A stretch of 64,000 nt of DNA from Rubripirellula amarantea. Lineage in GTDB: Bacteria > Planctomycetota > Planctomycetia > Pirellulales > Pirellulaceae. The stretch lies in assembly GCF_007859865.1 (NCBI RefSeq), contig NZ_SJPI01000001.1, positions 992,001 to 1,056,000 of the forward strand, written 5' to 3'. The position numbers and the translations under genes were made by a program. Below, in pieces: positions 1-64,000 of this stretch. A model generated the notes under the pieces. That model saw only the letters and a list, made by a program, of their open reading frames with translations. It had not been told where the DNA came from and ran no database searches. Every line of letters starts with the position of its first letter. Positions within the stretch are counted from its first letter, which is position 1.

Positions 1-429
1 CACATTCATCCACCGCAGGGTCTCAACAGCCTCTAACGCTACGTTCATGTCCGTGCTGCCGGCCGTCACGACGGCGACATGAAGGTCGCTCTCAGAAAAA
101 TCCGTGGTATCGTCGATCGGTGATGCTGCCACCCGAAGCGTTCGTGCGAGTGAGTGATACTTGGTATTTGCAAAGGCAGCGTCAATCTCTTCAGCCACGC
201 TCGGGTCCACTCGAGTGACCAGCACGGATTGCCCGTTCTTGAGCTGAGCCTGGGCAATCCGAGAAATGAGCTGCGCCGATTTGCCTTCCCCATAAACCAC
301 CTCGCCAAATCCGCAGCGAGCTTGGCGACCCAAATCTACCGTCGCCCCTTCGACCCGTGCGACTTGATAGGGGCTTACACCGTCTGAATGCTGCTCGGGG
401 CCAATCGAATCAGGGGCGGGGTTGGACAA
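1..429 (-). CDS. larB: LarB-type nickel-pincer cofactor biosynthesis protein (3' end cut by window)
   Basis: The minus strand reads open from a TTG at 429 (AAGG a few bases upstream) to the window edge, so only about 143 N-terminal codons are visible. The reading ...LGRQARCGFGEVVYGEGK then a Q/L-rich helix matches the N-terminal part of LarB, which carboxylates nicotinate adenine dinucleotide and opens its anhydride during synthesis of the nickel pincer cofactor of lactate racemase-type enzymes. The later segment VVTAGSTDMNVALEA resembles the AIR-carboxylase (PurE-like) nucleotide fold that LarB shares. No ATG lies between the preceding in-frame stop and the conserved region, which is why a TTG start is chosen. 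Divergent from argG. Family assignment is by recognition; the start is inferred. Confidence 0.68.
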   Translation of the reverse strand, partial: MSNPAPDSIGPEQHSDGVSPYQVARVEGATVDLGRQARCGFGEVVYGEGKSAQLISRIAQAQLKNGQSVLVTRVDPSVAEEIDAAFANTKYHSLARTLRVAASPIDDTTDFSESDLHVAVVTAGSTDMNVALEAVETLRWMNV

Positions 430-569
430 TGGACACCTTGCAAGGCAGAGGAAACGGATTCAAATGGGGTCAGCAGAATGACATAGGGTGATCAGAAGAT
501 TCCCCCGATTTTACGCGTCGATCTTTATCGTCGACATTTTCTTGAATTTTAACAGCGGACTCTATCGTA

Positions 570-1784
570 ATGAAAAGTTGCGTATTGGCTTACTCAGGCG
601 GACTCGATACCTCGGTCATTTTGGGCTGGCTTCAGGACCAGGGCTACGAGTGTCACTGTGTTTATGTCGACCTGGGTCAACCTTGCGAAGACCGTCAAGC
701 GATCATGAAGAAGGCGAAGGACTGCGGTGCAGCTTCTTCTCACCTGATCGATGTCCGCGAGGAACTCTGTCGCGACTTTGCCTTTCCAGTCTTGGCTTGG
801 CAGGCAAAGTACGAGCAAATCTATTTGCTGGGAACTTCGATTGCACGACCGCTAATCAGCAAGAAGTGCCTTCAAATTGCACGCGAAGTGGGAGCAACCG
901 CCTACGCGCACGGAGCAACGGGGAAGGGCAATGACCAATGCCGCTTCCAACTTGCCGCCGAGGCGCTGGATCCCAAGGTTGAAATGATTGCGCCTTGGCG
1001 TATCAAAGCCTTCCGCGATGCCTTCCCCGGCCGCACTGAACTGATTGCCTACTGCAACGAGCGCAACATTCCCGTTAAAGCATCCACGTCCAAGCCGTAT
1101 AGCAGTGACGAGAATGTTTTGCACATTAGTTACGAAGCAGGGCAGCTCGAAGAGCTGGACGTCAATGGCGTTGAATTGGTCGACTTTGGTATGGGAGTCA
1201 GCCCGCAGGAGGCTCCTGACAAAGCAGAAAAAGTAACGATTGGATTTGAATCGGGCGTTCCCGTGAGTCTTAACGGCAAAACCGTCAGCGCGCTCGAAAT
1301 GGTCGAGTCACTCAACCAGATTGGCGGCCGCAACGGCGTCGGCCGTATCGACATGGTCGAAAACCGCTTCGTGGGAATGAAGAGCCGGGGCGTTTACGAA
1401 GCTCCAGGCATGACCATTCTGTACGATGCGTTGATGTACATCGAACAATTAACGATGGACCGCGATTTGATGCACCTTCGCGACCGCATGGCACCCGAAG
1501 TAGCTGAAATGGTGTACTACGGATTCTGGTATACGCCGAAGATGGACGCGTTGATGGCCTTCATCAAAGAAGCTCAGAAGCCATGCACTGGTGAAGTAAC
1601 CTTGCAACTTTACAAGGGCAATATCATAGTCGATTCACGAACAAGTCCTAACAGCTTGTATGACGCTGAAATCGCAACCATGGAGGGCGGTGGCTCTTAC
1701 AACCAAGACGATGCCGAAGGCTTCCTGCGAATTCAAGGATTGCCATCGAGAGTGCAGGGGAGCGTTGCACCGCGACCCTACTGA
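570..1784 (+). CDS. argG: Argininosuccinate synthase
   Basis: This 404-residue protein joins citrulline and aspartate with ATP to make argininosuccinate, the penultimate step of arginine synthesis, in the cytosol. The ATP-pyrophosphatase P-loop AYSGGLDTS sits at residues 7-15, followed by the family segments YAHGATGKGNDQ and KPYSSDENVLHISYE. Length is normal for the family. The start ATG at 570 directly precedes the P-loop strand, leaving little room for another start. It is a single gene: larB runs away upstream and a repeat-rich 780-base gap follows. A fragment GTGCAGGGGAGC near 1752-1763 is a weak match to the dispersed CTCCCCTGCCCT motif. Function is known from the family and identification is secure. 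Confidence 0.97.
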   Translation: MKSCVLAYSGGLDTSVILGWLQDQGYECHCVYVDLGQPCEDRQAIMKKAKDCGAASSHLIDVREELCRDFAFPVLAWQAKYEQIYLLGTSIARPLISKKCLQIAREVGATAYAHGATGKGNDQCRFQLAAEALDPKVEMIAPWRIKAFRDAFPGRTELIAYCNERNIPVKASTSKPYSSDENVLHISYEAGQLEELDVNGVELVDFGMGVSPQEAPDKAEKVTIGFESGVPVSLNGKTVSALEMVESLNQIGGRNGVGRIDMVENRFVGMKSRGVYEAPGMTILYDALMYIEQLTMDRDLMHLRDRMAPEVAEMVYYGFWYTPKMDALMAFIKEAQKPCTGEVTLQLYKGNIIVDSRTSPNSLYDAEIATMEGGGSYNQDDAEGFLRIQGLPSRVQGSVAPRPY

Positions 1785-1810
1785 GATATTCAGCTCAGTG
1801 AGTGTAAGCC

Positions 1811-1882
1811 CAGTGATGTGAGATAAGCTCAGTGATGTGAGATAAACTCGGTGATGTAAGATAAACTCGGTGATGTGAGATA
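1811..1882. repeat. 19-base tandem repeat, about 4 copies
   Basis: The unit is CTCrGTGATGTGAGATAAa. The GTGATG core recurs at 1813, 1832, 1851 and 1870, exactly 19 bases apart, with one or two substitutions per copy. It starts about 25 bases after the argG stop codon. There is no obvious hairpin in the unit. It may be a slippage-generated repeat in the argG 3' untranslated region. Confidence 0.9.
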
Positions 1883-1935
1883 TCATCAGCGAGTTACTGA
1901 GCAGCACGGGAGCATGACGACTTGCGGCTTGCCGG

Positions 1936-2040
1936 GCCGAGTCACAGCTTGCCGAGTCACAGCTTGCCGAGTCACAGCTTGCCGAGTCACAGCTTGCCGA
2001 GTCACAGCTTGCCGAGTCACAGCTTGCCGAGTCACAGCTT
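1936..2040. repeat. 15-base perfect tandem repeat, 7 copies
   Basis: GCCGAGTCACAGCTT occurs seven times without a mismatch from 1936 to 2040, preceded by a degenerate partial copy (GGCTTGCCGG) from about 1926. Perfect identity of all copies suggests recent expansion. There are no spacers, so it is not a CRISPR array. Confidence 0.97.
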
Positions 2041-2261
2041 CAAGCCTCCTGAATCCTACGACGGCGAAAGCCAGCCCGCACAGCGTTGGTTGCGCCAGCC
2101 TGCGCAGTAATGAATGCGAAGTATTGAATGCGAAGTGCTACGCACAACCGTCACCTTATTGCTAGCCATGCAACGCAGAGCATCATCGAGTGAGCAATGG
2201 GTGAGGTCGGGCGTTTAGGAAGGAGCGCTAATACCATCCACGCCCCCACCAAAGCAGATCC

Positions 2262-2287
2262 GCACCGCACCCCCTGGGGTGCGGTGC
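2262..2287. repeat. Perfect 12-base inverted repeat
   Basis: GCACCGCACCCC (2262-2273) is followed after two bases by its exact reverse complement GGGGTGCGGTGC (2276-2287). The stem is very GC rich but has no T-tract on either side, so it is not a typical intrinsic terminator. It could act as a protein-binding site or a cruciform, or be a relic of a small repeat element. Confidence 0.85.
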
Positions 2288-2382
2288 ACCGGCTGGTTGG
2301 TCGAAAAAAGGGATTTAGACCCGCTAAGGAATAATTCGTTCCAGTAAAGCGACCATTACTTCGCAATAATTGCCACTCTTCG

Positions 2383-2411
2383 TTGACTCGTTTTGCCGAT
2401 ACGCCTACGAT
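2383..2411 (+). promoter_or_regulatory. Sigma-70-type promoter for the DUF1800-DUF1501 genes
   Basis: TTGACT at 2383-2388 and TACGAT at 2406-2411 are separated by 17 bases, close to the consensus for both boxes and spacing. Transcription would begin near 2418, giving a 5' untranslated region of about 150 bases before the ATG at 2568. This argues against the longer reading frame that opens at 2370. Confidence 0.6.
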
Positions 2412-2567
2412 AGGGCCCCTATGGAGGTTAAGAACGGTGCGATCCGCAACTTAGCTTTCATGGTTATTGCCTGGGTACGTGACATTTTCGTTTACGTTCT
2501 TAGGACACCTACTCGGCTTTTCTTTCCGGTTGAATCTTGGCACCTCCTTCGTGCAAACAACAAGGTA

Positions 2568-4442
2568 ATGGCGATGCGCAGCACCCGATCTCGGCTCACC
2601 AGAGCATTCTCAGTTCTACTGCTTGGAACAGTTGTCGTTTCCTCTGCGACGGCAGGAACGTTTGAAACGGATTCATCAGCAGAAGCTAGTTTGCTCAAAC
2701 GGAAGGTTCGTGCCGCCATCTTCTTGCACCGGGCTACATTCGGTCCGACGATTGAGGAGATTGATGCGCTCGCAGCCGAGATGGTGGCAAAGGGAACTCG
2801 AAAAGCCTGTTCGGATTGGATCGACGATCAACTTGCATTGCCTGCCTCGCTGCATGAACCACTCGCGATTGACATGTACCAGGGAGACGGACTTGTAGGT
2901 GACGAAAGCGACGGAGATAGCGTCTGGATTCAGCGGTATAAGTTCCACGCTTGGTGGCACAACGCTCTTAACGCCGAAGACCAGTTGCGACAACGAATGG
3001 CTTGGGCACTGATCCAAATTTTGGTTACGAGCGAAGATGGTGCGGGTTTCAATGACCGAAACTTGGGCAACGGCCGACCAACCGGACAAAATCTTCCACG
3101 GTGGCTCGGCGTGGTCGATTACTACGACACGCTTGTCTCAGGTGCATTTGGCAATTATCGCGACTTGCTAGAAAACGTAACCTATCACCCCATCATGGGT
3201 GTTTATCTATCGTCGATGCGAAACCGGAAAACGGATGGCGTTCGCGTACCCGACGAAAACTACGCTCGCGAAATCATGCAGCTCTTTACGATTGGGCTGT
3301 ACGAGCTCAACCTTGACGGATCCCCTAAGCGAACCACGCAGGGTGAATTGATTCCAACTTACGACAACGACACCATCCAAGAACTGGCAAAGGTGTTCAC
3401 GGGCCTGACCTTCCAACCCAACGCATCGAACAATTGGAACACTTTCTGGTCAGGCAACGACTTTGATTTGCCGATGGCGATGTACCAACCCGAACACGAC
3501 ACGACCCCTAAGGTACTGTTCGGCGGCGCGTACACGATCGACGATCCGCAAAGCGACGGTGAGAATGAAATTGACGAAGCGCTTGACATCTTGTTTGAGC
3601 ACGACAATACAGCTCCCTTCATCGCGTATCGTTTGATTCAACGGTTTGTAAAAAGCAATCCGTCACGTGGATATGTTCGGCGAGTTGCTCGAAAATTCGA
3701 GAACAATGGTCAGGGCGTTCGAGGTGACTTGGGTGCCGTGGTAAAGGCAGTGCTATTAGATCCTGAAGCTTGGCGTAGTGTTCGTATCGTTCAACGGCGA
3801 TCGCCTGACCGAGTGATAGTGACATCTCGCGGTACAGAGTATTCCCGGTTGCGTGAACCACTACTCCGCTACGCTCACTTTATGCGTTCGGCTCATCCTA
3901 CTACCAACTATGGCGGTGACGGCCTATTCCGGATTCGCCCGATTGACTGGGTCATCGTTCAGGAATCATACCGATCCCCGAGCGTCTTCAATTTCTGGCT
4001 CACGGACTATCAACCTGCTGGAGACATCGTCAGCTTTCAACCCTCGCGGCGCATAACGAACGGAGCACTTGTCGCCCCCGAGTTTCAGATGAAAACGTCG
4101 GTGACGTCAAACTACTTTATCCAGTTGTTTATTTGGCAACTCGATAGCGCAGAATTTAACGTTGGAAACAACCAACCGGACAAGAAGTTCTTCTTCAACT
4201 GGGATGCCGAAAAAGCCATGGTGGAAGCCTCAGAAGGGGACGAAGGCTTGGTAAACCTTGTTGACTATCTTGATCTGCTGCATTGCTGCGGAACGATGCC
4301 TCAAGAGTACAAGGACAAGATCGTTGAAATAGTGAACTACGAGACACGCAACCAAACGGCCGACGCTGATTACTCGAAACGTCGGTTTGTTGGTGCTGCA
4401 CTAGCTGTACTTGCTTCACCTTTCTGCGCCATCGCTGAATAG
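2568..4442 (+). CDS. DUF1800 family exported protein
   Basis: A 624-residue protein with an N-terminal signal peptide (SRLTRAFSVLLLGTVVVSSA) and the DUF1800 fold. Family landmarks are FLHRATFGPT near residue 50, RQRMAWALIQIL near 142, the strongly conserved NYAREIMQLFTIGLYELN near 230, and RLIQRFVKSNPSRGYVRRVA near 350. DUF1800 proteins have no established activity; they are typically encoded beside DUF1501 proteins, as here, and abound in planctomycetes, where the pair is thought to be exported or periplasmic. The ATG at 2568 is chosen because AAGG stands just before it, the signal peptide begins there, and a good promoter lies at 2383-2411 inside the longer open frame. Two ATGs (2568, 2574) are possible. 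Confidence 0.88.
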   Translation: MAMRSTRSRLTRAFSVLLLGTVVVSSATAGTFETDSSAEASLLKRKVRAAIFLHRATFGPTIEEIDALAAEMVAKGTRKACSDWIDDQLALPASLHEPLAIDMYQGDGLVGDESDGDSVWIQRYKFHAWWHNALNAEDQLRQRMAWALIQILVTSEDGAGFNDRNLGNGRPTGQNLPRWLGVVDYYDTLVSGAFGNYRDLLENVTYHPIMGVYLSSMRNRKTDGVRVPDENYAREIMQLFTIGLYELNLDGSPKRTTQGELIPTYDNDTIQELAKVFTGLTFQPNASNNWNTFWSGNDFDLPMAMYQPEHDTTPKVLFGGAYTIDDPQSDGENEIDEALDILFEHDNTAPFIAYRLIQRFVKSNPSRGYVRRVARKFENNGQGVRGDLGAVVKAVLLDPEAWRSVRIVQRRSPDRVIVTSRGTEYSRLREPLLRYAHFMRSAHPTTNYGGDGLFRIRPIDWVIVQESYRSPSVFNFWLTDYQPAGDIVSFQPSRRITNGALVAPEFQMKTSVTSNYFIQLFIWQLDSAEFNVGNNQPDKKFFFNWDAEKAMVEASEGDEGLVNLVDYLDLLHCCGTMPQEYKDKIVEIVNYETRNQTADADYSKRRFVGAALAVLASPFCAIAE

Positions 4443-4535
4443 TGGTTATTAATCGCTGAGCTGAAACATTTGGCCTCCAGCTCAGCGACTCTTTTTCAAA
4501 ACAAGTCTTATCGCTTCCTCCAAGAGTTCAACGCT

Positions 4536-6017
4536 ATGAATAGCCAACCCATCATCAAACGCGGTCTCGAGTCACGCCGCAGCATGCTTAAGATGGCAGG
4601 TGGATGTGCTGCCCTCACTAACACATCGCTACTGTCAACAATCTTAAATCTTTCGGCAACGAATGCTGCGGTAGCCCAGTCCGGCAATTTGACCGACTAC
4701 AAAGCGATCGTTTGCTTGTTTCTTTTTGGCGGAAACGATTCGTTCAATATGATCACCCCGACCTCGGGATCTGATACATCGGGTGAACGCAAGAACTACC
4801 TTGATTCTCGAGGTGGTGTGTATGCCGCGGGCAATGGCGCTTTGGGACTAGCCGCCTCTCAGCTTCATACGATTAACGATCCATCGGGAAGAACGTTCGG
4901 ACTTCACCCAGAATTAGGCGATCTAAAAACGCTCTATGACGCAGGTAAACTTACGTTCGTCTGCAACGTGGGATCGCTTGTCGAGCCAACGACTCGCGCT
5001 CAGTACAACACTGCCGCCAGTCTTCCACTGGGATTGTTTTCTCACTCGGACCTTCAACGTCACTGGATGACATCCGTACCTCAGACACGCTCTCAGGTTA
5101 CCGGATGGGCAGGCCGCATGGCAGATCTGCTGACAAACCAGACGAACAATAACGATTCGGTTTCGATGAACATTGCTCTCGACAGCGTGAACATGATGCA
5201 AACGGGGTCGGGCGTTGTCCCCTACGTCATCAGGTCTAACGGAGCACAAGAAGTTAGTTGGTATAGCAAGAATCCCACATGGTATTATCCAAGGATGTTC
5301 TCGCAACTAACCGATGACGTTCTTTCTCGTTCCTATGGCAACTTGCTTGAACGAACCTTTGCTGAGCAGAACCGCACAGCACTCGATGCCGCGATTGGAT
5401 TTAATCAAGCTACCAGCTCAATCACCACTTTCGACAACCTGTTTGCAAACGTTAGTGGCGATAACGATGGAAATCGGCTGAGAGGCAACTTCAAGATGAT
5501 CGCGAAGTCGATCGCAGCCCGCGACACGATTGATCAAAAGCGTCAAGTGTTCTTCGTTGGCCTTGGTGGCTTCGACAACCACGACGAGCTGATTCTTAAC
5601 CAGACAAGCACCATGGCGAGAGTGAACTCAGCACTTTCTGACTTCCAAGCTGCGATGGACTTGATCGGCATGACTGATAACGTTTTGACGTTCACTGCCA
5701 GTGACTTTGCCCGCACGCTCAACAGCAACGGACGCGGTAGCGACCACGCCTGGGGTGGGAATCAAATCGTGATGGGCGGACCAGTCAATGGCAACCGAAT
5801 TCATGGCCAGTATCCAATGAACCTCGCTAACGTCGAGGACGGCTTGGACCTTGGGCGAGGTCGCTTGATTCCAACTACATCGGTCGATGAGATGGCTGCC
5901 GAGATTGCAATGTGGTACGGCATCGACAATGACACGAACCTAGAACAAGTGTTGCCCAACATCCGAAACTTCCACGCGGCAAATGCGGGGGCGCACCCGA
6001 TCGGGATGCTCTCCTAA
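4536..6017 (+). CDS. DUF1501 family exported protein (twin-arginine signal)
   Basis: A 493-residue protein. It begins with a twin-arginine-like leader (ESRRSMLKMAGG plus a hydrophobic stretch ending near AVAQ), then the DUF1501 core: IVCLFLFGGNDSFNMITP, RTFGLHPELGDL, HSDLQRHW, FVGLGGFDNH and, near the C-terminus, GRGSDHAWGGNQIVMGGPV. The fold is related to alkaline-phosphatase/sulfatase-like proteins but the activity is not established. It lies 93 bases after the DUF1800 gene on the same strand, so the two are probably co-transcribed and co-exported. The start at 4536 places the twin-arginine motif about ten residues from the N-terminus; an in-frame opening at 4470 would add an unlikely hydrophilic extension. 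Confidence 0.88.
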   Translation: MNSQPIIKRGLESRRSMLKMAGGCAALTNTSLLSTILNLSATNAAVAQSGNLTDYKAIVCLFLFGGNDSFNMITPTSGSDTSGERKNYLDSRGGVYAAGNGALGLAASQLHTINDPSGRTFGLHPELGDLKTLYDAGKLTFVCNVGSLVEPTTRAQYNTAASLPLGLFSHSDLQRHWMTSVPQTRSQVTGWAGRMADLLTNQTNNNDSVSMNIALDSVNMMQTGSGVVPYVIRSNGAQEVSWYSKNPTWYYPRMFSQLTDDVLSRSYGNLLERTFAEQNRTALDAAIGFNQATSSITTFDNLFANVSGDNDGNRLRGNFKMIAKSIAARDTIDQKRQVFFVGLGGFDNHDELILNQTSTMARVNSALSDFQAAMDLIGMTDNVLTFTASDFARTLNSNGRGSDHAWGGNQIVMGGPVNGNRIHGQYPMNLANVEDGLDLGRGRLIPTTSVDEMAAEIAMWYGIDNDTNLEQVLPNIRNFHAANAGAHPIGMLS

Positions 6018-6045
6018 AGCCAATTGCTCATCTTCAATATTCAGC

Positions 6046-6077
6046 AAAACACTCGAGCCATGCTCGAGTGTTTTTTT
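6046..6077. terminator. Bidirectional intrinsic terminator
   Basis: AAAACACTCGAGC (6046-6058), loop CAT, GCTCGAGTGTTTT (6062-6074), followed by more T. The 13-base perfect stem with A-run on one side and T-run on the other can stop transcription from both the DUF1501 gene (+) and the convergent gene ending at 6086 (-). Confidence 0.9.
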
Positions 6078-6085
6078 GTTGTTGT

Positions 6086-7012
6086 TCAATCGAGAGTGTC
6101 GTCTGGCAACCGCTCCTCGCCGTTCGGTGTGACCAGAGCAAGAAACACAGATGGTTCTATCGTGTCTTGAATAAAATGGCCACGACCATCCACGGTCGCT
6201 ACCGCCACGCCGCCTTCGATTAATCCACCGGGCTCGATGCCGGGATTCAATAAAAGCGAGCCTCGCATGAGTGTGAAATCGAGATCCATTGGTTCGGTCC
6301 AAGACATGGGAGGAACCGACGGAGCGCCCTCCACGACCAACAGCGTTTGTGTCGGATCATCTGTGATCTCTGCAGGGCTAAACGCAGCGGCCTTCGGAAA
6401 CAAAGTCCCGGGACCAGTGATCAGAAAGTAGTCGGGTCCCGAGCCCATCGCGTAGGGGCCAGCGTTGGGATGAACGTAGACCTGTGGAATGCGGTAGTCG
6501 GTAACCTGCCGATTCTTTGGATCATCCCAAGGCAAGTCGAAGTCAATCTGGTCATACAAAGACTGCTCGCCCAAATAAGGCAAGATTAAAGTTCGCCAAG
6601 AATGCATGGGAACGTTGTTAGAATCCAACGTCATGCTCGGCGGATACGTTCCATGATCAGCGGCATAGGCGTTGAGTGCCTTCGCGATCCGTTCGAGATT
6701 GCGCATGGAAGCTTTCTGGTCGCGATTGTTCGACAGAGTCTCCATCGTCCTTCCACCAAACCGGACGACGGTAAAGAAGAAAGCAGTTAGCAGCAACAGG
6801 CTCACAATCGTTGTCGCGATTAAACGTGGCACACGCAAGTCGCTTCGATGCTTGAGTGGCCTGGATGTTGGCGGTTCCTTGGGGTGTTCTCCGGCGAACA
6901 GAGGCACTTCAATGGGCTGACCACACAGAACGCAACTACCCGAATGCCCACTGTATTGGTCATCCACTTGGGTCTTGGTTTGACAATGAGGACAGGTAAA
7001 CAGGAAAGGCAT
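6086..7012 (-). CDS. DUF1559-like membrane protein with N-terminal zinc ribbon
   Basis: A 308-residue protein. Residues 5-35 carry two CxxC pairs (CPHC, CVLC) forming a probable zinc ribbon; residues about 60-82 form one membrane helix (LIATTIVSLLLLTAFFF); then comes a segment like the DUF1559 (SBP_bac_10) family of planctomycetes: RNLERIAKALNAYAADHGTYPP, HSWRTLILPYLGEQ, LYDQIDFDLPWDD. Classic DUF1559 proteins have a type IV pilin-like N-terminal helix; here the helix follows a zinc ribbon instead. Function is unknown. It converges on the DUF1501 gene and is divergent from dtd. Confidence 0.75.
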   Translation of the reverse strand: MPFLFTCPHCQTKTQVDDQYSGHSGSCVLCGQPIEVPLFAGEHPKEPPTSRPLKHRSDLRVPRLIATTIVSLLLLTAFFFTVVRFGGRTMETLSNNRDQKASMRNLERIAKALNAYAADHGTYPPSMTLDSNNVPMHSWRTLILPYLGEQSLYDQIDFDLPWDDPKNRQVTDYRIPQVYVHPNAGPYAMGSGPDYFLITGPGTLFPKAAAFSPAEITDDPTQTLLVVEGAPSVPPMSWTEPMDLDFTLMRGSLLLNPGIEPGGLIEGGVAVATVDGRGHFIQDTIEPSVFLALVTPNGEERLPDDTLD

Positions 7013-7088
7013 GTGAGTTCCATGCGAGCTGGAATAGATTGAACTTACGTTTCAAGCCATATTGTCACGATGGACGAACGGCAAATGC

Positions 7089-7108
7089 GGGCAGGGCAGG
7101 GGAGTGAC
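7089..7108 (-). repeat. Dispersed CTCCCCTGCCCTGCCC motif copy (intergenic)
   Basis: On the minus strand this reads GTCACTCCCCTGCCCTGCCC, the best copy of an interspersed motif with core CCCTGCCCT found at several other sites in the window (for example 8441, 16065, 26338, 36591, 39064, 50271). It lies between the DUF1559-like gene and dtd. Confidence 0.75.
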
Positions 7109-7146
7109 CCCAAATTGGTGCACGCTCAAGTCTAACAAACCAGCAA

Positions 7147-7186
7147 CTCTTCTCACCACCAACCATCTCTTCTCACCACCAACCGT
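7147..7186. repeat. 20-base tandem duplication
   Basis: CTCTTCTCACCACCAACCAT is followed directly by the same sequence with one change (final AT to GT). The second copy ends 11 bases before the dtd start codon, so it lies in or near the dtd leader. Confidence 0.92.
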
Positions 7187-7197
7187 TAAGGATCGTT

Positions 7198-7650
7198 ATG
7201 CGAGTCGTCTTACAGCGAGTCAGCCATGCCGCCGTGGAAGTCGATCATCAAATCGTGGGCCAAATTGAACATGGCATTCTGGCATTGATCGGCGTTAGTC
7301 ACGATGACACCCTCCAAGACGCCAAGTGGCTCGCCGAGAAAACAACACAGTTGCGAATATTCGCAGACGATCAAGGAAAAATGAATCGTAGTGTTCTCGA
7401 TGTGGGTGGAGGAGTCTTAGTGGTAAGCCAATTCACGCTGCTGGGTGATTGTCGAAAAGGTCGCCGACCAGCATTCACGGCAGCAGCCGATCCAGCAATC
7501 GCCAATGAATTGTATCTTCACTATGCCGACCAGATCGCGGCCACGGGGATTAAAGTAGCCAAAGGAATCTTCGCGGCTGACATGAAGGTCTCGCTAGTTA
7601 ACGACGGACCGGTCACCATGGTCATAGATCGCTGCGAAAAGACATCGTGA
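7198..7650 (+). CDS. dtd: D-aminoacyl-tRNA deacylase
   Basis: This 150-residue cytosolic enzyme removes D-amino acids (and glycine from tRNA-Ala) mischarged onto tRNA. It starts MRVVLQRVSHAAVEV, the standard DTD N-terminus, and carries both signature motifs: SQFTLLGDCRKGRRPAF near residues 79-95 and NDGPVT near residue 138, which includes the Gly-cisPro dipeptide that enforces chirality. Length is typical. An AAGGATCGTT run stands just before the ATG. The gene converges on the YdjM-type gene with a 19-base gap. Confidence 0.96.
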   Translation: MRVVLQRVSHAAVEVDHQIVGQIEHGILALIGVSHDDTLQDAKWLAEKTTQLRIFADDQGKMNRSVLDVGGGVLVVSQFTLLGDCRKGRRPAFTAAADPAIANELYLHYADQIAATGIKVAKGIFAADMKVSLVNDGPVTMVIDRCEKTS

Positions 7651-7669
7651 TGACCTTCGAATCGAGCGG

Positions 7670-8389
7670 CTATCGCCATGGAAGATCAAAGGTATTCGAC
7701 GGCGTATCTGGTCGAGCAATGTAGTCCCGCTCGAGCAGTGTGCGAGAACGGATTCGATCCACGACCGCGTGATCGCCCATCGCAAAGTAAATCAGTATGC
7801 CGAGCAACGTATACAGTGCCGTGTTTGCGATTGCACTTGGCCCAAAAAACTTAAGCGCTGTGCCGAAGGACTGCTTGAGCCGAAATCCTCTCGCAATATC
7901 GACGGCCCAGATTTCATCCATAATCAAGTGGACCATGAAACCTAAGATAACCGCGCTGCTCTTGTAGACTCGGATCGACTCGGTCGGACAAGGCATGATG
8001 AGGTAGGCAATCAAGCCGGCCGACGCGGCCGCAGGAATGCTGTGCCACATTCCTCGGTGGACAGTGAACCGCTTGAAGAACTCAACCGCGACGAAGCGAA
8101 TCGAAATGTAAACCAGCATCGCCGCCAGCGCCATTGCCTCATGCGAGAACCCTAGATCTCGAAATCGGTCGATCATTAGCATCGGTGCTATCGCCGCGAC
8201 AAACATGCTGGTCTCACGCAATGGGATACCCGAATCGCTGTCGAGGTCGGGCAACATGCCACTGACCGCGCACAAGCCACCCGCTAACATGCTGCTCTCA
8301 AGCGACATGGATTGTTCGACCACACCCCAGTAGCCGTAGGCAACGCCGACCAGGGTGCTTCCCGTAATGTGTGATTTGAAATCCGCCAC
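7670..8389 (-). CDS. YdjM/DUF457-type membrane-bound metal-dependent hydrolase
   Basis: A 239-residue integral membrane protein. The N-terminal MADFKSHITGSTLVG and the segment AVSGMLPDLDSDSGIP near residues 41-56 are typical of the LexA-regulated YdjM family (DUF457), in which His and Asp residues are thought to bind a metal. Several hydrophobic helices follow, with RGMWHSIPAA near residue 117 adding another conserved His. The physiological substrate is unknown for the family. It is convergent with dtd and divergent from the CvpA-like gene. Confidence 0.8.
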   Translation of the reverse strand: MADFKSHITGSTLVGVAYGYWGVVEQSMSLESSMLAGGLCAVSGMLPDLDSDSGIPLRETSMFVAAIAPMLMIDRFRDLGFSHEAMALAAMLVYISIRFVAVEFFKRFTVHRGMWHSIPAAASAGLIAYLIMPCPTESIRVYKSSAVILGFMVHLIMDEIWAVDIARGFRLKQSFGTALKFFGPSAIANTALYTLLGILIYFAMGDHAVVDRIRSRTLLERDYIARPDTPSNTFDLPWR

Positions 8390-8440
8390 GAATGTTCTAA
8401 GTAGGCGAGGTCTAGGTTGGGGACAAGAACGACGCAGGTG

Positions 8441-8456
8441 AGGGCAGGGGAGTCGC
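8441..8456 (-). repeat. Dispersed CCCTGCCCT motif copy (intergenic, in a stem)
   Basis: The minus strand reads GCGACTCCCCTGCCCT. The surrounding bases GCAGGTGA and TCGCCTGC are inverted with one mismatch, so the motif would lie in the loop of a hairpin. Confidence 0.7.
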
Positions 8457-8492
8457 CTGCAAAACTCATACGCCTTGTTGCGACGAACACAC

Positions 8493-8506
8493 GTTTGCTA
8501 GCAAAC
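8493..8506. promoter_or_regulatory. Perfect 14-base palindrome, possible operator
   Basis: GTTTGCTAGCAAAC is a perfect dyad between two divergent genes (starts at 8389 and 8739). Size and placement fit a dimeric repressor site, but no regulator is encoded beside it, so this is inference from symmetry alone. Confidence 0.4.
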
Positions 8507-8738
8507 CCAGGAAGCGTCATTTCTACGAGCACCCTTCTCTTCATTATGCATACGAAGAAATCGACTTTGCTCGCTACGCCGAATCGACCTTCGAATCCGA
8601 CGGCCGAGTTGCTAAAAGACAGTTTGAATAATCCAGATTCAAACTCTCACAGGGGTGCGTCATCGCAACTCCGAGAAGTTCACTGCGACATGCAACACAA
8701 CTTCAGCGAGTTTGCTATTCACCCCCATCGAAGTAGCC

Positions 8739-9443
8739 ATGGAAATTTACGACATCCTGATGATTGTGGTCTTAGTCGCCGCGATGGTCTTCGGAGCCAT
8801 CAAAGGATTCGCGTGGCAGCTCGCATCGATCGCTTCGATCGTCGTTAGCTATTTCGTTGCCATGAGATTCAGTGAGCCATTCAGTCATTCGATTGCCCTA
8901 GAGTCACCGTGGAATCGCTTTCTCGCGATGTTGATCCTTTATGTCGTCACATCGCTGTTGGTTTGGGTTGCGTTTCGAATGATCAGCCATTCAATCGACC
9001 GTATGAAGCTAAGCGAGTTCGACCACCACATCGGTGCTGTTTTCGGCCTTATCAAAGGCGGCCTGTACTGCATTCTGATCACGCTCTTTGCAGTGACACT
9101 GGGCGGTACCTGGGCCCGTGAAACTGTGGTTCGAAGCAAGGGAGGTCACTACATCGCCGACTTACTTGATCGCAGCGAATCTGTGATTCCGCCCGAGATC
9201 CACCAAATCGTCGATCCGTACCTACAACGATTCGACCAGCAATTTAACCAACCAACCGGATCGGGAACACTCAGCCCGAACGCCGCGCAAGTCGCTTCCG
9301 AGCTGATCGCTCCGGGCGGCAGTTGGTCTCCGGAATCAGCCTGGCAAAATCCTCCTACGGCCAACCCCACGACTCAACCCAACAACCAATGGGACAGCGT
9401 TCCTCGCCAAGCTCGACAGTTCGACGGGAACATCCAACGATAG
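8739..9443 (+). CDS. CvpA family membrane protein
   Basis: A 234-residue protein with four hydrophobic helices in the first 150 residues: YDILMIVVLVAAMVFGAIKG, a second around SIVVSYFVAM, a third around FLAMLILYVVTSLLVWVAF, and a fourth in IGAVFGLIKGGLYCILITLF. The pattern and the GxxKG motifs match CvpA (colicin V production) proteins, a widespread family of unclear role linked to envelope stress. The C-terminal 80 residues are hydrophilic, Pro/Gln/Asn rich and probably disordered. The ATG at 8739 is chosen because it directly precedes the first helix; an earlier in-frame opening at 8655 would add a polar extension. Confidence 0.82.
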   Translation: MEIYDILMIVVLVAAMVFGAIKGFAWQLASIASIVVSYFVAMRFSEPFSHSIALESPWNRFLAMLILYVVTSLLVWVAFRMISHSIDRMKLSEFDHHIGAVFGLIKGGLYCILITLFAVTLGGTWARETVVRSKGGHYIADLLDRSESVIPPEIHQIVDPYLQRFDQQFNQPTGSGTLSPNAAQVASELIAPGGSWSPESAWQNPPTANPTTQPNNQWDSVPRQARQFDGNIQR

Positions 9444-9504
9444 GCAAAACGACTCGCCATCCAACCGATCTAGCTTCGCCAAAACGAGACACCAATCGCA
9501 GAAC

Positions 9505-9528
9505 CAATCAGCACTTCAATCAGCACTC
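9505..9528. repeat. 12-base tandem duplication
   Basis: CAATCAGCACTT is followed directly by CAATCAGCACTC. A second short duplication follows ten bases later. Confidence 0.85.
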
Positions 9529-9538
9529 TGGCTACCGC

Positions 9539-9560
9539 ACTAGCTCATCACTAGCTCATC
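9539..9560. repeat. 11-base perfect tandem duplication
   Basis: ACTAGCTCATC occurs twice in direct succession with no mismatch. Confidence 0.88.
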
Positions 9561-9974
9561 TCAGATCGACATCGCAATGGACCGGGGCAGAAGTAGACCT
9601 TCAGGCCTCAATGGCGAACACAGCTACACAGCCCATATCCGGGAAACGCGTCAAATACAGGGAAAAACGCACCTCTAATACAACATAAGAGGCATTATCG
9701 GACGTTGCGGGGCGGTTGTTTCTTACCCTGCTGGGCTGATCCGTCTTCACGTCTATGGTCCGATCTTGACCGACCGTCGCCCGCCTAACAGAGCGTCCTG
9801 CTCACCGACGATGGGCTTCAAACTGCTCGAGCAAACGTCCGCGAGCGTCGCCCAACAACGCTGCAACTTTAGCTCTCCGCGACTCAATCATCCTGCTCGG
9901 GTTGGCTGCTCGCTTTGGATTGAAAACAAGCTTCCGGCCAGGACTCGTAGAACGAGCCCGACGAGGCTTGGTTG

Positions 9975-10940
9975 CTAAACCGCTTCTTCCAAGAACACAC
10001 CGATACGGCGAAACTTCTCGTACCGTTCTTCCACGAGTTCTTGGCTCGACTTAGCTTCGAGTTCTGTCAAAGTCTTAGACAGATACCCCTTCAGGCGCGA
10101 AGCCATTTGGTGATGATCCCGATGGGCTCCACCAAGCGGCTCCTCAAGCACGTCGTCCACCACACCTAGCCGTTTAAGGTCGCTGCTCGTGAAACGAAGA
10201 GCCGCGGCGGCCTTGGGAGCGTGCTCGTGGCTCTTCCACAAAATACCGGCACAACCCTCAGGACTGATGACGCTGTAGTACGAGTGCTGCAGCATCGCAA
10301 CGCGGTCGCCGACGCCGATTCCGAGAGCTCCGCCACTGCCACCTTCGCCGATCACTACGCATATCACGGGTGTCTTCAATCGGCTCATCATGAACATGCT
10401 TTCGGCGATCACTTGAGCTTGCCCTCGTTCTTCAGCACCAATACCCGGATAGGCTCCTGGAGTGTCGATGAAGCAAATCAACGGCAGCCCATACTTTTCA
10501 GCCAGCCGCATTTTTGTCATCGCCTTGCGATAGCCTTCGGGATGCGCACAACCAAAATGACAGGCCGCACGCTCTTTGTAGGTCCGACCTTTCTGGTGAC
10601 CAAGAACCATCACCTTGAAACGATCTAGCTTGGCAAAGCCAGACAGCATCGCGCGATCATCGCCGAAGTGCTTGTCGCCATACAGTTCCACAAACTCATC
10701 AAAAGCTAAGTTCAGGTAGTCTCGCGTGTAAGGACGATTCTTATGCCGAGCCACTTGAACCGTTTGCCATGCATCAAGCGACGCGTACGTCTCTTTCAGC
10801 TGCTTCACCAAATCTAAACGCAACGTTCGGATCTGAGTTTCTACCTCATCGGTTCGGTCAGTATGACGAGCGAGTTGCGCGATCTGACTTTCGAGTTCAG
10901 CAATGTCGTTTTCGAATTCGAGGCCTGGTCCAGCGCTCAT
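9975..10940 (-). CDS. accA: Acetyl-CoA carboxylase carboxyltransferase, alpha subunit
   Basis: A 321-residue subunit that, with AccD, moves the carboxyl group from carboxybiotin to acetyl-CoA to form malonyl-CoA for fatty acid synthesis. It begins with the AccA coiled segment LEFENDIAELESQIAQL, then shows ARHKNRPYTRDYL, the crotonase-fold core (FIDTPGAYPGIGAEERGQ and VIGEGGSGGALGIGVGD) and the C-terminal PEGCAGILWK. Length is standard. accD is not in the window. The upstream protein kinase gene starts from 11924 on the same strand and ends 51 bases before accA, so co-transcription is possible. Confidence 0.97.
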   Translation of the reverse strand: MSAGPGLEFENDIAELESQIAQLARHTDRTDEVETQIRTLRLDLVKQLKETYASLDAWQTVQVARHKNRPYTRDYLNLAFDEFVELYGDKHFGDDRAMLSGFAKLDRFKVMVLGHQKGRTYKERAACHFGCAHPEGYRKAMTKMRLAEKYGLPLICFIDTPGAYPGIGAEERGQAQVIAESMFMMSRLKTPVICVVIGEGGSGGALGIGVGDRVAMLQHSYYSVISPEGCAGILWKSHEHAPKAAAALRFTSSDLKRLGVVDDVLEEPLGGAHRDHHQMASRLKGYLSKTLTELEAKSSQELVEERYEKFRRIGVFLEEAV

Positions 10941-10991
10941 GTTGTTTACCCTTGTATCTTCTAGTCTGTAAGTGATGAAATGAACGCGAGA

Positions 10992-11924
10992 TCATTCTTG
11001 ATCGTCGATGGGGCCGCCTTTGCGAATCATGTCATCCGGGGCACGAATAGAGCTATTGTTGTCAAACACGCTAACCTCCGGTGCACGAGGTCGCTTCTTG
11101 AAAATTTCCACGCCCCGAAACACCTTCAGGAATTCCCACATCGATGGTGGGCGATCGTCCGGTCGTTTTGCCATCATGCTCTTCACAAGATCAGCAAATT
11201 CGCGAGTCACGTTGTCGTTGTGGACGATTGGACTTGGCACGGACGCAGACAAGTGTTTGTTAAGCAGATCGTTGGGAGTGTCGCCAGTGTATGGGACCTT
11301 ACCGGTCGCCAATTCGTAGAGCACGCAACCAAACGAATAAATGTCGGTTCGCTCATCGCACACTTTGCGGCGGATCTGTTCCGGTGCCATATAGCTTCGC
11401 GTGCCTTTGGCCAACTTGACGCGATGGAACATTCTGCCGAGACCGGTCTTCTTCTTTTCTGAGATCGTAAAGTCAATCAACTTAACGACACCTTCGCGAC
11501 TGACCAGAAAGTTGTCTGGCTTCACGTCGAGGTGAATCCAATTCTTCGTGTGCATGTAGTACAGACCTTCAGCAGACTGCTCGACAATCTTATCCAGCAT
11601 GAAGGCCAGGGACTCGGGCCCGGTACGAAGAGCTTGCTTCATGTTCAGTTCACTGAACAATTCAAGCACCAGCATGGGTCGAGAGTCTTCACGGTACTCC
11701 ACTACCTTGATGATGCGGGGACTCGCTAGATCCTTGGCAACGGTGTACTCGTGCTTGAGCAGATTGATTTCTTCGCGATTGGCCTTCAACGACTCTTTAA
11801 GGACCTTCAGCGCAAACCGCTCTTGGCTGTTCTCTTCGATCGCTTCCCAAACCTCTGCAGTGCTACCGACGCGGATGAGGCGGGCAAGACGATAGGGACC
11901 GAGAAAATCGCGGGACTTGGACAT
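10992..11924 (-). CDS. Protein kinase-like protein with altered catalytic motifs
   Basis: A 310-residue Hanks-type kinase domain with no membrane segment. The ATP-binding Lys is present (FALKVLK, near residue 40), as is the APE-like MAPEQ, TDIYSFGCVLYELATGKVPY and RPDDRP. Three motifs deviate. The Gly loop reads IRVGSTAEVWEA, lacking the first Gly; the catalytic loop is HLDVKPDN (131-138), keeping the catalytic Asp and Asn but replacing Arg of HRD by Leu; and the magnesium loop is DFT (151-153) instead of DFG. The metal-binding Asp is kept, so activity may be retained or weakened. The ATG at 11924 is preferred over one 14 codons upstream because the domain follows at once. It precedes accA. 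Confidence 0.85.
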   Translation of the reverse strand: MSKSRDFLGPYRLARLIRVGSTAEVWEAIEENSQERFALKVLKESLKANREEINLLKHEYTVAKDLASPRIIKVVEYREDSRPMLVLELFSELNMKQALRTGPESLAFMLDKIVEQSAEGLYYMHTKNWIHLDVKPDNFLVSREGVVKLIDFTISEKKKTGLGRMFHRVKLAKGTRSYMAPEQIRRKVCDERTDIYSFGCVLYELATGKVPYTGDTPNDLLNKHLSASVPSPIVHNDNVTREFADLVKSMMAKRPDDRPPSMWEFLKVFRGVEIFKKRPRAPEVSVFDNNSSIRAPDDMIRKGGPIDDQE

Positions 11925-12078
11925 ATTGAATCTGGATGATTGCGGAAACTTACCGAAGTGTCGCAACTATGATAAATGGCACACTCCCCCATGCGTAAGG
12001 TCACTGCCTAGCCGAAGTGCCCCGCCAGCGACGATTGGAAGGAAATTTGCCTCCTAATTTCCTCCTAGCGGCATCGCA

Positions 12079-13245
12079 TTATCGCTGAATTTCTTCGTAA
12101 AGCGCCCGAATTCGCTTGGTCATGGTTTGGTGCCGAAACTGGCCCGTGAATCTCCTCTGCCCTTCACCGCCCATTCGCTGCCTGAGATCTGAATCGCTGG
12201 CTATTTTCACGAGAGCCTTGGCAAGCTCGTCGATGTCCTGCGGTGGAACGAGATAGCCTGTCTCGTCGTTGATCGTCACCTCACGAGCTCCGTCGACGTC
12301 GTAGCTAACGATGGGGCGACCAGCGATCAAACTTTGCGGTAAGGCTCGAGCAAGACCTTCGCGATAGGAAGTATGAACCAGAGCATCCATTGCCCCGACC
12401 AAAGCAGGAACATCCGCGGGTGGTACCAAACCAGTGAAGATGAAATGATCTGAGAGGCCTGCGGATGCAATCTTGGCATCGAGCGATTCTCTTAGAATGC
12501 CGTCGCCGACCAACAAGAATCGCACTTTCGGATTCTCAGCAATAACCTGCTTGGCCGCCTCTACCAAATCGTCATGTCCCTTCAGATGAAACAATCGGGC
12601 AATCTTGCCGATGATGATCTCGTCTTCGGCAATCCCCAATCGCCGTCGTGTTTCATCACGATGATCAATGGCATGCACAAATGGGTCCACATCCATGCCA
12701 CTATAGATCGTCACAAACTTATCTCGCGGTGCAACGCCCGCTTCTACCATTAGATCCGTCATCGCATCCGCGACACAGATCATTCGATGACAGCGACTAG
12801 CAGCCCATCGTTCGCAGAGCTTGAAAAATTCACGAGCAACAAACGATTGATAGGGATGAAATGGAGCTCCGTGGACCGAATGAACGATTGCAGGAACCCG
12901 CTCGCCCCAAGCAACGTATCGCCCCAGCAACCCTCCCTTGGCACTGTGTGTATGAACGACGTGCGGATTGAAGCGACGTAGCTCTTGTCTTATTTCTCGT
13001 GAAGCAATTCCATCGCGTGGGTGGATGTTGCGTCGCAACGAATCCACCATTCGAACTTCAAGCCCCCCTGCCCTACCCTGGCTTAACAGATCGCCTTCGG
13101 GTCCCAGCGACGGGCCAGTGATCAGCACCACGTCGTCGCCATAGTCGCGAACCAAATCGAGACAATTCAGCAACGTGTTTTCTTGCGCACCGCCAATGAT
13201 CATTCGAGTGATGATGTGGGCGACTCGCAACGGACCTACTCGCAA
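12079..13245 (-). CDS. Glycosyltransferase family 4 protein
   Basis: A 388-residue GT-B fold enzyme. The N-terminal acceptor domain starts RVAHIITRMIIGGAQENTLLN and contains HVVHTHSAKGGLLGR; the C-terminal donor domain holds IGKIARLFHLKGHDDLVEA, FLLVGDGILRESL, FTGLVPPADVPALVGAMDALVHTSYREGLARALPQSLIAGRPIVSYD, the EX7E-like region and a nucleotide-sugar site. Such enzymes transfer a sugar from a nucleotide donor to a lipid- or glycan acceptor during polysaccharide synthesis; the substrate cannot be read from sequence. One copy of the dispersed motif (CCCCCCTGCCCTACCCTGG, 13063-13082) lies inside the coding region near residues 55-61 (QGRAGGL). It follows the fliA terminator, so it is not part of the flagellar operon. 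Confidence 0.9.
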   Translation of the reverse strand: MRVGPLRVAHIITRMIIGGAQENTLLNCLDLVRDYGDDVVLITGPSLGPEGDLLSQGRAGGLEVRMVDSLRRNIHPRDGIASREIRQELRRFNPHVVHTHSAKGGLLGRYVAWGERVPAIVHSVHGAPFHPYQSFVAREFFKLCERWAASRCHRMICVADAMTDLMVEAGVAPRDKFVTIYSGMDVDPFVHAIDHRDETRRRLGIAEDEIIIGKIARLFHLKGHDDLVEAAKQVIAENPKVRFLLVGDGILRESLDAKIASAGLSDHFIFTGLVPPADVPALVGAMDALVHTSYREGLARALPQSLIAGRPIVSYDVDGAREVTINDETGYLVPPQDIDELAKALVKIASDSDLRQRMGGEGQRRFTGQFRHQTMTKRIRALYEEIQR

Positions 13246-13291
13246 TTAATAGAAGAGGATGGTGAAGTGGGGGAATGACTTTCGCGCATGG

Positions 13292-13304
13292 CCTGCCCTG
13301 CCCC
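13292..13304 (+). repeat. Dispersed CCTGCCCTGCCCC motif copy (intergenic)
   Basis: CCTGCCCTGCCCC lies between the GT4 gene start (13245) and the fliA terminator (13349-13382), close to a second copy inside the GT4 coding region. Confidence 0.65.
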
Positions 13305-13348
13305 AAGAATTCTCGAACGAACCCTGAAAGCACCTCCGAGCATACACG

Positions 13349-13382
13349 AAAAAACGGCACCTCGAATGGCTCGAGGTGCCGT
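13349..13382 (-). terminator. Intrinsic terminator of the flagellar flhA-fliA operon
   Basis: Arms ACGGCACCTCGA (13354-13365) and TCGAGGTGCCGT (13371-13382) form a perfect 12-base stem with a 5-base loop, followed on the minus strand by six T. It sits 30 bases after the fliA stop codon. Confidence 0.92.
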
Positions 13383-13411
13383 CTGTGAATATTCCTTAAT
13401 AAGAGTTCGGA

Positions 13412-14209
13412 TTAAGTTCCGAACTCGACTCGGCGGTAGCCAAGTTGTTGCTGAAGTCGATTGACAATCGACGTATGCATTTGACTGACTCGCGATTCCG
13501 AAAGATCGAGCGTCGCCCCGATTTCCTTCATCGTCAATTCTTCGTAGTAATAGAGAATGATGATCAGACGCTCATTGCGATTGAGTCCTTTGGTGACCAA
13601 ACGCATCAAGTCGTTTTTCTGCACACGACGAGTCGGGTCTTCACCCTTCTTGTCTTCAAGCACGTCGATTTCTCGGACGTCCTTGTAGCTATCGGTTTCG
13701 TACCACTTCTTGTTCAGTGATACGACGCCAACGGCGTTGGCATCCGACTGCATCTTTTCAACTTCCTTGACGGGAAGTTCCATGTGCTCAGAAAGCTCGG
13801 CGACCGTTGGTGCACGGCCGAATCGAGTTTCAAGGGTCTTTTTAGCTGCTGCTAGCTTGCTGGCTTTGCTGCGTACCAAACGGGGAACCCAGTCCATCGT
13901 TCGCAACTCATCGAGCATTGCTCCACGAATTCGCGGGACGCAGTAAGTTTCGAACTTGACGCCTCGGTCCAGATCAAACGCATCAATCGCGTCCATCAGT
14001 CCGAAGATTCCAGCGCTGATCAGGTCGTCGAGTTCGACGCCGTCTGGTAGACGCTGCCAAATCCGTTCGCCGTTGTAGCGAACCAATGGCATGTAGCGTT
14101 CCACCAAGCGATTGCGGAGGGGTTCGTAGTCAGGCGAATCCTTCTCAAGCTTCGTAAACTCAGTCCAAACTTGCAGGATTTCGTCGTCGGTTGTGGCTGT
14201 CGCTGCCAT
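13412..14209 (-). CDS. fliA: RNA polymerase sigma factor, FliA/WhiG type (sigma-28)
   Basis: A 265-residue sigma factor that directs transcription of late flagellar genes. Region 2 contains LVRYNGERIWQRLPDGVELDDLISAGIFGLMDAID and FDLDRGVKFETYCVPRIRGAMLDELRTMDWVPR, typical of FliA/WhiG. Region 3 follows (RFGRAPTVAELSEHM) and region 4 ends the protein with ERLIIILYYYEELTMKEIGATLDLSESRVSQMH. The ATG at 14209 is preferred: GGAGG stands five bases before it, whereas an in-frame ATG 22 codons upstream (14275) has no ribosome-binding site. It is the last gene of the flhA-flhF-small protein-fliA unit and is followed by a strong terminator. Confidence 0.95.
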   Translation of the reverse strand: MAATATTDDEILQVWTEFTKLEKDSPDYEPLRNRLVERYMPLVRYNGERIWQRLPDGVELDDLISAGIFGLMDAIDAFDLDRGVKFETYCVPRIRGAMLDELRTMDWVPRLVRSKASKLAAAKKTLETRFGRAPTVAELSEHMELPVKEVEKMQSDANAVGVVSLNKKWYETDSYKDVREIDVLEDKKGEDPTRRVQKNDLMRLVTKGLNRNERLIIILYYYEELTMKEIGATLDLSESRVSQMHTSIVNRLQQQLGYRRVEFGT

Positions 14210-14315
14210 CCAATCCTCCGTGATAGGTTTCTGTACCGAAGCATCGTGCTTCGGTTGCTGACGACGTCCACCCATAGTGAAACGCCCAGCAACAATGATC
14301 AGTTTCTAGTAGGTT

Positions 14316-14618
14316 CTAGTTGGTCTTCGTCGCGTCATTTTGGTCGCCACGATCGCCAACAATTGCTGTCGGATCCAAGCCCGCTTTCACAAGTCCTTCT
14401 CGGTACCAGTGAACGCGTGCTCGAAAACTTTGCTCTAGCGAATCACGAACTAGATAGTCCGCGATCTGCCCAGCGACGTAGCCAACCATAGCAAAGACAA
14501 ACATGGCAACCATGGCTTCCATGGCAACCTCCGAAGCAAGTTCGCGATGCAAAGCTCCTCGGATGGCAACCATGGCCATGGCGAGAGATCCTAGCGTTGC
14601 GGCAAAGCTACGTGACAA
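14316..14618 (-). CDS. Small two-helix membrane protein in the flagellar operon
   Basis: A 100-residue protein of no recognised family. Two hydrophobic segments are seen (FAATLGSLAMAMVAIRGAL and MEAMVAMFVFAMVGYVAGQIA) followed by a charged 45-residue tail. The only upstream start that keeps the first helix whole is a TTG at 14618. An ATG at 14579 has a better ribosome-binding site (AGGA, nine bases upstream) but would cut that helix, so the start is uncertain. It sits between flhF and fliA on the same strand, 36 codons before the fliA start (or 14 if 14275 were used), which suggests a role in flagellar assembly or placement. That role is inferred from position only. Confidence 0.72.
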   Translation of the reverse strand: MSRSFAATLGSLAMAMVAIRGALHRELASEVAMEAMVAMFVFAMVGYVAGQIADYLVRDSLEQSFRARVHWYREGLVKAGLDPTAIVGDRGDQNDATKTN

Positions 14619-14778
14619 TGTCTTTTTCTGGTTAGAGTGGTCGAGCGAGTGTGTCTTCTAAGTGGACTTGGTATGCTTGCAAAATTATATTTAAGTCGAC
14701 TTTGCGAAACACAAACCAAGTCAGTTTCATCTATCGGACTTCTAAAGCGTTAGCATGAGCCCAATGTTTGTTTTTTCG

Positions 14779-15966
14779 TTATGCCGCTTCCATCGGGGAC
14801 ATATCCATTCGTGGTTGCAGCAATCTTGTTAGCAAGTAATCGTGTTTAGCAACGTCAATGTCGTCTGGCACCTGTTGCCCGGTCGTCACGTAGCTCAAAG
14901 GTAGCCCGGTGTGATCGGTTGAAGACGTCAACGCCGATAGTATCCCTGCTGTCTGCGGAGCCTCATCGAGCTTACTTAGAATCGCCGCGGTCGGTCGGAC
15001 GGGAGCGAACCCTTTAAGGGTCGCCCGTATCGACGATACGGAAGACGTACTGCTAAGCACCAAGTGAGTTTCATCAGGTTGAGCATTGCGTAGAAAATCG
15101 ACAAGTTGTTCGATTCGAGCGTCGCTTCTCGGACTACGACCTGCTGTATCAATCAACACCAAGTCAACGTCTCCGAGTCGCCCCAGCGCTGGTCGCATTT
15201 GTTCTGGCGATTCCACCACTTCCATCGGCAGATCCATGATGTCGGCATAGGCACGTAACTGCTGTACCGCCGCAATCCGAAACGTGTCGATCGTCAACAA
15301 GCCAACGCGACGTTTCGCTTGTAAACGAAAACCGGCGGCCAATTTTGCAACGGTTGTTGTCTTGCCAACTCCCGTTGGTCCAACCAACGCAACAATCCGG
15401 CGATCTCCTGGCGGTGTGCTGATGGGGCTACCTAAACGCACCTCTCGGGCAATCGTCCGCTGCAGATGCTCAAGCCAAGGGATGGCGTGATTGGTTACCG
15501 AAGAAGTCGTTTCACCGAGCCCACCAGCGAAGCTAATGGTTGCACCGATCCAACGATCGGCAGTTTCGGGATCAACTCCTAGCGACAACATTTCGTCGCG
15601 ATATCCCTGCATGACAAGTGGGATAGTGGGCGATGCGGATCGGGAAACTAATCCGTTGTTTTGGGTAGGCAATCCGCGGTCTGAAACAACCTTTAGCTGC
15701 GTGCCAACATGTTCCGTGGCACCGTCAAAGTCTCGTCGTGACCCCACTGAAGCTTGCCGTGCCGAATCACCGGAGCTTGAACTCTCTTTAAGATTGACGG
15801 TGTCCTTAAGTCCCGCGGTGACTTCGACATAGGTACGGCCGAGCCAACCCATCCAACCATCACGGACTTGCCGCGTGTGCAACACCGATGCATCGGGACC
15901 CATCTGATGACGAATCTCTTCTAACGCGTCTTGCAGACTTGCGGCTCGAAAGGTGCGAATGTGCAT
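14779..15966 (-). CDS. flhF: Flagellar biosynthesis GTPase FlhF
   Basis: A 395-residue SRP-type GTPase that controls the place and number of flagella. The N-terminus MHIRTFRAASLQDALEEIRHQ is the FlhF-specific start; a variable linker follows. The NG domain begins near residue 190 with G1 ALVGPTGVGKTT (194-205), then TIDTFRIAAVQQLRAYA, the G3 motif LVLIDTAGRSPRSD and the G4 motif LSKLDEAPQTAG. It follows flhA on the same strand with a 154-base gap that contains a dispersed-motif copy, and precedes the small membrane protein and fliA. FlhG/FleN, the usual partner ATPase, is not in the window. Confidence 0.95.
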   Translation of the reverse strand: MHIRTFRAASLQDALEEIRHQMGPDASVLHTRQVRDGWMGWLGRTYVEVTAGLKDTVNLKESSSSGDSARQASVGSRRDFDGATEHVGTQLKVVSDRGLPTQNNGLVSRSASPTIPLVMQGYRDEMLSLGVDPETADRWIGATISFAGGLGETTSSVTNHAIPWLEHLQRTIAREVRLGSPISTPPGDRRIVALVGPTGVGKTTTVAKLAAGFRLQAKRRVGLLTIDTFRIAAVQQLRAYADIMDLPMEVVESPEQMRPALGRLGDVDLVLIDTAGRSPRSDARIEQLVDFLRNAQPDETHLVLSSTSSVSSIRATLKGFAPVRPTAAILSKLDEAPQTAGILSALTSSTDHTGLPLSYVTTGQQVPDDIDVAKHDYLLTRLLQPRMDMSPMEAA

Positions 15967-16064
15967 TGAACGAAGGGGATTGTGTGAGGCGAAGAAAGAG
16001 AAAGTGAGGAAGACGCTTGGACGTCAAAACAGTGGAAACGAACGCGGTGGAAACAGTTCATGAC

Positions 16065-16080
16065 CGCCCTGCCCTGCCCC
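16065..16080 (+). repeat. Dispersed CGCCCTGCCCTGCCCC motif copy (flhA-flhF gap)
   Basis: CGCCCTGCCCTGCCCC lies in the gap between flhA and flhF. Its left flank GACCGCCCTGCCCTG is shared with the copy at 50271-50288. Confidence 0.75.
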
Positions 16081-16120
16081 GCCAATCCATCGACATGATT
16101 GGCTTTGACAGTGCAACTGA

Positions 16121-18190
16121 TCATGCATCACTCACGACTCCGTGGGATTCGATTTTTGTGTCTTGAGTGATTTCGTTGTAAGACAGGATTCTCAAACGAG
16201 GCATCGTGGATGCAGTAATTTGACGTAAGCCTGGACGAATCCGAGGACTAACTAAAATCACAGGCGGACGACCGGACGTGACTAGTTTCTTAACGGCTTC
16301 TTGAATTCTTTCGCAAGTCGTGTCGATCGCCGAAGGACTCATTCGCACAAAAAGTCCACGATCGTTGTGTTCCAAACCTGCAGCAATCCGGTCTTCCATC
16401 GCTGGATCTAGGGCAACAACATGCAATCGTCCCTGTTCGTCACGATAGCGCGAACTAATAGTTCTGGCCAACCGATGACGCACGTACTCGCAAAGCCAAA
16501 TCGGGTCCTTAGTTTTTGACGCAAAGTCACCGAGTGTTTCCATGATGATGCCGAGTTGCCGCACGGGCACATCTTCACGCAGCAACAAGTGCAATACTTG
16601 TTGAACATCACTGATTTTCATCAGGCCCGGGATCAGCTCGTCAACCACGGTCGGTGCAGACTCTTTGAGTTCATCGATCAGGTGCTTGGTCGCATCACGA
16701 GACAATAATTCGTCAGCGTGTCGGCGGGATATTTCTTGCAGGTGAGTCACCAACACAGCCCCTGGCTCAACCGTCGTGTACCCATAGATAGCCGCTTGCT
16801 CGCGACGCATTGGGTCAATCCAAACCGCCGGTTCACCAAAAGTGGGATCGCGGGTGGGTTCACCTTCGATAACTCCCGTCGTGTTGCCACCGTCAATGGC
16901 TAAAAGCTTGCCTGGGAAAACCATCGCACGACCAATCGGATTTCCACCGATGCGAATCTCGTACTCAAACTCTCCCAAACTCATCTCATCGCGAACGCGG
17001 ACCTTTGGAAGAATGATTCCAATATCCGTGGCAATCGCATTGCGAACTCCGGTAATACGTTGCATCAGATCGCCGCCGCGCGCTGGATCAGCGAGGCTAA
17101 GCAATCCCAAGCCAATGGACATCTCCATCGGATCAACACTTAAGTAGTCTTCCACTCGTTTTTCAGGTGGCGCCGAAGCCGCCTTGGCATCAGCTTCCGC
17201 CTTGTTAGCATCCGTTACCACTTGTTGCGAAGACGCTCGGTTCATGACCACAGCTAGTCCAATGCAACCGCAACCTAGCGTTGCCATTGGAATGGCCGGA
17301 AGGCTTGTGGTGATTAGCAATAACAAGAATCCACCAGCAACAAACAATGCCTTGGGGTTACCCAGCAATTGCTGGAGAAACTGAACCGGTAGGTTGGCTT
17401 TCTGAGCACTCCGTGTGACCAGCAAACCCGCAGCGAGCGAGATCAGCAAGGCGGGAACTTGACTGACTAAACCATCACCAATGGTGAGCTTGGTGAACAA
17501 CGCTCCCGCTTCGCCAAGACTCATTCCTGCTTGCATGACGCCAATGTAAAGTCCGCCGATTACGTTGACGATCGTAATGATGATCCCCGCTATGGCATCA
17601 CCTCGGACGAACTTGCTGGCACCATCCATTGCCCCGTAAAAGTCAGCCTGGGCCGCAATCTCTTCTCGGCGAGACTGGGCTTGTTTTTCGTCGATCAGCC
17701 CAGCATTCAAGTCAGCATCGATTGCCATCTGACGCCCTGGCATACCGTCTAACGCGAACCGTGCGGCCACTTCGCTAATCCGCGTTGCACCCTTCGTGAT
17801 CACAATGAATTGGATCAACACGATGATCACGAAGATAATCAGCCCTACTTCCAAACGATCCCCGGCAACGAACTCACCGAATCCTTGGATGACGCCTCCA
17901 GCGGCCTGCATGCCGCGATCGTCAGCACCCGTCAGAATCAACCGTGTGGTTGCCACGTTTAGTACCAACCTGGCTAGCGTCGTTGCCAGCAGCAGCGACG
18001 GAAAAACGCTGAACTCAAGAGGCGTTGAAATATAGATGGTTGTAACAAGGACAATGACACCCACGGTGACATTGGCTGCTAGCAACATGTCCATCAAGAT
18101 CGGTGGCAATGGCATCAAGATGACGACCAAACATCCGATGATGCCCAATGGCAGCACAAGATCTCGGTAACGCATCAGCCATTGCATCAT
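16121..18190 (-). CDS. flhA: Flagellar type III export gate protein FlhA
   Basis: A 689-residue FHIPEP-family protein that forms the nonameric ring of the flagellar export gate. The first about 320 residues contain eight hydrophobic helices. The conserved cytoplasmic loop between helices 4 and 5 is visible (KGATRISEVAARFALDGMPGRQMAIDADLNAG..., QADFYGAMDGASKFVRGDAIAG). The C-terminal cytosolic domain includes LGLLSLADPARGGDLMQRI and GRPPVILVSPRIRPGLRQI. Length matches the family. It heads the unit flhA-flhF-small membrane protein-fliA. flhB, fliP, fliQ and fliR, usually adjacent, are in a separate block 43 kb away. The upstream gap 18191-18360 holds an AGCGTG-TTT-CACGCT dyad (18324-18338) but no clear promoter. 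Confidence 0.97.
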   Translation of the reverse strand: MMQWLMRYRDLVLPLGIIGCLVVILMPLPPILMDMLLAANVTVGVIVLVTTIYISTPLEFSVFPSLLLATTLARLVLNVATTRLILTGADDRGMQAAGGVIQGFGEFVAGDRLEVGLIIFVIIVLIQFIVITKGATRISEVAARFALDGMPGRQMAIDADLNAGLIDEKQAQSRREEIAAQADFYGAMDGASKFVRGDAIAGIIITIVNVIGGLYIGVMQAGMSLGEAGALFTKLTIGDGLVSQVPALLISLAAGLLVTRSAQKANLPVQFLQQLLGNPKALFVAGGFLLLLITTSLPAIPMATLGCGCIGLAVVMNRASSQQVVTDANKAEADAKAASAPPEKRVEDYLSVDPMEMSIGLGLLSLADPARGGDLMQRITGVRNAIATDIGIILPKVRVRDEMSLGEFEYEIRIGGNPIGRAMVFPGKLLAIDGGNTTGVIEGEPTRDPTFGEPAVWIDPMRREQAAIYGYTTVEPGAVLVTHLQEISRRHADELLSRDATKHLIDELKESAPTVVDELIPGLMKISDVQQVLHLLLREDVPVRQLGIIMETLGDFASKTKDPIWLCEYVRHRLARTISSRYRDEQGRLHVVALDPAMEDRIAAGLEHNDRGLFVRMSPSAIDTTCERIQEAVKKLVTSGRPPVILVSPRIRPGLRQITASTMPRLRILSYNEITQDTKIESHGVVSDA

Positions 18191-18360
18191 CTGTTCTCTA
18201 ATTTCCTAGTGAGACGGACTTCAGGAAATCGCGAACAAGGTTTCGACCCAGCCAGCGAATCCACCCGCGGACTCTACTGAAATTCCGCTGCTGCGGTCTA
18301 GAGAAGAACCCACTGATGGCTCTAGCGTGTTTCACGCTGTCCAATCAGGCTCGGCAGCAA

Positions 18361-19089
18361 TTAAGAGTACTTGTTTTTTGAGACAGAACTCTTGTCAAAA
18401 TGCGGTTGGCCAAATGCCTCAGCGACCTCGGCGTATGTAGCTCCACTATTCTTGCCGTGAAACTCGCCGTTGCTGCCTTCGTTAAGAACACGGCTAAGCA
18501 ACTGCGAGAACTTTTGTTCATTCCAAGCCTGGTCGGTGAGCAATTGGATTACAGGAATTTTTGCTCGCTTGAGCAAGTCGACTGCATAATCTCGAGGCAA
18601 CCGAGAAGACAAACCTTTGGAATCAATAAGGATCACAACTAAACAAGGTTGAAGGCTTCCGTCACAGATCAGGAAGTCAACGCTTTTTCGATCCATACGA
18701 ACCAAATCATCGAGATGATTAGCCGGGTTTGCGATCTTTACGATGCTTGTTAAACGCACATTTGGGATAACGCAGCCACCATGATTCGCCACAGACTTTG
18801 TCAGCAGCGAGAAGTACTTACGGTCGGTCTCACTAAGCCATCCAGTCCGTGGACTTAGCACCAATGATTCAGCAAGACACTCCTCGGTTTGTGACGTAGC
18901 CCCTTGCGACATCAACGCCAGTGCATACCTTGCTTTCGCTAGTAGCTGCATCAAGACGTTCTGGTGGGGAACCTGCATGTACAAATCGTGAGAGAGAGAC
19001 GAGAGCAAGGGAAACCAAACTCTAACCGTTCTCTCTACCTCAGCGTAAGTATTCCCCGCCGCGGGGTGCGGAACAGAGGTCGACCACAC
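18361..19089 (-). CDS. DUF2726 domain protein
   Basis: A 242-residue soluble protein. The C-terminal half carries a DUF2726-like fold, a restriction-endonuclease-type domain: LSETDRKYFSLLTKSV, VIPNVRLTSIVKI, RMDRKSVDFLICDGSLQPCLVVILIDSKG, then a short C-terminal stretch. The D...(E/D)xK-like arrangement (DFLICD and LIDSKG) is what remains of a nuclease core, with Asp where Glu is usual. Role unknown. The start is uncertain: a GTG at 19089 gives the full frame, while an ATG at 18978 would still contain the whole domain. A CCCCGC-C-GCGGGG dyad lies at 19054-19066. It is followed by flhA but separated by 170 bases and a dyad, so it is probably not part of the flagellar unit. Confidence 0.7.
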   Translation of the reverse strand: MWSTSVPHPAAGNTYAEVERTVRVWFPLLSSLSHDLYMQVPHQNVLMQLLAKARYALALMSQGATSQTEECLAESLVLSPRTGWLSETDRKYFSLLTKSVANHGGCVIPNVRLTSIVKIANPANHLDDLVRMDRKSVDFLICDGSLQPCLVVILIDSKGLSSRLPRDYAVDLLKRAKIPVIQLLTDQAWNEQKFSQLLSRVLNEGSNGEFHGKNSGATYAEVAEAFGQPHFDKSSVSKNKYS

Positions 19090-19172
19090 TGCCGGTGCAT
19101 TAGCGAATACTCCAAAGCACTCGCATACTACCGGCGAGAGCTATCCGCTGCGCCCTCTACAGAAGCCTTCGG

Positions 19173-20000
19173 CTAATTCGCAACGGCCCAATCAATTGCC
19201 GCGTGCAGCCATTTGGGTAAAGATTCACCGCGAAAGTCGTCGACGTGTCCAAGCGACGTGTAGAACGACCGACCTCCGTCCTTCCTTTGAAACGTCCAAG
19301 CAACCGGCTCGCTTGGGTGCCCTTCAATCTTTCCGCTAAGCAACACTGTTGATCCTGAAAGAAGAGGTACAACTTGATACAAACTTCCTCCTGAAACGAA
19401 AGGCTCTTGATGGCGGTTCAGCGACGAAAGTTGTTCGCCGATCATCGACGAATCAGATTGGTTATCACCTGCCTTCAATGTCGAAGCAGAGATGACCGCC
19501 TTGATGTCATTGCTGTAATGATTGGAGTAATTTCCACCGAACACATCTTGGTCAAATGAAGGCCACGCGTCGTAGCCGTCTGGCGGATCTTGGTTTCGCA
19601 AACTAAAGGCATGGCTGGCTGTTCGGATACCGACGACGGGCTTACCGTCGGCAACGTAGGAACGTATCAGGTCCAACTGCTCCGTTGGTAGCGTTCGACG
19701 CCTTACGCTCACCAATAGCACGTCAGCGTCTACGACTGCCTCAATACCGATTAGCCGGTTGGGGTCATCGTCATCGGCGTAGACGAACTTGACCCGGTAG
19801 TCATCATCCAAATGTTCAGCGGCGAATTGCGGCAGAGTTTTCTCGGTTTGATATTCCCGTTCAGCAATCAACATCACCACCAAGGGCAATTGCTTTTGAT
19901 TAGCCGAAGGCTTGATCGGTTCCTGGGCGAAAGAGCACTGCCAACCGGCAATCCAAACCGTCATCAGCAACAAAATAGCGTGCCGTCGAAAACGATTCAT
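19173..20000 (-). CDS. ThuA-like domain exported protein
   Basis: A 275-residue protein with a signal peptide (HAILLLMTVWIAGWQCSFA) and a ThuA-like (class I glutamine amidotransferase-like) fold. Visible landmarks are PLVVMLIAEREYQTEKTLPQFA, ADVLLVSVRRRTLPTEQLDLIRSYVADGKPVVGIRTASHAF, FGGNYSNHYSND and PVAWTFQRKDGGRSFYTSLGHVDDF. ThuA relatives act on disaccharide derivatives, and planctomycetes encode many exported members of unknown substrate. It follows serA on the same strand (stop of serA at 20056, start here at 20000), so read-through from serA is possible. Confidence 0.85.
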   Translation of the reverse strand: MNRFRRHAILLLMTVWIAGWQCSFAQEPIKPSANQKQLPLVVMLIAEREYQTEKTLPQFAAEHLDDDYRVKFVYADDDDPNRLIGIEAVVDADVLLVSVRRRTLPTEQLDLIRSYVADGKPVVGIRTASHAFSLRNQDPPDGYDAWPSFDQDVFGGNYSNHYSNDIKAVISASTLKAGDNQSDSSMIGEQLSSLNRHQEPFVSGGSLYQVVPLLSGSTVLLSGKIEGHPSEPVAWTFQRKDGGRSFYTSLGHVDDFRGESLPKWLHAAIDWAVAN

Positions 20001-20055
20001 TGGTGTTCTTCCGCCGTAAGGATGATGAATTTAGCAAGTCATGAAAGTGCGATCG

Positions 20056-21231
20056 CTACGATGTCTGCGGCAAATGCCGGAGCGACAAGACGCCTTCGAT
20101 CTTCCGAATCGAATCGAGTGTTGCCACATCGACGTCGCCATCGAGGTCGATAATCGTGTAAGCGATCTCGCCTCGCGATTTGTTAAGCAAATCAGCGATG
20201 TTAGCCCCCGAAGACGCAAGGATAGTCGAAATCTGGCCAACCATATTGGGAACATTGGCATTGGCGATTGTTATTCGCGTGCCCTGACCGCGAGGCATTA
20301 CCGCTTCGGGAAAATTAACCGAATTACGAATCGTTCCATCTTCAAGGTAGTCACGCAAACTATCGGCGACCATCACCGCACAATTCTCTTCGGCTTCGTC
20401 CGTCGATGCACCCAAGTGAGGAAACGAAAGAACCTTGGGATGCTTCAACAGGGCTGCGGTTGGGAAGTCAATCACATAGGCATGCAACTTCTTCGCGTCG
20501 AGCGATGCGAGAACGGCAGCGTCGTCACAGATTCCTCCTCGAGCCAAGTTCACTACAATCCCGCCGGACGGCATCATCGCAAGACGCTCCGCGCTGACCA
20601 AGCCCTTGGTCGCATCAAGCAATGGCACGTGGACCGTGATTGCATCACACTGCGAGAACAAATGGTCAAGGCTTACGGCTTCCTTCACCTTCCGTGACAA
20701 TTGCCAAGCACTTTGCACCGAGATCAAAGGATCGTAACCAACAACCTTCATCCCGAGTGACGAAGCCGCATTGGCTACCTTAACACCGATGGCACCAAGA
20801 CCGATAACACCCAGCGTTTTCGATGGCAACTCTGAACCCACGAAGTTCTTCTTGCCGGCTTCGGTAGCCGCAGAGATCTCGGCGTCAGTGCCTTCAAGTT
20901 CGCCGGCAAATTTCATCGCGGCATGGATGTTCCGTGAAGCCATCAACAGCCCGGCCAGAACCAACTCTTTAACCGCATTGGCGTTTGCACCCGGTGCATT
21001 GAACACGGGAACTCCGCGGGCGGTCATCTTGCTAACGGGGATGTTGTTAACGCCTGCACCAGCACGACCGATGGCAGCAACCGTTGCAGGAATCTCCATA
21101 TCGTGCATCTTGAATGAACGGACCATGACAGCGTCAGGATTCGTGATTTCCGATGCGACTTCGTAATTGTCCCGAGGTAGCTGCTGCAGACCTTTAACGG
21201 AGATATTGTTGAGAGTAAGGATCTTGAACAT
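20056..21231 (-). CDS. serA: D-3-phosphoglycerate dehydrogenase with ACT domain
   Basis: A 391-residue NAD-dependent dehydrogenase for the first step of serine synthesis (3-phosphoglycerate to 3-phosphohydroxypyruvate). The Rossmann motif LGVIGLGAIGVKVANAAS is near residues 139-156. Catalytic segments are VVNLARGGICDD (Arg), the Asp/Glu region VIDFPTAALLKHPKVL and SFPHLGASTDEAEENCA (His). The last 70 residues, TRITIANANVPNMVGQISTILASSGANIADLL, form an ACT domain that usually binds serine for feedback control. The protein is of the short type without the intervening ASB domain. It follows serC on the same strand after 96 bases, forming a two-gene serine unit. Confidence 0.95.
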   Translation of the reverse strand: MFKILTLNNISVKGLQQLPRDNYEVASEITNPDAVMVRSFKMHDMEIPATVAAIGRAGAGVNNIPVSKMTARGVPVFNAPGANANAVKELVLAGLLMASRNIHAAMKFAGELEGTDAEISAATEAGKKNFVGSELPSKTLGVIGLGAIGVKVANAASSLGMKVVGYDPLISVQSAWQLSRKVKEAVSLDHLFSQCDAITVHVPLLDATKGLVSAERLAMMPSGGIVVNLARGGICDDAAVLASLDAKKLHAYVIDFPTAALLKHPKVLSFPHLGASTDEAEENCAVMVADSLRDYLEDGTIRNSVNFPEAVMPRGQGTRITIANANVPNMVGQISTILASSGANIADLLNKSRGEIAYTIIDLDGDVDVATLDSIRKIEGVLSLRHLPQTS

Positions 21232-21327
21232 ATTGATCAGTTGAGAGATGAGCTGGAGTGTGAAACGAGGCGAAACGCTCCACCGGACAGATTAAGAATC
21301 GGTAAGCGAAACGATCAACCAAACGAC

Positions 21328-22458
21328 TTAGCCGTTCTTTGCGGCGAAATCGGACATGAATTGGGCAAGAGCCTGGGCCCCTTCGCGAGGCATTGCGTTG
21401 TACAGGCTGGCACGAATCCCACCAACGCTGCGATGGCCTGCCAGGCTTGCCAACTTATGTTCACCCGCTTCTTTGATGAACTTGCTAAGCAGTTCATCGC
21501 TTGGAAGATTGAATGTCACGTTCATCTTGGAACGACAATCAACCTGCGCATGCCCTTTGTAGAAGTTAGGGTTTGCATCGATGACGTCGTAAACCATCGA
21601 CGACTTTTCTTCGTTGAGAGCTTTCATCGCTTCCAAGCCACCAATGTCATCGAGCAACCAACGCGTGATCTTGCCAAGCACATAGATTGCAAATGTCGGA
21701 GGCGTGTTCCACATCGAATCCGCTTCGTAGTGATTTTGGTAGTTCAAGTAACCAGGCAATCCGGCGTCACCTTTGTCAATCAGATCCTTGCGCATGATGA
21801 CTGCGGTCACACCCGCTGGCCCGGCATTCTTCTGAGCACAGGCATAGATCAATCCGTATTTGCTAATGTCGAGCGGACGAGAAAGGAAATCGCTTGACGC
21901 GTCACAAATCAACGGCACACCGGCGGGAGCTTCAGGCTCGGACTGAAACTGAACGCCTTGGATCGTTTCGTTGCTGCAGTAGTATAGGTACGCCGCGTCG
22001 CTACTGGTTTGATAGTCACCCGCCTTCGGCACGCGGTCGTAGTTGGTAGTCGAACCATCAAAGGTGGCTGTTACGTCGCCTTCTTTGCGACCTTCCGCGA
22101 TCGCCTTCTTGCCCCATGAACCCGTCACCAAGTACTCGGCGGTTTTGTTTGAACCACGAAGCAGGTTGCATGGAATCATCGAAAACTGCAGCGCTGAACC
22201 ACCTTGCAGGAACAACACTTCGTGAGTGTCGGGAACATTCAGCAAAGAGCGAAGCGAGCTTTGAGCTTGCTCCATGATCTCGACGAACACTTTTCCGCGG
22301 TGACTTAGTTCCATGATGGATGCCCCAGCACCGGGGTAGCACATCATTTCGTCGCGGAGCTGTTCGAGAACCGAGACCGGCAAAACGGCTGGACCAGCCG
22401 AAAAGTTAAAGACTCGTTCGCTCGTTACGTTGGATTGCGCAGTCGCCGTAGCACTCAT
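21328..22458 (-). CDS. serC: Phosphoserine aminotransferase
   Basis: A 376-residue PLP enzyme that converts 3-phosphohydroxypyruvate and glutamate to phosphoserine. Landmarks are RVFNFSAGPAVLPVSVLEQL at the N-terminus, ELSHRGKVF, FLQGGSALQFSMIPCNLL, the PLP-binding Lys in YACAQKNAGPAGVTAVI and the C-terminal LAGHRSVGGIRASLYNAMP. The ATG at 22458 is chosen because the conserved N-terminus follows within 15 residues; an in-frame ATG 21 codons upstream (22521) would run into the divergent putA leader. It heads the serC-serA unit and is divergent from putA; the two leaders share 148 bases. Confidence 0.96.
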   Translation of the reverse strand: MSATATAQSNVTSERVFNFSAGPAVLPVSVLEQLRDEMMCYPGAGASIMELSHRGKVFVEIMEQAQSSLRSLLNVPDTHEVLFLQGGSALQFSMIPCNLLRGSNKTAEYLVTGSWGKKAIAEGRKEGDVTATFDGSTTNYDRVPKAGDYQTSSDAAYLYYCSNETIQGVQFQSEPEAPAGVPLICDASSDFLSRPLDISKYGLIYACAQKNAGPAGVTAVIMRKDLIDKGDAGLPGYLNYQNHYEADSMWNTPPTFAIYVLGKITRWLLDDIGGLEAMKALNEEKSSMVYDVIDANPNFYKGHAQVDCRSKMNVTFNLPSDELLSKFIKEAGEHKLASLAGHRSVGGIRASLYNAMPREGAQALAQFMSDFAAKNG

Positions 22459-22606
22459 CGTTAGGTGGATTCCAGAAGATCGCTGTTGGATGTGAAAAAA
22501 GTGGCTCTCGGTCCGGCCCAAATCCGCGAGAATACGGAGGTGGCAGTGCCGTGCCCAAGTCCCTCGATTCTATGCTTCCCGGACATCCTACGGAAGGAGC
22601 GCGATC
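22459..22606. other. Divergent promoter region of serC and putA
   Basis: These 148 bases separate the serC start from the putA leader frame. No clear -35/-10 pair is seen for either gene. TGGCAGTGCCGTGCC (about 22541-22555) recalls a sigma-54 -24/-12 element but the spacing is wrong. Confidence 0.5.
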
Positions 22607-22702
22607 ATGAGACTACGGGCTCTCTCACAAAGACTGTTTTCCCGCTGTTCTCGAAGCCAATCGCCAAGGATGTTCCCTTGTCCGCCATCTCAAATCCCAT
22701 GA
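22607..22702 (+). CDS. Proline-rich leader ORF overlapping the putA start
   Basis: A 31-codon frame starting at ATG 22607 with the strongest ribosome-binding site in the region (GGAAGGAG, about seven bases before the ATG). It begins MRLRALSQRLF and ends SPRMFPCPPSQIP, with five proline codons (CCA, CCT, CCG, CCA, CCA) among the last 12, including an adjacent Pro-Pro. Its TGA (22700-22702) overlaps the putA ATG (22699-22701) as ATGA. The putA ATG itself has no ribosome-binding site. The arrangement suggests translational coupling in which passage through the proline codons delivers ribosomes to a proline-degrading enzyme. The frame and overlap are seen directly; the proline-sensing role is inference. 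Confidence 0.55.
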   Translation: MRLRALSQRLFSRCSRSQSPRMFPCPPSQIP

Positions 22703-25700
22703 TTCTCGCAGACGACATTGAAAACGCGATCCAGTTGGCCGGGCAATTGCTACGCCGCGCCGTGGAGTTGCAAACGCCCCAGGAGTGCCGTCAGCAGGCC
22801 GAACTCGATCGAATGATCCAACATCCTGCCGACAAGGCCACGATGATCGAGATCACCGACCAAGCCTTTCGCACCCATTGCGAAGCCAGAGTCGCTGACC
22901 AGCTCACGCACTTGCTCGACATCCAAGGCATCCCTCGTTTCTTCAGTCCCCTCGAAAAGGCGATGCTGCAAGGCTTTCGCTCATTCGGTGAATACCTTCC
23001 AGGCGTCGCGGTGCCTTTGGTGAAGGAAAAGATGCGGCGAGAAACGTCCAACGTGATCCTGCCGGCCGAACCTGAACATTTGCGACCATACCTAAAGGCT
23101 CGAATGGACCAAGGCGTCGGCATGAATATCAACCTGCTCGGCGAAGCGATTCTAGGTGAACGCGAAGCTCGGCGACGGATGAAACGCTACGTCGAAGCAT
23201 TAAGGCTTCCCGAAGTTCGATGTGTGTCGATCAAGATATCCACGATAAATTCCCAGATCTCAAGCATTGCTCGCGAGCACACCGTTCGAACGGTGGCCGA
23301 TAAGCTCGAGCAACTCTACCGCATTGCCAACCATGAAAAGATTCCAGATAGCGATCAAAGCAAGTTCGTCTACCTCGACATGGAAGAGTACCGCGACCTG
23401 TACCTGACCGCCCAGGTCATGATGGAAACGCTTGATCGCGAAGGACTTGAAACCACACGAGCGGGAATCGCTCTGCAAGCGTACATTCCAGATTCGCTAC
23501 TGGTTCTTGAAACGCTCATTGCTTGGTCGAGCGACCGTGTGAAACGAGGCGCCCTGCCCATCACGATTCGATTGGTGAAAGGTGCCAACTTGGAAATGGA
23601 ACGTGCTGAGGCTTCCATTGCAGGCCACTGCCATGCCCCGTTTGCAACGAAGCTCGAAACCGATGCAAACTACAAGAAGATGCTGCAACGGCTTTTCGAA
23701 GCTGCTCAGCAAGGCACGGTGCGAGTCGGTTTAGCGTCCCACAACTTGTTCGATGTGGCCCTTGGCTTGGTCTGGACTGCCCAACGCGGCATCAAAGACG
23801 CCATTCAAATCGAAATGCTTGAGGGCATGGCTAATCATCAACGCCGAGCGATCTCGGAACGTTTTGAGCACTTGCTGTTGTACGCGCCGGCATGTCGTCG
23901 CGAGGAGTTCCTAAACGCCATCGGTTACCTGATCCGAAGGTTGGACGAGAACACGGGAGAGCAAAACTTCTTGCGTCATGCCTTCCGGCTGCGTACCGAC
24001 AGCGAAGAGTTCACTCGATTGGCTGATGACTTTCGTACCAGCGCGAAGATGGTTGGTGCCATTGAAAACTGCCCACGTCGGGACGTGCGTCGCCGCGAGA
24101 CACCGATTCAGCCGCCAGCGGCTGACACTTGGCAAACCCTAGTGAATGAACCTGATACTGATTGGGCAGTCCCCGACAATTCGGCTTGGATCGCTGAAAC
24201 GCTGAACCACTGGCAACGTCGCTGCAACGACGAGGCCACTGAAGTATCACTAACAATCAACGACGAACTCATCGTTCCCACAGCACAGAATCTTGGCCAA
24301 TCGCTTGATCCGTCTCGCCCTGACGTCGTGGTATGCCGTTACCCACGGTTAACCATTGATCAAGTCAACGCGTCGGCGGACATAGCAAATCGTGATCCAT
24401 CGGGATGGCATACGAAGTCGCCCGACGAAATTCACTTAACGTTGCGACGTGCTGCTCAATGGCTCCGACTGCGGCGAGGCGAACTGATTGGTGCGATGGT
24501 TGCCGAGGGTGGCAAGACCGTTGCCGAAGCGGATCCCGAAGTGAGTGAAGCAATCGACTTTTGCGAGTTTTATCCTTTGACCGCGCGACACTGGTCCAAG
24601 CGAGCCGCAGTTTCGCCGCGCGGGGTGGTCGCTGTAATCACGCCTTGGAACTTCCCATTGGCTATTCCCTGCGGTGGAGTCGCTGCTGCGTTATCAATGG
24701 GCAATCGTGTGCTGCTGAAACCTGCTTCGCAAAGTGTGCTCGTCGCTTCCATGTTATGTGAAGCATTTTGGGACTCTGGTGTACCGCGAGAAGCTTTGCA
24801 CCTTGTGCCGTGCGATGAAACTGTTGCCGAAGCAGGCTTGGTTGCCAACCGGAACGTTGACTCCGTTATCCTGACGGGAGCTACGTCGACGGCCAAACGA
24901 ATGTTAGCAGTCCGCCCCGACTTGAACTTATTGGCCGAGACGGGTGGGAAGAATGCAACGATCGTGACCGCGATGGCCGACCGTGAACTGGCAATCAAAC
25001 ATGTTATTCACTCGGCATTTGGGCATGCCGGTCAAAAGTGCAGTGCGACGTCGATTCTGTTGTTGGAAAAGGAAGTCTTTGAAGACGAGTCATTTCGCGA
25101 AACGCTGGCCGACGCAGTGGAAAGTCTTATCGTTGGATCCGCTTGGGATTTGTCCACAAAGGTGGGGCCATTGATCAGCCCTCCCGGCAAGACGCTCACG
25201 CGAGGGCTTAAGACACTCGAAGACGACGAATCATGGTTGGTCGTGCCCGAGCACATCGTCGGAAATCCAAATCTGTACCGCCCCGGAGTCAAGTGGAACG
25301 TTAAGCCAGGAAGCTTTTCGCACATGAACGAGATGTTCGGTCCGGTGCTAAGCGTGATGTCGTATTCGAGATTGGAAGAAGCGATAGCGATTGTGAAACG
25401 TACCGGTTACGGATTGACGAGCGGTCTTGAGAGCCTCGATGAACGTGAGATTCAAATATGGAAGGAATCAACTACCGCGGGAAACCTCTACATCAATCGC
25501 CCGACCACCGGAGCCATCGTGCTTCGGCAACCCTTCGGTGGTGTAGGACTAAGCGCCTATGGGCCGGGCATCAAAGCCGGCGGCCCACACTACGTGCTCA
25601 CGCTAGCCAAAATCGAGAACAAGTCTCACATTCCCGGTGGTGACCGGTCTCCCTCCCATCCAGTGCTCGATGAGATTGATAATTGGGTCGACCAATCCGG

Positions 25701-26298
25701 AATGCCCGAAGCCAGTTGCCAACGGATGATGTTGGTAAGTCAATCTGCACGGATCGCATGGGAGGATGAATTCTCGACTTCACATGATCACCAGCGTCTG
25801 CTTGGCCAAGACAATATTCGTCGATACAAGCCACTGACCTCCCTGACCATACGCATCGAATCGAATGATCAATGGGAGGACGCACTGACCGCACTTAGCT
25901 GCGCGATCGCAGTGCTATCACCGGTGACGATCTCAATCGATCCGACGATTAGCGAAACCATTCAACAACACTTTGAAGAACTCGCTGATGCTCTACCGCG
26001 TTGGTTGCATCCGGTGGTGGAAAGCGACGCGGACTTGTCGTCTCGCATACAACACGGTGAAGTAGAGCGATTGAGATTCATCGGCACACCGGAAATCAAT
26101 CTTCGGTCCTGCACAACCGCGGCCGAGCAATTTGTTACGGTCGTTGACTCACCGGTCGTCGATGACGGAAGAATCGAGTGCCTACGTTACCTGAACGAAC
26201 AATCGATATCGCATGACTACCACCGCTACGGAAACCTGGGACGTCGCAGCCAAGAGACTCGAGGGACTAGAAACCAAACTCATCCATCCAGTCGTTAA
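22699..26298 (+). CDS. putA: Bifunctional proline dehydrogenase / L-glutamate gamma-semialdehyde dehydrogenase
   Basis: A protein of 1199 residues that oxidises proline to glutamate in two channelled steps. Residues about 1-420 are the FAD-dependent proline dehydrogenase TIM barrel (CVSIKISTI, FVYLDMEEYRDL, ITIRLVKGANLEMERAEAS, QRGIKDAIQIEML). Residues about 560-1000 are the aldehyde dehydrogenase: ITPWNFPLAIPCGGVAAALSMGNRVLLKPA, LAETGGKNATIV, HSAFGHAGQKCSATSIL with the catalytic Cys, and NEMFGPVLSVM. The last about 170 residues are poorly conserved. There is no DNA-binding ribbon-helix-helix, so it is not a PutA self-repressor. The ATG at 22699 starts the conserved helix; an in-frame TTG at 22678 with AAGGA before it is an alternative. 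Its 3' end overlaps the convergent NYN gene by 32 bases. Confidence 0.95.
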   Translation: MILADDIENAIQLAGQLLRRAVELQTPQECRQQAELDRMIQHPADKATMIEITDQAFRTHCEARVADQLTHLLDIQGIPRFFSPLEKAMLQGFRSFGEYLPGVAVPLVKEKMRRETSNVILPAEPEHLRPYLKARMDQGVGMNINLLGEAILGEREARRRMKRYVEALRLPEVRCVSIKISTINSQISSIAREHTVRTVADKLEQLYRIANHEKIPDSDQSKFVYLDMEEYRDLYLTAQVMMETLDREGLETTRAGIALQAYIPDSLLVLETLIAWSSDRVKRGALPITIRLVKGANLEMERAEASIAGHCHAPFATKLETDANYKKMLQRLFEAAQQGTVRVGLASHNLFDVALGLVWTAQRGIKDAIQIEMLEGMANHQRRAISERFEHLLLYAPACRREEFLNAIGYLIRRLDENTGEQNFLRHAFRLRTDSEEFTRLADDFRTSAKMVGAIENCPRRDVRRRETPIQPPAADTWQTLVNEPDTDWAVPDNSAWIAETLNHWQRRCNDEATEVSLTINDELIVPTAQNLGQSLDPSRPDVVVCRYPRLTIDQVNASADIANRDPSGWHTKSPDEIHLTLRRAAQWLRLRRGELIGAMVAEGGKTVAEADPEVSEAIDFCEFYPLTARHWSKRAAVSPRGVVAVITPWNFPLAIPCGGVAAALSMGNRVLLKPASQSVLVASMLCEAFWDSGVPREALHLVPCDETVAEAGLVANRNVDSVILTGATSTAKRMLAVRPDLNLLAETGGKNATIVTAMADRELAIKHVIHSAFGHAGQKCSATSILLLEKEVFEDESFRETLADAVESLIVGSAWDLSTKVGPLISPPGKTLTRGLKTLEDDESWLVVPEHIVGNPNLYRPGVKWNVKPGSFSHMNEMFGPVLSVMSYSRLEEAIAIVKRTGYGLTSGLESLDEREIQIWKESTTAGNLYINRPTTGAIVLRQPFGGVGLSAYGPGIKAGGPHYVLTLAKIENKSHIPGGDRSPSHPVLDEIDNWVDQSGMPEASCQRMMLVSQSARIAWEDEFSTSHDHQRLLGQDNIRRYKPLTSLTIRIESNDQWEDALTALSCAIAVLSPVTISIDPTISETIQQHFEELADALPRWLHPVVESDADLSSRIQHGEVERLRFIGTPEINLRSCTTAAEQFVTVVDSPVVDDGRIECLRYLNEQSISHDYHRYGNLGRRSQETRGTRNQTHPSSR

Positions 26299-26797
26299 CG
26301 TCCTCGGCCTTAAGTTTTAGGTCGTCATCGCCATGGTCTCCCCTGCCCTCCCCCGCGTCGCGATCAATAACATTGGCTCGTGGACTCAGACGTAAGTTTC
26401 CATCGAGCAAACTGTCCAACCACGACTGCGAGTCAAACGCCTCGGCGCTTCGGCGTGAAGCCGCGGTTTGAACCCGATGATCAGATGATACAACCGCCAA
26501 TTGTTTGGGCGAAGAATGACCTCGAATGATCTCTTCAAGCAAGTCATCCGCTTCGGGATAATTGACGGCGAATTGGACATCGATGTCTTGGTAGACGAAA
26601 CGGTCCGGACGATCTCGCGGCGGGTTCGCCGCATCAAACACTACCTGCGTCCTTTGGCGAACTGAACCAGGTAGATGCGTTGCCAGCCGTTCAAGCAGTT
26701 GCGCACGTTCGCGATGCAACCACATCGGATCAGGCGAACGAGGAGGTGCCGAAGGGGCTAGCACGTTGTAGCCGTCAATCAGAAGCAAAAGGGACAT
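26267..26797 (-). CDS. NYN domain (YacP-like) predicted ribonuclease
   Basis: A 176-residue PIN-like protein. SLLLLIDGYNVL at the start gives the conserved first Asp. Further landmarks are QVVFDAANPPRD, the acidic EADDLLEEIIRGH and VVSSDHRVQTAA, the usual pattern of NYN/YacP (Rae1-like) proteins, which in Bacillus cleave mRNA on the ribosome. The tail is Asp/Glu/Gly rich and hydrophilic and contains a dispersed-motif copy (CTCCCCTGCCCTCCCCCGCG at 26338-26357, encoding part of AGEGRGD). The ATG at 26797 is chosen because the domain begins right there; an upstream ATG at 26884 would add 29 unconserved residues. Its 3' end overlaps the 3' end of putA by 32 bases. Confidence 0.8.
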   Translation of the reverse strand: MSLLLLIDGYNVLAPSAPPRSPDPMWLHRERAQLLERLATHLPGSVRQRTQVVFDAANPPRDRPDRFVYQDIDVQFAVNYPEADDLLEEIIRGHSSPKQLAVVSSDHRVQTAASRRSAEAFDSQSWLDSLLDGNLRLSPRANVIDRDAGEGRGDHGDDDLKLKAEDVNDWMDEFGF

Positions 26798-26887
26798 ACG
26801 CCCAGCATAAGGCCTGCTGGCGACAAACCAAAGTGTCCAATTCCGAACGCCGGAAACCAAAGCGGAGTTGGTTTCTGGCAGCATTTG

Positions 26888-28108
26888 ATGATACTGGACG
26901 CTTGTTTGATTTCCCCAGCGTACTTATTCAGCCAACGTTCGACATTGACTTCTGATCCCAAACACCGCGACGTCGCACCTCTGCACTTGGTTTACCTAGT
27001 CAACTTTTTTGCGCCTGATCAGGTGGCGATTTGGGAAGAGCTCGCTCGACTGGTAAAGCAGATCACCATCTTGGTTTCCGTTGACATGGAAGGCAATCGG
27101 GATTGGAAGCCCGAACAATCTGATTTGGATGTGCGCAGGCAACGTACGTGGACAATAACGCGAACGATCAAGCACTCCACCGGCTACACCGACGTGAACT
27201 ATGTCCACCTTCCATTGGATACCCGGTCGCAACTTCGCAAGCTTAAACCGGACGTTGTCGTTTCGGCCGAACTTGGCATGCGATCCTTGCTAGCTTCGCG
27301 ATATTGCCGGCGCAGTAAGGCGAAGCACATCTTGGCTATCAGCACGTCCGAACATTTGGACGAAGTAGATGGCGGCTTGCGAACCCGGTTTCGTCGCTCG
27401 CTGCTTCGTCGCAGTGATCTTGTCACGTATCACGGGCCAAGCTGCAAACGCTTCTTAGAAAAGCTAGACGTGCCAGCGAAAAAACTACATCCTTTCGATT
27501 ATGCCTGCGATCCTAACAAGCCATATCGTGGCGACATCGACGATTCTCTATCAGCCATCGATACTTTACGTCTTTTGTCCGTCGGTCAGCTCGTCGAACG
27601 AAAGGGAATGGTCTCGGCGCTGGAACGACTAAAGGTTTGGGCGAAACGAAACCCGACCCGCCACCTCATCTGGACGATCGCGGGATCGGGTCCGCTCGAA
27701 CAAATTTTCAGGCAATCGGAGCTACCGCCCAACCTGTCGATCAAAATGACCGGGCACCTGGACCAAGGCGGCCTGCGCGACCAATATCAATCCAACGAGG
27801 TCCTATTCTTTCCAACGCTCGCGGACGAATGGGGCCTTGTTGTCGACGAAGCTCTGTTCTCGGGCATGGGAGTCATGGGCAGCATCTACGCCCAGGCTAT
27901 CGAAACCCTCATCGTCGACGGCACGAATGGTTGGTCCTTTGATCCTCTGAACCCACAATCTCTTGACCATATGCTCGACGGTTGGTTCAACCTGAATCTT
28001 CAGCAGCGATATTCGCTCCGACAACGTGCTCGCGATACCGTCGTCAACCGCACTCCCAAAACCGCAGCCGATCAACTGATGTCGGCAATCGAAGTTGTCG
28101 CAGATTGA
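26888..28108 (+). CDS. Glycosyltransferase family 4 protein
   Basis: A protein of about 406 residues with a GT-B fold. The first domain begins around LHLVYLVNFFAPDQVAIWEELARL; the second contains LRLLSVGQLVERKGMVSALERL, WTIAGSGPLEQIF, IKMTGHLDQGGLRDQYQSNEVLFFPTLADEWGLVVDEALFSGMGVMGS, the acceptor/donor signature with the conserved Glu of WGLVVDEAL. It probably adds a sugar in surface polysaccharide synthesis. The start is uncertain: ATG 26888 is the first after a TTG at 26885, but the conserved domain begins about 30 residues later. It is divergent from the NYN gene (91-base gap) and followed by a convergent deacetylase. Confidence 0.85.
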   Translation: MILDACLISPAYLFSQRSTLTSDPKHRDVAPLHLVYLVNFFAPDQVAIWEELARLVKQITILVSVDMEGNRDWKPEQSDLDVRRQRTWTITRTIKHSTGYTDVNYVHLPLDTRSQLRKLKPDVVVSAELGMRSLLASRYCRRSKAKHILAISTSEHLDEVDGGLRTRFRRSLLRRSDLVTYHGPSCKRFLEKLDVPAKKLHPFDYACDPNKPYRGDIDDSLSAIDTLRLLSVGQLVERKGMVSALERLKVWAKRNPTRHLIWTIAGSGPLEQIFRQSELPPNLSIKMTGHLDQGGLRDQYQSNEVLFFPTLADEWGLVVDEALFSGMGVMGSIYAQAIETLIVDGTNGWSFDPLNPQSLDHMLDGWFNLNLQQRYSLRQRARDTVVNRTPKTAADQLMSAIEVVAD

Positions 28109-28196
28109 AATCGTGCAGAATCACATAAGGCGTTGAGATAGGAACCTGCTTCGTCCCTAGCAACGAAATGCGAATCTTCGCCGTCAACCGTTGAAG

Positions 28197-28994
28197 CTAA
28201 ATCACGGCGCTTCGCCCTGTCAGACGCTCGTAGATCCGCCCGTCAATGCAGAGATTCGCAAGATTCCGCTCAAGCGATTCGTCAAGCATCCATCCCGTAC
28301 GCTGGATGGCATAGCGTTGCTGTTGGCAGTGTTGCATTCCGGGAATTGCGTTGGCGACGGTCGCGAAACCGATGTTGCGACAGTATTCGCGCAACGATTC
28401 ATTGAAGTGACGTCGCATCCCAAAGGGATACGAAAAATGTTGGACGGGACCATCCACTAGCAATTCCAATTCCTCTTTACAGCGCCGGATTTCCAATTCG
28501 GCTTCAGCTTGTGGTAACGCTGAAAGCTGAAGATGCGAGTGAGAATGAGCCCCAATCGAGTGCCCTCTTTTGGCGATTTCGCGAACTTCCGACTGCCCTA
28601 ATAATTCACAGTCAACATCGTTGCGCAAATTCGACCTGTATTGAGATCGAACTTGATGATCATCTCGGTCTCGAAAGTAAAGAGTGTTTAGATAGACGGC
28701 GAACTTCACGTCCAGCTCATCCGCCAATTCCAGCAAATCGAAAGTGCTCTGGAAGTTGTCGTCGAGACTCAAAAATACGATCAACTCCCCTTCAGACTCT
28801 ACAAATTCCAACGGGTCTCCGGTGAACCGGTAGCCTTCTTTGCGGAAATACTCGATGAACTGCCGAATGGAATCGAATTGATTTTCGTGAAGCTCATGGA
28901 AATAGATCCCTAGTTTGGAAGGAAGTTTTCCGGAAACAAACCTTTCGTGAAACCAACGGATCTTTTCCTGTAATATAGTCTTCCCAATTCTCAT
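28197..28994 (-). CDS. Polysaccharide deacetylase family protein
   Basis: A 265-residue NodB-type carbohydrate esterase 4 enzyme. Motif 1 is represented by FLSLDDNFQSTF (the usual TFDDG is DDN here), motif 2 by IGAHSHSHLQLSALP (the HxxxH metal ligands), and motif 3 by HFSYPFGMRRHFNES. The second Asp and both His that bind zinc are present. Such enzymes remove acetyl groups from N-acetylhexosamines in cell-wall or exopolysaccharides. No signal peptide is seen from the ATG at 28994, so a cytoplasmic or sugar-precursor role is possible. The longer frame opening at 29189 would run into the divergent GT4 gene and is not used. Between two GT4 genes. Confidence 0.85.
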   Translation of the reverse strand: MRIGKTILQEKIRWFHERFVSGKLPSKLGIYFHELHENQFDSIRQFIEYFRKEGYRFTGDPLEFVESEGELIVFLSLDDNFQSTFDLLELADELDVKFAVYLNTLYFRDRDDHQVRSQYRSNLRNDVDCELLGQSEVREIAKRGHSIGAHSHSHLQLSALPQAEAELEIRRCKEELELLVDGPVQHFSYPFGMRRHFNESLREYCRNIGFATVANAIPGMQHCQQQRYAIQRTGWMLDESLERNLANLCIDGRIYERLTGRSAVI

Positions 28995-29040
28995 CGTTCG
29001 AGCCTTCTCTGATTCGCCGGACCAACCTAAATTACCAATC

Positions 29041-29059
29041 GACTTTTCAAACAAAAGTC
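29041..29059. promoter_or_regulatory. Inverted repeat between divergent genes
   Basis: GACTTTT-CAAAC-AAAAGTC is a perfect 7-base dyad with a 5-base spacer, lying between the deacetylase start (28994) and the GT4 start (29114). A TATACT at 29085-29090 could be the -10 of the GT4 gene. Operator role is inferred only from symmetry and place. Confidence 0.4.
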
Positions 29060-29113
29060 TCGGAACCAGCGATGATCTACAAAATATACTCACCACCCCC
29101 TGAGAATTGAGCA

Positions 29114-30310
29114 ATGCGAATCTTGATCGCACACAATTCCCACAAGATTGCGGGTGGGGAGCAACGAGTCTTTGAATCGGAAACGGCACAGCTTGAAAAG
29201 GCTGGTCATGAAGTTATCCGTTTCAATCCGCACAATGACGAAGTGGACGGGCTCAATGGACTAACGCTTGCTTCCAAAACGATCTGGAACCGTTCGAGTG
29301 CTCGCGATCTAACAAAACTTGTTCAAACGCACCGTCCTGACGTCGCTCACTTCCACAATATCGTTCCGCTGATTTCACCATCGGTCTTTTCGGTGGCGGC
29401 AAAGCATTCTGTTCCTATCGTCTGGACGCTGCACAACTATCGCTTGATTTGCCCAGGAATGCTTTTGCTTCGTGATTCGAAGCCGTGCGAACTCTGTGTG
29501 TCGCGATCAGTAAAGACGCCAGCCGTGATCCATAAGTGCTATCGCAATAGCCGAACCGCGACTAGCGCGGTGACGACGATGCTGACTGTTCACCAGATGA
29601 TTGGCACTTGGGATCATATTGCTTGCTTTGTCGCGCCGAGCAATTTTGCCAAAGAAAAGTTTGTTCAAGGAGGACTGCCGCGCGACAGGATCGTTACCAA
29701 AAGCAACTTCGTGCCGGGCAATCCTCAAACAGGATCAGGTGACGGCAATTTCTTCCTTTACGTTGGACGACTGTCTGAAGAAAAAGGAGTGAACAGCCTG
29801 CTTGAAACTTGGCAAAAGCATCGCATCCAAGAAAGACTCATCATTGCAGGTGAAGGACCACTCGAAACCGACGTCCGCCATGCATGTGATAACAACGCGA
29901 ACATCGAATTCGTAGGCCGGCAGAGTTCAGCGGAAGTTCAGCGACTCATGAGCGCCGCCACCGCTACGATCGTTCCATCGGTGTGTTATGAAACGTTCGG
30001 TCTAGTCGCAGCCGAATCGTTTGCAGTCGGGACACCGGTTCTGGCATCCAACCTAGGAGCGTTGGCTGAACTCATTCGTCCCGGTGAGAATGGCTTCACC
30101 TTCCAGCCTGGCAATCCTGATTCGCTAGCAGCGGCGATTGATCAAATCAAAACCAGCAATCCCGATGAACTACGAATGAACGCTCGACAAAGCTACGAAG
30201 ACAAGTACACCGAAGAACGTAGTCTCGCGGGCTTGTTAGAAATCTATCAACGAGTCCGAGGTATCGAATCGAGTTCGTCCACTTTTGGCCCGACCGTCGC
30301 TAGCGTCTGA
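29114..30310 (+). CDS. Glycosyltransferase family 4 protein
   Basis: A 398-residue GT-B enzyme. The N-terminal domain reads MRILIAHNSHKIAGGEQRVFESETAQLEKAGHEV, then VAHFHNIVPLISPSV and VPIVWTLHNYRLICPGMLLLRD with a CxxC-like cysteine pair (KPCELC), typical of WcaI/exopolysaccharide-type GT4 proteins. The C-terminal domain has FLYVGRLSEEKGVNSLLETW, LIIAGEGPLETDVRH and the EX7E-like TIVPSVCYETFGLVAAESFAVGTPVLASNLGALAELI. It converges on the flippase gene with a 2-base gap, within a group of polysaccharide genes. Confidence 0.92.
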   Translation: MRILIAHNSHKIAGGEQRVFESETAQLEKAGHEVIRFNPHNDEVDGLNGLTLASKTIWNRSSARDLTKLVQTHRPDVAHFHNIVPLISPSVFSVAAKHSVPIVWTLHNYRLICPGMLLLRDSKPCELCVSRSVKTPAVIHKCYRNSRTATSAVTTMLTVHQMIGTWDHIACFVAPSNFAKEKFVQGGLPRDRIVTKSNFVPGNPQTGSGDGNFFLYVGRLSEEKGVNSLLETWQKHRIQERLIIAGEGPLETDVRHACDNNANIEFVGRQSSAEVQRLMSAATATIVPSVCYETFGLVAAESFAVGTPVLASNLGALAELIRPGENGFTFQPGNPDSLAAAIDQIKTSNPDELRMNARQSYEDKYTEERSLAGLLEIYQRVRGIESSSSTFGPTVASV

Positions 30311-30312
30311 AC

Positions 30313-31665
30313 TTAGACGCCTTCAACCTGACTGTTCTGCGATTGCTGATACACATCGGCATAGACGATGGCAGATAGCCAAATCAAGCAAACCACTTGT
30401 CCGGACAAGGCCGCCGCAGCGATCGAGAGCGTTCCCATGCTGGGAAACAACAACCACGTTGTCGCCATCATCACCAACATCGCAAACCCTCGAGCCTTGA
30501 TGGGCGCAAGTGGACGACCACGGCCTTTCAAATAGCTATCGAGTCCTTGCAGTACGCCTTTGATCGCAGAGACCGGTGCCAACCATAACGCAAAAATGAT
30601 CGCGGGTTGAAAGTCTTGGCCGTACAGGATTAGCACAAGCGGGCCAATCACCAGCATGAACATGATCGTGGTCACCGCTTGGATCGCGATCGAAGTCCCT
30701 AGAATTCGATGGACGTCGCTTGTCTTGAGCTGCCGGTCCGTGTTTGCTCCCGCATTGAATAAAAACAAGCCCAAAGTATTGGGAATGACCGTTAAGGGGT
30801 AAACCGCGGGAACCATGGAAGCGTAAAAACCCTGCTCAATGAATGGCGCCAACCACATCACAAGCAGCAAATCCAGTCGTTCAAACAGGTCCGTTACCAA
30901 CATCGACAACCCGTAGGGCCTGCTTTCCAACAATAACTTCTTGGTCCGCAATTCACGTTGACCACGAATCGGATGGGGAACTCCGATGATGCACGTGCCC
31001 ATTGAAATGAGCGATGCGACCACCATCAAGATGCCCGCCGTCATCACGCCCACATCGGTGACTAAAGCAGCGATCAACAATAACAACGGAAAAGCAGCGG
31101 CGGCAATGAATCGTCTAGTGTTATATTTCGAGAACTCACCACTGCCACGATCTACGGCTGTCATGATCAGCATCACGTGCTGACCAATCAGGCTGAGCGA
31201 ACAGATCATTGCGATGGGCCAGAGTCCTTGTTTCGATTCAGGCAACGCGACCAAGTTCAGGACGATGACGATGGTTGTGGTGACGATCCCCGTGGTTATT
31301 CCCAACCAAAGGGCGCTGCGTCGAAGTCGATTCTGCGACTCTGAATGGCTCTTCGTTTCCTCCGCTGCAGCGTAGCGACAGATCACTTCTAAGCCACCCA
31401 TCAAGCCAACGTACAAGAGCATCTGTACGTACAATACGGCCGTCGCATACTCGCCTCGCCCTTCTGGTCCCAGCAAACGCACCAGCAGGATGCCCTGGCC
31501 GAGTTGCACTGCGACCATGGCAAATGCGAATCCAACCGTCCAAAGAAACTGCCCCTTGGTCGACTTTGGCTTCTCCGGGATAACAGAATCATCCAACGGC
31601 ACGGCCTCAGCCGCTTCCAAAACGGCGGCTGAAACGGAATCGGTCGTGGATGAGGTAGGCGTCAT
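30313..31665 (-). CDS. Polysaccharide flippase (Wzx/MATE-like membrane protein)
   Basis: A 450-residue integral membrane protein with 12 or more predicted helices, beginning QFLWTVGFAFAMVAVQLGQGILLVRLLGPEGRGEYATAVLYVQML, the usual start of polysaccharide biosynthesis (RfbX/Wzx-like) flippases. A glycine/arginine-rich LGPEGRGEYA motif follows helix 1. It likely turns lipid-linked oligosaccharides to the periplasmic face. The first about 45 residues are polar. The ATG at 31665 is used; the frame is open 29 codons upstream without an obvious start signal. Close to two GT4 genes and a deacetylase, so it probably serves the same surface glycan. Confidence 0.87.
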   Translation of the reverse strand: MTPTSSTTDSVSAAVLEAAEAVPLDDSVIPEKPKSTKGQFLWTVGFAFAMVAVQLGQGILLVRLLGPEGRGEYATAVLYVQMLLYVGLMGGLEVICRYAAAEETKSHSESQNRLRRSALWLGITTGIVTTTIVIVLNLVALPESKQGLWPIAMICSLSLIGQHVMLIMTAVDRGSGEFSKYNTRRFIAAAAFPLLLLIAALVTDVGVMTAGILMVVASLISMGTCIIGVPHPIRGQRELRTKKLLLESRPYGLSMLVTDLFERLDLLLVMWLAPFIEQGFYASMVPAVYPLTVIPNTLGLFLFNAGANTDRQLKTSDVHRILGTSIAIQAVTTIMFMLVIGPLVLILYGQDFQPAIIFALWLAPVSAIKGVLQGLDSYLKGRGRPLAPIKARGFAMLVMMATTWLLFPSMGTLSIAAAALSGQVVCLIWLSAIVYADVYQQSQNSQVEGV

Positions 31666-31770
31666 ACCCCGGCGAGTATAATCCGCCGCCCCGGCATCCT
31701 TAAACCTTGCTAGATCGGAAGTTGGTCGAAAAGACAATTTCAACCCGTCCAATCGCGGCAGCCACGACCA

Positions 31771-32646
31771 TCAGTCGATCTCTTTGAGTACACGGACCTC
31801 GGGACCGGACGTGAATCGGTAGACCTGCCAGCTACCGACACCTAACAACGCAAGCGTCAGAATGACGGCAACCAGCAATCTGCCACGGTCCCCGTCGGTG
31901 CCCGCGGCGAACCATTGGCTTGGCCCCGACCAAAGCCGTAGATTTGGCAAGCCGACCGACCAAGTTCTCTGACGGCTACGCTTCCCCACGTCACGTGGCG
32001 AAGACGTTTCCCGCTTCGGTGCATTCTTCGGTTTGGCAGCCGCAGCCTGGTTCACCCGGTTTGGATCGGGTTCGCCAATCTCAACTTGCCGCGATGCCTG
32101 GGGCAAATCCTCGACGCCGTTCGAGACCACCGTCTCCGCAAGACTGTCCTCTGAATCCGAACCAGAGTTCTTGCTACGGATCTCTCGATATCGCTGTTCC
32201 TGATCTTCTTCGTCGGCGGATGCCAAGAAATTCGCGACGTCGAAAGTCTTCCAGGCATCGCCGCTCAACATTGTTTCACTGGTCGATGGTTCATCTTCGA
32301 CAGCATCCAGTTCACTCACCTGGAGCTTGAAACAAATCTTACCGAACTTCAGCAAGTCGCCATCATCGATGTCGACCCACGTCTTCGGCAGGATTCGTTC
32401 GCCATTGACTTGCGTTCCGCTTGTGCTTTCCAGGTCGAGTAATCGCACGGATTGGCCTGAGTGGTGCACGATGCAATGGCGACGACTAACGGACCGACTC
32501 TTGGGCCGAATCTGGCACTCGCGGTCCCGACCGATCATGTAGTAGCCGACCATCAAGGGCGCTTCCGTCCCAGCGCGGCTTCCCGTAGCCAAGATCAACT
32601 TAGCTGCGATCATGCAGGGAGTCGTTAAACGGAGCAAGCGAAGCAT
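31771..32646 (-). CDS. FHA domain membrane protein
   Basis: A protein of about 291 residues. An FHA domain (phosphothreonine reader) occupies roughly residues 12-100: MVGYYMIGRDRECQIRPKSRSVSRRHCIVHH and LLDLESTSGTQVNGERI, with the conserved GR, SxxH and NG residues. A disordered acidic linker follows, then one C-terminal membrane helix (LLVAVILTLALLGVGSWQVYRF). It starts within about 20 bases of the end of the adjacent protein kinase gene on the same strand, so it is probably a reader of that kinase's phosphorylation. The start is uncertain: ATG 32646, ATG 32613 (just before the domain) and TTG 32667 are all in frame. Confidence 0.8.
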   Translation of the reverse strand: MLRLLRLTTPCMIAAKLILATGSRAGTEAPLMVGYYMIGRDRECQIRPKSRSVSRRHCIVHHSGQSVRLLDLESTSGTQVNGERILPKTWVDIDDGDLLKFGKICFKLQVSELDAVEDEPSTSETMLSGDAWKTFDVANFLASADEEDQEQRYREIRSKNSGSDSEDSLAETVVSNGVEDLPQASRQVEIGEPDPNRVNQAAAAKPKNAPKRETSSPRDVGKRSRQRTWSVGLPNLRLWSGPSQWFAAGTDGDRGRLLVAVILTLALLGVGSWQVYRFTSGPEVRVLKEID

Positions 32647-32667
32647 TCCTTGATCTTCGTAGATCAA

Positions 32668-34206
32668 TCATGAGGATTGGTTGATCACAACAACGCTTTT
32701 GCCATCTTCGGTCGCCTTGATCTTGGGCTGCCGTAGTGGCAATGGTTGAGTGAAAGAATGAATTCCTATGCCGATGACAGCCACCAACGCTAACACAGCA
32801 AAAGCGAGTCCTACTCCAAGCAGGACCAACTGATTTGAATCGCTCGCCCGTCCAGAGGTTGTCATCACTGACCCTTTGGCACCTGAACTTGCTTGGACCG
32901 GCGCGGACTTGAATGTGGCGATGGCATCGGTTGAACGATTACCTCCGGATCCCGAGATCCCCAGCACACCGGAGCCGCTAGTGGATGCGACCGGCAACGC
33001 TGGCAGATCACCAAAATCGAACTCTTCGATCCCCTGCCCCAAATTAATTTCGCCATCCGCCGAAAGCGATGAATCTTCGAGGGTTGCCTGATAGATCCGC
33101 TCGTCGATTGAAGTATCGCTCGCCGGTTGAACGTGCCAAATCGACATCGCCGGCTTTTCATTTGTGCCAGCACCCATTCGACGCAACTGCACCAACAACT
33201 CCGTAGCCGATTTGGGTCGATCGCTTGGACGCTTCGCCATCATTCGATTGAACAGGTCCGCCAAACCAGCGGGACAATCGTCGCGATAGACTCGCAGATC
33301 CGGCACTTCAGCCGTCTGATGCTTTGCTAATCTTTGCCGCACCGAATCCGCAACAAATGGTGGTCGGCCCGTTAACAAGTAGAACAAGGTGCAGCCGAGC
33401 GAGTAGATGTCCGCTCGAGCATCGATGTTTTGGCTATTGATCGCTTGTTCGGGAGCCACAAAGTCCGCCGTGCCCATCAATCGATGGTTATCTTGGTGGC
33501 CCAACTCCGACAGTCCGATTCGAGCCAACCCCAAGTCGCTGACCTTTAAAACCCCGTCCGTTCGAAGCAACAAATTAGCTGGCTTGATGTCGCGGTGAAT
33601 GATGCCTCGTTCGTGTGCATGAGCGAGTCCTTCACAAGCTTGATTGAGTACGTCCAACGCTTCTGCTGTCGACATCACTCCATCGCGTTGGACAAGATGT
33701 TGCAAGTCAATCCCGTCGATATACTCCATGACGATGTAGTGACGACCGCCGGCTTGCGCAAAGTCGTAGGCTCGCACAATGTTGGGATGGTCCAACTGGG
33801 CACAGGCTCGAGCTTCTTCTTTGAACCGATCGAGACGCCGAGCGTTGTCCGTGGCTTCGGGTGGCAAAATCTTTAGTGCCATTTGACGCTTCATCACTTG
33901 ATGTTCGCCGAGGTACACCATCCCCATTCCACCTTTGCCAATCGGACGAAGCAACCGGTAACTGCCCAGGTAGAATCCTTTGCTTCGTCCCACCAGCAAC
34001 TTGCCCGCTTGCCACTTCGTTAAGATTCCCGCATTCATCAACCCATTCGCCAAACGCTCGGGTGTAAAATGCGGACTATCAGCCATCAACGAAACCACGA
34101 CCTTCTTAAGGTCATCTAGTTCCACCAATCCAGCAGCGAGCGAACGTTTCACGAAACCGCGAGTCGCATCGTCGAGTACCGGCTTGATCGCTTCCGAGCT
34201 AATCAT
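32668..34206 (-). CDS. Serine/threonine protein kinase with C-terminal membrane helix
   Basis: A 512-residue Hanks-type kinase. After an N-terminal helical region, the kinase domain has a Gly loop LRPIGKGGMGMVYLG (near residues 87-100), the Lys of QMALKILPP, the Glu-containing FKEEARACAQL, the catalytic loop HRDIKPANL (near 218) and SDLGLAR in place of DFG, a change common in planctomycete kinases. The sequence ends with one membrane helix (LVLLGVGLAFAVLALVAVIGIGIH) and a short exposed tail. The ATG at 34206 has AAGG seven bases upstream; an in-frame TTG at 34248 is less likely. It is paired with the downstream FHA gene, separated only by the start-codon overlap region. Confidence 0.93.
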   Translation of the reverse strand: MISSEAIKPVLDDATRGFVKRSLAAGLVELDDLKKVVVSLMADSPHFTPERLANGLMNAGILTKWQAGKLLVGRSKGFYLGSYRLLRPIGKGGMGMVYLGEHQVMKRQMALKILPPEATDNARRLDRFKEEARACAQLDHPNIVRAYDFAQAGGRHYIVMEYIDGIDLQHLVQRDGVMSTAEALDVLNQACEGLAHAHERGIIHRDIKPANLLLRTDGVLKVSDLGLARIGLSELGHQDNHRLMGTADFVAPEQAINSQNIDARADIYSLGCTLFYLLTGRPPFVADSVRQRLAKHQTAEVPDLRVYRDDCPAGLADLFNRMMAKRPSDRPKSATELLVQLRRMGAGTNEKPAMSIWHVQPASDTSIDERIYQATLEDSSLSADGEINLGQGIEEFDFGDLPALPVASTSGSGVLGISGSGGNRSTDAIATFKSAPVQASSGAKGSVMTTSGRASDSNQLVLLGVGLAFAVLALVAVIGIGIHSFTQPLPLRQPKIKATEDGKSVVVINQSS

Positions 34207-34339
34207 CTTGGCCTTAGGAATATCACGCTTGTGAGAGTTAGAAAACAAACGGCTCGCGAACGGCGCCGTATTCTAAACATCGGCATCCCACCAAGTCATT
34301 GGCGTTCATTTCAATCTGCGCATAGCATAAGCGTGCAAA

Positions 34340-34363
34340 ACCGAATCTAAAGATGAAGATTCG
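34340..34363 (-). terminator. Hairpin terminator after truA
   Basis: CGAATCT (34342-34348) and AGATTCG (34357-34363) form a 7-base stem with an 8-base loop directly after the truA stop codon; the minus strand then reads GGTTTTGC. The T-run is short, so strength is probably moderate. Confidence 0.55.
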
Positions 34364-34364
34364 A

Positions 34365-35207
34365 TTAGGATTTCGGCAAGCTCGCTTCATAATCGACTCG
34401 TAGCAAAAACAAGCCTTGTGGCGGAGCGGTTTCACCCGCCTTGGTGCGATCTTGATTCGTGATCAATTGCGTCACCCAATCCGGTGATCGACGACCGCGT
34501 CCGACCTGCACCAGCGTTCCAACGATGCTGCGCACCATATTGTAAAGAAAGCCATCGGCTTCGACTTCGATGTCGATGCGAAGTTGCGATCGACCACGCC
34601 CATCGACGAAACCACCGCTCGCGAAACCACCGCTGGCAAGCTCGGGGTTCGAAACCTCGGTGTCAGTTCGAATGATCACGTCGCAAGCACGAACGTCGCG
34701 AACCGTGCTCTTTCGATCGGCACCCGTAGTTTGGAAACATGCAAAGTCTTGCTTACCGACGACAAGTTCAGCAGCCGCTCGCATGGCTTCGATGCTGAGT
34801 TCATATTGCATGTGCCACACGTAGCGATGTTGGAAAGGATTTCGCAATCCACCGACTTGCAATTGATATCGATAGCGTTTCCCCACTGCATCGCGTATCG
34901 CATGAAAAGGACCTAGCATCTCAACCACGTTGTGAACCAGGATGCTATCGGGGAGATGCCGGTTCATTCCTCGCATCAAGTCGTTCGCCGAGTGCTTCCA
35001 ATCAGCGAACTCTACGCTTGCCACTTGCGCGATCGCGTGAACACCTGCATCCGTTCGTCCACTTCCAATCACGCGAATGCTCTCGCCGGTCACCTTGCGA
35101 ACCGCCTTTTCAAGTAACGCTTGAATACTTCGCCCAGAAGGTTGCACCTGCCAACCAACGAAATCTGTTCCGTCGTAAGCGATGGTCAACTGAAAAAAAC
35201 GCGGCAT
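34365..35207 (-). CDS. truA: tRNA pseudouridine synthase A
   Basis: A 280-residue enzyme that makes pseudouridine at positions 38-40 of the tRNA anticodon arm. It starts MPRFFQLTIAYDGTDFVGWQVQ and has the catalytic loop IGSGRTDAGVHAIAQVA near residues 47-63, with the catalytic Asp near residue 52, and the C-terminal ADGFLYNMVRSIVGTLVQVGRG. A tandem repeat ASGGF-ASGGF lies in a variable loop near residue 205, the product of a 15-base duplication (about 34607-34636). Length is otherwise standard. It stands alone on the minus strand, divergent from the GntR operon. Confidence 0.96.
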   Translation of the reverse strand: MPRFFQLTIAYDGTDFVGWQVQPSGRSIQALLEKAVRKVTGESIRVIGSGRTDAGVHAIAQVASVEFADWKHSANDLMRGMNRHLPDSILVHNVVEMLGPFHAIRDAVGKRYRYQLQVGGLRNPFQHRYVWHMQYELSIEAMRAAAELVVGKQDFACFQTTGADRKSTVRDVRACDVIIRTDTEVSNPELASGGFASGGFVDGRGRSQLRIDIEVEADGFLYNMVRSIVGTLVQVGRGRRSPDWVTQLITNQDRTKAGETAPPQGLFLLRVDYEASLPKS

Positions 35208-35318
35208 GGCTGAGCAATATTGGGTGGTTCGAAATCACAGCCTGACATCTTAGCCACCAATTGCAACGTGCCGCAGCCGACTAGCATCGCAAGAAATGTG
35301 ATGCCGGTCGAAAAAAGC

Positions 35319-35363
35319 TTGACACGCCCGACCTACCTGGTGTATCACATAACTAACACACCA
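35319..35363 (+). promoter_or_regulatory. Promoter with overlapping inverted-repeat operator for the GntR operon
   Basis: TTGACA (35319-35324) and TATCAC (35343-35348) are 18 bases apart, a good sigma-70-type promoter. A dyad TGGTGT (35338-35343)-N14-ACACCA (35358-35363) covers the -10 box and the likely start. YtrA-group GntR regulators bind GTGTA-type dyads, so autoregulation by the downstream regulator is the natural reading; this last point is inferred. Confidence 0.65.
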
Positions 35364-35391
35364 AACAAAGTCCTCTCTTTCGAGCGCGACC

Positions 35392-35811
35392 ATGTTCTTG
35401 TCCATCAATGTTCACAGCGATGTGCCGATCTATGCTCAGATCGCTCGTCAGATGAAGTTTGCCATCGCCGCTGGAACCCTAACCCCGGGCCAACTTGTGC
35501 CCAGCGCACGGGCGATGAGCGGGCAGTTGACCATCAACCCCAATACTGTTGTTAAAGCATTCTCGATGCTGCAAAGCGATGGCGTGATCGAACCGCTGCG
35601 AGGACGCGGCATGGTGGTCAGCCGCGGTGCCGTTGCGATTTGCCGCCGGGATCGCGATTCCGAGCTAGGCCAACGTATCGGTGAAGTGATCACTGAAGCA
35701 TGGAATGCGGGCTTGGACCAATCCAAGATCCAACAACTCATCGACAAACACTTGGCAAAGCTTGCCAAGATTCAACCCGCCGTTGAACGAACATCTGCTA
35801 CCGGCGATTGA
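35392..35811 (+). CDS. GntR family regulator, YtrA type
   Basis: A 139-residue regulator with an N-terminal winged helix (VPIYAQIARQMKFAIAAGTLTPGQLVPSARAMSGQLTINPNTVVKAFSMLQSDGVIEPLRGRGMVVS) and only a short C-terminal helical arm, the pattern of the YtrA subgroup, which controls ABC-transporter operons. It begins an operon: the ABC ATPase frame starts at its stop, the permease gene overlaps that by four bases, and a fourth gene overlaps the permease by eleven. The promoter just upstream carries a matching dyad. The signal it responds to is unknown. Confidence 0.93.
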   Translation: MFLSINVHSDVPIYAQIARQMKFAIAAGTLTPGQLVPSARAMSGQLTINPNTVVKAFSMLQSDGVIEPLRGRGMVVSRGAVAICRRDRDSELGQRIGEVITEAWNAGLDQSKIQQLIDKHLAKLAKIQPAVERTSATGD

Positions 35812-35840
35812 AGCACTCTTCTTCTCTTGCCCCTAACCCA

Positions 35841-36890
35841 ATGAGAGCCCCCATGCCGCCTTCTGAGCCCAACAAATCGGCGATCAATGATTCGGTGATC
35901 AAGGTCAACGACGTACACATGCACTTCCGCAGAACTAGCGCATTGCAAGGCGTCAACCTGACCATTGAGCAAGGGACCGTCTTTGCGCTTCTGGGAGAAA
36001 ATGGAGCGGGGAAAACAACTTTGATTCGGATCCTAACCGGTTTTCAGATGCCAACCTCGGGAAGCGTGACCGTTTGCGGACTCCATCCGGCCGAGAAGCC
36101 CGATGCCGTGAGGCGACAAATCGGCTACGTCTCGGATGCGCCCTCGCTCTACCCTTGGATGACAGTCGACCAAATCGGCGGTTTCGCAGCATCCCTTTAT
36201 GACCAAGACTTCTTGCCTCGCTTTCGAAGCTCCATCGCCGACTATGCGATTGACGCTCATCAAAAGATCAAACACCTCAGCAAGGGCCAACGTGCAAAAG
36301 TAGCGCTGTCACTGGCGCTTGCGCATGATCCTTCATTGCTGATTCTCGATGAACCGACATCGGGACTGGACCCCAAGGTGCGCAAAAGCTTTCTCGAAAG
36401 CATGATCGACCGTGCTGCCACTGGCCAAACGGTTTTCTTATCGAGTCACCAAATCTCAGAAGTCGAGCGTGTAGCGGATCGCGTTGCGATTCTGCATCAC
36501 GGCAAGATCGTGCTTGACGGAACATTGGAAGACATCCGGCAAAGCGTGTTTCATATTATCGTCGAAGTCGATGACCCGCTCCGTGCGTTACCCGCCCTGC
36601 CCTCCCCCGCGGTCACGTTGTCTGAAGAAACTCGTGGTCGAAGTCGGCAATGGCTCGTTCGAAACGTCGACTCCGCAATGATCAGCCACCTTCGATCGCG
36701 GGATGGAGTCACCCAAGTCCATCAGCGCACCGCAACGCTGGAAGAAACCTTTGTGGCGTACACATCGTCCGCGGGTGACCTGGGGAAACCGCCGGCACCT
36801 CCCAATGACGACGACGGCCACGATCCAAACCAACCTGACGATCCGAATGCTCCTTTGACCAGCAAACGTACGCACGAGGTGGTCTCATGA
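35841..36890 (+). CDS. ABC transporter ATP-binding protein
   Basis: A 349-residue ATPase. Walker A is LLGENGAGKTTL, the signature motif reads LSKGQRAKVALSLALAHDPSLLILDEPTSGLDPKVRK (LSKGQ variant), with Walker B and D-loop in the same run, and the switch is FLSSHQ. The C-terminal about 120 residues are Pro/Asp rich and probably form an accessory domain seen in YtrB/BceA-like transporters. A dispersed-motif copy (36591-36612) encodes LPALPSPAV in this tail. The ATG at 35841 is chosen; a TTG at 35808 overlapping the regulator stop is the alternative. The protein works with the next gene as an export-type or efflux ABC unit. Confidence 0.92.
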   Translation: MRAPMPPSEPNKSAINDSVIKVNDVHMHFRRTSALQGVNLTIEQGTVFALLGENGAGKTTLIRILTGFQMPTSGSVTVCGLHPAEKPDAVRRQIGYVSDAPSLYPWMTVDQIGGFAASLYDQDFLPRFRSSIADYAIDAHQKIKHLSKGQRAKVALSLALAHDPSLLILDEPTSGLDPKVRKSFLESMIDRAATGQTVFLSSHQISEVERVADRVAILHHGKIVLDGTLEDIRQSVFHIIVEVDDPLRALPALPSPAVTLSEETRGRSRQWLVRNVDSAMISHLRSRDGVTQVHQRTATLEETFVAYTSSAGDLGKPPAPPNDDDGHDPNQPDDPNAPLTSKRTHEVVS

Positions 36891-39367
36891 ACTCGCAAGC
36901 CACCCTACGATGGCTGATTTGGAAAGAAAACCGGCTCGTACTACCGCTGTTTTATTCGCTGATTGCGATCGTGATTTTGATCGCAGTGGCTACCGCCTTG
37001 ATGCCGGTTCAAAAACTAGGTTGGGGCCCGTCGAACCATCAGGGTGCATACTTGCTGCTGTTGTTCCCAACGTTTTTGGCCACGGGACTAGGTCTCGTGC
37101 TAGTCGGGCAAGAACGCGAACAAGGCACCATCACCTGGCTTCAAACCCTCCCATTACCTCCCCAACAACTGATCGGCCTGAAGCTACTCGTTGCGTTTGG
37201 CTGGCTCATCGGTGCTTGGGGAATTGCCTTGTTGATAGGGAATGTTACCGCGATCAGTTTCACTTCGATTTCACCCTCAGTGTCCGTCAACGACGCTCAC
37301 CTAATTCCTTTGAGCTTTCCTTTTTGGATTGTGCAAAGTGTGGTGGTGTTACTCGCTGGATTCTATGCGTCTTGGAAATTACGGGCCGCGGTTAGCACCA
37401 TCGCATTGATGGCAGCAATCGTGTTAGTCCCGCTTGCGGCAAACTTCGGCTTTCACATGCTAAACAACGCACGTGATTCGCGATGGCTTTCAAACTCTCA
37501 GGTTTTCTACAGCATCTTTGCGACCTACCTGCTGATGATACCTATCCTGGCGTGGTTGACGCGAAGGGCTGCGCTGCGATCCCTGCTACCAAGGCGTGCT
37601 CCGACCATCGCCGAACTGACCGGGCCCAATCCATTTGATCCGGCGATGGCCTTGGTCGACTTAGCAATCGATTCGCCTCGAACTCGCGTTTTTGATTCAG
37701 CATGGATTGCGTTGATTTGGCAGACACTCGTTTCAAGCAAATGGCAACTTGCGTTGTCATCGTTGCTGATGACAGTGGGCGTCATCATGCCAATCCTAGA
37801 GAACTACGTTGGGCACTATTCGGTGCTGCAACCAGTGCTGTTATTCGCTTCTCCAATGTTCATCGTGGTCGGAGCCACATGGGGTGGCGTTCTTGTTTTC
37901 CAAGGTGATGGGTCCCACAACTTCATACGATTCTTGGCCGAACGTGGCTACAACCCAAGACACATCTGGCTCGCACGCCATGTTGCAATTCTGTCCATCT
38001 TGGCATCGTTCGTTCTGATTTACCTTGCCATCAGCTCCTTGTGGTTGAGCCAACGCATAGACCTGCTCAAGACAGACCTGCTTTTGATATCGCCGCTCAC
38101 GTTGATCCTGATCGGCGGAATCTCGTTCGCGGCGGGAGCATGGACAAGTCAATTGCTTCGAGAACCGGTGATGGCGTACCTGATCAGCCCGATTGTGGCG
38201 TCGATGTTGCTTGGCTGGCTGTTGTACTGCGTCACCCAGGCAATGGCGCCCTTGTTATTGGCTTCATTAGTTGGCCTATCCTTTCCCTCGTTGGCAACTC
38301 TGTTCATGGCGCGACGCTTTGCCAACGGCACCGATCGTCCGCTTAGTTTCTTGTTGGGGCTAGCGACAACGGTTCTGATCTTCTTGCTACCGCTTGTTCC
38401 TGCGATCCGTTACGTCCAGAGCATTCCAAAACTCGATCACACGACTCGGACTGCCATGATCAGGGAACTCCGAGACATTGATGTGCGGCAAGATCATGTC
38501 GAACTCCGACTCGTACCGACGACAAGCGAACCCACGATTTCGTCTCAAGGAATTGATCAAGAATGGGTGGCACAGCAGCTCAACGAAATCAGCACTCGAT
38601 CTCATTCGCCCACTGCATGGATCGAAGGACTTAGTCAGGTTCGCGAGGAGCCTAACCGTCCTGCCAAACCGCAGTCAAACCAATCACTGCATCGGTTCTA
38701 CGACGCTTTGGAACTAGCGAGACTGCGATTCTTAGCTTCAACAGAAGACGACGATGCTGCCAACATGCAATTCGAACAGTGGATAGATGCGGCGGCGACC
38801 ATGGCGGCTGCAATGCGTCAATCGACGCTTTGGCGTGTGCAAGACTCGGCCGACGTGCTCGAAATTTGGCTGGCCGATGTGCTCGGCGATTCCGACATCA
38901 CCGAGCGAATTGACGAAGAAGCAGTTCAATCCACTCTCAAGAAACTGCCTACGATCACGCAGCGAAACGCGATGAGAAGAAACGCTGTTTTGGCTTCTTG
39001 GTGGCGATCGGAATCTAGGGATACACGTTACTATTCGTTCCCCTACGACAGCGGCCTGGAGTTCACTCCCCCTGCCCTGACACCTTGGACGCAAAGACGT
39101 CGTGCGGATTCAATTGTCGCCGCAAGCTTGTTGCTATTGCAGACCCCCAAAACCGACAAGACCACCCCAAACGATGCTCGGCGAAAACTTCATCAGCTTC
39201 TTTCTCATCCGGCCGTGACGTTTGAAGATGGGGTGTACGGCAAGCATGGACGCACGAGTGCCACGGTCGAGATAATCGGATCCTTTAACCATCACATAGC
39301 AAGGTACTGGGGAATGGCCTGGGAACAAAGAATCGAGAGCTTGAAGGAGGACCATCATGCCAACTAA
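36887..39367 (+). CDS. ABC transporter permease
   Basis: An 826-residue membrane protein. About 12 hydrophobic helices are seen in two groups: an ABC-2 type permease-like part in the first 250 residues (LVLPLFYSLIAIVILIAVATAL, YLLLLFPTFLATGLGLVLVG, EQGTITWLQTLP) and more helices in residues 280-510 (LLFASPMFIVVGATWGGVL, LLGLATTVLIFLLPLV). A long soluble C-terminal domain of about 290 residues follows. The start ATG overlaps the ATPase stop as ATGA (36887-36890). A dispersed-motif copy (39064-39081) encodes FTPPALTP. Substrate unknown. Confidence 0.85.
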   Translation: MNSQATLRWLIWKENRLVLPLFYSLIAIVILIAVATALMPVQKLGWGPSNHQGAYLLLLFPTFLATGLGLVLVGQEREQGTITWLQTLPLPPQQLIGLKLLVAFGWLIGAWGIALLIGNVTAISFTSISPSVSVNDAHLIPLSFPFWIVQSVVVLLAGFYASWKLRAAVSTIALMAAIVLVPLAANFGFHMLNNARDSRWLSNSQVFYSIFATYLLMIPILAWLTRRAALRSLLPRRAPTIAELTGPNPFDPAMALVDLAIDSPRTRVFDSAWIALIWQTLVSSKWQLALSSLLMTVGVIMPILENYVGHYSVLQPVLLFASPMFIVVGATWGGVLVFQGDGSHNFIRFLAERGYNPRHIWLARHVAILSILASFVLIYLAISSLWLSQRIDLLKTDLLLISPLTLILIGGISFAAGAWTSQLLREPVMAYLISPIVASMLLGWLLYCVTQAMAPLLLASLVGLSFPSLATLFMARRFANGTDRPLSFLLGLATTVLIFLLPLVPAIRYVQSIPKLDHTTRTAMIRELRDIDVRQDHVELRLVPTTSEPTISSQGIDQEWVAQQLNEISTRSHSPTAWIEGLSQVREEPNRPAKPQSNQSLHRFYDALELARLRFLASTEDDDAANMQFEQWIDAAATMAAAMRQSTLWRVQDSADVLEIWLADVLGDSDITERIDEEAVQSTLKKLPTITQRNAMRRNAVLASWWRSESRDTRYYSFPYDSGLEFTPPALTPWTQRRRADSIVAASLLLLQTPKTDKTTPNDARRKLHQLLSHPAVTFEDGVYGKHGRTSATVEIIGSFNHHIARYWGMAWEQRIESLKEDHHAN

Positions 39368-40502
39368 AGAAATCCGATTGGGAAAAACCTTTCAAGTCGT
39401 CGTCTTTACCCCGTTCGTGTTGTTGCTGGTCTGCACAGCGTACGCCGACTTCGTGTGGAACCGCACGCAAACTCAGATGACTCGGATGATGGAGACCGAA
39501 CTGGAAATGTCAATGGAAGATCTTCCATTCATTCCACTAAGGCACCGTACCGAATCGAATAGCCAGTCAGAGTTCCAACGTTTGATAGATGCCGCAAGCG
39601 GACTTAACCGAGAATACAACGAACTATTTCTTGCCGTTGCGGGAGAACAATACAGCGTCGTGCCACCCGGCGAAGAATCAGCGCTGGCTCCATTGATCAC
39701 GCAATACACCAAGGACGCGGCGCCGATCATCGAACGAGTAATCCAATTGCGAACCACAATCGATGACCGCAGTTCCATCAACGCTCTTGGCTACGTACCT
39801 CAAGACAGTGAATTCTACCACCTTAGCAGGGTATTCTCGTTTGCATTCAGGGACGCCTTCCACAAAGGCAACACCGAACTCGCCTTCCACATGCTTGAGC
39901 AATGGAAGTGGATCACGCGTCTGCCTGGCGACGATGCTACCGAGCTCGAATACTACATCCGCCTTTCTGCTGTTAGTAAATTTCATCATCTGGTACTGAA
40001 CTCGCTCCAGTTTGACCAGTGGAACGATGAACAACTGGCCGAGATGGCGAATTGGATGAAACCTCGCTCGGAATGGCAGAAAGCAAGGCAACGGGCAACG
40101 GAGTTCGAAATCGCGAATGCTCAGCGTGCCTATTCGGATACGCTTCCAAGCCTAAGTTGGGGTGAGCCATACCCATTTCCCGTCGCGCCGTCTGAACGGC
40201 ATCAGTGGACGCCGGTTTTCTTCAACGACGATACCTATCGTGATCCGCGCGACGCAGCGGGCCATACGCAAATACGCCAAGCAACGCGGTTCTTCACCGC
40301 AGATCGATGGTTGAGCATTCCACTGATGGACGAAAACCCCTGGAGCAACATTGCGTGGCGATACCCTGACGCCTGGGAAAACGAACGGATGTTCACACCC
40401 GATCGACAGCAAGAGACCATCGCCAAAGCGATTAGCCTGCGGCAACACTATCGTCAAACCGAAACTTGGCTCAACAAATTACCAACGGTCGAGGACCTGT
40501 AA
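39357..40502 (+). CDS. Membrane-anchored protein in the ABC operon
   Basis: A 381-residue protein with one N-terminal membrane helix (VVVFTPFVLLLVCTAYADF) and a soluble domain of no recognised family, rich in Trp and acidic residues (EYYIRLSAVSKFHHLVLN, EPYPFPVAPSERHQW). The frame overlaps the permease stop by 11 bases, so the two are translationally coupled. Its place at the end of the GntR-ABC unit suggests an accessory or substrate-contact subunit of the transporter, but no motif supports a specific role. Confidence 0.75.
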   Translation: MPTKEIRLGKTFQVVVFTPFVLLLVCTAYADFVWNRTQTQMTRMMETELEMSMEDLPFIPLRHRTESNSQSEFQRLIDAASGLNREYNELFLAVAGEQYSVVPPGEESALAPLITQYTKDAAPIIERVIQLRTTIDDRSSINALGYVPQDSEFYHLSRVFSFAFRDAFHKGNTELAFHMLEQWKWITRLPGDDATELEYYIRLSAVSKFHHLVLNSLQFDQWNDEQLAEMANWMKPRSEWQKARQRATEFEIANAQRAYSDTLPSLSWGEPYPFPVAPSERHQWTPVFFNDDTYRDPRDAAGHTQIRQATRFFTADRWLSIPLMDENPWSNIAWRYPDAWENERMFTPDRQQETIAKAISLRQHYRQTETWLNKLPTVEDL

Positions 40503-40618
40503 TCGGACCGCGAAAGTCGTCATAAAATCGTGCCGTGTTCAACCGCGCCTTGCGATTGAAATGAAAACGGCCACGCCAGTAGTGCCGACTTAAATGTCGA
40601 CCGTAGCTCGAAGCTTGC

Positions 40619-41635
40619 CTATGAAGCGGCAGCAGCTTGCTTGATGAGCAATTCGGCGATTTGGACGGCATTGGTCGCAGCACCCTTGCGAAGGTTGTCG
40701 CTGACACACCAAAACGAGATGCCGTTCGGGCTACTGATATCCTTGCGAATACGACCGACGAAGACATCGTCTTTCCCATCGCAATCCAACGGCATCGGAT
40801 ATTTTTTACCGCTCAGGTCATCGATAACGGTGACCCCTTCGGCAGCCTCAAACAACTCACGAGCGTCTGAAGCCGAAAGTGGGCGTTCGGTTTCGACCAA
40901 AATCGACTCGCTGTGACCGATCGCAACGGGCACGCGCACGCAAGTCGGACATACCTGAATTTCTTCATCGCCCATGATCTTGCGAGTCTCGTACACCATC
41001 TTCATCTCTTCGCTGGTGTAACCCTCATGCTTTTCGGACCCGATTTGTGGGATCAAGTTGAACCCGATCGGATGAGAAAATGTCTTGGGTGAATGTTTCT
41101 GGCCAGCCAAGGATTGTCGGATACTGTCCTTGAGCTCTTCGTTCCCAGCCAAGCCAGCACCGCTAGTTGCTTGATAAGTGCTTACGACCACTCGACGAAC
41201 ACGAGCCGCTTTATGCAGAGGTGCCAACGCGACGACCATCTGAGTAGTGCTGCAATTGGGGCTAGCGATGATGCCCCTGTGATTCGCCGTCGCTTCGGGG
41301 TTTACTTCCGGAACGATCAGGGGAACCGATGGATCCATGCGCCAATAACCGCTTTCGTCCACGACAATGGCACCGGCTTCCACCGCCCAAGGTGCGAACT
41401 CAGCCGACACCTCATCGGGAGTGCTAGCGATAACAAGATCGATATTCTTGAACGCATTGGGCTCAAGCAGTTCGACTTTTATCGTTTCGCCGTTGAATCG
41501 AACTTCCTTGCCCACCGAGCGCTGGGAGGCGAGCAGTTTGAGTCGCTTCATCGGAAACTGACGCGAGGCCAATTGCTCGAGAACGATTCGTCCAACGGCG
41601 CCGGTAGCGCCAACGAGTGCAACAGTTTCGTACAC
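40619..41635 (-). CDS. asd: Aspartate-semialdehyde dehydrogenase
   Basis: A 338-residue NADP-dependent enzyme that makes aspartate semialdehyde, the branch point to lysine, threonine and methionine (and to diaminopimelate). It begins YETVALVGATGAVGRIVLEQL (nucleotide-binding), carries IIASPNCSTTQMVVALAPLH with the catalytic Cys, and continues with VVVSTYQATSGAGLAG and the C-terminal RKDISSPNGISFWCVSDNLRKGAATNAVQIAE. Length and motifs are typical. The upstream FGE-like gene ends 54 bases before it on the same strand. Confidence 0.96.
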   Translation of the reverse strand: MYETVALVGATGAVGRIVLEQLASRQFPMKRLKLLASQRSVGKEVRFNGETIKVELLEPNAFKNIDLVIASTPDEVSAEFAPWAVEAGAIVVDESGYWRMDPSVPLIVPEVNPEATANHRGIIASPNCSTTQMVVALAPLHKAARVRRVVVSTYQATSGAGLAGNEELKDSIRQSLAGQKHSPKTFSHPIGFNLIPQIGSEKHEGYTSEEMKMVYETRKIMGDEEIQVCPTCVRVPVAIGHSESILVETERPLSASDARELFEAAEGVTVIDDLSGKKYPMPLDCDGKDDVFVGRIRKDISSPNGISFWCVSDNLRKGAATNAVQIAELLIKQAAAAS

Positions 41636-41689
41636 GGTGATTTCTAAAGTCTAAAGGTAGTGGGGGGAAAGTGGTGACAGACGGCTGGA

Positions 41690-42874
41690 TTAGTTGTCTA
41701 GCTCTTTAATAGCGTCGGGAAGGCTCGGATCAACGATCCCAAGCCCACCGCGACCGCCTTGAATACGCGACTCGACGTCACCGATGACATCTTCGGCACT
41801 GGCTTCCCAGAACTTCGTAATCAGCTCGTCATCAAGTGGTTTGTACGATCGGAACAAACGAAAGCCAACCCCGCGTGCAGGATCGCTGGTGAACCACCAA
41901 GGACTGCGTGGGAAATTCGGGTCTTCTTCTTTCCAAGCCTCGTCGTCGGAAGCAAGACGAGCGGCGCAGCGGAGGTCTTCGACATCACTTTCCCAACTGC
42001 CGCCACGGACAACACATTCGCTGCCGATTTCGGGCCACTTTACCACATCAATGGCATTGATCGGTTCGCGTTGCTTGTACTCGCTGTAGTCTTCGGTGTG
42101 TTGGTTAACCGTCCATTCAAACACGTTGCCTAACATGTCTTGAAGCCCAAAGGGATTTTCAGCGAGTGTACCGACGGGCGATTGGCCTTCGTCCGGCGTG
42201 TTGTCAAAGTACCAAGCGTGATCCTCGGCAGCCGCTTCGTCGTCGCCCCAATAGAAAGGAGTCTGCGTGCCCCCTCGAGCAGCGTATTCCCATTCGGCCT
42301 CGGTCGGCAAGCGATACTGCTGGCCCGTTACGCGGCTGAGCCACTTGCTGAATTGTTGAGCCGAGTACTGAGTCATAGTGACAGCGGCTTGCTCTGGTTC
42401 GTGACCAAATTCCCAAGTAAAGGTCGAATCGTACAATTCAGTCGGAGCCGTGATGGCGTCCGCTTTATTGTCGTCCGTCACACTGCGGATTCCTTGCGAT
42501 TCAAATTCTTTGAAAATCTTGTATAGGTTCATGTATTCGTCGTACTGAGCCCAATTGATCTCTGTCTTGGCGACCCACATTGGATCGACGTTAACCTTGA
42601 CCTGAGGTCCCTCGTCTTCGCGGCGTCCTTCTTCGTCCTCGGGACTACCCATCAAAAAGCTGCCGCCGGGAACGGGGATCATCTCGAACGTCAAATCGGT
42701 TCCTGGAATCTTCTCGGTGTACGGAACCATGAAACCGCCATCGACTTCAACGGAAGGACCGTCCGCGGGTTTCGTTTCAGAGATCCCAACGGTTGCGGTG
42801 GGCGCGTCGGCCCAGGTCGGACTCAGTCCGGCCATCGCAACGAAGAAGCAGGCAAAATTTCGATTCAAACGCAT
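41690..42874 (-). CDS. Formylglycine-generating-enzyme-like (SUMF1) exported protein
   Basis: A 394-residue protein with a signal peptide (FACFFVAMAGLSPTWA) and an FGE/SUMF1 fold: FEMIPVPGGSFLMGSPEDEEGR, WVAKTEINWAQYDEYM, VTMTQYSAQQFSKWLSRVTGQQYRLPTEAEWEYAARGGTQ, FGLQDMLGNVFEWTVNQ and VVRGGSWESD. True FGEs oxidise a Cys of sulfatases to formylglycine using two conserved Cys; here no Cys pair is seen in the C-terminal third of the protein beyond CVVRGG and LRCAAR, so this may be a non-FGE relative. Planctomycetes encode many such exported proteins beside sulfatases, but no sulfatase is in this window. Confidence 0.82.
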   Translation of the reverse strand: MRLNRNFACFFVAMAGLSPTWADAPTATVGISETKPADGPSVEVDGGFMVPYTEKIPGTDLTFEMIPVPGGSFLMGSPEDEEGRREDEGPQVKVNVDPMWVAKTEINWAQYDEYMNLYKIFKEFESQGIRSVTDDNKADAITAPTELYDSTFTWEFGHEPEQAAVTMTQYSAQQFSKWLSRVTGQQYRLPTEAEWEYAARGGTQTPFYWGDDEAAAEDHAWYFDNTPDEGQSPVGTLAENPFGLQDMLGNVFEWTVNQHTEDYSEYKQREPINAIDVVKWPEIGSECVVRGGSWESDVEDLRCAARLASDDEAWKEEDPNFPRSPWWFTSDPARGVGFRLFRSYKPLDDELITKFWEASAEDVIGDVESRIQGGRGGLGIVDPSLPDAIKELDN

Positions 42875-42884
42875 GACTTTTATC

Positions 42885-44348
42885 TCAAGCGGAGGGTAAA
42901 AAACGAGGTTCAGGGACAGCCGGTTGCGGCCGTCGGGACATTCGAGCCGAAAGCACCCGAATGCTGGGGTAGATCATGACGATCAACCACAATAGTGTCG
43001 ATGGTGAGGCGAAGGTGTCGAGGACGGTGTCTTCAAAAATCCCGGAAACAAGTACATAAACCGAGATGGCTCGCACCAGAGGTTCGTCGCTGATGAGTCC
43101 AAAAAAGAAATTCCAGGCCACCAAACACATCGTCAATAAGCCAGCCAGGATGCCGCCGGAGATCATCGCGTGCAGCAGTAGATTATGCGGATGCAGCGAA
43201 AACTCTTTCATCATGAAGGGTGCACTGTTGAGGCCGTAACCGGTCAACGGACGCTCCGAAATGAGTCGAACGGCTTCCGCCCAAATGGCGGTTCGCCCGG
43301 TCGCCGACGTTAATTCAGATACCTCACCTGTCTTAGTCGTCATCGAAATCAGCGAATCCCCCAGCACTCCACCGCCGGTAACAAGCTCAGTCGCCACGAT
43401 GGTGATGGTCGCCAATGCGATCAGGCTACCCGCGAGCACTAACCCGTTTCGGGTAAAAATCTTATCTAGCAACAGGAACCCCGCGGCCGCTAATCCGGCC
43501 ACACACGCCGTCCGACTGAACGTCGCGAGCATCGTCATCAACGCAACAACGATAATTCCAATTAGCACGCTGCGACCCAACGGGAATCGCGGCGTCAGGT
43601 CGGCGCTCCGAAGCATCGACAGGGACAAGACGCCAGCCAACACGCCGGTGCGAGCAATCGAATTCGGGTGCCCTAGTCCGCCCATTCGGCGAGCAATGTG
43701 GTTGCCCAAAAGCTCTTCTTCGAAGATACCGGACTGAGGAAATCCTAAGTACAGCACCCAGTTGATCATCAAGTTCGCGACCAGGGCCAAAAGACAGATC
43801 AATACAATTCGTCGGAGTCCCAGAACCGTCAAGACAGTGGGGACAAACATCACGTAACCAAAGTTCACTAGCGACGCGACACGCGATACGGTCTTGGCTT
43901 CTTCAAGAGCCACTGCCGACGACAAAATCAGAACGCCAGCGAGCGCGACGATGATGCATCCCGGAACGCTAGCGAGCGATTGACGCACTTGAGCACTCAT
44001 CAGGACGCCTATCGCCCCTAATCCGGAACACGCCGCTGCGACGATCAGCTTTACAACGACTTGCCAATCGAGCCCGACATGATCTTCGCCATTGGTGTAG
44101 CCATAGTTGAAGTCAATGGTGTTAACGAAACACGCCAAGCCCAATGCAAGAGTGCAAAGCAAGGGAAAGGCTTGCACGCCACTGACCGCCCCGCCACGCA
44201 TGCCCGCCGGTCCCTCGAGATCGACTCGCGGCGCTACGGAATCTTCCGCAGAAAGCGGTGGCGGCAGGGGAGCAACAGAATCCACGAAACATTGGGGATG
44301 AGAGGAATTACGAAAAAAGCTCGCGATCATTCGACACGAAACAGGCAT
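42885..44348 (-). CDS. O-antigen ligase-like membrane protein (Wzy/WaaL type)
   Basis: A 487-residue integral membrane protein with about 12 helices. The large exposed loop has the O-antigen ligase family pattern: RMGGLGHPNSIARTGVLAG, then RTAIWAEAVRLISERPLTGYGLNSAP and HPHNLLLHAMISGGILAGLL. Such proteins join polysaccharide or O-antigen units to an acceptor, or polymerise them. The start is uncertain: the frame opens at 44348, but an ATG at 44201 with GAGGGA upstream would begin directly before the first helix; a weak dispersed-motif copy (44263-44273) lies between the two candidates. It fits the window's other surface-glycan genes although it is 11 kb away from them. Confidence 0.85.
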   Translation of the reverse strand: MPVSCRMIASFFRNSSHPQCFVDSVAPLPPPLSAEDSVAPRVDLEGPAGMRGGAVSGVQAFPLLCTLALGLACFVNTIDFNYGYTNGEDHVGLDWQVVVKLIVAAACSGLGAIGVLMSAQVRQSLASVPGCIIVALAGVLILSSAVALEEAKTVSRVASLVNFGYVMFVPTVLTVLGLRRIVLICLLALVANLMINWVLYLGFPQSGIFEEELLGNHIARRMGGLGHPNSIARTGVLAGVLSLSMLRSADLTPRFPLGRSVLIGIIVVALMTMLATFSRTACVAGLAAAGFLLLDKIFTRNGLVLAGSLIALATITIVATELVTGGGVLGDSLISMTTKTGEVSELTSATGRTAIWAEAVRLISERPLTGYGLNSAPFMMKEFSLHPHNLLLHAMISGGILAGLLTMCLVAWNFFFGLISDEPLVRAISVYVLVSGIFEDTVLDTFASPSTLLWLIVMIYPSIRVLSARMSRRPQPAVPEPRFLPSA

Positions 44349-44415
44349 CGGATTGTCGCATCGTAATTCCCAGAAGGAAATATGCGAAAGGTGATACGAA
44401 ACCCCGGCGGGGATA

Positions 44416-45879
44416 TCACCGCAGGTTCAACGAATCGGGCCGAGCATCAAGAACAATCGGAACATTCATCATTTTACCGTCCCGCCAGATCCGCAGCTCG
44501 ATTTTTTCGCCGGGGCCAGACTGACCGATCATTTGCATTAAATGGGAGGTCTCGCGAACCGGTGTCTGATCTACCTCGATGATAATATCGCCTACCTGAA
44601 TTCCAGCCCGTGCAGCCGGGGCCTTGTCGTCTGGCAAATACTGCACTGCGGCACCTCGCATGCGAGGATCATTGCCCACCAATAGGTCATCTGAAACCTT
44701 TCCCAGTGAAACTCCGAGCCATCCTCGGTCAACGCGTCCATTCGTTTTGATTCTCTCGTAGACCTTTCTGGCTACGTTGCTGGGCACGGAAAAGCTAACC
44801 CCTTGGTACGTATCACCCACGATCGCCGTATTGATGCCGATCAGGGTCCCTCGAGCATCAACCAGTGGGCCTCCGCTGTTGCCAGGGTTCACAGCCACGT
44901 CGCTTTGCATGAAGTCCTGCCATTCCGTGCTTGCGCGGACCTTGCGGTGTTTTCCGCTAAGGATTCCGAACGTCACCGTACGATCAAGACCAAACGGACT
45001 GCCCACCGCCCACACCGGCGAACCGACGCGGCAACGATCGCTATCACCCCAAAGAATCGGAATGAGTCCCGACGCATCGACCTTCAATACGGCTAGGTCC
45101 GTTAGCGAATCGGTTCCCACCACCACGGCCGGTAATCGACGACCATCGCTAAGCGTCACCGTGATGTCTTCTCCTTCGGAAATGACGTGACGATTCGTCA
45201 CCATGTATCCATCAGAATCCACCACCACTCCACTGCCCTGGTCCGACGACGGCAACAAGCGGTTGGCGATTGAGGCGTCCATGTCCAATTGCGTCATGGG
45301 CAACCGACGTTGGACATCAATGTGCACGACACTCGGACCGACTGCGGCGGTAACCATCTCATAGGCATCGCTGAGCGATTCTAGTGAGACATTTCGTAGG
45401 CCGTCCGTTCCAGCCTCGTACTCAGCACGCAATTCCCCGCGATGCCAACCGTATCGGATCTCTTCGACGATATGAGGAACGACAAATCTAGCAGCCAACA
45501 ACATGACCGCCATCGTCGCCAACATTCCCACGCTTTGCAGGATGGGATCCGTTCGCCGCGTATGCACCGATGATGTCGACGGAGCTTGAGGACGCACCGG
45601 TTTCGACACCACGGGAATCGGGATCGACCTCGGCTGAAGCACTTCCGGAGGCGAGGTCAACGATCCGCTAGGCAGGGTCGTCGCAGTTTGCTCTACATGA
45701 GGCGTCTGAATTGGTTGCCCGGTCGCAGGATCAATTCGGTGCAGGCTGATTTGATAAACACCTGGGACCTGCCGATCGTTTCCTGCTTGCGGCGGCACGT
45801 CGCCTGACCCGGACTTTGAATCCCATGTCGGACGATTCCCCAGCCTTAGCTCTTCTCCAGAGGTGGGATCTTCTCGCAT
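44416..45879 (-). CDS. HtrA/DegP-type trypsin-like protease with PDZ domain
   Basis: A 487-residue serine protease with one membrane helix near residues 115-140 (SVGMLATMAVMLLAARFVVP) and a long N-terminal cytoplasmic, Pro-rich part. The catalytic triad is His of MVTNRHVISEG, Asp of LTDLAVLKVD and Ser of VNPGNSGGPLVDA. A C-terminal PDZ domain follows (RGAAVQYLPDDKAPAARAGIQVGDIIIEVDQTPV). The start ATG at 45879 is the first one compatible with the family; the frame is open 34 codons further upstream. A weak hairpin CCCC-GGC-GGGG lies right after the stop codon (44402-44412). Role: envelope protein quality control, inferred from the family. Confidence 0.9.
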   Translation of the reverse strand: MREDPTSGEELRLGNRPTWDSKSGSGDVPPQAGNDRQVPGVYQISLHRIDPATGQPIQTPHVEQTATTLPSGSLTSPPEVLQPRSIPIPVVSKPVRPQAPSTSSVHTRRTDPILQSVGMLATMAVMLLAARFVVPHIVEEIRYGWHRGELRAEYEAGTDGLRNVSLESLSDAYEMVTAAVGPSVVHIDVQRRLPMTQLDMDASIANRLLPSSDQGSGVVVDSDGYMVTNRHVISEGEDITVTLSDGRRLPAVVVGTDSLTDLAVLKVDASGLIPILWGDSDRCRVGSPVWAVGSPFGLDRTVTFGILSGKHRKVRASTEWQDFMQSDVAVNPGNSGGPLVDARGTLIGINTAIVGDTYQGVSFSVPSNVARKVYERIKTNGRVDRGWLGVSLGKVSDDLLVGNDPRMRGAAVQYLPDDKAPAARAGIQVGDIIIEVDQTPVRETSHLMQMIGQSGPGEKIELRIWRDGKMMNVPIVLDARPDSLNLR

Positions 45880-46248
45880 GGTGAATGGTCCTAAGAATGA
45901 ATTGGCAACTCTTTCGGCAACCGCTCCATTGTAGCGCCTGAGCACCCTTTTCGCTCCGATTTTCTTAGGAAAGTCAAGCAAGAAGGCCCGAGTTAACCCG
46001 TAAAACCGGTGACACTAAAAACCTTTGCTACGAAATTAGCGGTCATTTCTTACGATCGAGACCATAGGACAAACGGACATGGCCCGCGAAGTCAAAGACT
46101 TACGAAAGACTTACTGACGTCCACTTCTGCAAGTATTACGATCAGCAAGTATCTTGTAGGCTGCCGTTTTCAAGCTCGATGGGTGATTCTAAGTGTTTCT
46201 CCCCAATCGCCCCTTTCTCCCCATTCCCACGTTGCGAAAATCTCGCTC
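45880..46248. other. Divergent intergenic region with short direct repeats
   Basis: No gene is seen in these 369 bases between the HtrA and isomerase-like genes. AAAGACTTAC occurs twice (46094-46103 and 46105-46114, 11-base period) and GCAAGTAT twice (46129-46136 and 46145-46152). These could be direct-repeat operator sites, but no regulator is nearby. Confidence 0.55.
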
Positions 46249-48504
46249 ATGACCCATTCCACGCGAGACTCCATTTACGATGCCATCGCTTCGATTCGTT
46301 TGATCGATCCGCACACCCATATCAATCCCCACAATCCAGCCTCTAGCACGCTGGCGGATCTGCTGGGGTACCACTACTACACCGAACTGGCACATTCGGC
46401 GGGGATGCCGAAGAACCAGATTGAAGAGCCTGGGATCTCTCCGCGAGAACTCGTTCACCGGCTTGTTAAGAACCTTGGCCCGCTCGAGAACACGGCTCAG
46501 TACCGTTGGCTGGTTGAAATCTGCCGAATGTTTTTTGGCTTCGAGGGACACCGCATCGACGAATCGAACTGGGAAGACCTTTTTGATCGTTCCGAGTCCA
46601 TCATGGCGAGCGCGGACTGGCCTCAATCCGTGCTCGATCAAAGCAATGTCGAAGCCGTATTCTTAACCAATGAGTTTGACGACCCATTAAGCGGTTTTGA
46701 CACCGACACCTACATTCCTTGCCTGCGCACCGACGACCTTGTCTTTCACCTCGCCAAGACTTCCGTCCGTGACCGACTAGCCGTGGCCAGCGGAATTGAA
46801 TTGTCGGACGACCTGGGGACGCTGCGTCAGTCGTTACACCAACGTTTCGAGCACTTCGTCGCCAATGGTGCTCGCGCCTGCGCGATCTCGCTGCCTCCTA
46901 ATTTCTGCCCACTGCCTGTGTCAGATGGACGAGCAAGCTCTGCACTTTCGCATGTCCTTCAAAATGGTGAACTCGCAGACGCATCTCACAAGGCCGCACT
47001 TGCGCGTCGTGTCTTCTGGACTTTGGCCGAACTATGCGATGAATTTGAACTGCCATTTGACTTGATGATCGGGGTGAACCGCGGTGTTTATCCAGGCGGT
47101 GTTTACCAAGGCCAAGACCTTTACGATTCACGTGTTTCGTTGACTCAATACCGCGAACTATTCAATGCCTTTCCCAACGTGAAATTCCCGATTTCGGTGT
47201 TGGCCAGCGTGACCAACCAAGAGCTTGTTAGTCACGCGTGGATTTTCCCCAACGTGATTACCAACGGGCACTGGTGGTATAGCAACACTCCATCGTTCAT
47301 CACGCGAGACGCTCAAGCGAGGCTCGAAGCAGTTCCGCAAACCAAACAGATCGGCTACTACAGCGACGCCTACAAGCTCGAATTTGTATGGCCAAAATTT
47401 GATATGTACCGACGATGCTTGTCGGGAATCTTGCATGACCACTTCGTGGTTCAGTGCGGTTGGTCGGAAGAAGCCGCGATCGAATTAGGTCGCCGAATTC
47501 TTCGTGACAATGTCGACGAGATTTTCCCAAAACCAAACCGCACCCTGCTTGAAGACACGATCCACCTTGATGCCCCCGATGCTGAGGAGATTGCCGACGC
47601 ACCTGCAACCCTGGCTGACATCGCCGGCATCGGCGCCACTGCTTCGTTGGCCGCCGGAGCGATTGGAATGGTGGAAGTCGACGCAGAACCAGCAGACGAT
47701 GACGTTGACTCCTTCGCCACCATCGAGGAAACGAGTGTTGATTCGGGCAATGAAGAAACGATTGCGATGAGCACCGCAGAACTAGACAGTGCCGATCTGG
47801 ATTTTGATCGTGCCGTCAGCGGGACACCTGAACCTGCTGCTACCGATAGTGAAGCCACTGCGTCCGAACTGACGTCGCCAATTGACGATGAGACTGACGA
47901 CACCATCGACATAGAAGAAGTAAATAACGACTTAGAAATTGACCCGGTTCCTACACTCGACGAGGTCGAGTCGCTTGGCGTTGCCGATGTGGAATTGGCC
48001 GACGATGCAACGGAGGCCAAGAATTTGGATGCTGAATCCATCGAGTCGATGGTGAACGACGAGTCGTTAGATTTAGGTGACATGACTTCCGAGAGTGAGC
48101 CTGAAACAGAACCAGACAACACGTCAGGCGAAAGCAACATGGACTACCCAGGGAACATTGAAACCGTTGATCTTTCTGATCTCAACGAACCAACGGACGA
48201 GCCGAGCATTCAATTCCTGCGAAATGAAAAATCCTTCGCGCCCGATGAAGAATCGCTTCGTTTAAAACCGGACCCTTTGACAGGTGAGCTTACGTTCCCG
48301 ACGTCGGACGAAGACAACTCACTCGACGACGATGACATGCTGCTGCACGACGATGATCTCGAAGTTCAATCCGACTTGGTCACTGAAGCATCTTCGCTTG
48401 ACCTTGAAATCGATGACGACCCCATCATCGAGCTCACTGGCGACGAAGACGACGACGACCTAGTCATCGACTTCTTAGACCCAGAAAACGAAAAAGACGC
48501 CTAG
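46249..48504 (+). CDS. Glucuronate-isomerase-like amidohydrolase with a long acidic C-terminal tail
   Basis: A 751-residue protein. Residues 1 to about 430 match the glucuronate isomerase (UxaC) / amidohydrolase fold: LIDPHTHINPHNP near residues 18-30 with metal-binding His, a DWPQSVLDQSNVEAVFLTNEFDDP segment, PFDLMIGVNRGVYPGG and TNGHWWYSNTPSFI. UxaC interconverts glucuronate and fructuronate; divergence here makes the substrate uncertain. The remaining about 320 residues are low-complexity, with Asp/Glu making up a large share (for example DDDDLVIDFLDPENEKDA at the end) and no predicted helices. Such a tail on a metabolic enzyme is unusual. The ATG at 46249 starts the conserved domain; the frame is open 80 codons upstream. 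Confidence 0.82.
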   Translation: MTHSTRDSIYDAIASIRLIDPHTHINPHNPASSTLADLLGYHYYTELAHSAGMPKNQIEEPGISPRELVHRLVKNLGPLENTAQYRWLVEICRMFFGFEGHRIDESNWEDLFDRSESIMASADWPQSVLDQSNVEAVFLTNEFDDPLSGFDTDTYIPCLRTDDLVFHLAKTSVRDRLAVASGIELSDDLGTLRQSLHQRFEHFVANGARACAISLPPNFCPLPVSDGRASSALSHVLQNGELADASHKAALARRVFWTLAELCDEFELPFDLMIGVNRGVYPGGVYQGQDLYDSRVSLTQYRELFNAFPNVKFPISVLASVTNQELVSHAWIFPNVITNGHWWYSNTPSFITRDAQARLEAVPQTKQIGYYSDAYKLEFVWPKFDMYRRCLSGILHDHFVVQCGWSEEAAIELGRRILRDNVDEIFPKPNRTLLEDTIHLDAPDAEEIADAPATLADIAGIGATASLAAGAIGMVEVDAEPADDDVDSFATIEETSVDSGNEETIAMSTAELDSADLDFDRAVSGTPEPAATDSEATASELTSPIDDETDDTIDIEEVNNDLEIDPVPTLDEVESLGVADVELADDATEAKNLDAESIESMVNDESLDLGDMTSESEPETEPDNTSGESNMDYPGNIETVDLSDLNEPTDEPSIQFLRNEKSFAPDEESLRLKPDPLTGELTFPTSDEDNSLDDDDMLLHDDDLEVQSDLVTEASSLDLEIDDDPIIELTGDEDDDDLVIDFLDPENEKDA

Positions 48505-48530
48505 CGATCAAACACAAAGCGTGATCGCTA
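48502..48530. terminator. Inverted repeat at the isomerase-like gene 3' end
   Basis: TAGCGATCA (48502-48510, including the stop codon) and TGATCGCTA (48522-48530) form a perfect 9-base stem with an 11-base loop. There is no T-tract, so it may stabilise the transcript end rather than terminate on its own. Confidence 0.45.
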
Positions 48531-48695
48531 ATCGGCGAGTAAAGTTCGAACCAACGGACCACGAGGCTACGCTCAGCGAGCAAAGGACGTTAGGAGGCGG
48601 GAACGGCCTGCACGAACCAAGGCGTCAGCCCAGCGACGTACAGCTAGTTGTGCAATCGTGTCACTTAGAAGCTGACACCATTCTCACCATCGCAA

Positions 48696-49772
48696 TCATC
48701 TCGATCTTGCATCTAGCGGGGTTGAGTAACGGAGTTCAAAAGTCTGTGCGACCTGCGATCCCCGAACACGCACTGAAATTGGTTTTCGCTGACCATCAGA
48801 ATCTGCATCCGCAATTGCTTCTCTATCGTGCAATACAAAATTAAGTTTCTTAATCCCTGCACCAAGAGGTTCGGTCGCAAGAACGAGAGACGCCGGCCCA
48901 TCGACGACCACAACGATCGGGTTTTCACTGGAGTCAGCACACCTCAAAAAACCTTTCGCTACCCAAGTGCCATCATCGCTGCTGCGAAGAAAACGTAAAG
49001 AAATTGGGTGAACCTGAAATGCATCTTTCCTACTCAGGCTGATGGGAACTGTCAGAAATCCTGACCTATACTCCGTCACGATGGAAAGATTTCCGATGTA
49101 TGGGAAATCGGTCGCAGATTCAGGCCAGCCAAGTTGGCAATGAAGCGAACTAGCTTTCCAGTCCATTCTCGACTTCAAGACAAAGCCGGACGGAAACCCT
49201 TCGAGTTCGACATACGGATCAGAAAGCGATTCGACCGTGGCACTTGCCTGCTTGGCACCCAATACGATGGGGACCACAAAGGACACAGAATTGCTTCCAA
49301 CCTCTTTAACAAGGTCGATGAACCGCGTTCCAAAGCCTAGATAGTCCTGCAACTCGATGTCGTACGAAATCACCCCTTCGAGAATATCGCCCGAAAGGAT
49401 ATTGAAACTTCCGCCTGGATGCTTAGTTTGCGGCTCGTTGGACAACTCTTGTTCGATAGTGAACTCTACCTTTTCACCCGGCTCTACCACTGCCCTTGTG
49501 GGTGAGACTTGCGTACAAGAACACGACTTGTCGATACGATCGAATCGAATGGTCTCTGATGTCCCATTCCTCAGCGATGCAACAAACCGAATCTTGCGAT
49601 CTTCGCTATCGGACGAGACGCTAAGCTTTGCCATCACAGGCATGAGTGGGCTATTTCTAACCAAGGCACCACTGATAACGGGTGGCACGTTTTCTTCAGC
49701 CCAAAGCAGCCCGGGCAAGAACAACACCGGAAGGAAGAAAAGCAATGGACGCCTTAAAAGATAGAATCGCAT
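48696..49772 (-). CDS. DUF1573 domain exported protein
   Basis: A 358-residue protein with a signal peptide (LLFFLPVLFLPGLLWA) and a DUF1573 immunoglobulin-like domain: IRFVASLRNGTSETIRFDRIDKSCSCTQVSPTRAVVEPGEKVEFTIEQ, where the CSCT cysteine pair is the family hallmark. The remainder is beta-rich and unremarkable. DUF1573 proteins are common exported proteins of planctomycetes with no known activity. It is convergent with the isomerase-like gene (191-base gap) and upstream of the large fusion gene on the same strand (119 bases). Confidence 0.75.
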   Translation of the reverse strand: MRFYLLRRPLLFFLPVLFLPGLLWAEENVPPVISGALVRNSPLMPVMAKLSVSSDSEDRKIRFVASLRNGTSETIRFDRIDKSCSCTQVSPTRAVVEPGEKVEFTIEQELSNEPQTKHPGGSFNILSGDILEGVISYDIELQDYLGFGTRFIDLVKEVGSNSVSFVVPIVLGAKQASATVESLSDPYVELEGFPSGFVLKSRMDWKASSLHCQLGWPESATDFPYIGNLSIVTEYRSGFLTVPISLSRKDAFQVHPISLRFLRSSDDGTWVAKGFLRCADSSENPIVVVVDGPASLVLATEPLGAGIKKLNFVLHDREAIADADSDGQRKPISVRVRGSQVAQTFELRYSTPLDARSR

Positions 49773-49891
49773 TATGCTCTCGCCAGATTCTTTGCGTTGA
49801 CTTCGGCGCTAAACTAACAGGAAAAAGCGAGGGGCAAGCAACCTCGCTGTAGATTTCGTAAAACAGCACTTCCACACGTCATACAGCGGCA

Positions 49892-52800
49892 TTAAAGAGG
49901 CTGACGCAGGTAGCTCAATAAGTGGTAGAACGCTTGCGGTGTAAGATCACGTTCGATACCGGCTGGCATCAATGAAACGGTCATGGTTTTCATGGATTCG
50001 ATATCTTCACGATTGATGGTTGTTACTTTCCCTTCGGCTGCAATTAGCCGGACGGATGCTTCGTCTTGAGACAACACGATGCCAACCGCAACGCGGCCAT
50101 CGAGCGTTAGTATTTGGACCTGTCGGTAACGAGACTCGATCGCAGAGTTGGGATCAAAGATGGCAGTAAGTAAAAACTCGTTGTCTCGGTGAGCAACTGT
50201 GGCGAGGTCCGGTCCGACCTCGAAACCTTCACCGTTGAGTCGATGGCACGCGGCGCAAACACGACGGTAGACCGCCCTGCCCTGCTCGATGTCATTATTT
50301 TTGTCTGAACCATCACCCAATGAGCTTCGGTTTGCATTCGCGTCGGATATCGCTTTGCGATAGCTTGAAATCACCGCCGCGACGTCACTGTTATGCGAAC
50401 CCAATAACCTCTCGGCACGAACGCGGATGCTTTTGTCCGGGTATCCGAGCAAGCGATCACGCTGATGTGACACGAGCACGTTAGCATCGAGTGATCCCGA
50501 TTCCATTTCGGCCAGCAAGTGCCGAATGGACTCGTTGCGTTGCAATACCCAATCCACACAACGAGATTGCAAACCTGGGGTTTGCTCAGGCAATCGCCGG
50601 ATCAACTCTCGTCCTCCAGCTTCGCCAATCGATGCAACTGCGTCGACTGCCGCACGCTGAACCTCTGGTGCATACGCTGGTTCAATAAAACTCGCTAGAC
50701 GCTCGACATCGGTGTTTCCATCAGGATATCCGCTTGCCAACAATTCTAACGCAGTCAATTGCCCTGCCACTGGCGACTTGACATCCTGAGCCGCTGCAAC
50801 ACAGTCATCCAAGACATTCATTAGGTCCGCTGAAACGCCCAACTCGTCCCCTTGCTCTCGCTTGGCTAATTGCGACCAATCTGACTGTGCAATCGCCCAA
50901 GCCGCGATGATCGCCGCTCGTATATCACTACGGTCTTTTGATGAAGCCCATTTTTCTACCAACTGCTTTGTCTCATCCGACTGTTCGGCGACGGCGGTCA
51001 CCATTAGCGGCCTAAGCAGCTGGCGATCTCTCATTAACAACGACACACCGGCATCACTACCTACAAATTCCTGCAGTAGTTGCAGTGCAATCCCCGACGA
51101 GCTTGTCAAAACGACATCTCGTAGCTGGGGCCACTCGCTAGCCGAAACAAGTTGATTGGCGAGAGTTTGGGTTACCAGCTTCTTTCCGCGAAATTCAACG
51201 GGGAACTGCCCGATCGCCACACTGGCTTCCTTTCGCACCGTCGGATCACTCGACAAAAGACCATCGACGACGGCATTTAAGACTTGCTCGCTAGACAGCC
51301 AATCCTGGTGTGCATCCACTGATCCGATCAATCGCAATCCCACCACTTGCACCGACGAATCTCGATCACGAAGAACACCAATCAATCCGTCAACGTCCAA
51401 GTGTTGAAAACGAGCCAAACAGGCGGTTGCGGTCAAACGCGTGGTTGGCGATTCGGCTTCGGAAGCCATTTGACGAAGCGAGTCGACTTCTTCTTGCGAA
51501 AGCGTGTCGTGTCGCTGAATCATCTGGCTAAACGCCATATCACGAAGAACACCATTGGAGCTCGACAACGCGGGGATGCCATGACTCGCTTTCGCTTTCA
51601 GGACAACACTGGGTGAAGGAAGCGAAACGTCGGTTGCGTTTTGAGCGTCTTGTTGCGACGGAGGAATGATTCTCCAAATGCGTCCGCGTTCCTCGCCAGC
51701 ACGCAGGTTCATTTGCGCTTGCCATTGGTCAGGAATCCATTCGGGATGCTCAATTACGTTGCGATACATGTCGACCACCCACACCGCGCCATCGGGTCCG
51801 GTAATCGCCTGCACCGGGCGGAACCACGGGTCCGTTGCCGCCAACCATTCGCTTGCGCGATCTCGTTCATGCCTATTCGCTACCAGAGTGTTTTCTTCCC
51901 ACTCGATCACTGCTCGATGAACGAGGTTGTGCACCGGTTCGCAAATCAGCACGACGTCGGTATCCCATGATCGCGAACCCGAATGACCATCAAGCATCGC
52001 TTGACGTAGATTGGAATCGCGAACGGGCGAATGCGAACAAGCACTTGTAAATCGCCCCGCGGCAAATAGGTCGTTGTACCGTTGTGATGATGCCGTTGCA
52101 GGAAAGATGGGTGGCGCCGAAGCGGGTCTGGTCAGATCATTCACACCTAGAAACGCGTCGACATGTGAATTGCGATGCTGAACATGAGACGGCAGTGAAA
52201 AATGACGAAGGGGATGGCTGTTGTCACCTCCAAACCAATCTCCCCAATCATTTCGGTAGCGACCAAACTGTGTGAAGCCACTAAGACCACGTACGCGGCC
52301 GGACTTGATATCGATAGCAATGTCTTGGTGCGACACCTTCGTCTCTTGGCCGTTGATCACCGAACGAACCAACTTGGTGTCGTCGCCTCCGGCCAAATAC
52401 AACCAACCATCCAATCCAAGGCAAAATCCGTTGGCCCGGTGCTGAGGATTAGCTTCTGCGAAGCCTTCGAAGAGCACATCATGTTGGTCCGATACGCCAT
52501 CGGTATCCGTGTCGCGGTAGTACGTCAAATGCGGTGCAGCGGTGACCAGGATTCCATCACCCCACGGCATAGCACTGGTAGGATACGACAATCCGTCACA
52601 AAAAGTAACGGCTCGGTCGTAGGTGCCATCGCCATCATCATCAAACAAGTGTTTGATACGTCCGCCATTTTCACCCAGTGGATAGTCACCCATTTCTACG
52701 ACCCACAAAGAGCCATCCTTGTCGAACGAAAGATGTATCGGGTCAGCGATCAACGGTTCGGATGCGGCCAATTGCACCTTCCAGCCTTCGGGGACTCGGA

Positions 52801-54214
52801 TCGTCGACTCGGCTTTGTCTGCGGGAACAGGCTCATCGTTACCGGGCTCGCTGAGCATCTGATGGACGCGTTCGATGATGGCGTCTTCCGTTCCGGTGGC
52901 CCACCGTCCGGGCAATAGGTAATAGATCATCGAATAGTCAACTTCGTAGCCTCCTTCGCTTCGCATCCGCTCGCTGGCGACGTACCCAAAAACATCATTG
53001 GAGTACGCGGAAGACCAGGTGCGGACAGGAGCGAGTTCCTGTTGCAAACGCAACGCGTACTCAGCCACGACTTCGCCACCGAAGAAAATCATCTTGAGTG
53101 AAGATGCCGATTCGCCATCACCAAACTGCCATGTTCCGATCGGCATTGGGTGATTGGCGGGCAAACGATTTCGCTCTTCAAATATCTTCAACATCGCATG
53201 GGCGTGTCGTCGGGTTGGCACATCGTCGGACTCAGTTTGCGCTTTGAGTTCGTCCTTCGTTGGCAGGTCAAACCGAAGTGCCAATCGAGTGAACGAAGAG
53301 TTCTGGAAAGCGCCTAGTTCCTGCATCGGCCCTTGGATCACGTTACTAACTACACTCGCGAGTTCACGACCGTGTTCCAACGCATGAGCGCGTTCACCAC
53401 GAGGCGACGGATTCGCGTCGGCTCCGCAACCAATCGTGCATAGCGCAACAACCTCTCCGCCGGATTCAATCTGCCGAGCGGCATCGCCCGCCCATTCACT
53501 ACACACTTGATTGAAGTCGGGACCAAGCGTGGTGCAATGGCACGCATAGTTGAACACGACTCCTAAGAGCTTACCGTTGGTGTCCTCAGCACGAATCACG
53601 CTGACTCGGTGGTCCACTGGCCCATCTTGAGTTTCCCCAAACGCTGCCCATTTGCCGTCTCGGATCACTCGCCGGTTGATGGCAAAGGTTGCCTTGCCTT
53701 CGCCAAAGAACAGTCGTCCAGGCTTCATTGATGCGATCGACGCATCAATACAGTCGGCAACTTGTGCCTTGACCCACTGCGTGTACTTCAACGTCTTCTC
53801 AGATTCTTCATCCGTCATCGGTTTAAGCAGTAAGTTGCTTAGTCCGCCGGCGATCTTCGGAGCGGTGTGATTGTGCGTACTGCAAAGCACGAAGTCGGCA
53901 CGTTTGATCGCATGCTTCTGGGCAACCTGACCAAAGATTTCATCGACGACGGTTGCAGGCAAACCGATCGTGTCGACGCTAACCAAAACTCGAATCGGGC
54001 CATCGGCGTCGCGAAACGCCAAGGATCGAGCCGCAAGTGGACTGTCCACCGATTCGAAAGGAAGATCGCGCCGTGAGTATCCACTTAGTCGCAAAGGATC
54101 CGAAGGTGTAACGTCCACCTTGGCCACGCCAACCAGGCGTGTCACGGATTCATCAGCGTGAACCAGCGAGCACGCATGAAACAATAAACAAGCCAGCAAA
54201 GCGAACAATCGCAT
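49892..54214 (-). CDS. Giant exported fusion: ceramidase-like, membrane-bound dehydrogenase propeller and PVC-type cytochrome c domains
   Basis: A 1440-residue protein with a signal peptide. Residues about 25-460 are a neutral/alkaline ceramidase-like N-terminal domain (VGVAKVDVTPSDPLRLSGYSRRD, CSTHNHTAPKIAGGL, FNYACHCTTLG). From about 470 a dehydrogenase-type propeller follows (IRVPEGWKVQLAASEPLIADPIHLSFDKDGSLWVVEMGDYP), then a long helical HEAT-like region (about 900-1280). Near residue 1320 is a haem c motif CAACHRLNGEGFEVGPDLATVAHR, and the C-terminus resembles PVC-type cytochrome domains (DPNSAIESRYRQVQILTLDGR). This combination is typical of planctomycetes and verrucomicrobia. A dispersed-motif copy lies in the coding region near the cytochrome part (50271-50288, IEQGRAVYRRV). 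Role unknown; lipid or complex-carbohydrate breakdown is possible. Confidence 0.9.
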   Translation of the reverse strand: MRLFALLACLLFHACSLVHADESVTRLVGVAKVDVTPSDPLRLSGYSRRDLPFESVDSPLAARSLAFRDADGPIRVLVSVDTIGLPATVVDEIFGQVAQKHAIKRADFVLCSTHNHTAPKIAGGLSNLLLKPMTDEESEKTLKYTQWVKAQVADCIDASIASMKPGRLFFGEGKATFAINRRVIRDGKWAAFGETQDGPVDHRVSVIRAEDTNGKLLGVVFNYACHCTTLGPDFNQVCSEWAGDAARQIESGGEVVALCTIGCGADANPSPRGERAHALEHGRELASVVSNVIQGPMQELGAFQNSSFTRLALRFDLPTKDELKAQTESDDVPTRRHAHAMLKIFEERNRLPANHPMPIGTWQFGDGESASSLKMIFFGGEVVAEYALRLQQELAPVRTWSSAYSNDVFGYVASERMRSEGGYEVDYSMIYYLLPGRWATGTEDAIIERVHQMLSEPGNDEPVPADKAESTIRVPEGWKVQLAASEPLIADPIHLSFDKDGSLWVVEMGDYPLGENGGRIKHLFDDDGDGTYDRAVTFCDGLSYPTSAMPWGDGILVTAAPHLTYYRDTDTDGVSDQHDVLFEGFAEANPQHRANGFCLGLDGWLYLAGGDDTKLVRSVINGQETKVSHQDIAIDIKSGRVRGLSGFTQFGRYRNDWGDWFGGDNSHPLRHFSLPSHVQHRNSHVDAFLGVNDLTRPASAPPIFPATASSQRYNDLFAAGRFTSACSHSPVRDSNLRQAMLDGHSGSRSWDTDVVLICEPVHNLVHRAVIEWEENTLVANRHERDRASEWLAATDPWFRPVQAITGPDGAVWVVDMYRNVIEHPEWIPDQWQAQMNLRAGEERGRIWRIIPPSQQDAQNATDVSLPSPSVVLKAKASHGIPALSSSNGVLRDMAFSQMIQRHDTLSQEEVDSLRQMASEAESPTTRLTATACLARFQHLDVDGLIGVLRDRDSSVQVVGLRLIGSVDAHQDWLSSEQVLNAVVDGLLSSDPTVRKEASVAIGQFPVEFRGKKLVTQTLANQLVSASEWPQLRDVVLTSSSGIALQLLQEFVGSDAGVSLLMRDRQLLRPLMVTAVAEQSDETKQLVEKWASSKDRSDIRAAIIAAWAIAQSDWSQLAKREQGDELGVSADLMNVLDDCVAAAQDVKSPVAGQLTALELLASGYPDGNTDVERLASFIEPAYAPEVQRAAVDAVASIGEAGGRELIRRLPEQTPGLQSRCVDWVLQRNESIRHLLAEMESGSLDANVLVSHQRDRLLGYPDKSIRVRAERLLGSHNSDVAAVISSYRKAISDANANRSSLGDGSDKNNDIEQGRAVYRRVCAACHRLNGEGFEVGPDLATVAHRDNEFLLTAIFDPNSAIESRYRQVQILTLDGRVAVGIVLSQDEASVRLIAAEGKVTTINREDIESMKTMTVSLMPAGIERDLTPQAFYHLLSYLRQPL

Positions 54215-54289
54215 CTATACAACCCTTGGAGGAAGAAATCCCGAGGGCCGTATTATCACTTATCAGCCGGTCCGTTGCACGCGCAAAGG

Positions 54290-55870
54290 CTAGCCGCGTT
54301 TTTCGGAAATAATGCGATTAACCGCATTGAGCATCGCCAAAATCGTACTTTCAACGCTGTCCGTACTGACGCCGACGCCTCGGTAGCTCTTGCCTTTGTA
54401 TTCGACTTCGAGATTCACTTCGCCGATCGCGTCGCGACCCAGGGTCGCACTACGGATTCGGAAGTCCTTACACACGACTTCGATACCCGTGATTTTTTCA
54501 ACGGCGTAGAATGCTGCGTCGATCGGTCCATCACCCTGCTCTACCTGTTCGGTGATTTCTTCATCGCCATGCTTGAGCGTCAAATGTACTTCTGGGCCTC
54601 GGGTCTTGCCGCTCTTGACGATATAATCGACAAGCGTCCATTCTTCCTCGACGCTACCGCTGATCTTTTGTTGGACCAATGCGATAATGTCACCGTCGTA
54701 GATCTCTTTCTTTTTGTCCGCCAAAAGCTTGAACTGTTCAAACACCGCCACCAACTGTTCCGGTGTCAACGAAAAACCAAGCGTCTTGGCCCGATCCGCA
54801 AGTGCTGCTCGTCCGCTGTGTTTGCCAAGGACCAAGTCAGTTTTGGAAAATCCGACGTCCTCGGGTGACATGATTTCGTAGGTACTTCGTTCCTTGAGCA
54901 TTCCGTCTTGATGGATCCCCGATTCATGTGCAAACGCGTTGCGTCCGACGATCGCCTTGTTGCGTTGAACCTGGATTCCCGTCGTCTTGCTCAGTAAGCG
55001 GCTTGCTGGAACCAAGCGTTTGGAATCGATCGCGGTGTTGCAGTGATAGAAATCGCTGCGTGTCTTAAGCGCCATGACGATCTCTTCGAGCGCAGCGTTT
55101 CCGGCGCGTTCCCCGATCCCATTGATCGTGCATTCCACTTGCCCCGCCCCCGCTTCCACAGCCGCCAAGCTGTTCGCCACTGCCATACCCAAGTCATCGT
55201 GACAATGAGCACTTAAGATAGCCTTATCAATGTTGGGGACGCGATTACGAACCATCATGAAACGATCATAGATTTCACGCGGTGTGGTGTAGCCGACCGT
55301 GTCGGGCATATTGATCGTTGTGGCTCCGGCATCAATCGCAGCTTCAACCACGCGGCAAAGAAAATCATACTCAGTGCGGCAAGCGTCTTCGGGCGAGAAC
55401 TCGACGTCGTCACACCGATTGCGAGCTCGTTTCACACCGGCGACGGCACGTTCGACGATCTCGTCGGGAGTCATTCGCAGTTTGAATTCGCGGTGTATGG
55501 CGCTGGTGGCCAAGAAGACGTGAATACGGGACCTTTTGGCGGGTGCAACCGCGTCGGCTGCCGCGTCAATGTCTTTGTCACTGCAGCGGGCCAAGCCGCA
55601 AATGGTGGACTCAGTGATCGTCTCGGCGATCTTCTTGACGGATGCAAAGTCCCCTGGGGAAGCGATCGGAAACCCAGCTTCGATCACATCGACACCCATT
55701 TCCTGCAGCAACCCCGCGACCTCGAGCTTTTCAGCCAAGTTCATGCTCGCTCCGGGCGATTGCTCGCCATCACGAAGCGTCGTGTCGAAGATGCGAATCA
55801 ATCGCGGCGAAGCCGACGAGGCCTGTTCAGATTGATCTTGAGGAGCGGAAGTCGCGGTCGGATTGGACAT
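54290..55870 (-). CDS. leuA: 2-Isopropylmalate synthase
   Basis: A 526-residue enzyme that condenses acetyl-CoA and 2-oxoisovalerate in the first committed step of leucine synthesis. The DRE-TIM barrel is shown by [18 protein letters not shown] near residues 25-42, [40 protein letters not shown] with metal-binding His, and [13 protein letters not shown]. The C-terminal part carries the leucine-binding regulatory domain (about 150 residues). The ATG at 55870 precedes the conserved N-terminus; an in-frame ATG at 55936 lies inside the leader hairpins and is not used. An attenuator-like leader with a leucine-rich peptide lies upstream, so expression is probably controlled by leucine supply. Confidence 0.97.
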
Positions 55871-55909
55871 CGTGAAATCTCGTTGAAAATGGGCTGAGTG
55901 CACAGCATA

Positions 55910-55951
55910 AAAACCCCATTGCGGGGCAACAATCAAAACCCGTTACCGGGT
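55910..55951 (-). terminator. Two further hairpin-plus-T elements between the attenuator and leuA
   Basis: Reading on the minus strand, CCCG-GTAA-CGGG followed by TTTT (about 55937-55951) and CCCC-GCAAT-GGGG followed by TTTTT (about 55910-55926) stand between the main attenuator and the leuA start. Both have only 4-5 base stems, so they are weak terminators alone, but their placement repeats the pattern of the strong one. Confidence 0.5.
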
Positions 55952-55953
55952 AA

Positions 55954-55990
55954 CAAAAAAACCCCCAGTCGCCGGGCGACTGGGGGTTCG
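55954..55990 (-). terminator. leuA leader terminator (attenuator)
   Basis: Arms AACCCCCAGTCGC and GCGACTGGGGGTT (forward 55960-55972 and 55976-55988) form a perfect 13-base stem with a 3-base loop; the minus strand then runs into seven T. It lies about 50 bases after the leader peptide stop. The upstream strand CGAACCCCC (forward 55982-55990) can instead pair with GAGGGTTTG near forward 56029-56037, which would break the terminator. Confidence 0.85.
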
Positions 55991-56038
55991 TTGTCTCGTG
56001 TTATTTGGCGGCCATCTTGCCGTCATCACAAACCCTCA

Positions 56039-56095
56039 TCACCCGCCGAATTGGCGTCCCAGTAGGAGCGATAGGGTTAATAGATAGGTTTGCAT
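56039..56095 (-). CDS. leuL: Leucine-rich leader peptide of leuA
   Basis: An 18-residue frame, MQTYLLTLSLLLGRQFGG, ending in TGA (forward 56039-56041). Six of 18 residues are leucine, five of them in the run YLLTLSLLL, read by CTA, TTA, CTA, CTC, CTA and CTG codons. Its coding strand contains AACCCT (forward 56073-56078), which can pair with AGGGTT in the region after the stop (forward 56031-56036). A ribosome stalled at the leucine codons would cover that segment and leave AGGGTT free to pair with the terminator arm. No ribosome-binding site precedes the ATG, which fits a leaderless transcript. The peptide and pairing segments are seen directly; the mechanism is inferred from known leu and ilv attenuators. 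Confidence 0.78.
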   Translation of the reverse strand: MQTYLLTLSLLLGRQFGG

Positions 56096-56101
56096 AGCGA
56101 T

Positions 56102-56131
56102 ATGGTAGGCAAGAGTCGGGGGCAACGTCAA
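56102..56131 (-). promoter_or_regulatory. Promoter of the leuA leader transcript
   Basis: On the minus strand TTGACG (forward 56126-56131) and TACCAT (forward 56102-56107) are 18 bases apart. The expected start point falls at or within two bases of the leader ATG (56095), so the leader peptide would be translated from a leaderless mRNA. Confidence 0.6.
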
Positions 56132-56298
56132 TGGTTCACTGAAATCTCACGAATTCCCAAAGGAATGTAAAAAGCCAGCCTTTCAAAAAAGATCCTAACA
56201 AAGACCTGTGCCGATTCGTTGTAAAAAGCAAGTGCGGATAACGCGAGAGCTCGTGTCAATTCGCCGCTTTTCACACTCCTTCTTCATAGGTGCTCGTC

Positions 56299-57603
56299 AT
56301 GACTCGCTATTTCTTGGCCGGACTCATTTTTGTCGGATCCTCTTGGGCTTGGGAAAAAGCCAGTGCTCAAGAAATTCGCACCACCGACACCAGTCAGACC
56401 GAATCGCCCAAAACTAAAACGAACAAGCCACCGAAAGCGAAACGCCAGATCAAACGCGGCATCAAATGGCTGGTCGCCGCGCAACAAGCCAATGGCGGCT
56501 GGGGCGCCGGCAGTCACGCGCACCAAGAAATTCGCGATCCCAACGCCGTTCCTACCGATCCAGCCACAACCGCATTCGCTGCGACCGCGTTACTAAAAGC
56601 GGGGCATACTCCCACATCAGGCGACTATCAAGATGCGGTTCGCCAAGCGACCGAAAATCTCGTCGCGACGGTTGAAGCAGCCGAGCCGAAAAACGCGAAG
56701 ATCACGTCGCTTTCCGGCACTCAGCCGCAACGCAAACTCGGCGAGATGATCGATACCGCGATGACGGCACAATTCCTCACTCGCGTTGCCGAGCATCTTC
56801 CCCAAAATGACCCCTTGGCCAAACGAGTGGAAGCGGCTCTATCGGAGTGCCTTGAACGACTTGAGCGAACCCAACAAAAAGATGGTAGCTGGCAAGGTGG
56901 CGGCGGATGGGCGCCCGTCTTGCAATCGGCGATGAACTGCAACTCCCTCGAAATGGCTCTGGCGACAGGACGCAAGGTCGACGCCAGCAAATTAAAAGCG
57001 GCCAAGCAGTATCAGAAATCCAGCATCAACATTGATTCCGGCGCCGCGATGTCAGGCGCCTCTGGAGGCGTCGAGCTCTACGCGTTCGCCGGCGGACTGC
57101 GAGGTAACGCTGGCGACGCTGCCGAAGCTCAACAAGCCGTTGAGTCGGCTAAAGCAGCAGGCAAACTAGAAGAAGACGCCCCCGTCAATGAACAGTCTCT
57201 TCGAATTGCCGGAGTTTCAGAAATCCGAGCGAAAGAACTGGGCGATGCCACAGCGCAAAACCAATCGCAATTACGTCGACTATCTGACGAGCAGCTATTA
57301 GCCGGCTTTGGCAACAACGGCGGCGAAGAGTTCCTTAGCTATCTGATGACTAGCGAATCGCTCGTCATTGCTGGCGGCGAAGCATGGGACAAATGGAACA
57401 AGAACATGACAAGTCGATTGGGAAAGGTGCAAAACCAAGACGGCAGTTGGAGCGGTCACCATTGCATCACCAGTCCCGTTTTCTGCACCGCTGCTGCTCT
57501 GCAAGTCTTGCTTACCGAAAAGGACGTGGACCTGCTGCGTAAGATTGCGAAGCTAAAGGATTCAACTTCCAACGATGACGACGAACCTGCGCAAGGTAAG
57601 TAG
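56299..57603 (+). CDS. Squalene-cyclase-like alpha-alpha toroid protein (exported)
   Basis: A 434-residue protein with a signal peptide (RYFLAGLIFVGSSWAWEKASA) and prenyltransferase/squalene-oxidase-type repeats: RGIKWLVAAQQANGGWG, LERTQQKDGSWQGGGGWAPVLQSAMNC and LGKVQNQDGSWSGHHCITSPVFCTAAALQVL, each with a QxxDGSW-like turn. These repeats form an alpha-alpha barrel, but the DxDD or cyclase catalytic motifs of squalene-hopene cyclases are not seen, so this is probably a structural relative. The ATG at 56299 is chosen; a GTG at 56290 is in frame. The next gene, two bases on, is a second protein of the same fold. Confidence 0.82.
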   Translation: MTRYFLAGLIFVGSSWAWEKASAQEIRTTDTSQTESPKTKTNKPPKAKRQIKRGIKWLVAAQQANGGWGAGSHAHQEIRDPNAVPTDPATTAFAATALLKAGHTPTSGDYQDAVRQATENLVATVEAAEPKNAKITSLSGTQPQRKLGEMIDTAMTAQFLTRVAEHLPQNDPLAKRVEAALSECLERLERTQQKDGSWQGGGGWAPVLQSAMNCNSLEMALATGRKVDASKLKAAKQYQKSSINIDSGAAMSGASGGVELYAFAGGLRGNAGDAAEAQQAVESAKAAGKLEEDAPVNEQSLRIAGVSEIRAKELGDATAQNQSQLRRLSDEQLLAGFGNNGGEEFLSYLMTSESLVIAGGEAWDKWNKNMTSRLGKVQNQDGSWSGHHCITSPVFCTAAALQVLLTEKDVDLLRKIAKLKDSTSNDDDEPAQGK

Positions 57604-57605
57604 TC

Positions 57606-58799
57606 ATGGACACGATCTTCCACCGCCGAGGTTTCTTGGCAAGCGTCGTCACGATTGCCGCTGGTTACCCGGCGTACGCTAGCACACCGTTGTGTACGCT
57701 TCGTGATTCCCTAGCGTCCTACCTGCGAGCGTCTCAGCAGTCGGACGGACGTTGGGTGAGCCCCAACTATGGCGTCCTACGTAGCGGACAAGCGATGACG
57801 CCATTTGTGCTTGAGGCATTGCTGACGCACGAATCTCAATCACAATCAGTCAGTGCATCAACTAGTACGTTAGCCATCGCACCAAGCAGTACATCGAATC
57901 GGGCCCTGGACTGGATTGCGGCCAATCTTCGCGGTGGTTGTCTCGGCATGTCGGATCCTGACGTGATGGAATATCCCGTCTACGCGACTTCGCTCGCACT
58001 GAAGTGCTTCATTCAGGCTGGAAGAATCGATTCGCAACCAGCCAAAGCGATGCGAGCGTACTTGATTGGCCAACAGTTCAACCAAAGCCGAGGTTTCGAG
58101 CGAAGTCACTTGGCATACGGCGGATGGGGATTCGGTGGAGTTCACATCGACGGTCAAACGGGGCACATGGATATCGTTCACACACGATTGGCCCTCGAGG
58201 CAATTGCGGTGTCCGGACCGCCGGATACCCGATGTTTTGAACACGCTAAGCATTTCTTAAGGCTCATGCAAAAACACCCCAACGAAGATAGGCATCAACC
58301 AACCTCCGACGCGGGTGACGAAAAACCGAATCAAGATTCACCTCCTTTTGACGGCGGCTTTTATTTCTCCCCCGTCGTGTTGGGTGCCAACAAGGGGCGT
58401 GTCGTGCAATCGAAGTCGGCAAACTACTTTCGCAGTTACGCTACCGCGACGTGCGACGGTGTGCTCGCTCTACTCGCTGCAGGTGTTTCCCGTCAAGATC
58501 CTAGGGTTGTAGCGGCCGAGAACTGGCTGACTTCGAAAAAGGATTGGTCCTATCCCGAAGGCATTCCTCGTGACTATCCCGAACCTTGGGGAGAAGCGGT
58601 TTACTTTTACCATCAAGCTGTGCGGGCGGCTGCCTATCGACATCTTAATATCGATGGTCCTTGGCGAGAGGATCTTTGCGAGCGAATCCAGGCACAAGTC
58701 CGTTTAGATGGCAGCATCGTCAATCAAAGAAGCAGTCTGATGAAGGAGGATGACCCAGTGATGTGCACCGCGCTCGCACTCCACGCTCTCAACCAATGA
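57606..58799 (+). CDS. Second exported alpha-alpha toroid protein
   Basis: A 397-residue protein with a twin-arginine-like leader (HRRGFLASVVTIAAGYPAYA) and toroid repeats: LASYLRASQQSDGRWVSPNYG, GFERSHLAYGGWGFGGVHI and a C-terminal VRLDGSIVNQRSSLMKEDDPVMCTALALHAL. It starts two bases after its neighbour stops, so the two are co-transcribed and probably act together. Like its neighbour it lacks an obvious catalytic Asp cluster. Function not recognised. Confidence 0.8.
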   Translation: MDTIFHRRGFLASVVTIAAGYPAYASTPLCTLRDSLASYLRASQQSDGRWVSPNYGVLRSGQAMTPFVLEALLTHESQSQSVSASTSTLAIAPSSTSNRALDWIAANLRGGCLGMSDPDVMEYPVYATSLALKCFIQAGRIDSQPAKAMRAYLIGQQFNQSRGFERSHLAYGGWGFGGVHIDGQTGHMDIVHTRLALEAIAVSGPPDTRCFEHAKHFLRLMQKHPNEDRHQPTSDAGDEKPNQDSPPFDGGFYFSPVVLGANKGRVVQSKSANYFRSYATATCDGVLALLAAGVSRQDPRVVAAENWLTSKKDWSYPEGIPRDYPEPWGEAVYFYHQAVRAAAYRHLNIDGPWREDLCERIQAQVRLDGSIVNQRSSLMKEDDPVMCTALALHALNQ

Positions 58800-58819
58800 G
58801 ACAGCGAGATCAGGTCTGT

Positions 58820-59527
58820 TTATCTCAGAGTTTCGTTAACACCAAAGAACAGCCAATCCGTTTGGTCATGGTCTACTAGCGCATTAAAGGTCTTGATCGG
58901 TTCAACATGAACGTTATCGAATGTCGCTCGCAAAGCATCCGAAAAATCGCTGCTTTCCGCGTAAGACCACACCGCCAACACTCCGCCGTCGGCCAGATGT
59001 CCCTTGGCGTTGGCTAAGCCCATAGACGTGTAGAACTGATGTTCATCGTCGGCCAACTGATCACTCGGTGAATGATCGACGTCAATCACGATCAAATCAA
59101 ATAGCTCACTAGGTTCACTCAAAAGCTTCTGATAGACATCGCCGGACGTAAGTTGCAGATGATCTGCAGCATTCAATTCTCCGGACAAAGGAATCAGATC
59201 CTCGCGCAGCCAGCCTAGAACCTGCGGCAGATATTCGATGACCTCGACGGACGTCACTTTGGAATGCTTTAGCAATTCCCAGGCGGTGTAGCCTAAACCG
59301 AAGCCGCCGACGAGTGCCTTTAAACTGCCACCACCATGGATCTCGACGGACCGCTGTGCAATGGCACGTTCTGAATCCGTGTTGAAACTGCTCATCAAGA
59401 ATTCGTGGTTCAACGTCACTTCCGTCACCACCGTGCCGGGCTGCGACAACAACTCTCGTCGACGTAGACAAAGCGGTCCCAGTGGTGTGTCTTCGTAAGC
59501 CAGGATTTCTAACTTAGGTGAACTCAT
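58820..59527 (-). CDS. Spermidine-synthase-like methyltransferase-fold protein
   Basis: A 235-residue protein with a Rossmann-type core: LKALVGGFGLGYTAWELLKHSKVTSVEVIEYLPQVLGWLREDL (the nucleotide/decarboxy-SAM binding strand-loop-helix) and LFDLIVIDVDHSPSDQLADDEHQFYT, whose acidic residues correspond to the polyamine-site region of spermidine synthases. Family members of this size often act on other amines, so aminopropyl transfer is only probable. The ATG at 59527 precedes the first core strand; an upstream ATG at 59557 is possible. It converges on the toroid gene with a 20-base gap. Confidence 0.82.
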   Translation of the reverse strand: MSSPKLEILAYEDTPLGPLCLRRRELLSQPGTVVTEVTLNHEFLMSSFNTDSERAIAQRSVEIHGGGSLKALVGGFGLGYTAWELLKHSKVTSVEVIEYLPQVLGWLREDLIPLSGELNAADHLQLTSGDVYQKLLSEPSELFDLIVIDVDHSPSDQLADDEHQFYTSMGLANAKGHLADGGVLAVWSYAESSDFSDALRATFDNVHVEPIKTFNALVDHDQTDWLFFGVNETLR

Positions 59528-59690
59528 GGATCGGTTTCCAAGGTTAGAATTTGGCACAGGTTCGAATGTTAACGTACCTCACACGCAGCCCAGGAAGAAT
59601 CCCTGGGTCCAACCACTGACAAGGCTTTTGCTGCGTGTGGTCGATCATCGGTGCAACAAATGCCCGCCCCAGCGACCGCAGTCGCGTTTG

Positions 59691-60713
59691 CTACTTCAGT
59701 CCCAACATCCGATCAAGTGAGTCTGCGGTCTGATAAACCAATGCTTCAGGGAAGTGTTGGTACGGATGAAAGTACTCGAACGTGAGGTAGCCGCTATAGC
59801 CAGTCTTATCGAAGGCTTCTAAAACGGCTGGCCAATTCGTGGTTCCATCGAGCAATGGACGGAACGCTTCCAAAGAATGATCACTGCTTTTTTTCGTGTA
59901 CTCTTTCAAGTGAACGTTCTTTATTCGATCGCCCAAGATAGGTATCCAGTGTTCTGGAAACTGATACTCCATGATGTTTCCGGTGTCGAAATGCACGTGA
60001 ACGTTCTCGCTCCCGAAGCTATCTACAAAAGCAACCATCTCCATCGGAGACATCAGAAAACCGTTGAAAAAGATATTTTCGATATTCAAGTGAACGCCAA
60101 GCTTCTCTGCTGAGGGCAAGAGCTTTCCGATAGATTCCCTCGCGCGAGCGTCACAGACATCATTCGGTGTTGGATCGTGATCGGGTCGCCATGGCATGTG
60201 GACTGCTCCGGGAACCACCAACAAGTTTTCCGTCCCCAAATCATGCGCCGCCTGAGCCATCTTGCCAGCTAATTCCATCCCCCTGGCTCGCTCAGCCGGA
60301 TCATTGCTAGTCAACGGATACGGCCAGAACAAGAACGAGCAGACACCGCTAATTTCAATTCCAATTTGTTCGGCCATGCGGCGAATTTCGGTGAACTCCT
60401 TCGTGCCCGACTTGGGTGACAGCTCGCTGTCCAAGTCGTAGTTCAGTTCAATCGCATCGAACCCTGCATCTTTGGCAAGTTGCAAACATTGTTTGAGTGT
60501 CATTTTGTCAGGATACGGAAACGCCCATAAGTTAATGGACTTTTTCATGTCGTACTTGCGTTTTGGCACTGCGGCGCCCGTGGCGGACGATTCCGAAGAA
60601 ACCGCGTCGGCGGCAGCAAAAGCTGCACTTCCGAAGGCGGCATAGGTCAGTAATTCGCGGCGGCCAACGGTGGCCTTGGGGAGCTTCGTCACGTGGCAGG
60701 ATCCTCTTTGCAT
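59691..60713 (-). CDS. Tat-exported sugar phosphate isomerase/epimerase-like TIM barrel protein
   Basis: A 340-residue protein with a twin-arginine leader (VGRRELLTYAAFGSAAFAAADA, about residues 16-37) and a xylose-isomerase-like TIM barrel: LKQCLQLAKDAGFDAIELNYDL, the metal-ligand rich LLVVPGAVHMPWRPDHD, VHLNIENIFFNGFL, HVHFDTGNIMEYQ and KNVHLKEYTKKSSDH, ending FEYFHPYQHFP. Such proteins are abundant and exported in planctomycetes; the substrate cannot be read from sequence. It is on the same strand as flhB, whose stop lies 247 bases away, separated by a short tandem repeat. Confidence 0.83.
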   Translation of the reverse strand: MQRGSCHVTKLPKATVGRRELLTYAAFGSAAFAAADAVSSESSATGAAVPKRKYDMKKSINLWAFPYPDKMTLKQCLQLAKDAGFDAIELNYDLDSELSPKSGTKEFTEIRRMAEQIGIEISGVCSFLFWPYPLTSNDPAERARGMELAGKMAQAAHDLGTENLLVVPGAVHMPWRPDHDPTPNDVCDARARESIGKLLPSAEKLGVHLNIENIFFNGFLMSPMEMVAFVDSFGSENVHVHFDTGNIMEYQFPEHWIPILGDRIKNVHLKEYTKKSSDHSLEAFRPLLDGTTNWPAVLEAFDKTGYSGYLTFEYFHPYQHFPEALVYQTADSLDRMLGLK

Positions 60714-60856
60714 ACAAGTGATAATCGACTGGCGAGCAAGCCAGCCGAAGCAGCGGTTAGAGTGGACTCACTCAGCGTATCAAAAACGACACCCAGGCGT
60801 GCCATCCAAGCCGGCGACGTCCACATTCACGCGCCGGCCATGTTCCCAGCCTCAGT

Positions 60857-60892
60857 CATCTTCCACGCGTTAGGCATCTTCCACGCGTTAGG
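60857..60892. repeat. 18-base tandem duplication
   Basis: CATCTTCCACGCGTTAGG occurs twice with no mismatch (60857-60874 and 60875-60892), in the gap between the Tat-exported isomerase gene and flhB. Confidence 0.92.
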
Positions 60893-60964
60893 CGAGATTC
60901 ACGAATCAGTTGACACCGATGCGTCAGCCGATATCCAAGCCTTCGACTACCGAAGCACCGCTGG

Positions 60965-62047
60965 CTAAGCTGCCGTCGCCTTTGGAATGTCTTTTCCTTG
61001 TAGCTGGTAGACGTAGCGAAGCACTTCGGCAACGGCTTGGTACTGCTCGGTCGGGATAATGTCCCCCACGTCCACAGTTTTATAGAGCACTTGAGCCAAC
61101 GGCTTTCGCTCGACGACCGGGATGCCGTTCTCCAGTGCAATGCGACGAATTTTCTGTGCCAAAACACCGGCACCTTTAGCAAGCACGACCGGGGCTGGCA
61201 TCGATGTGGGGTCGTACTTGATTGCGATGGCAAGTTCAGTCGGATTGCTCACAACGACATCAGCGTTGGGAACCTCGGACTGAGCACGTTGCATCATCAT
61301 TTGACGTTGGATGTGCTTCCGTTTGGCGGCCATCTGCGGATCGCCTTCGGATTCTTTCATTTCATCGCGAATCTCTTGGTCGGACATCATCAAGTCCTGC
61401 TCATGTTTCCATTTCTGAAAGGCGTATTCGAGTAACGCCAACACAAAAAGAGCACCGCCAATCCAAACACAGGTTCCCATCAGTGAGCTGAACATCAGGC
61501 TGGCAATTTGAGGAATGCTCAGACCCGCCAATCCCATGATCTGCGGGCTATACCGACGAAGAGCGGCGTACGCTACCGCAGCAATGATAAGGACCTTGAA
61601 GATACCAAAGCCTAACTTGACAACGCCCTGGATCGACAAAATCCGCTTGGCTCCCGCCAATGGACTGATGTTGCTCAACTTGGGCATGATCTTTTTGGTC
61701 GACAGCAGAAATCCAGTCTGAGTAAGGTTGACCAGAATGCCTGCGATGAACATTGCGAACAACAATGGCACTGCAATCGCGGCTAGCTTCGCTGCGTCGC
61801 GTAACAACCAATTCGTCGCATCACTGGGTGATATGGATTCAATACTGGTGGTCGATAGTGCGTCCACCATCATCGACGCAATTTTTTCACACGCGGGCGG
61901 ACCGAAGGTCCACAAGGTCGCCAAACCCGACAACAGCATGGCCGCGGACATCAAATCTTGGCTCTTGACGATGTTGCCGTCTTCACGCGCCTGACGCCGA
62001 CGTTTGTCGGTAGGTAGGTGCTTCTTATCTCCACTGCTATCGGACAT
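60965..62047 (-). CDS. flhB: Flagellar export protein FlhB (variant NPTE switch)
   Basis: A 360-residue protein with four helices in the first 210 residues (AMLLSGLATLWTFGPPA, LAAIAVPLLFAMFIAGILVNL, VKLGFGIFKVLIIAAVAYAAL, MGTCVWIGGALFVLALLEYAF) and a cytoplasmic C-terminal domain. FlhB normally cleaves itself at an NPTH site to switch substrate class. Here the segment is VVVSNPTELAIAIKYD, with Glu (residue 271) in place of His; Asn268 and Pro269 are kept, so cleavage could still occur but at a different rate. The residues around 275-283 match the family, so the change is unlikely to be a sequence error. It closes the fliP-fliQ-fliR-flhB block. Confidence 0.95.
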   Translation of the reverse strand: MSDSSGDKKHLPTDKRRRQAREDGNIVKSQDLMSAAMLLSGLATLWTFGPPACEKIASMMVDALSTTSIESISPSDATNWLLRDAAKLAAIAVPLLFAMFIAGILVNLTQTGFLLSTKKIMPKLSNISPLAGAKRILSIQGVVKLGFGIFKVLIIAAVAYAALRRYSPQIMGLAGLSIPQIASLMFSSLMGTCVWIGGALFVLALLEYAFQKWKHEQDLMMSDQEIRDEMKESEGDPQMAAKRKHIQRQMMMQRAQSEVPNADVVVSNPTELAIAIKYDPTSMPAPVVLAKGAGVLAQKIRRIALENGIPVVERKPLAQVLYKTVDVGDIIPTEQYQAVAEVLRYVYQLQGKDIPKATAA

Positions 62048-62053
62048 ATGCGA

Positions 62054-62851
62054 TTACCACAGCTTCCCTAAGCGGACGGCAACTTGCGCCAATTCGTCCT
62101 GAAAAATCAATCCAGCCGAGCCAATCGTCAGCGCCAAGACGATCAACATCGACAATGCGTTGATGCTTAGTCCGATAGCCAACACGTTGATCTGAGGCAA
62201 CGTGCGACTGACAAGCCCCGTCACCAAATTCGCCAGTAATAGTGCCGCGACTACGGGAGCAGCGACACGAATGCCGGCGATCATTCCCGCCGTCAACTGA
62301 TCGACGACCAAGGTCATCATCGAATCCGAAAATTCAATCTGCCCAGCCGGCAACGCCTTAAAACTATCCAACAATAGATTTAGTACTAATCGGTGTCCTC
62401 CCACGGCCAACATGATCGACGTCACAAGCAACCCGACCAAACGAGCGATCGAGGGCATGCTGCTTGCAGTTGTCGGGTCAATCGCATCACCAAGTTGCAT
62501 GCCGCCGGTGCTCGTAATGGCTTCGCCGCCGAGTTGCATGCCGGTAATGATCAATTGCACCGTCGCACCAATCAACATCCCGATCATGCCTTCGCGAGCA
62601 ATCGCAATCGTTAGATCAATCAAATTATCGATCCGCGGAAGCGCCTCTGAGGACGTTAGATTCGCAACCGCCGGCATGAGTAACGTGGTTACAAGAATCG
62701 CCAGGATCGCACGCACTCGTTTGGGGACGCCCACTCCCACCGCAGGCATCGCCATCAACAACAAACTCAGGCGAGTAAGGATGAGCACCCCTAAGATGAG
62801 ATGGTCAACGAACCACTGAGTCAGTTCAGAAATATTGACCGGTTCCATCAT
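62054..62851 (-). CDS. fliR: Flagellar export gate protein FliR
   Basis: A 265-residue membrane protein with six hydrophobic helices, beginning LTQWFVDHLILGVLILTRLSLLLMAMPAVGVGVPKRVRAILAILVTTLLMPAV; the GVGVPKRVR step is typical. A conserved gate segment GGEAITSTGGMQLGDAIDPTTASSMP follows, and the C-terminus contains LPQINVLAIGLSINALSMLIVLALTIGSAGLIF. FliR forms the export gate with FliP and FliQ. It ends six bases before flhB and starts 43 bases after fliQ on the same strand, so the block is a single unit. Confidence 0.95.
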   Translation of the reverse strand: MMEPVNISELTQWFVDHLILGVLILTRLSLLLMAMPAVGVGVPKRVRAILAILVTTLLMPAVANLTSSEALPRIDNLIDLTIAIAREGMIGMLIGATVQLIITGMQLGGEAITSTGGMQLGDAIDPTTASSMPSIARLVGLLVTSIMLAVGGHRLVLNLLLDSFKALPAGQIEFSDSMMTLVVDQLTAGMIAGIRVAAPVVAALLLANLVTGLVSRTLPQINVLAIGLSINALSMLIVLALTIGSAGLIFQDELAQVAVRLGKLW

Positions 62852-62894
62852 GCATCCTCATGTTGCGAGTCGGCTGAAATCGCTGCAGAGAACA

Positions 62895-63158
62895 TCACGG
62901 GACAGATGTATTTTCGAAGATGATACGAGTGAAGTCGAGAATCCTTGTCATCAGCCAAGGCAAGCACGCAACTAAGACCGCAGCCATCGCAAGCAACTTG
63001 GGCACAAATGAAACCGTTTGGTCTTGGATTTGCGTCAGAGCCTGAATCAAACCCACGGCCAAACCGGCTGCCATCCCCACCAACAACATCGGCGCAGCGA
63101 TCACGACTGCGGTTAGCAGTGTCGCACGGCAAAGGTCGAGAGCAGAGGATGCATCCAT
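62895..63158 (-). CDS. fliQ: Flagellar export gate protein FliQ
   Basis: An 87-residue protein made of two membrane helices: LLTAVVIAAPMLLVGMAAGLAVGLIQALTQIQDQTVSFVPKLLAMAAVLVACLPWLM, with the family segment QALTQIQDQTVSFVPKL between them. FliQ is a small component of the FliPQR export channel. Length is standard. Confidence 0.96.
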   Translation of the reverse strand: MDASSALDLCRATLLTAVVIAAPMLLVGMAAGLAVGLIQALTQIQDQTVSFVPKLLAMAAVLVACLPWLMTRILDFTRIIFENTSVP

Positions 63159-63284
63159 AGTTAACGTATTGCGAAGTTGAATTCGGAAGATTGGTGTTTA
63201 GTGAAGACACTCGAAACGGGCAAAGACTTGTTCGAACGGATCTTTTGGTTTGCCTGAGATCCGTTTCAGGCTTTGAAACTTGGC

Positions 63285-64000
63285 CTATCCAATGGTTCCA
63301 AAACTGTTCATTAGCATCGTGACCACCATGTGCCAGCCATCAACAAGCACAAACAACAACAGCTTAAAAGGCAGTGAGATCACTTGAGGCGGTAGCATCA
63401 GCATCCCCATCGAGATCGTCACGCTAGCGACGACCAAGTCGACAATTAGAAACGGAAGAAAGATCCGAAACCCCATCAGAAAGGCGACCTTCAATTCGCT
63501 TAGGATGTAGGCTGGCAACAATACGCGCATGGGCACTTCTTCAAATGTGCTTGGTAACGCAGCATCGGGGTCCATGTACGAGTAAAACAGGATCACATCG
63601 TCGGTGTTCTTGGCTTGCCAAATCTGTTTCGACATGAACTCCCGAATCGGAAGCGATCCTGCCTCGTACGCCTCTTCGAGAGTCATTTCGACTTCGGGAT
63701 CGGTGTAAGGCTTAATCGCTTCGTCATAGACTTTCGTCCACACCGGAGTCATCACAAACATGGTCATGAACAGGGCAATGCTGGTCATGACTTGGCTCGG
63801 TGGCAAGGATTGCAAACCAATGGCTTGTCGCAGCAATCCCAGCACCACAATGATTCGAACGTAGCACGTCGTCATCAAAAGCACGGCCGGCGCTAGGCTT
63901 AGCACCGTCAGAAGCAACACAACTTGCAAGCTACTGGCCATGCCCTCGGGACTGGTCCAATGCTCTGGTCCGCCAGCAAGGTTTTCGAGTCCGGGAATAT
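63285..64000 (-). CDS. fliP: Flagellar export gate protein FliP (5' end beyond the window)
   Basis: The minus-strand frame has no upstream stop before position 64000 and its N-terminal reading there (PGLENLAGGPEHWTSPEGMASSLQVVLLLTVLSLAPAVLLMTT) is the FliP N-terminal pattern; family proteins start further upstream, often with a signal peptide. So the ATG at 63941 is internal and the gene is cut by the window edge. Landmarks are LPPSQVMTSIALFMTMFVM, PIREFMSKQIWQAKNTDDVILFYSYMD, the helix LPAYILSELKVAFLMGFRIFLPFLIVDLVVASVTISMGMLMLPPQVISLPFKLLLFVLVDGW. It is the first visible gene of the fliP-fliQ-fliR-flhB block. Confidence 0.93.
   Translation of the reverse strand, partial: IPGLENLAGGPEHWTSPEGMASSLQVVLLLTVLSLAPAVLLMTTCYVRIIVVLGLLRQAIGLQSLPPSQVMTSIALFMTMFVMTPVWTKVYDEAIKPYTDPEVEMTLEEAYEAGSLPIREFMSKQIWQAKNTDDVILFYSYMDPDAALPSTFEEVPMRVLLPAYILSELKVAFLMGFRIFLPFLIVDLVVASVTISMGMLMLPPQVISLPFKLLLFVLVDGWHMVVTMLMNSFGTIG

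Follow-up and report, generated by a model that had tools for sequence, protein, structure and literature searches.

The DNA stretch analysed here (the window, 64 kb of the Rubripirellula amarantea genome) carries leuA, encoding 2-isopropylmalate synthase, on the minus strand, and the protein scored above the cut-offs of both TIGR00973 and NF002086. Along this strand, a promoter, a leader ATG at 56095, 18 codons, a TGA stop codon at 56041-56039, a terminator, two smaller sites made of a hairpin and T's, and leuA itself follow one another in this order. The individual features are given below.

56126..56131, minus strand: -35 box TTGACG (promoter scan; TTGAC and an 18-nt spacer also occur in Rhodopirellula-like relatives)
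56102..56107, minus strand: -10 box TACCAT, ending 6 nt 5' of the leader ATG (promoter scan)
56039..56095, minus strand: leader ORF MQTYLLTLSLLLGRQFGG, stop codon included (direct reading, relatives, detector)
56060..56083, minus strand: putative leucine control codons, codons 5-12, CUA UUA ACC CUA UCG CUC CUA CUG (codon table)
56067..56078, minus strand: segment 1, within the leucine codon run, partner of segment 2 (folding, swap test)
56028..56044, minus strand: segment 2, which includes the leader stop codon, 5' side of the predicted antiterminator (folding, swap test)
56006..56025, minus strand: possible small hairpin within the 2:3 antiterminator loop (folding, weak)
55974..55991, minus strand: segment 3, 3' side of the predicted antiterminator and 5' arm of the terminator (folding)
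55959..55989, minus strand: terminator hairpin (3:4), then a T run to 55955 (terminator scan; 3:4 matched and covarying in relatives)
55938..55951, minus strand: second small hairpin, then T's (terminator scan)
55913..55927, minus strand: third small hairpin, then T's (terminator scan)
54290..55870, minus strand: leuA, 2-isopropylmalate synthase, 526 aa (NCBIfam TIGR00973 714.8 bits, NF002086 736.8 bits; Pfam LeuA_dimer)

A first-pass annotation of the same letters had described an 18-codon minus-strand frame with six leucine codons, starting at 56095 and stopping at 56039-56041, and direct reading bore this out, the leucine codons being CTA, TTA, CTA, CTC, CTA and CTG in order. The terminator and T-run that it had placed at 55954-55990 were recovered by the terminator scan as a stem at 55989-55959 with 14 pairs (G-T permitted), a loop of 3 and then T's, and the two complementary motifs that it had named, AACCCT (56078-56073) and AGGGTT (56036-56031), are both present. 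An alternative pairing with the terminator arm does exist as proposed, but its extent had been understated, as folding gave an antiterminator 2:3 of 15 pairs in two helices (56044-56028 with 55991-55974). The promoter TTGACG-18-TACCAT and the hairpin-T sites at 55951-55938 and 55927-55913 are additions to the earlier description; among 36 Rhodopirellula-like loci, counting that of the window, just one has an extra terminator-like hairpin 3' of the putative attenuator. Past leuA by 75 nt, a same-strand gene (49892-54214) encodes a 1440-aa protein with a ceramidase-like N-terminus, DUF7133 and PVC-type heme-binding CxxCH domains, and a divergent gene (56290-57603) matches the squalene-hopene cyclase C-terminal domain.

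The detector used for such leaders required a terminator preceded by an ATG-initiated ORF, 12-40 aa long, in which a stretch of 10 residues holds 4 or more leucines. The leuA leader was the sole place in the 64-kb window that passed on either strand. Among dinucleotide shuffles of the leuA upstream region, 3/2000 passed, while the ORF alone was obtained in 302/2000 and the terminator alone in 32/2000.

The comparison of leuA upstream regions in related planctomycetes, which the first-pass annotation had called for, showed that the ORF, the leucine run and the terminator recur. At E 1e-100, LeuA was recovered from 133 of the family's 149 genomes, and the best 30 of these 133 LeuA places together with 80 named loci, minus 8 duplicates, gave a first set of 102 nonredundant loci. 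Leader and terminator were detected in 74/102 upstreams, compared with 0/1020 shuffles and 0/102 reverse strands, and the same detector set to any other amino acid was positive in at most 1/102 upstreams. In the 28 loci where the leader went undetected, 3 hold a leucine-run ORF with the terminator undetected. The set was enlarged by 140 order-wide and family loci, from which 35 duplicates were removed, under a slightly looser terminator rule, and the added sets were positive in 38/62 and 33/43, giving a pooled total of 145/207 loci (looser rule in the added sets; the shuffle control belongs to the 102-locus set with the stricter rule).

Outside the family, 65 genomes had LeuA and 60 upstreams were used, with a leucine run defined as at least 5 leucines in 10 residues and no terminator required. 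A leucine-run ORF was present in 26/60 upstreams, against 9/600 shuffles and 1/60 reverse strands. By family, it was found in 11/12 upstreams of f3 (same class), 3/4 of f54, 3/3 of f20, 2/4 of f47, 2/2 of f39 and 1/8 of f32, and within this 60-upstream set it was absent from f10 (0/5), f34 (0/4), f53 (0/4) and several smaller families. The codon-position differences among four f3 leaders (14, 37 and 26 at positions 1, 2 and 3) are not coding-like. In f20, all three loci (L170-L172, from G212, G199 and G183) have two tandem leucine-rich leader-like ORFs before leuA.

The peptide had been expected in close relatives, and this holds for the 74/102 upstreams but not for Rubripirellula obstinata, which, with a LeuA 89% identical, is the closest relative found and whose leuA upstream contains no leader detectable by the detector. 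By eye, GAACCATTGA of the -35 region is retained in this species, an inverted repeat, GGCCGGAACAAGCG ... CGCTTGTTCCGGCC, occupies the place of the leader (L033:1180-1530) and is perhaps a REP-like element, and a degenerate terminator-like hairpin remains 3' of it. A Rhodopirellula/Neorhodopirellula variant was also noted in L015, L016, L017, L022, L029, L042 and L043, with a longer peptide that has ...FVV near its end, a different, GCCCG[AG]GCC-like terminator arm and what may, judged by eye, be an AUUCGU/ACGAAU antiterminator core.

The leaders also differ from leuA in codon choice, CUA accounting for 28.3% of leader leucine codons (149/527) versus 2.0% of those within the initial 600 nt of leuA (16/799). 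A promoter-like site lies within 52 nt 5' of the ATG in 32/74 leaders versus 2.3% of mononucleotide shuffles, and the distance from the end of the -10 box to the ATG is 6 or 7 nt in 30 of these 32. Rhodopirellula-like loci make up 28 of the 32 promoter-bearing leaders, 27 of them with the 6-7 nt gap. A Shine-Dalgarno-like 4-mer was found before 7 of the 74 leaders. A transcription start about 7 nt past the -10 box would fall on the ATG, so that the leader ORF is probably leaderless, with transcription starting at or next to its ATG. When the leaderless-promoter pattern was searched in the whole genome, 5 matches were obtained (control 1), and the match at leuA alone opens a short leucine-run ORF.

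The RNA from the leader to the terminator folds at -59.3 kcal/mol (z -4.66), with 0/200 shuffles as good, and the same RNA minus the terminator gave a z of -1.58 with 15/200 shuffles as good, indicating that the strength of the fold comes mostly from the terminator. Folding with masked bases, also proposed in the first-pass annotation, was carried out with the ribosome either over the leucine codons, in seven placements that put the A site within codons 5-12, or at the stop codon. With segment 4 absent, the minimum-energy fold under the leucine-run masks was the two-helix antiterminator 2:3, the ribosome at the stop codon, which falls inside segment 2, abolished it, and the ribosome-free RNA likewise folded into 2:3. 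With segment 3 absent as well, 1:2 was the fold formed. Once segment 4 was present, the terminator was the minimum-energy fold under every mask tried, and the switch must therefore be kinetic. Since the ribosome-free fold before segment 4 is 2:3, termination without translation is not predicted from energy alone, and the outcome for untranslated RNA depends on 1:2 holding segment 2 until termination. At the window's locus, 2:3 was better than in shuffles (p 0.03) and 1:2 did not outperform random synonymous codons (p 0.26); over the 74 loci, 2:3 had a mean z of -1.91 against shuffles (p<=0.05 in 49%) and 1:2 a mean z of -1.16 against random synonymous codons (p<=0.05 in 36%).

The first-pass annotation had also asked whether both pairings co-vary, and the answer was divided: partners proved matched within loci for 1:2, 2:3 and 3:4, but a clear signal in fixed alignment columns was obtained for 3:4 only. 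In the swap test, which is register-free, the duplex energy of each locus's own segments was compared with that of permuted partners over 74 leaders and 5000 permutations, and own partners beat permuted ones for 3:4, 2:3 and 1:2 (0/5000 permutations each). The unpredicted control pairs showed no matching in the same 74 leaders (1:3, 3629/5000; 2:4, 1349/5000), and the outcome was the same in sets thinned to 18 and to 8 dissimilar leaders. Reversed controls that keep composition were weak and not null in the full set, with Z of -2.2 (1:2), -2.1 (2:3) and -4.0 (3:4) versus real values of -8.3, -9.3 and -16.6; in the set thinned to 18 they were -1.3, 0.0 and -2.7 versus -5.0, -5.0 and -7.9.

For the fixed-column analysis, 17 hand-chosen near leaders (A1) and 33 of 34 distant TAG-stop leaders (A2, L078 excluded) were aligned. 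Covariation exceeded shuffles for 3:4 alone, which was counted on the distant group only. For 2:3, 69.1% of cells were paired in the 33 distant leaders versus 68.8% in shuffles, and its covariation score was reached by 154/500 shuffles there and by 18/500 in the 17 near leaders; that of 1:2 was reached by 63/500 in the near leaders. The weak fixed-column signal of 2:3 and 1:2 is probably due to a nearly invariant core together with register shifts between loci. The helix columns of the small hairpin in the antiterminator loop were paired in just 47.3% of cells of the near-leader alignment.

The locus combines a short ORF with a codon run for the regulated amino acid 5' of the cognate biosynthetic gene, an intrinsic terminator between leader and gene, read from sequence, and an antiterminator 2:3 with a protector 1:2 from folding and swap tests, features expected of a classical attenuator. 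The leu/ilv-type reading put forward in the first-pass annotation gains support from the recurrence, the matched pairings and the mask folding, and we consider the element, with a probability of about 0.89, to be a ribosome-mediated transcription attenuator of leuA that responds to leucine. Transcription would begin at or next to the leader ATG, and the leader would be translated as a leaderless ORF. When charged tRNA-Leu runs low, particularly the species reading the rare CUA codon, the ribosome would stall in the leucine run and cover segment 1, leaving segment 2 free to form the 2:3 antiterminator, and the polymerase would read through into leuA. When leucine is plentiful, the ribosome would reach the stop codon, and because this codon lies in segment 2, 2:3 could not form and the 3:4 terminator would end transcription. 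In RNA that is not translated, 1:2 would form before segment 3 appears and may keep segment 2 occupied until termination occurs; this last step is uncertain, as the modelled energy favours 2:3 once segment 3 is present.

The same antiterminator could also serve a leader in which the nascent peptide arrests the ribosome in response to a signal other than leucine, as in the TnaC and Erm leaders, and within some genera the C-terminal parts of the peptides do resemble each other, several Rhodopirellula sharing ...SRFVV. However, it is mainly the leucine run that is common to the loci while residue positions drift, and the 28% versus 2% use of CUA favours tRNA supply over the peptide, so that arrest of this kind appears improbable. 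An equally small chance is given to translational control of the type suggested for the actinobacterial LEU element, in which the structures would mask or unmask the ribosome-binding site of leuA and termination would be minor. Such control would suit the hairpin of Gemmata-like genomes, about 22-28 nt before the leuA start with a T run mostly short or broken, but the window's hairpin, with its T run, makes a strong intrinsic terminator, and across the 74 leaders the median distance from terminator to aligned LeuA start is 102 nt.

An unregulated combination, in which a leucine-rich ORF arisen by chance lies next to a terminator that acts constitutively on an upstream transcript, is hardly credible. 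Such an ORF alone appears in about 15% of shuffles, but the combination of ORF and terminator is rare in shuffles and common in relatives, and 1:2 and 2:3 are matched within loci. Leaders for other amino acids were looked for upstream of ilvB (15 loci), hisG (17) and trpE (15) in 16 genomes, and no ORF with a codon run plus terminator was found; an ORF containing two Trp, though no terminator, was seen in part of the trpE upstreams.

In part of the Pirellulales, tRNA-Leu(UAA), the decoder of UUA, is encoded 3' of leuA. In 32/207 nonredundant loci (12/102, 14/62 and 6/43 in the three sets), including L055, L060, L064, L074, L076, L088, L102 and L104, the gene lies at most about 1.2 kb from leuA and on the same strand, and this count is a lower bound because some loci have less than 1.2 kb of downstream sequence. 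Apart from these, tRNA calls near leuA amounted to four, all in the first set of 102 loci and on the opposite strand. Among 36 Rhodopirellula-like leader loci, the window's included, the arrangement was found in 0 in the flanking sequence covered. The leader was detected in 26 of the 32 loci and undetected in 6, and in 8 of the 26 leader-bearing loci the gap between leuA and the tRNA gene is below 200 nt, one tRNA gene overlapping the predicted leuA end. In the first 12 loci, terminators went undetected between leuA and the tRNA gene, and several of the longer gaps hold ORFs.

At least one UUA is present in the leader of 26/26 tRNA-bearing loci versus 26/119 others (Fisher 1.4e-14, relatedness ignored). 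After tree correction the link kept the same direction throughout and was not significant: among 7 supported independent pairs, UUA differed in the same way in 1.9, in the opposite way never and not at all in 5.1, and an earlier, smaller set of 5 pairs had given 2.4, 0.0 and 2.6. We regard it as a tentative, rather doubtful proposal that in one branch of Pirellulales the attenuator forms a tRNA-specific feedback loop, in which a leader with UUA codons would control both leuA and the tRNA-Leu(UAA) gene, and both genes would be transcribed more when charged tRNA-Leu(UAA) is scarce. The same leader may control a leucine tRNA gene in one lineage.

The leu leader of enterobacteria (the leuL attenuator) has a 1-2-3-4 layout and CUA control codons and lies before leuA. 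The planctomycete element resembles it in the leucine codon run of a short leader, the mutually exclusive 1:2, 2:3 and 3:4 pairings, the intrinsic terminator, the use of CUA and the position before leuA, but differs in that a Shine-Dalgarno-like 4-mer is missing in 67/74 leaders and that the ATG lies 6-7 nt past the -10 box (27/28 Rhodopirellula-like). A search with 4227 Rfam models of window positions 53000-59000 (E up to 1) and of 20 loci gave no family at gathering score in the window, and tRNAs were the only matches in the 20 loci. The T-box covariance model had no match in the same sequences, and His_leader (RF00514) gave a sub-threshold match at 56083-55953 (28 bits, E 0.17; gathering score 49), although the codon run here is Leu, not His.

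The actinobacterial LEU element likewise has a leader peptide with a leucine run before leuA, and is described as a pseudoknot whose base stem pairs the leucine run with the Shine-Dalgarno box of leuA, with mutant data cited as inconsistent with classical attenuation (PMC1262725); unlike it, the planctomycete leader has a terminator and the 1-2-3-4 layout. In another phylum, the ilv attenuator peptide of Staphylococcus aureus is also a leucine-rich leader for branched-chain amino-acid synthesis (PMC5794164). Short leader genes in Planctomycetes, similarly short ORFs 5' of genes, were counted by Korolev et al. 2016, who discuss reinitiation and the short distance between leader and gene; neither leuA nor leucine is mentioned in the main text of that paper (PMC4833913). 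No description of a planctomycete leuA attenuator was found in the open-access literature, and the present element would extend classical leu attenuation, with a probable leaderless start, to this phylum, although the comparative analysis of attenuation by Lopatovskaya et al. 2010, as cited in PMC4833913, could already cover planctomycete leu attenuation.

In the nine genomes of genus g205 (family f69), which we infer to be Gemmata, the squalene epoxidase family is clearly matched. A leucine-containing ORF lies before leuA in 9/9 of these genomes (7 with ATG and 2 with GTG starts, assigned by eye), and it is followed in 9/9 by a GGCCCCGG hairpin about 22-28 nt 5' of leuA, the T run of which is mostly short or broken. 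Pairing of this hairpin with the later part of the ORF gave p 0.03-0.14 against synonymous codons, and the codon-position differences among the nine leaders (159, 100 and 200 at positions 1, 2 and 3) are mildly coding-like. These features make the Gemmata-like leader a weaker attenuator candidate, not a demonstration.

Classical attenuation requires the ribosome to be directly behind RNA polymerase. A recurrent planctomycete leucine attenuator, together with the weaker Gemmata-like candidate, would be genetic evidence for transcription-translation coupling, of which the attenuator offers a simple reporter test; if the feedback loop and the Gemmata-like leaders are true, attenuation would provide a working in vivo test of coupling in planctomycetes. 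Spatially separated transcription and translation was reported for Gemmata obscuriglobus (Gottshall et al. 2014, cited in PMC6212462 and PMC5394234). Of two other genera of f69 that were compared, G368 does not have the same layout, and G372 has both a leucine-containing ORF and a terminator.
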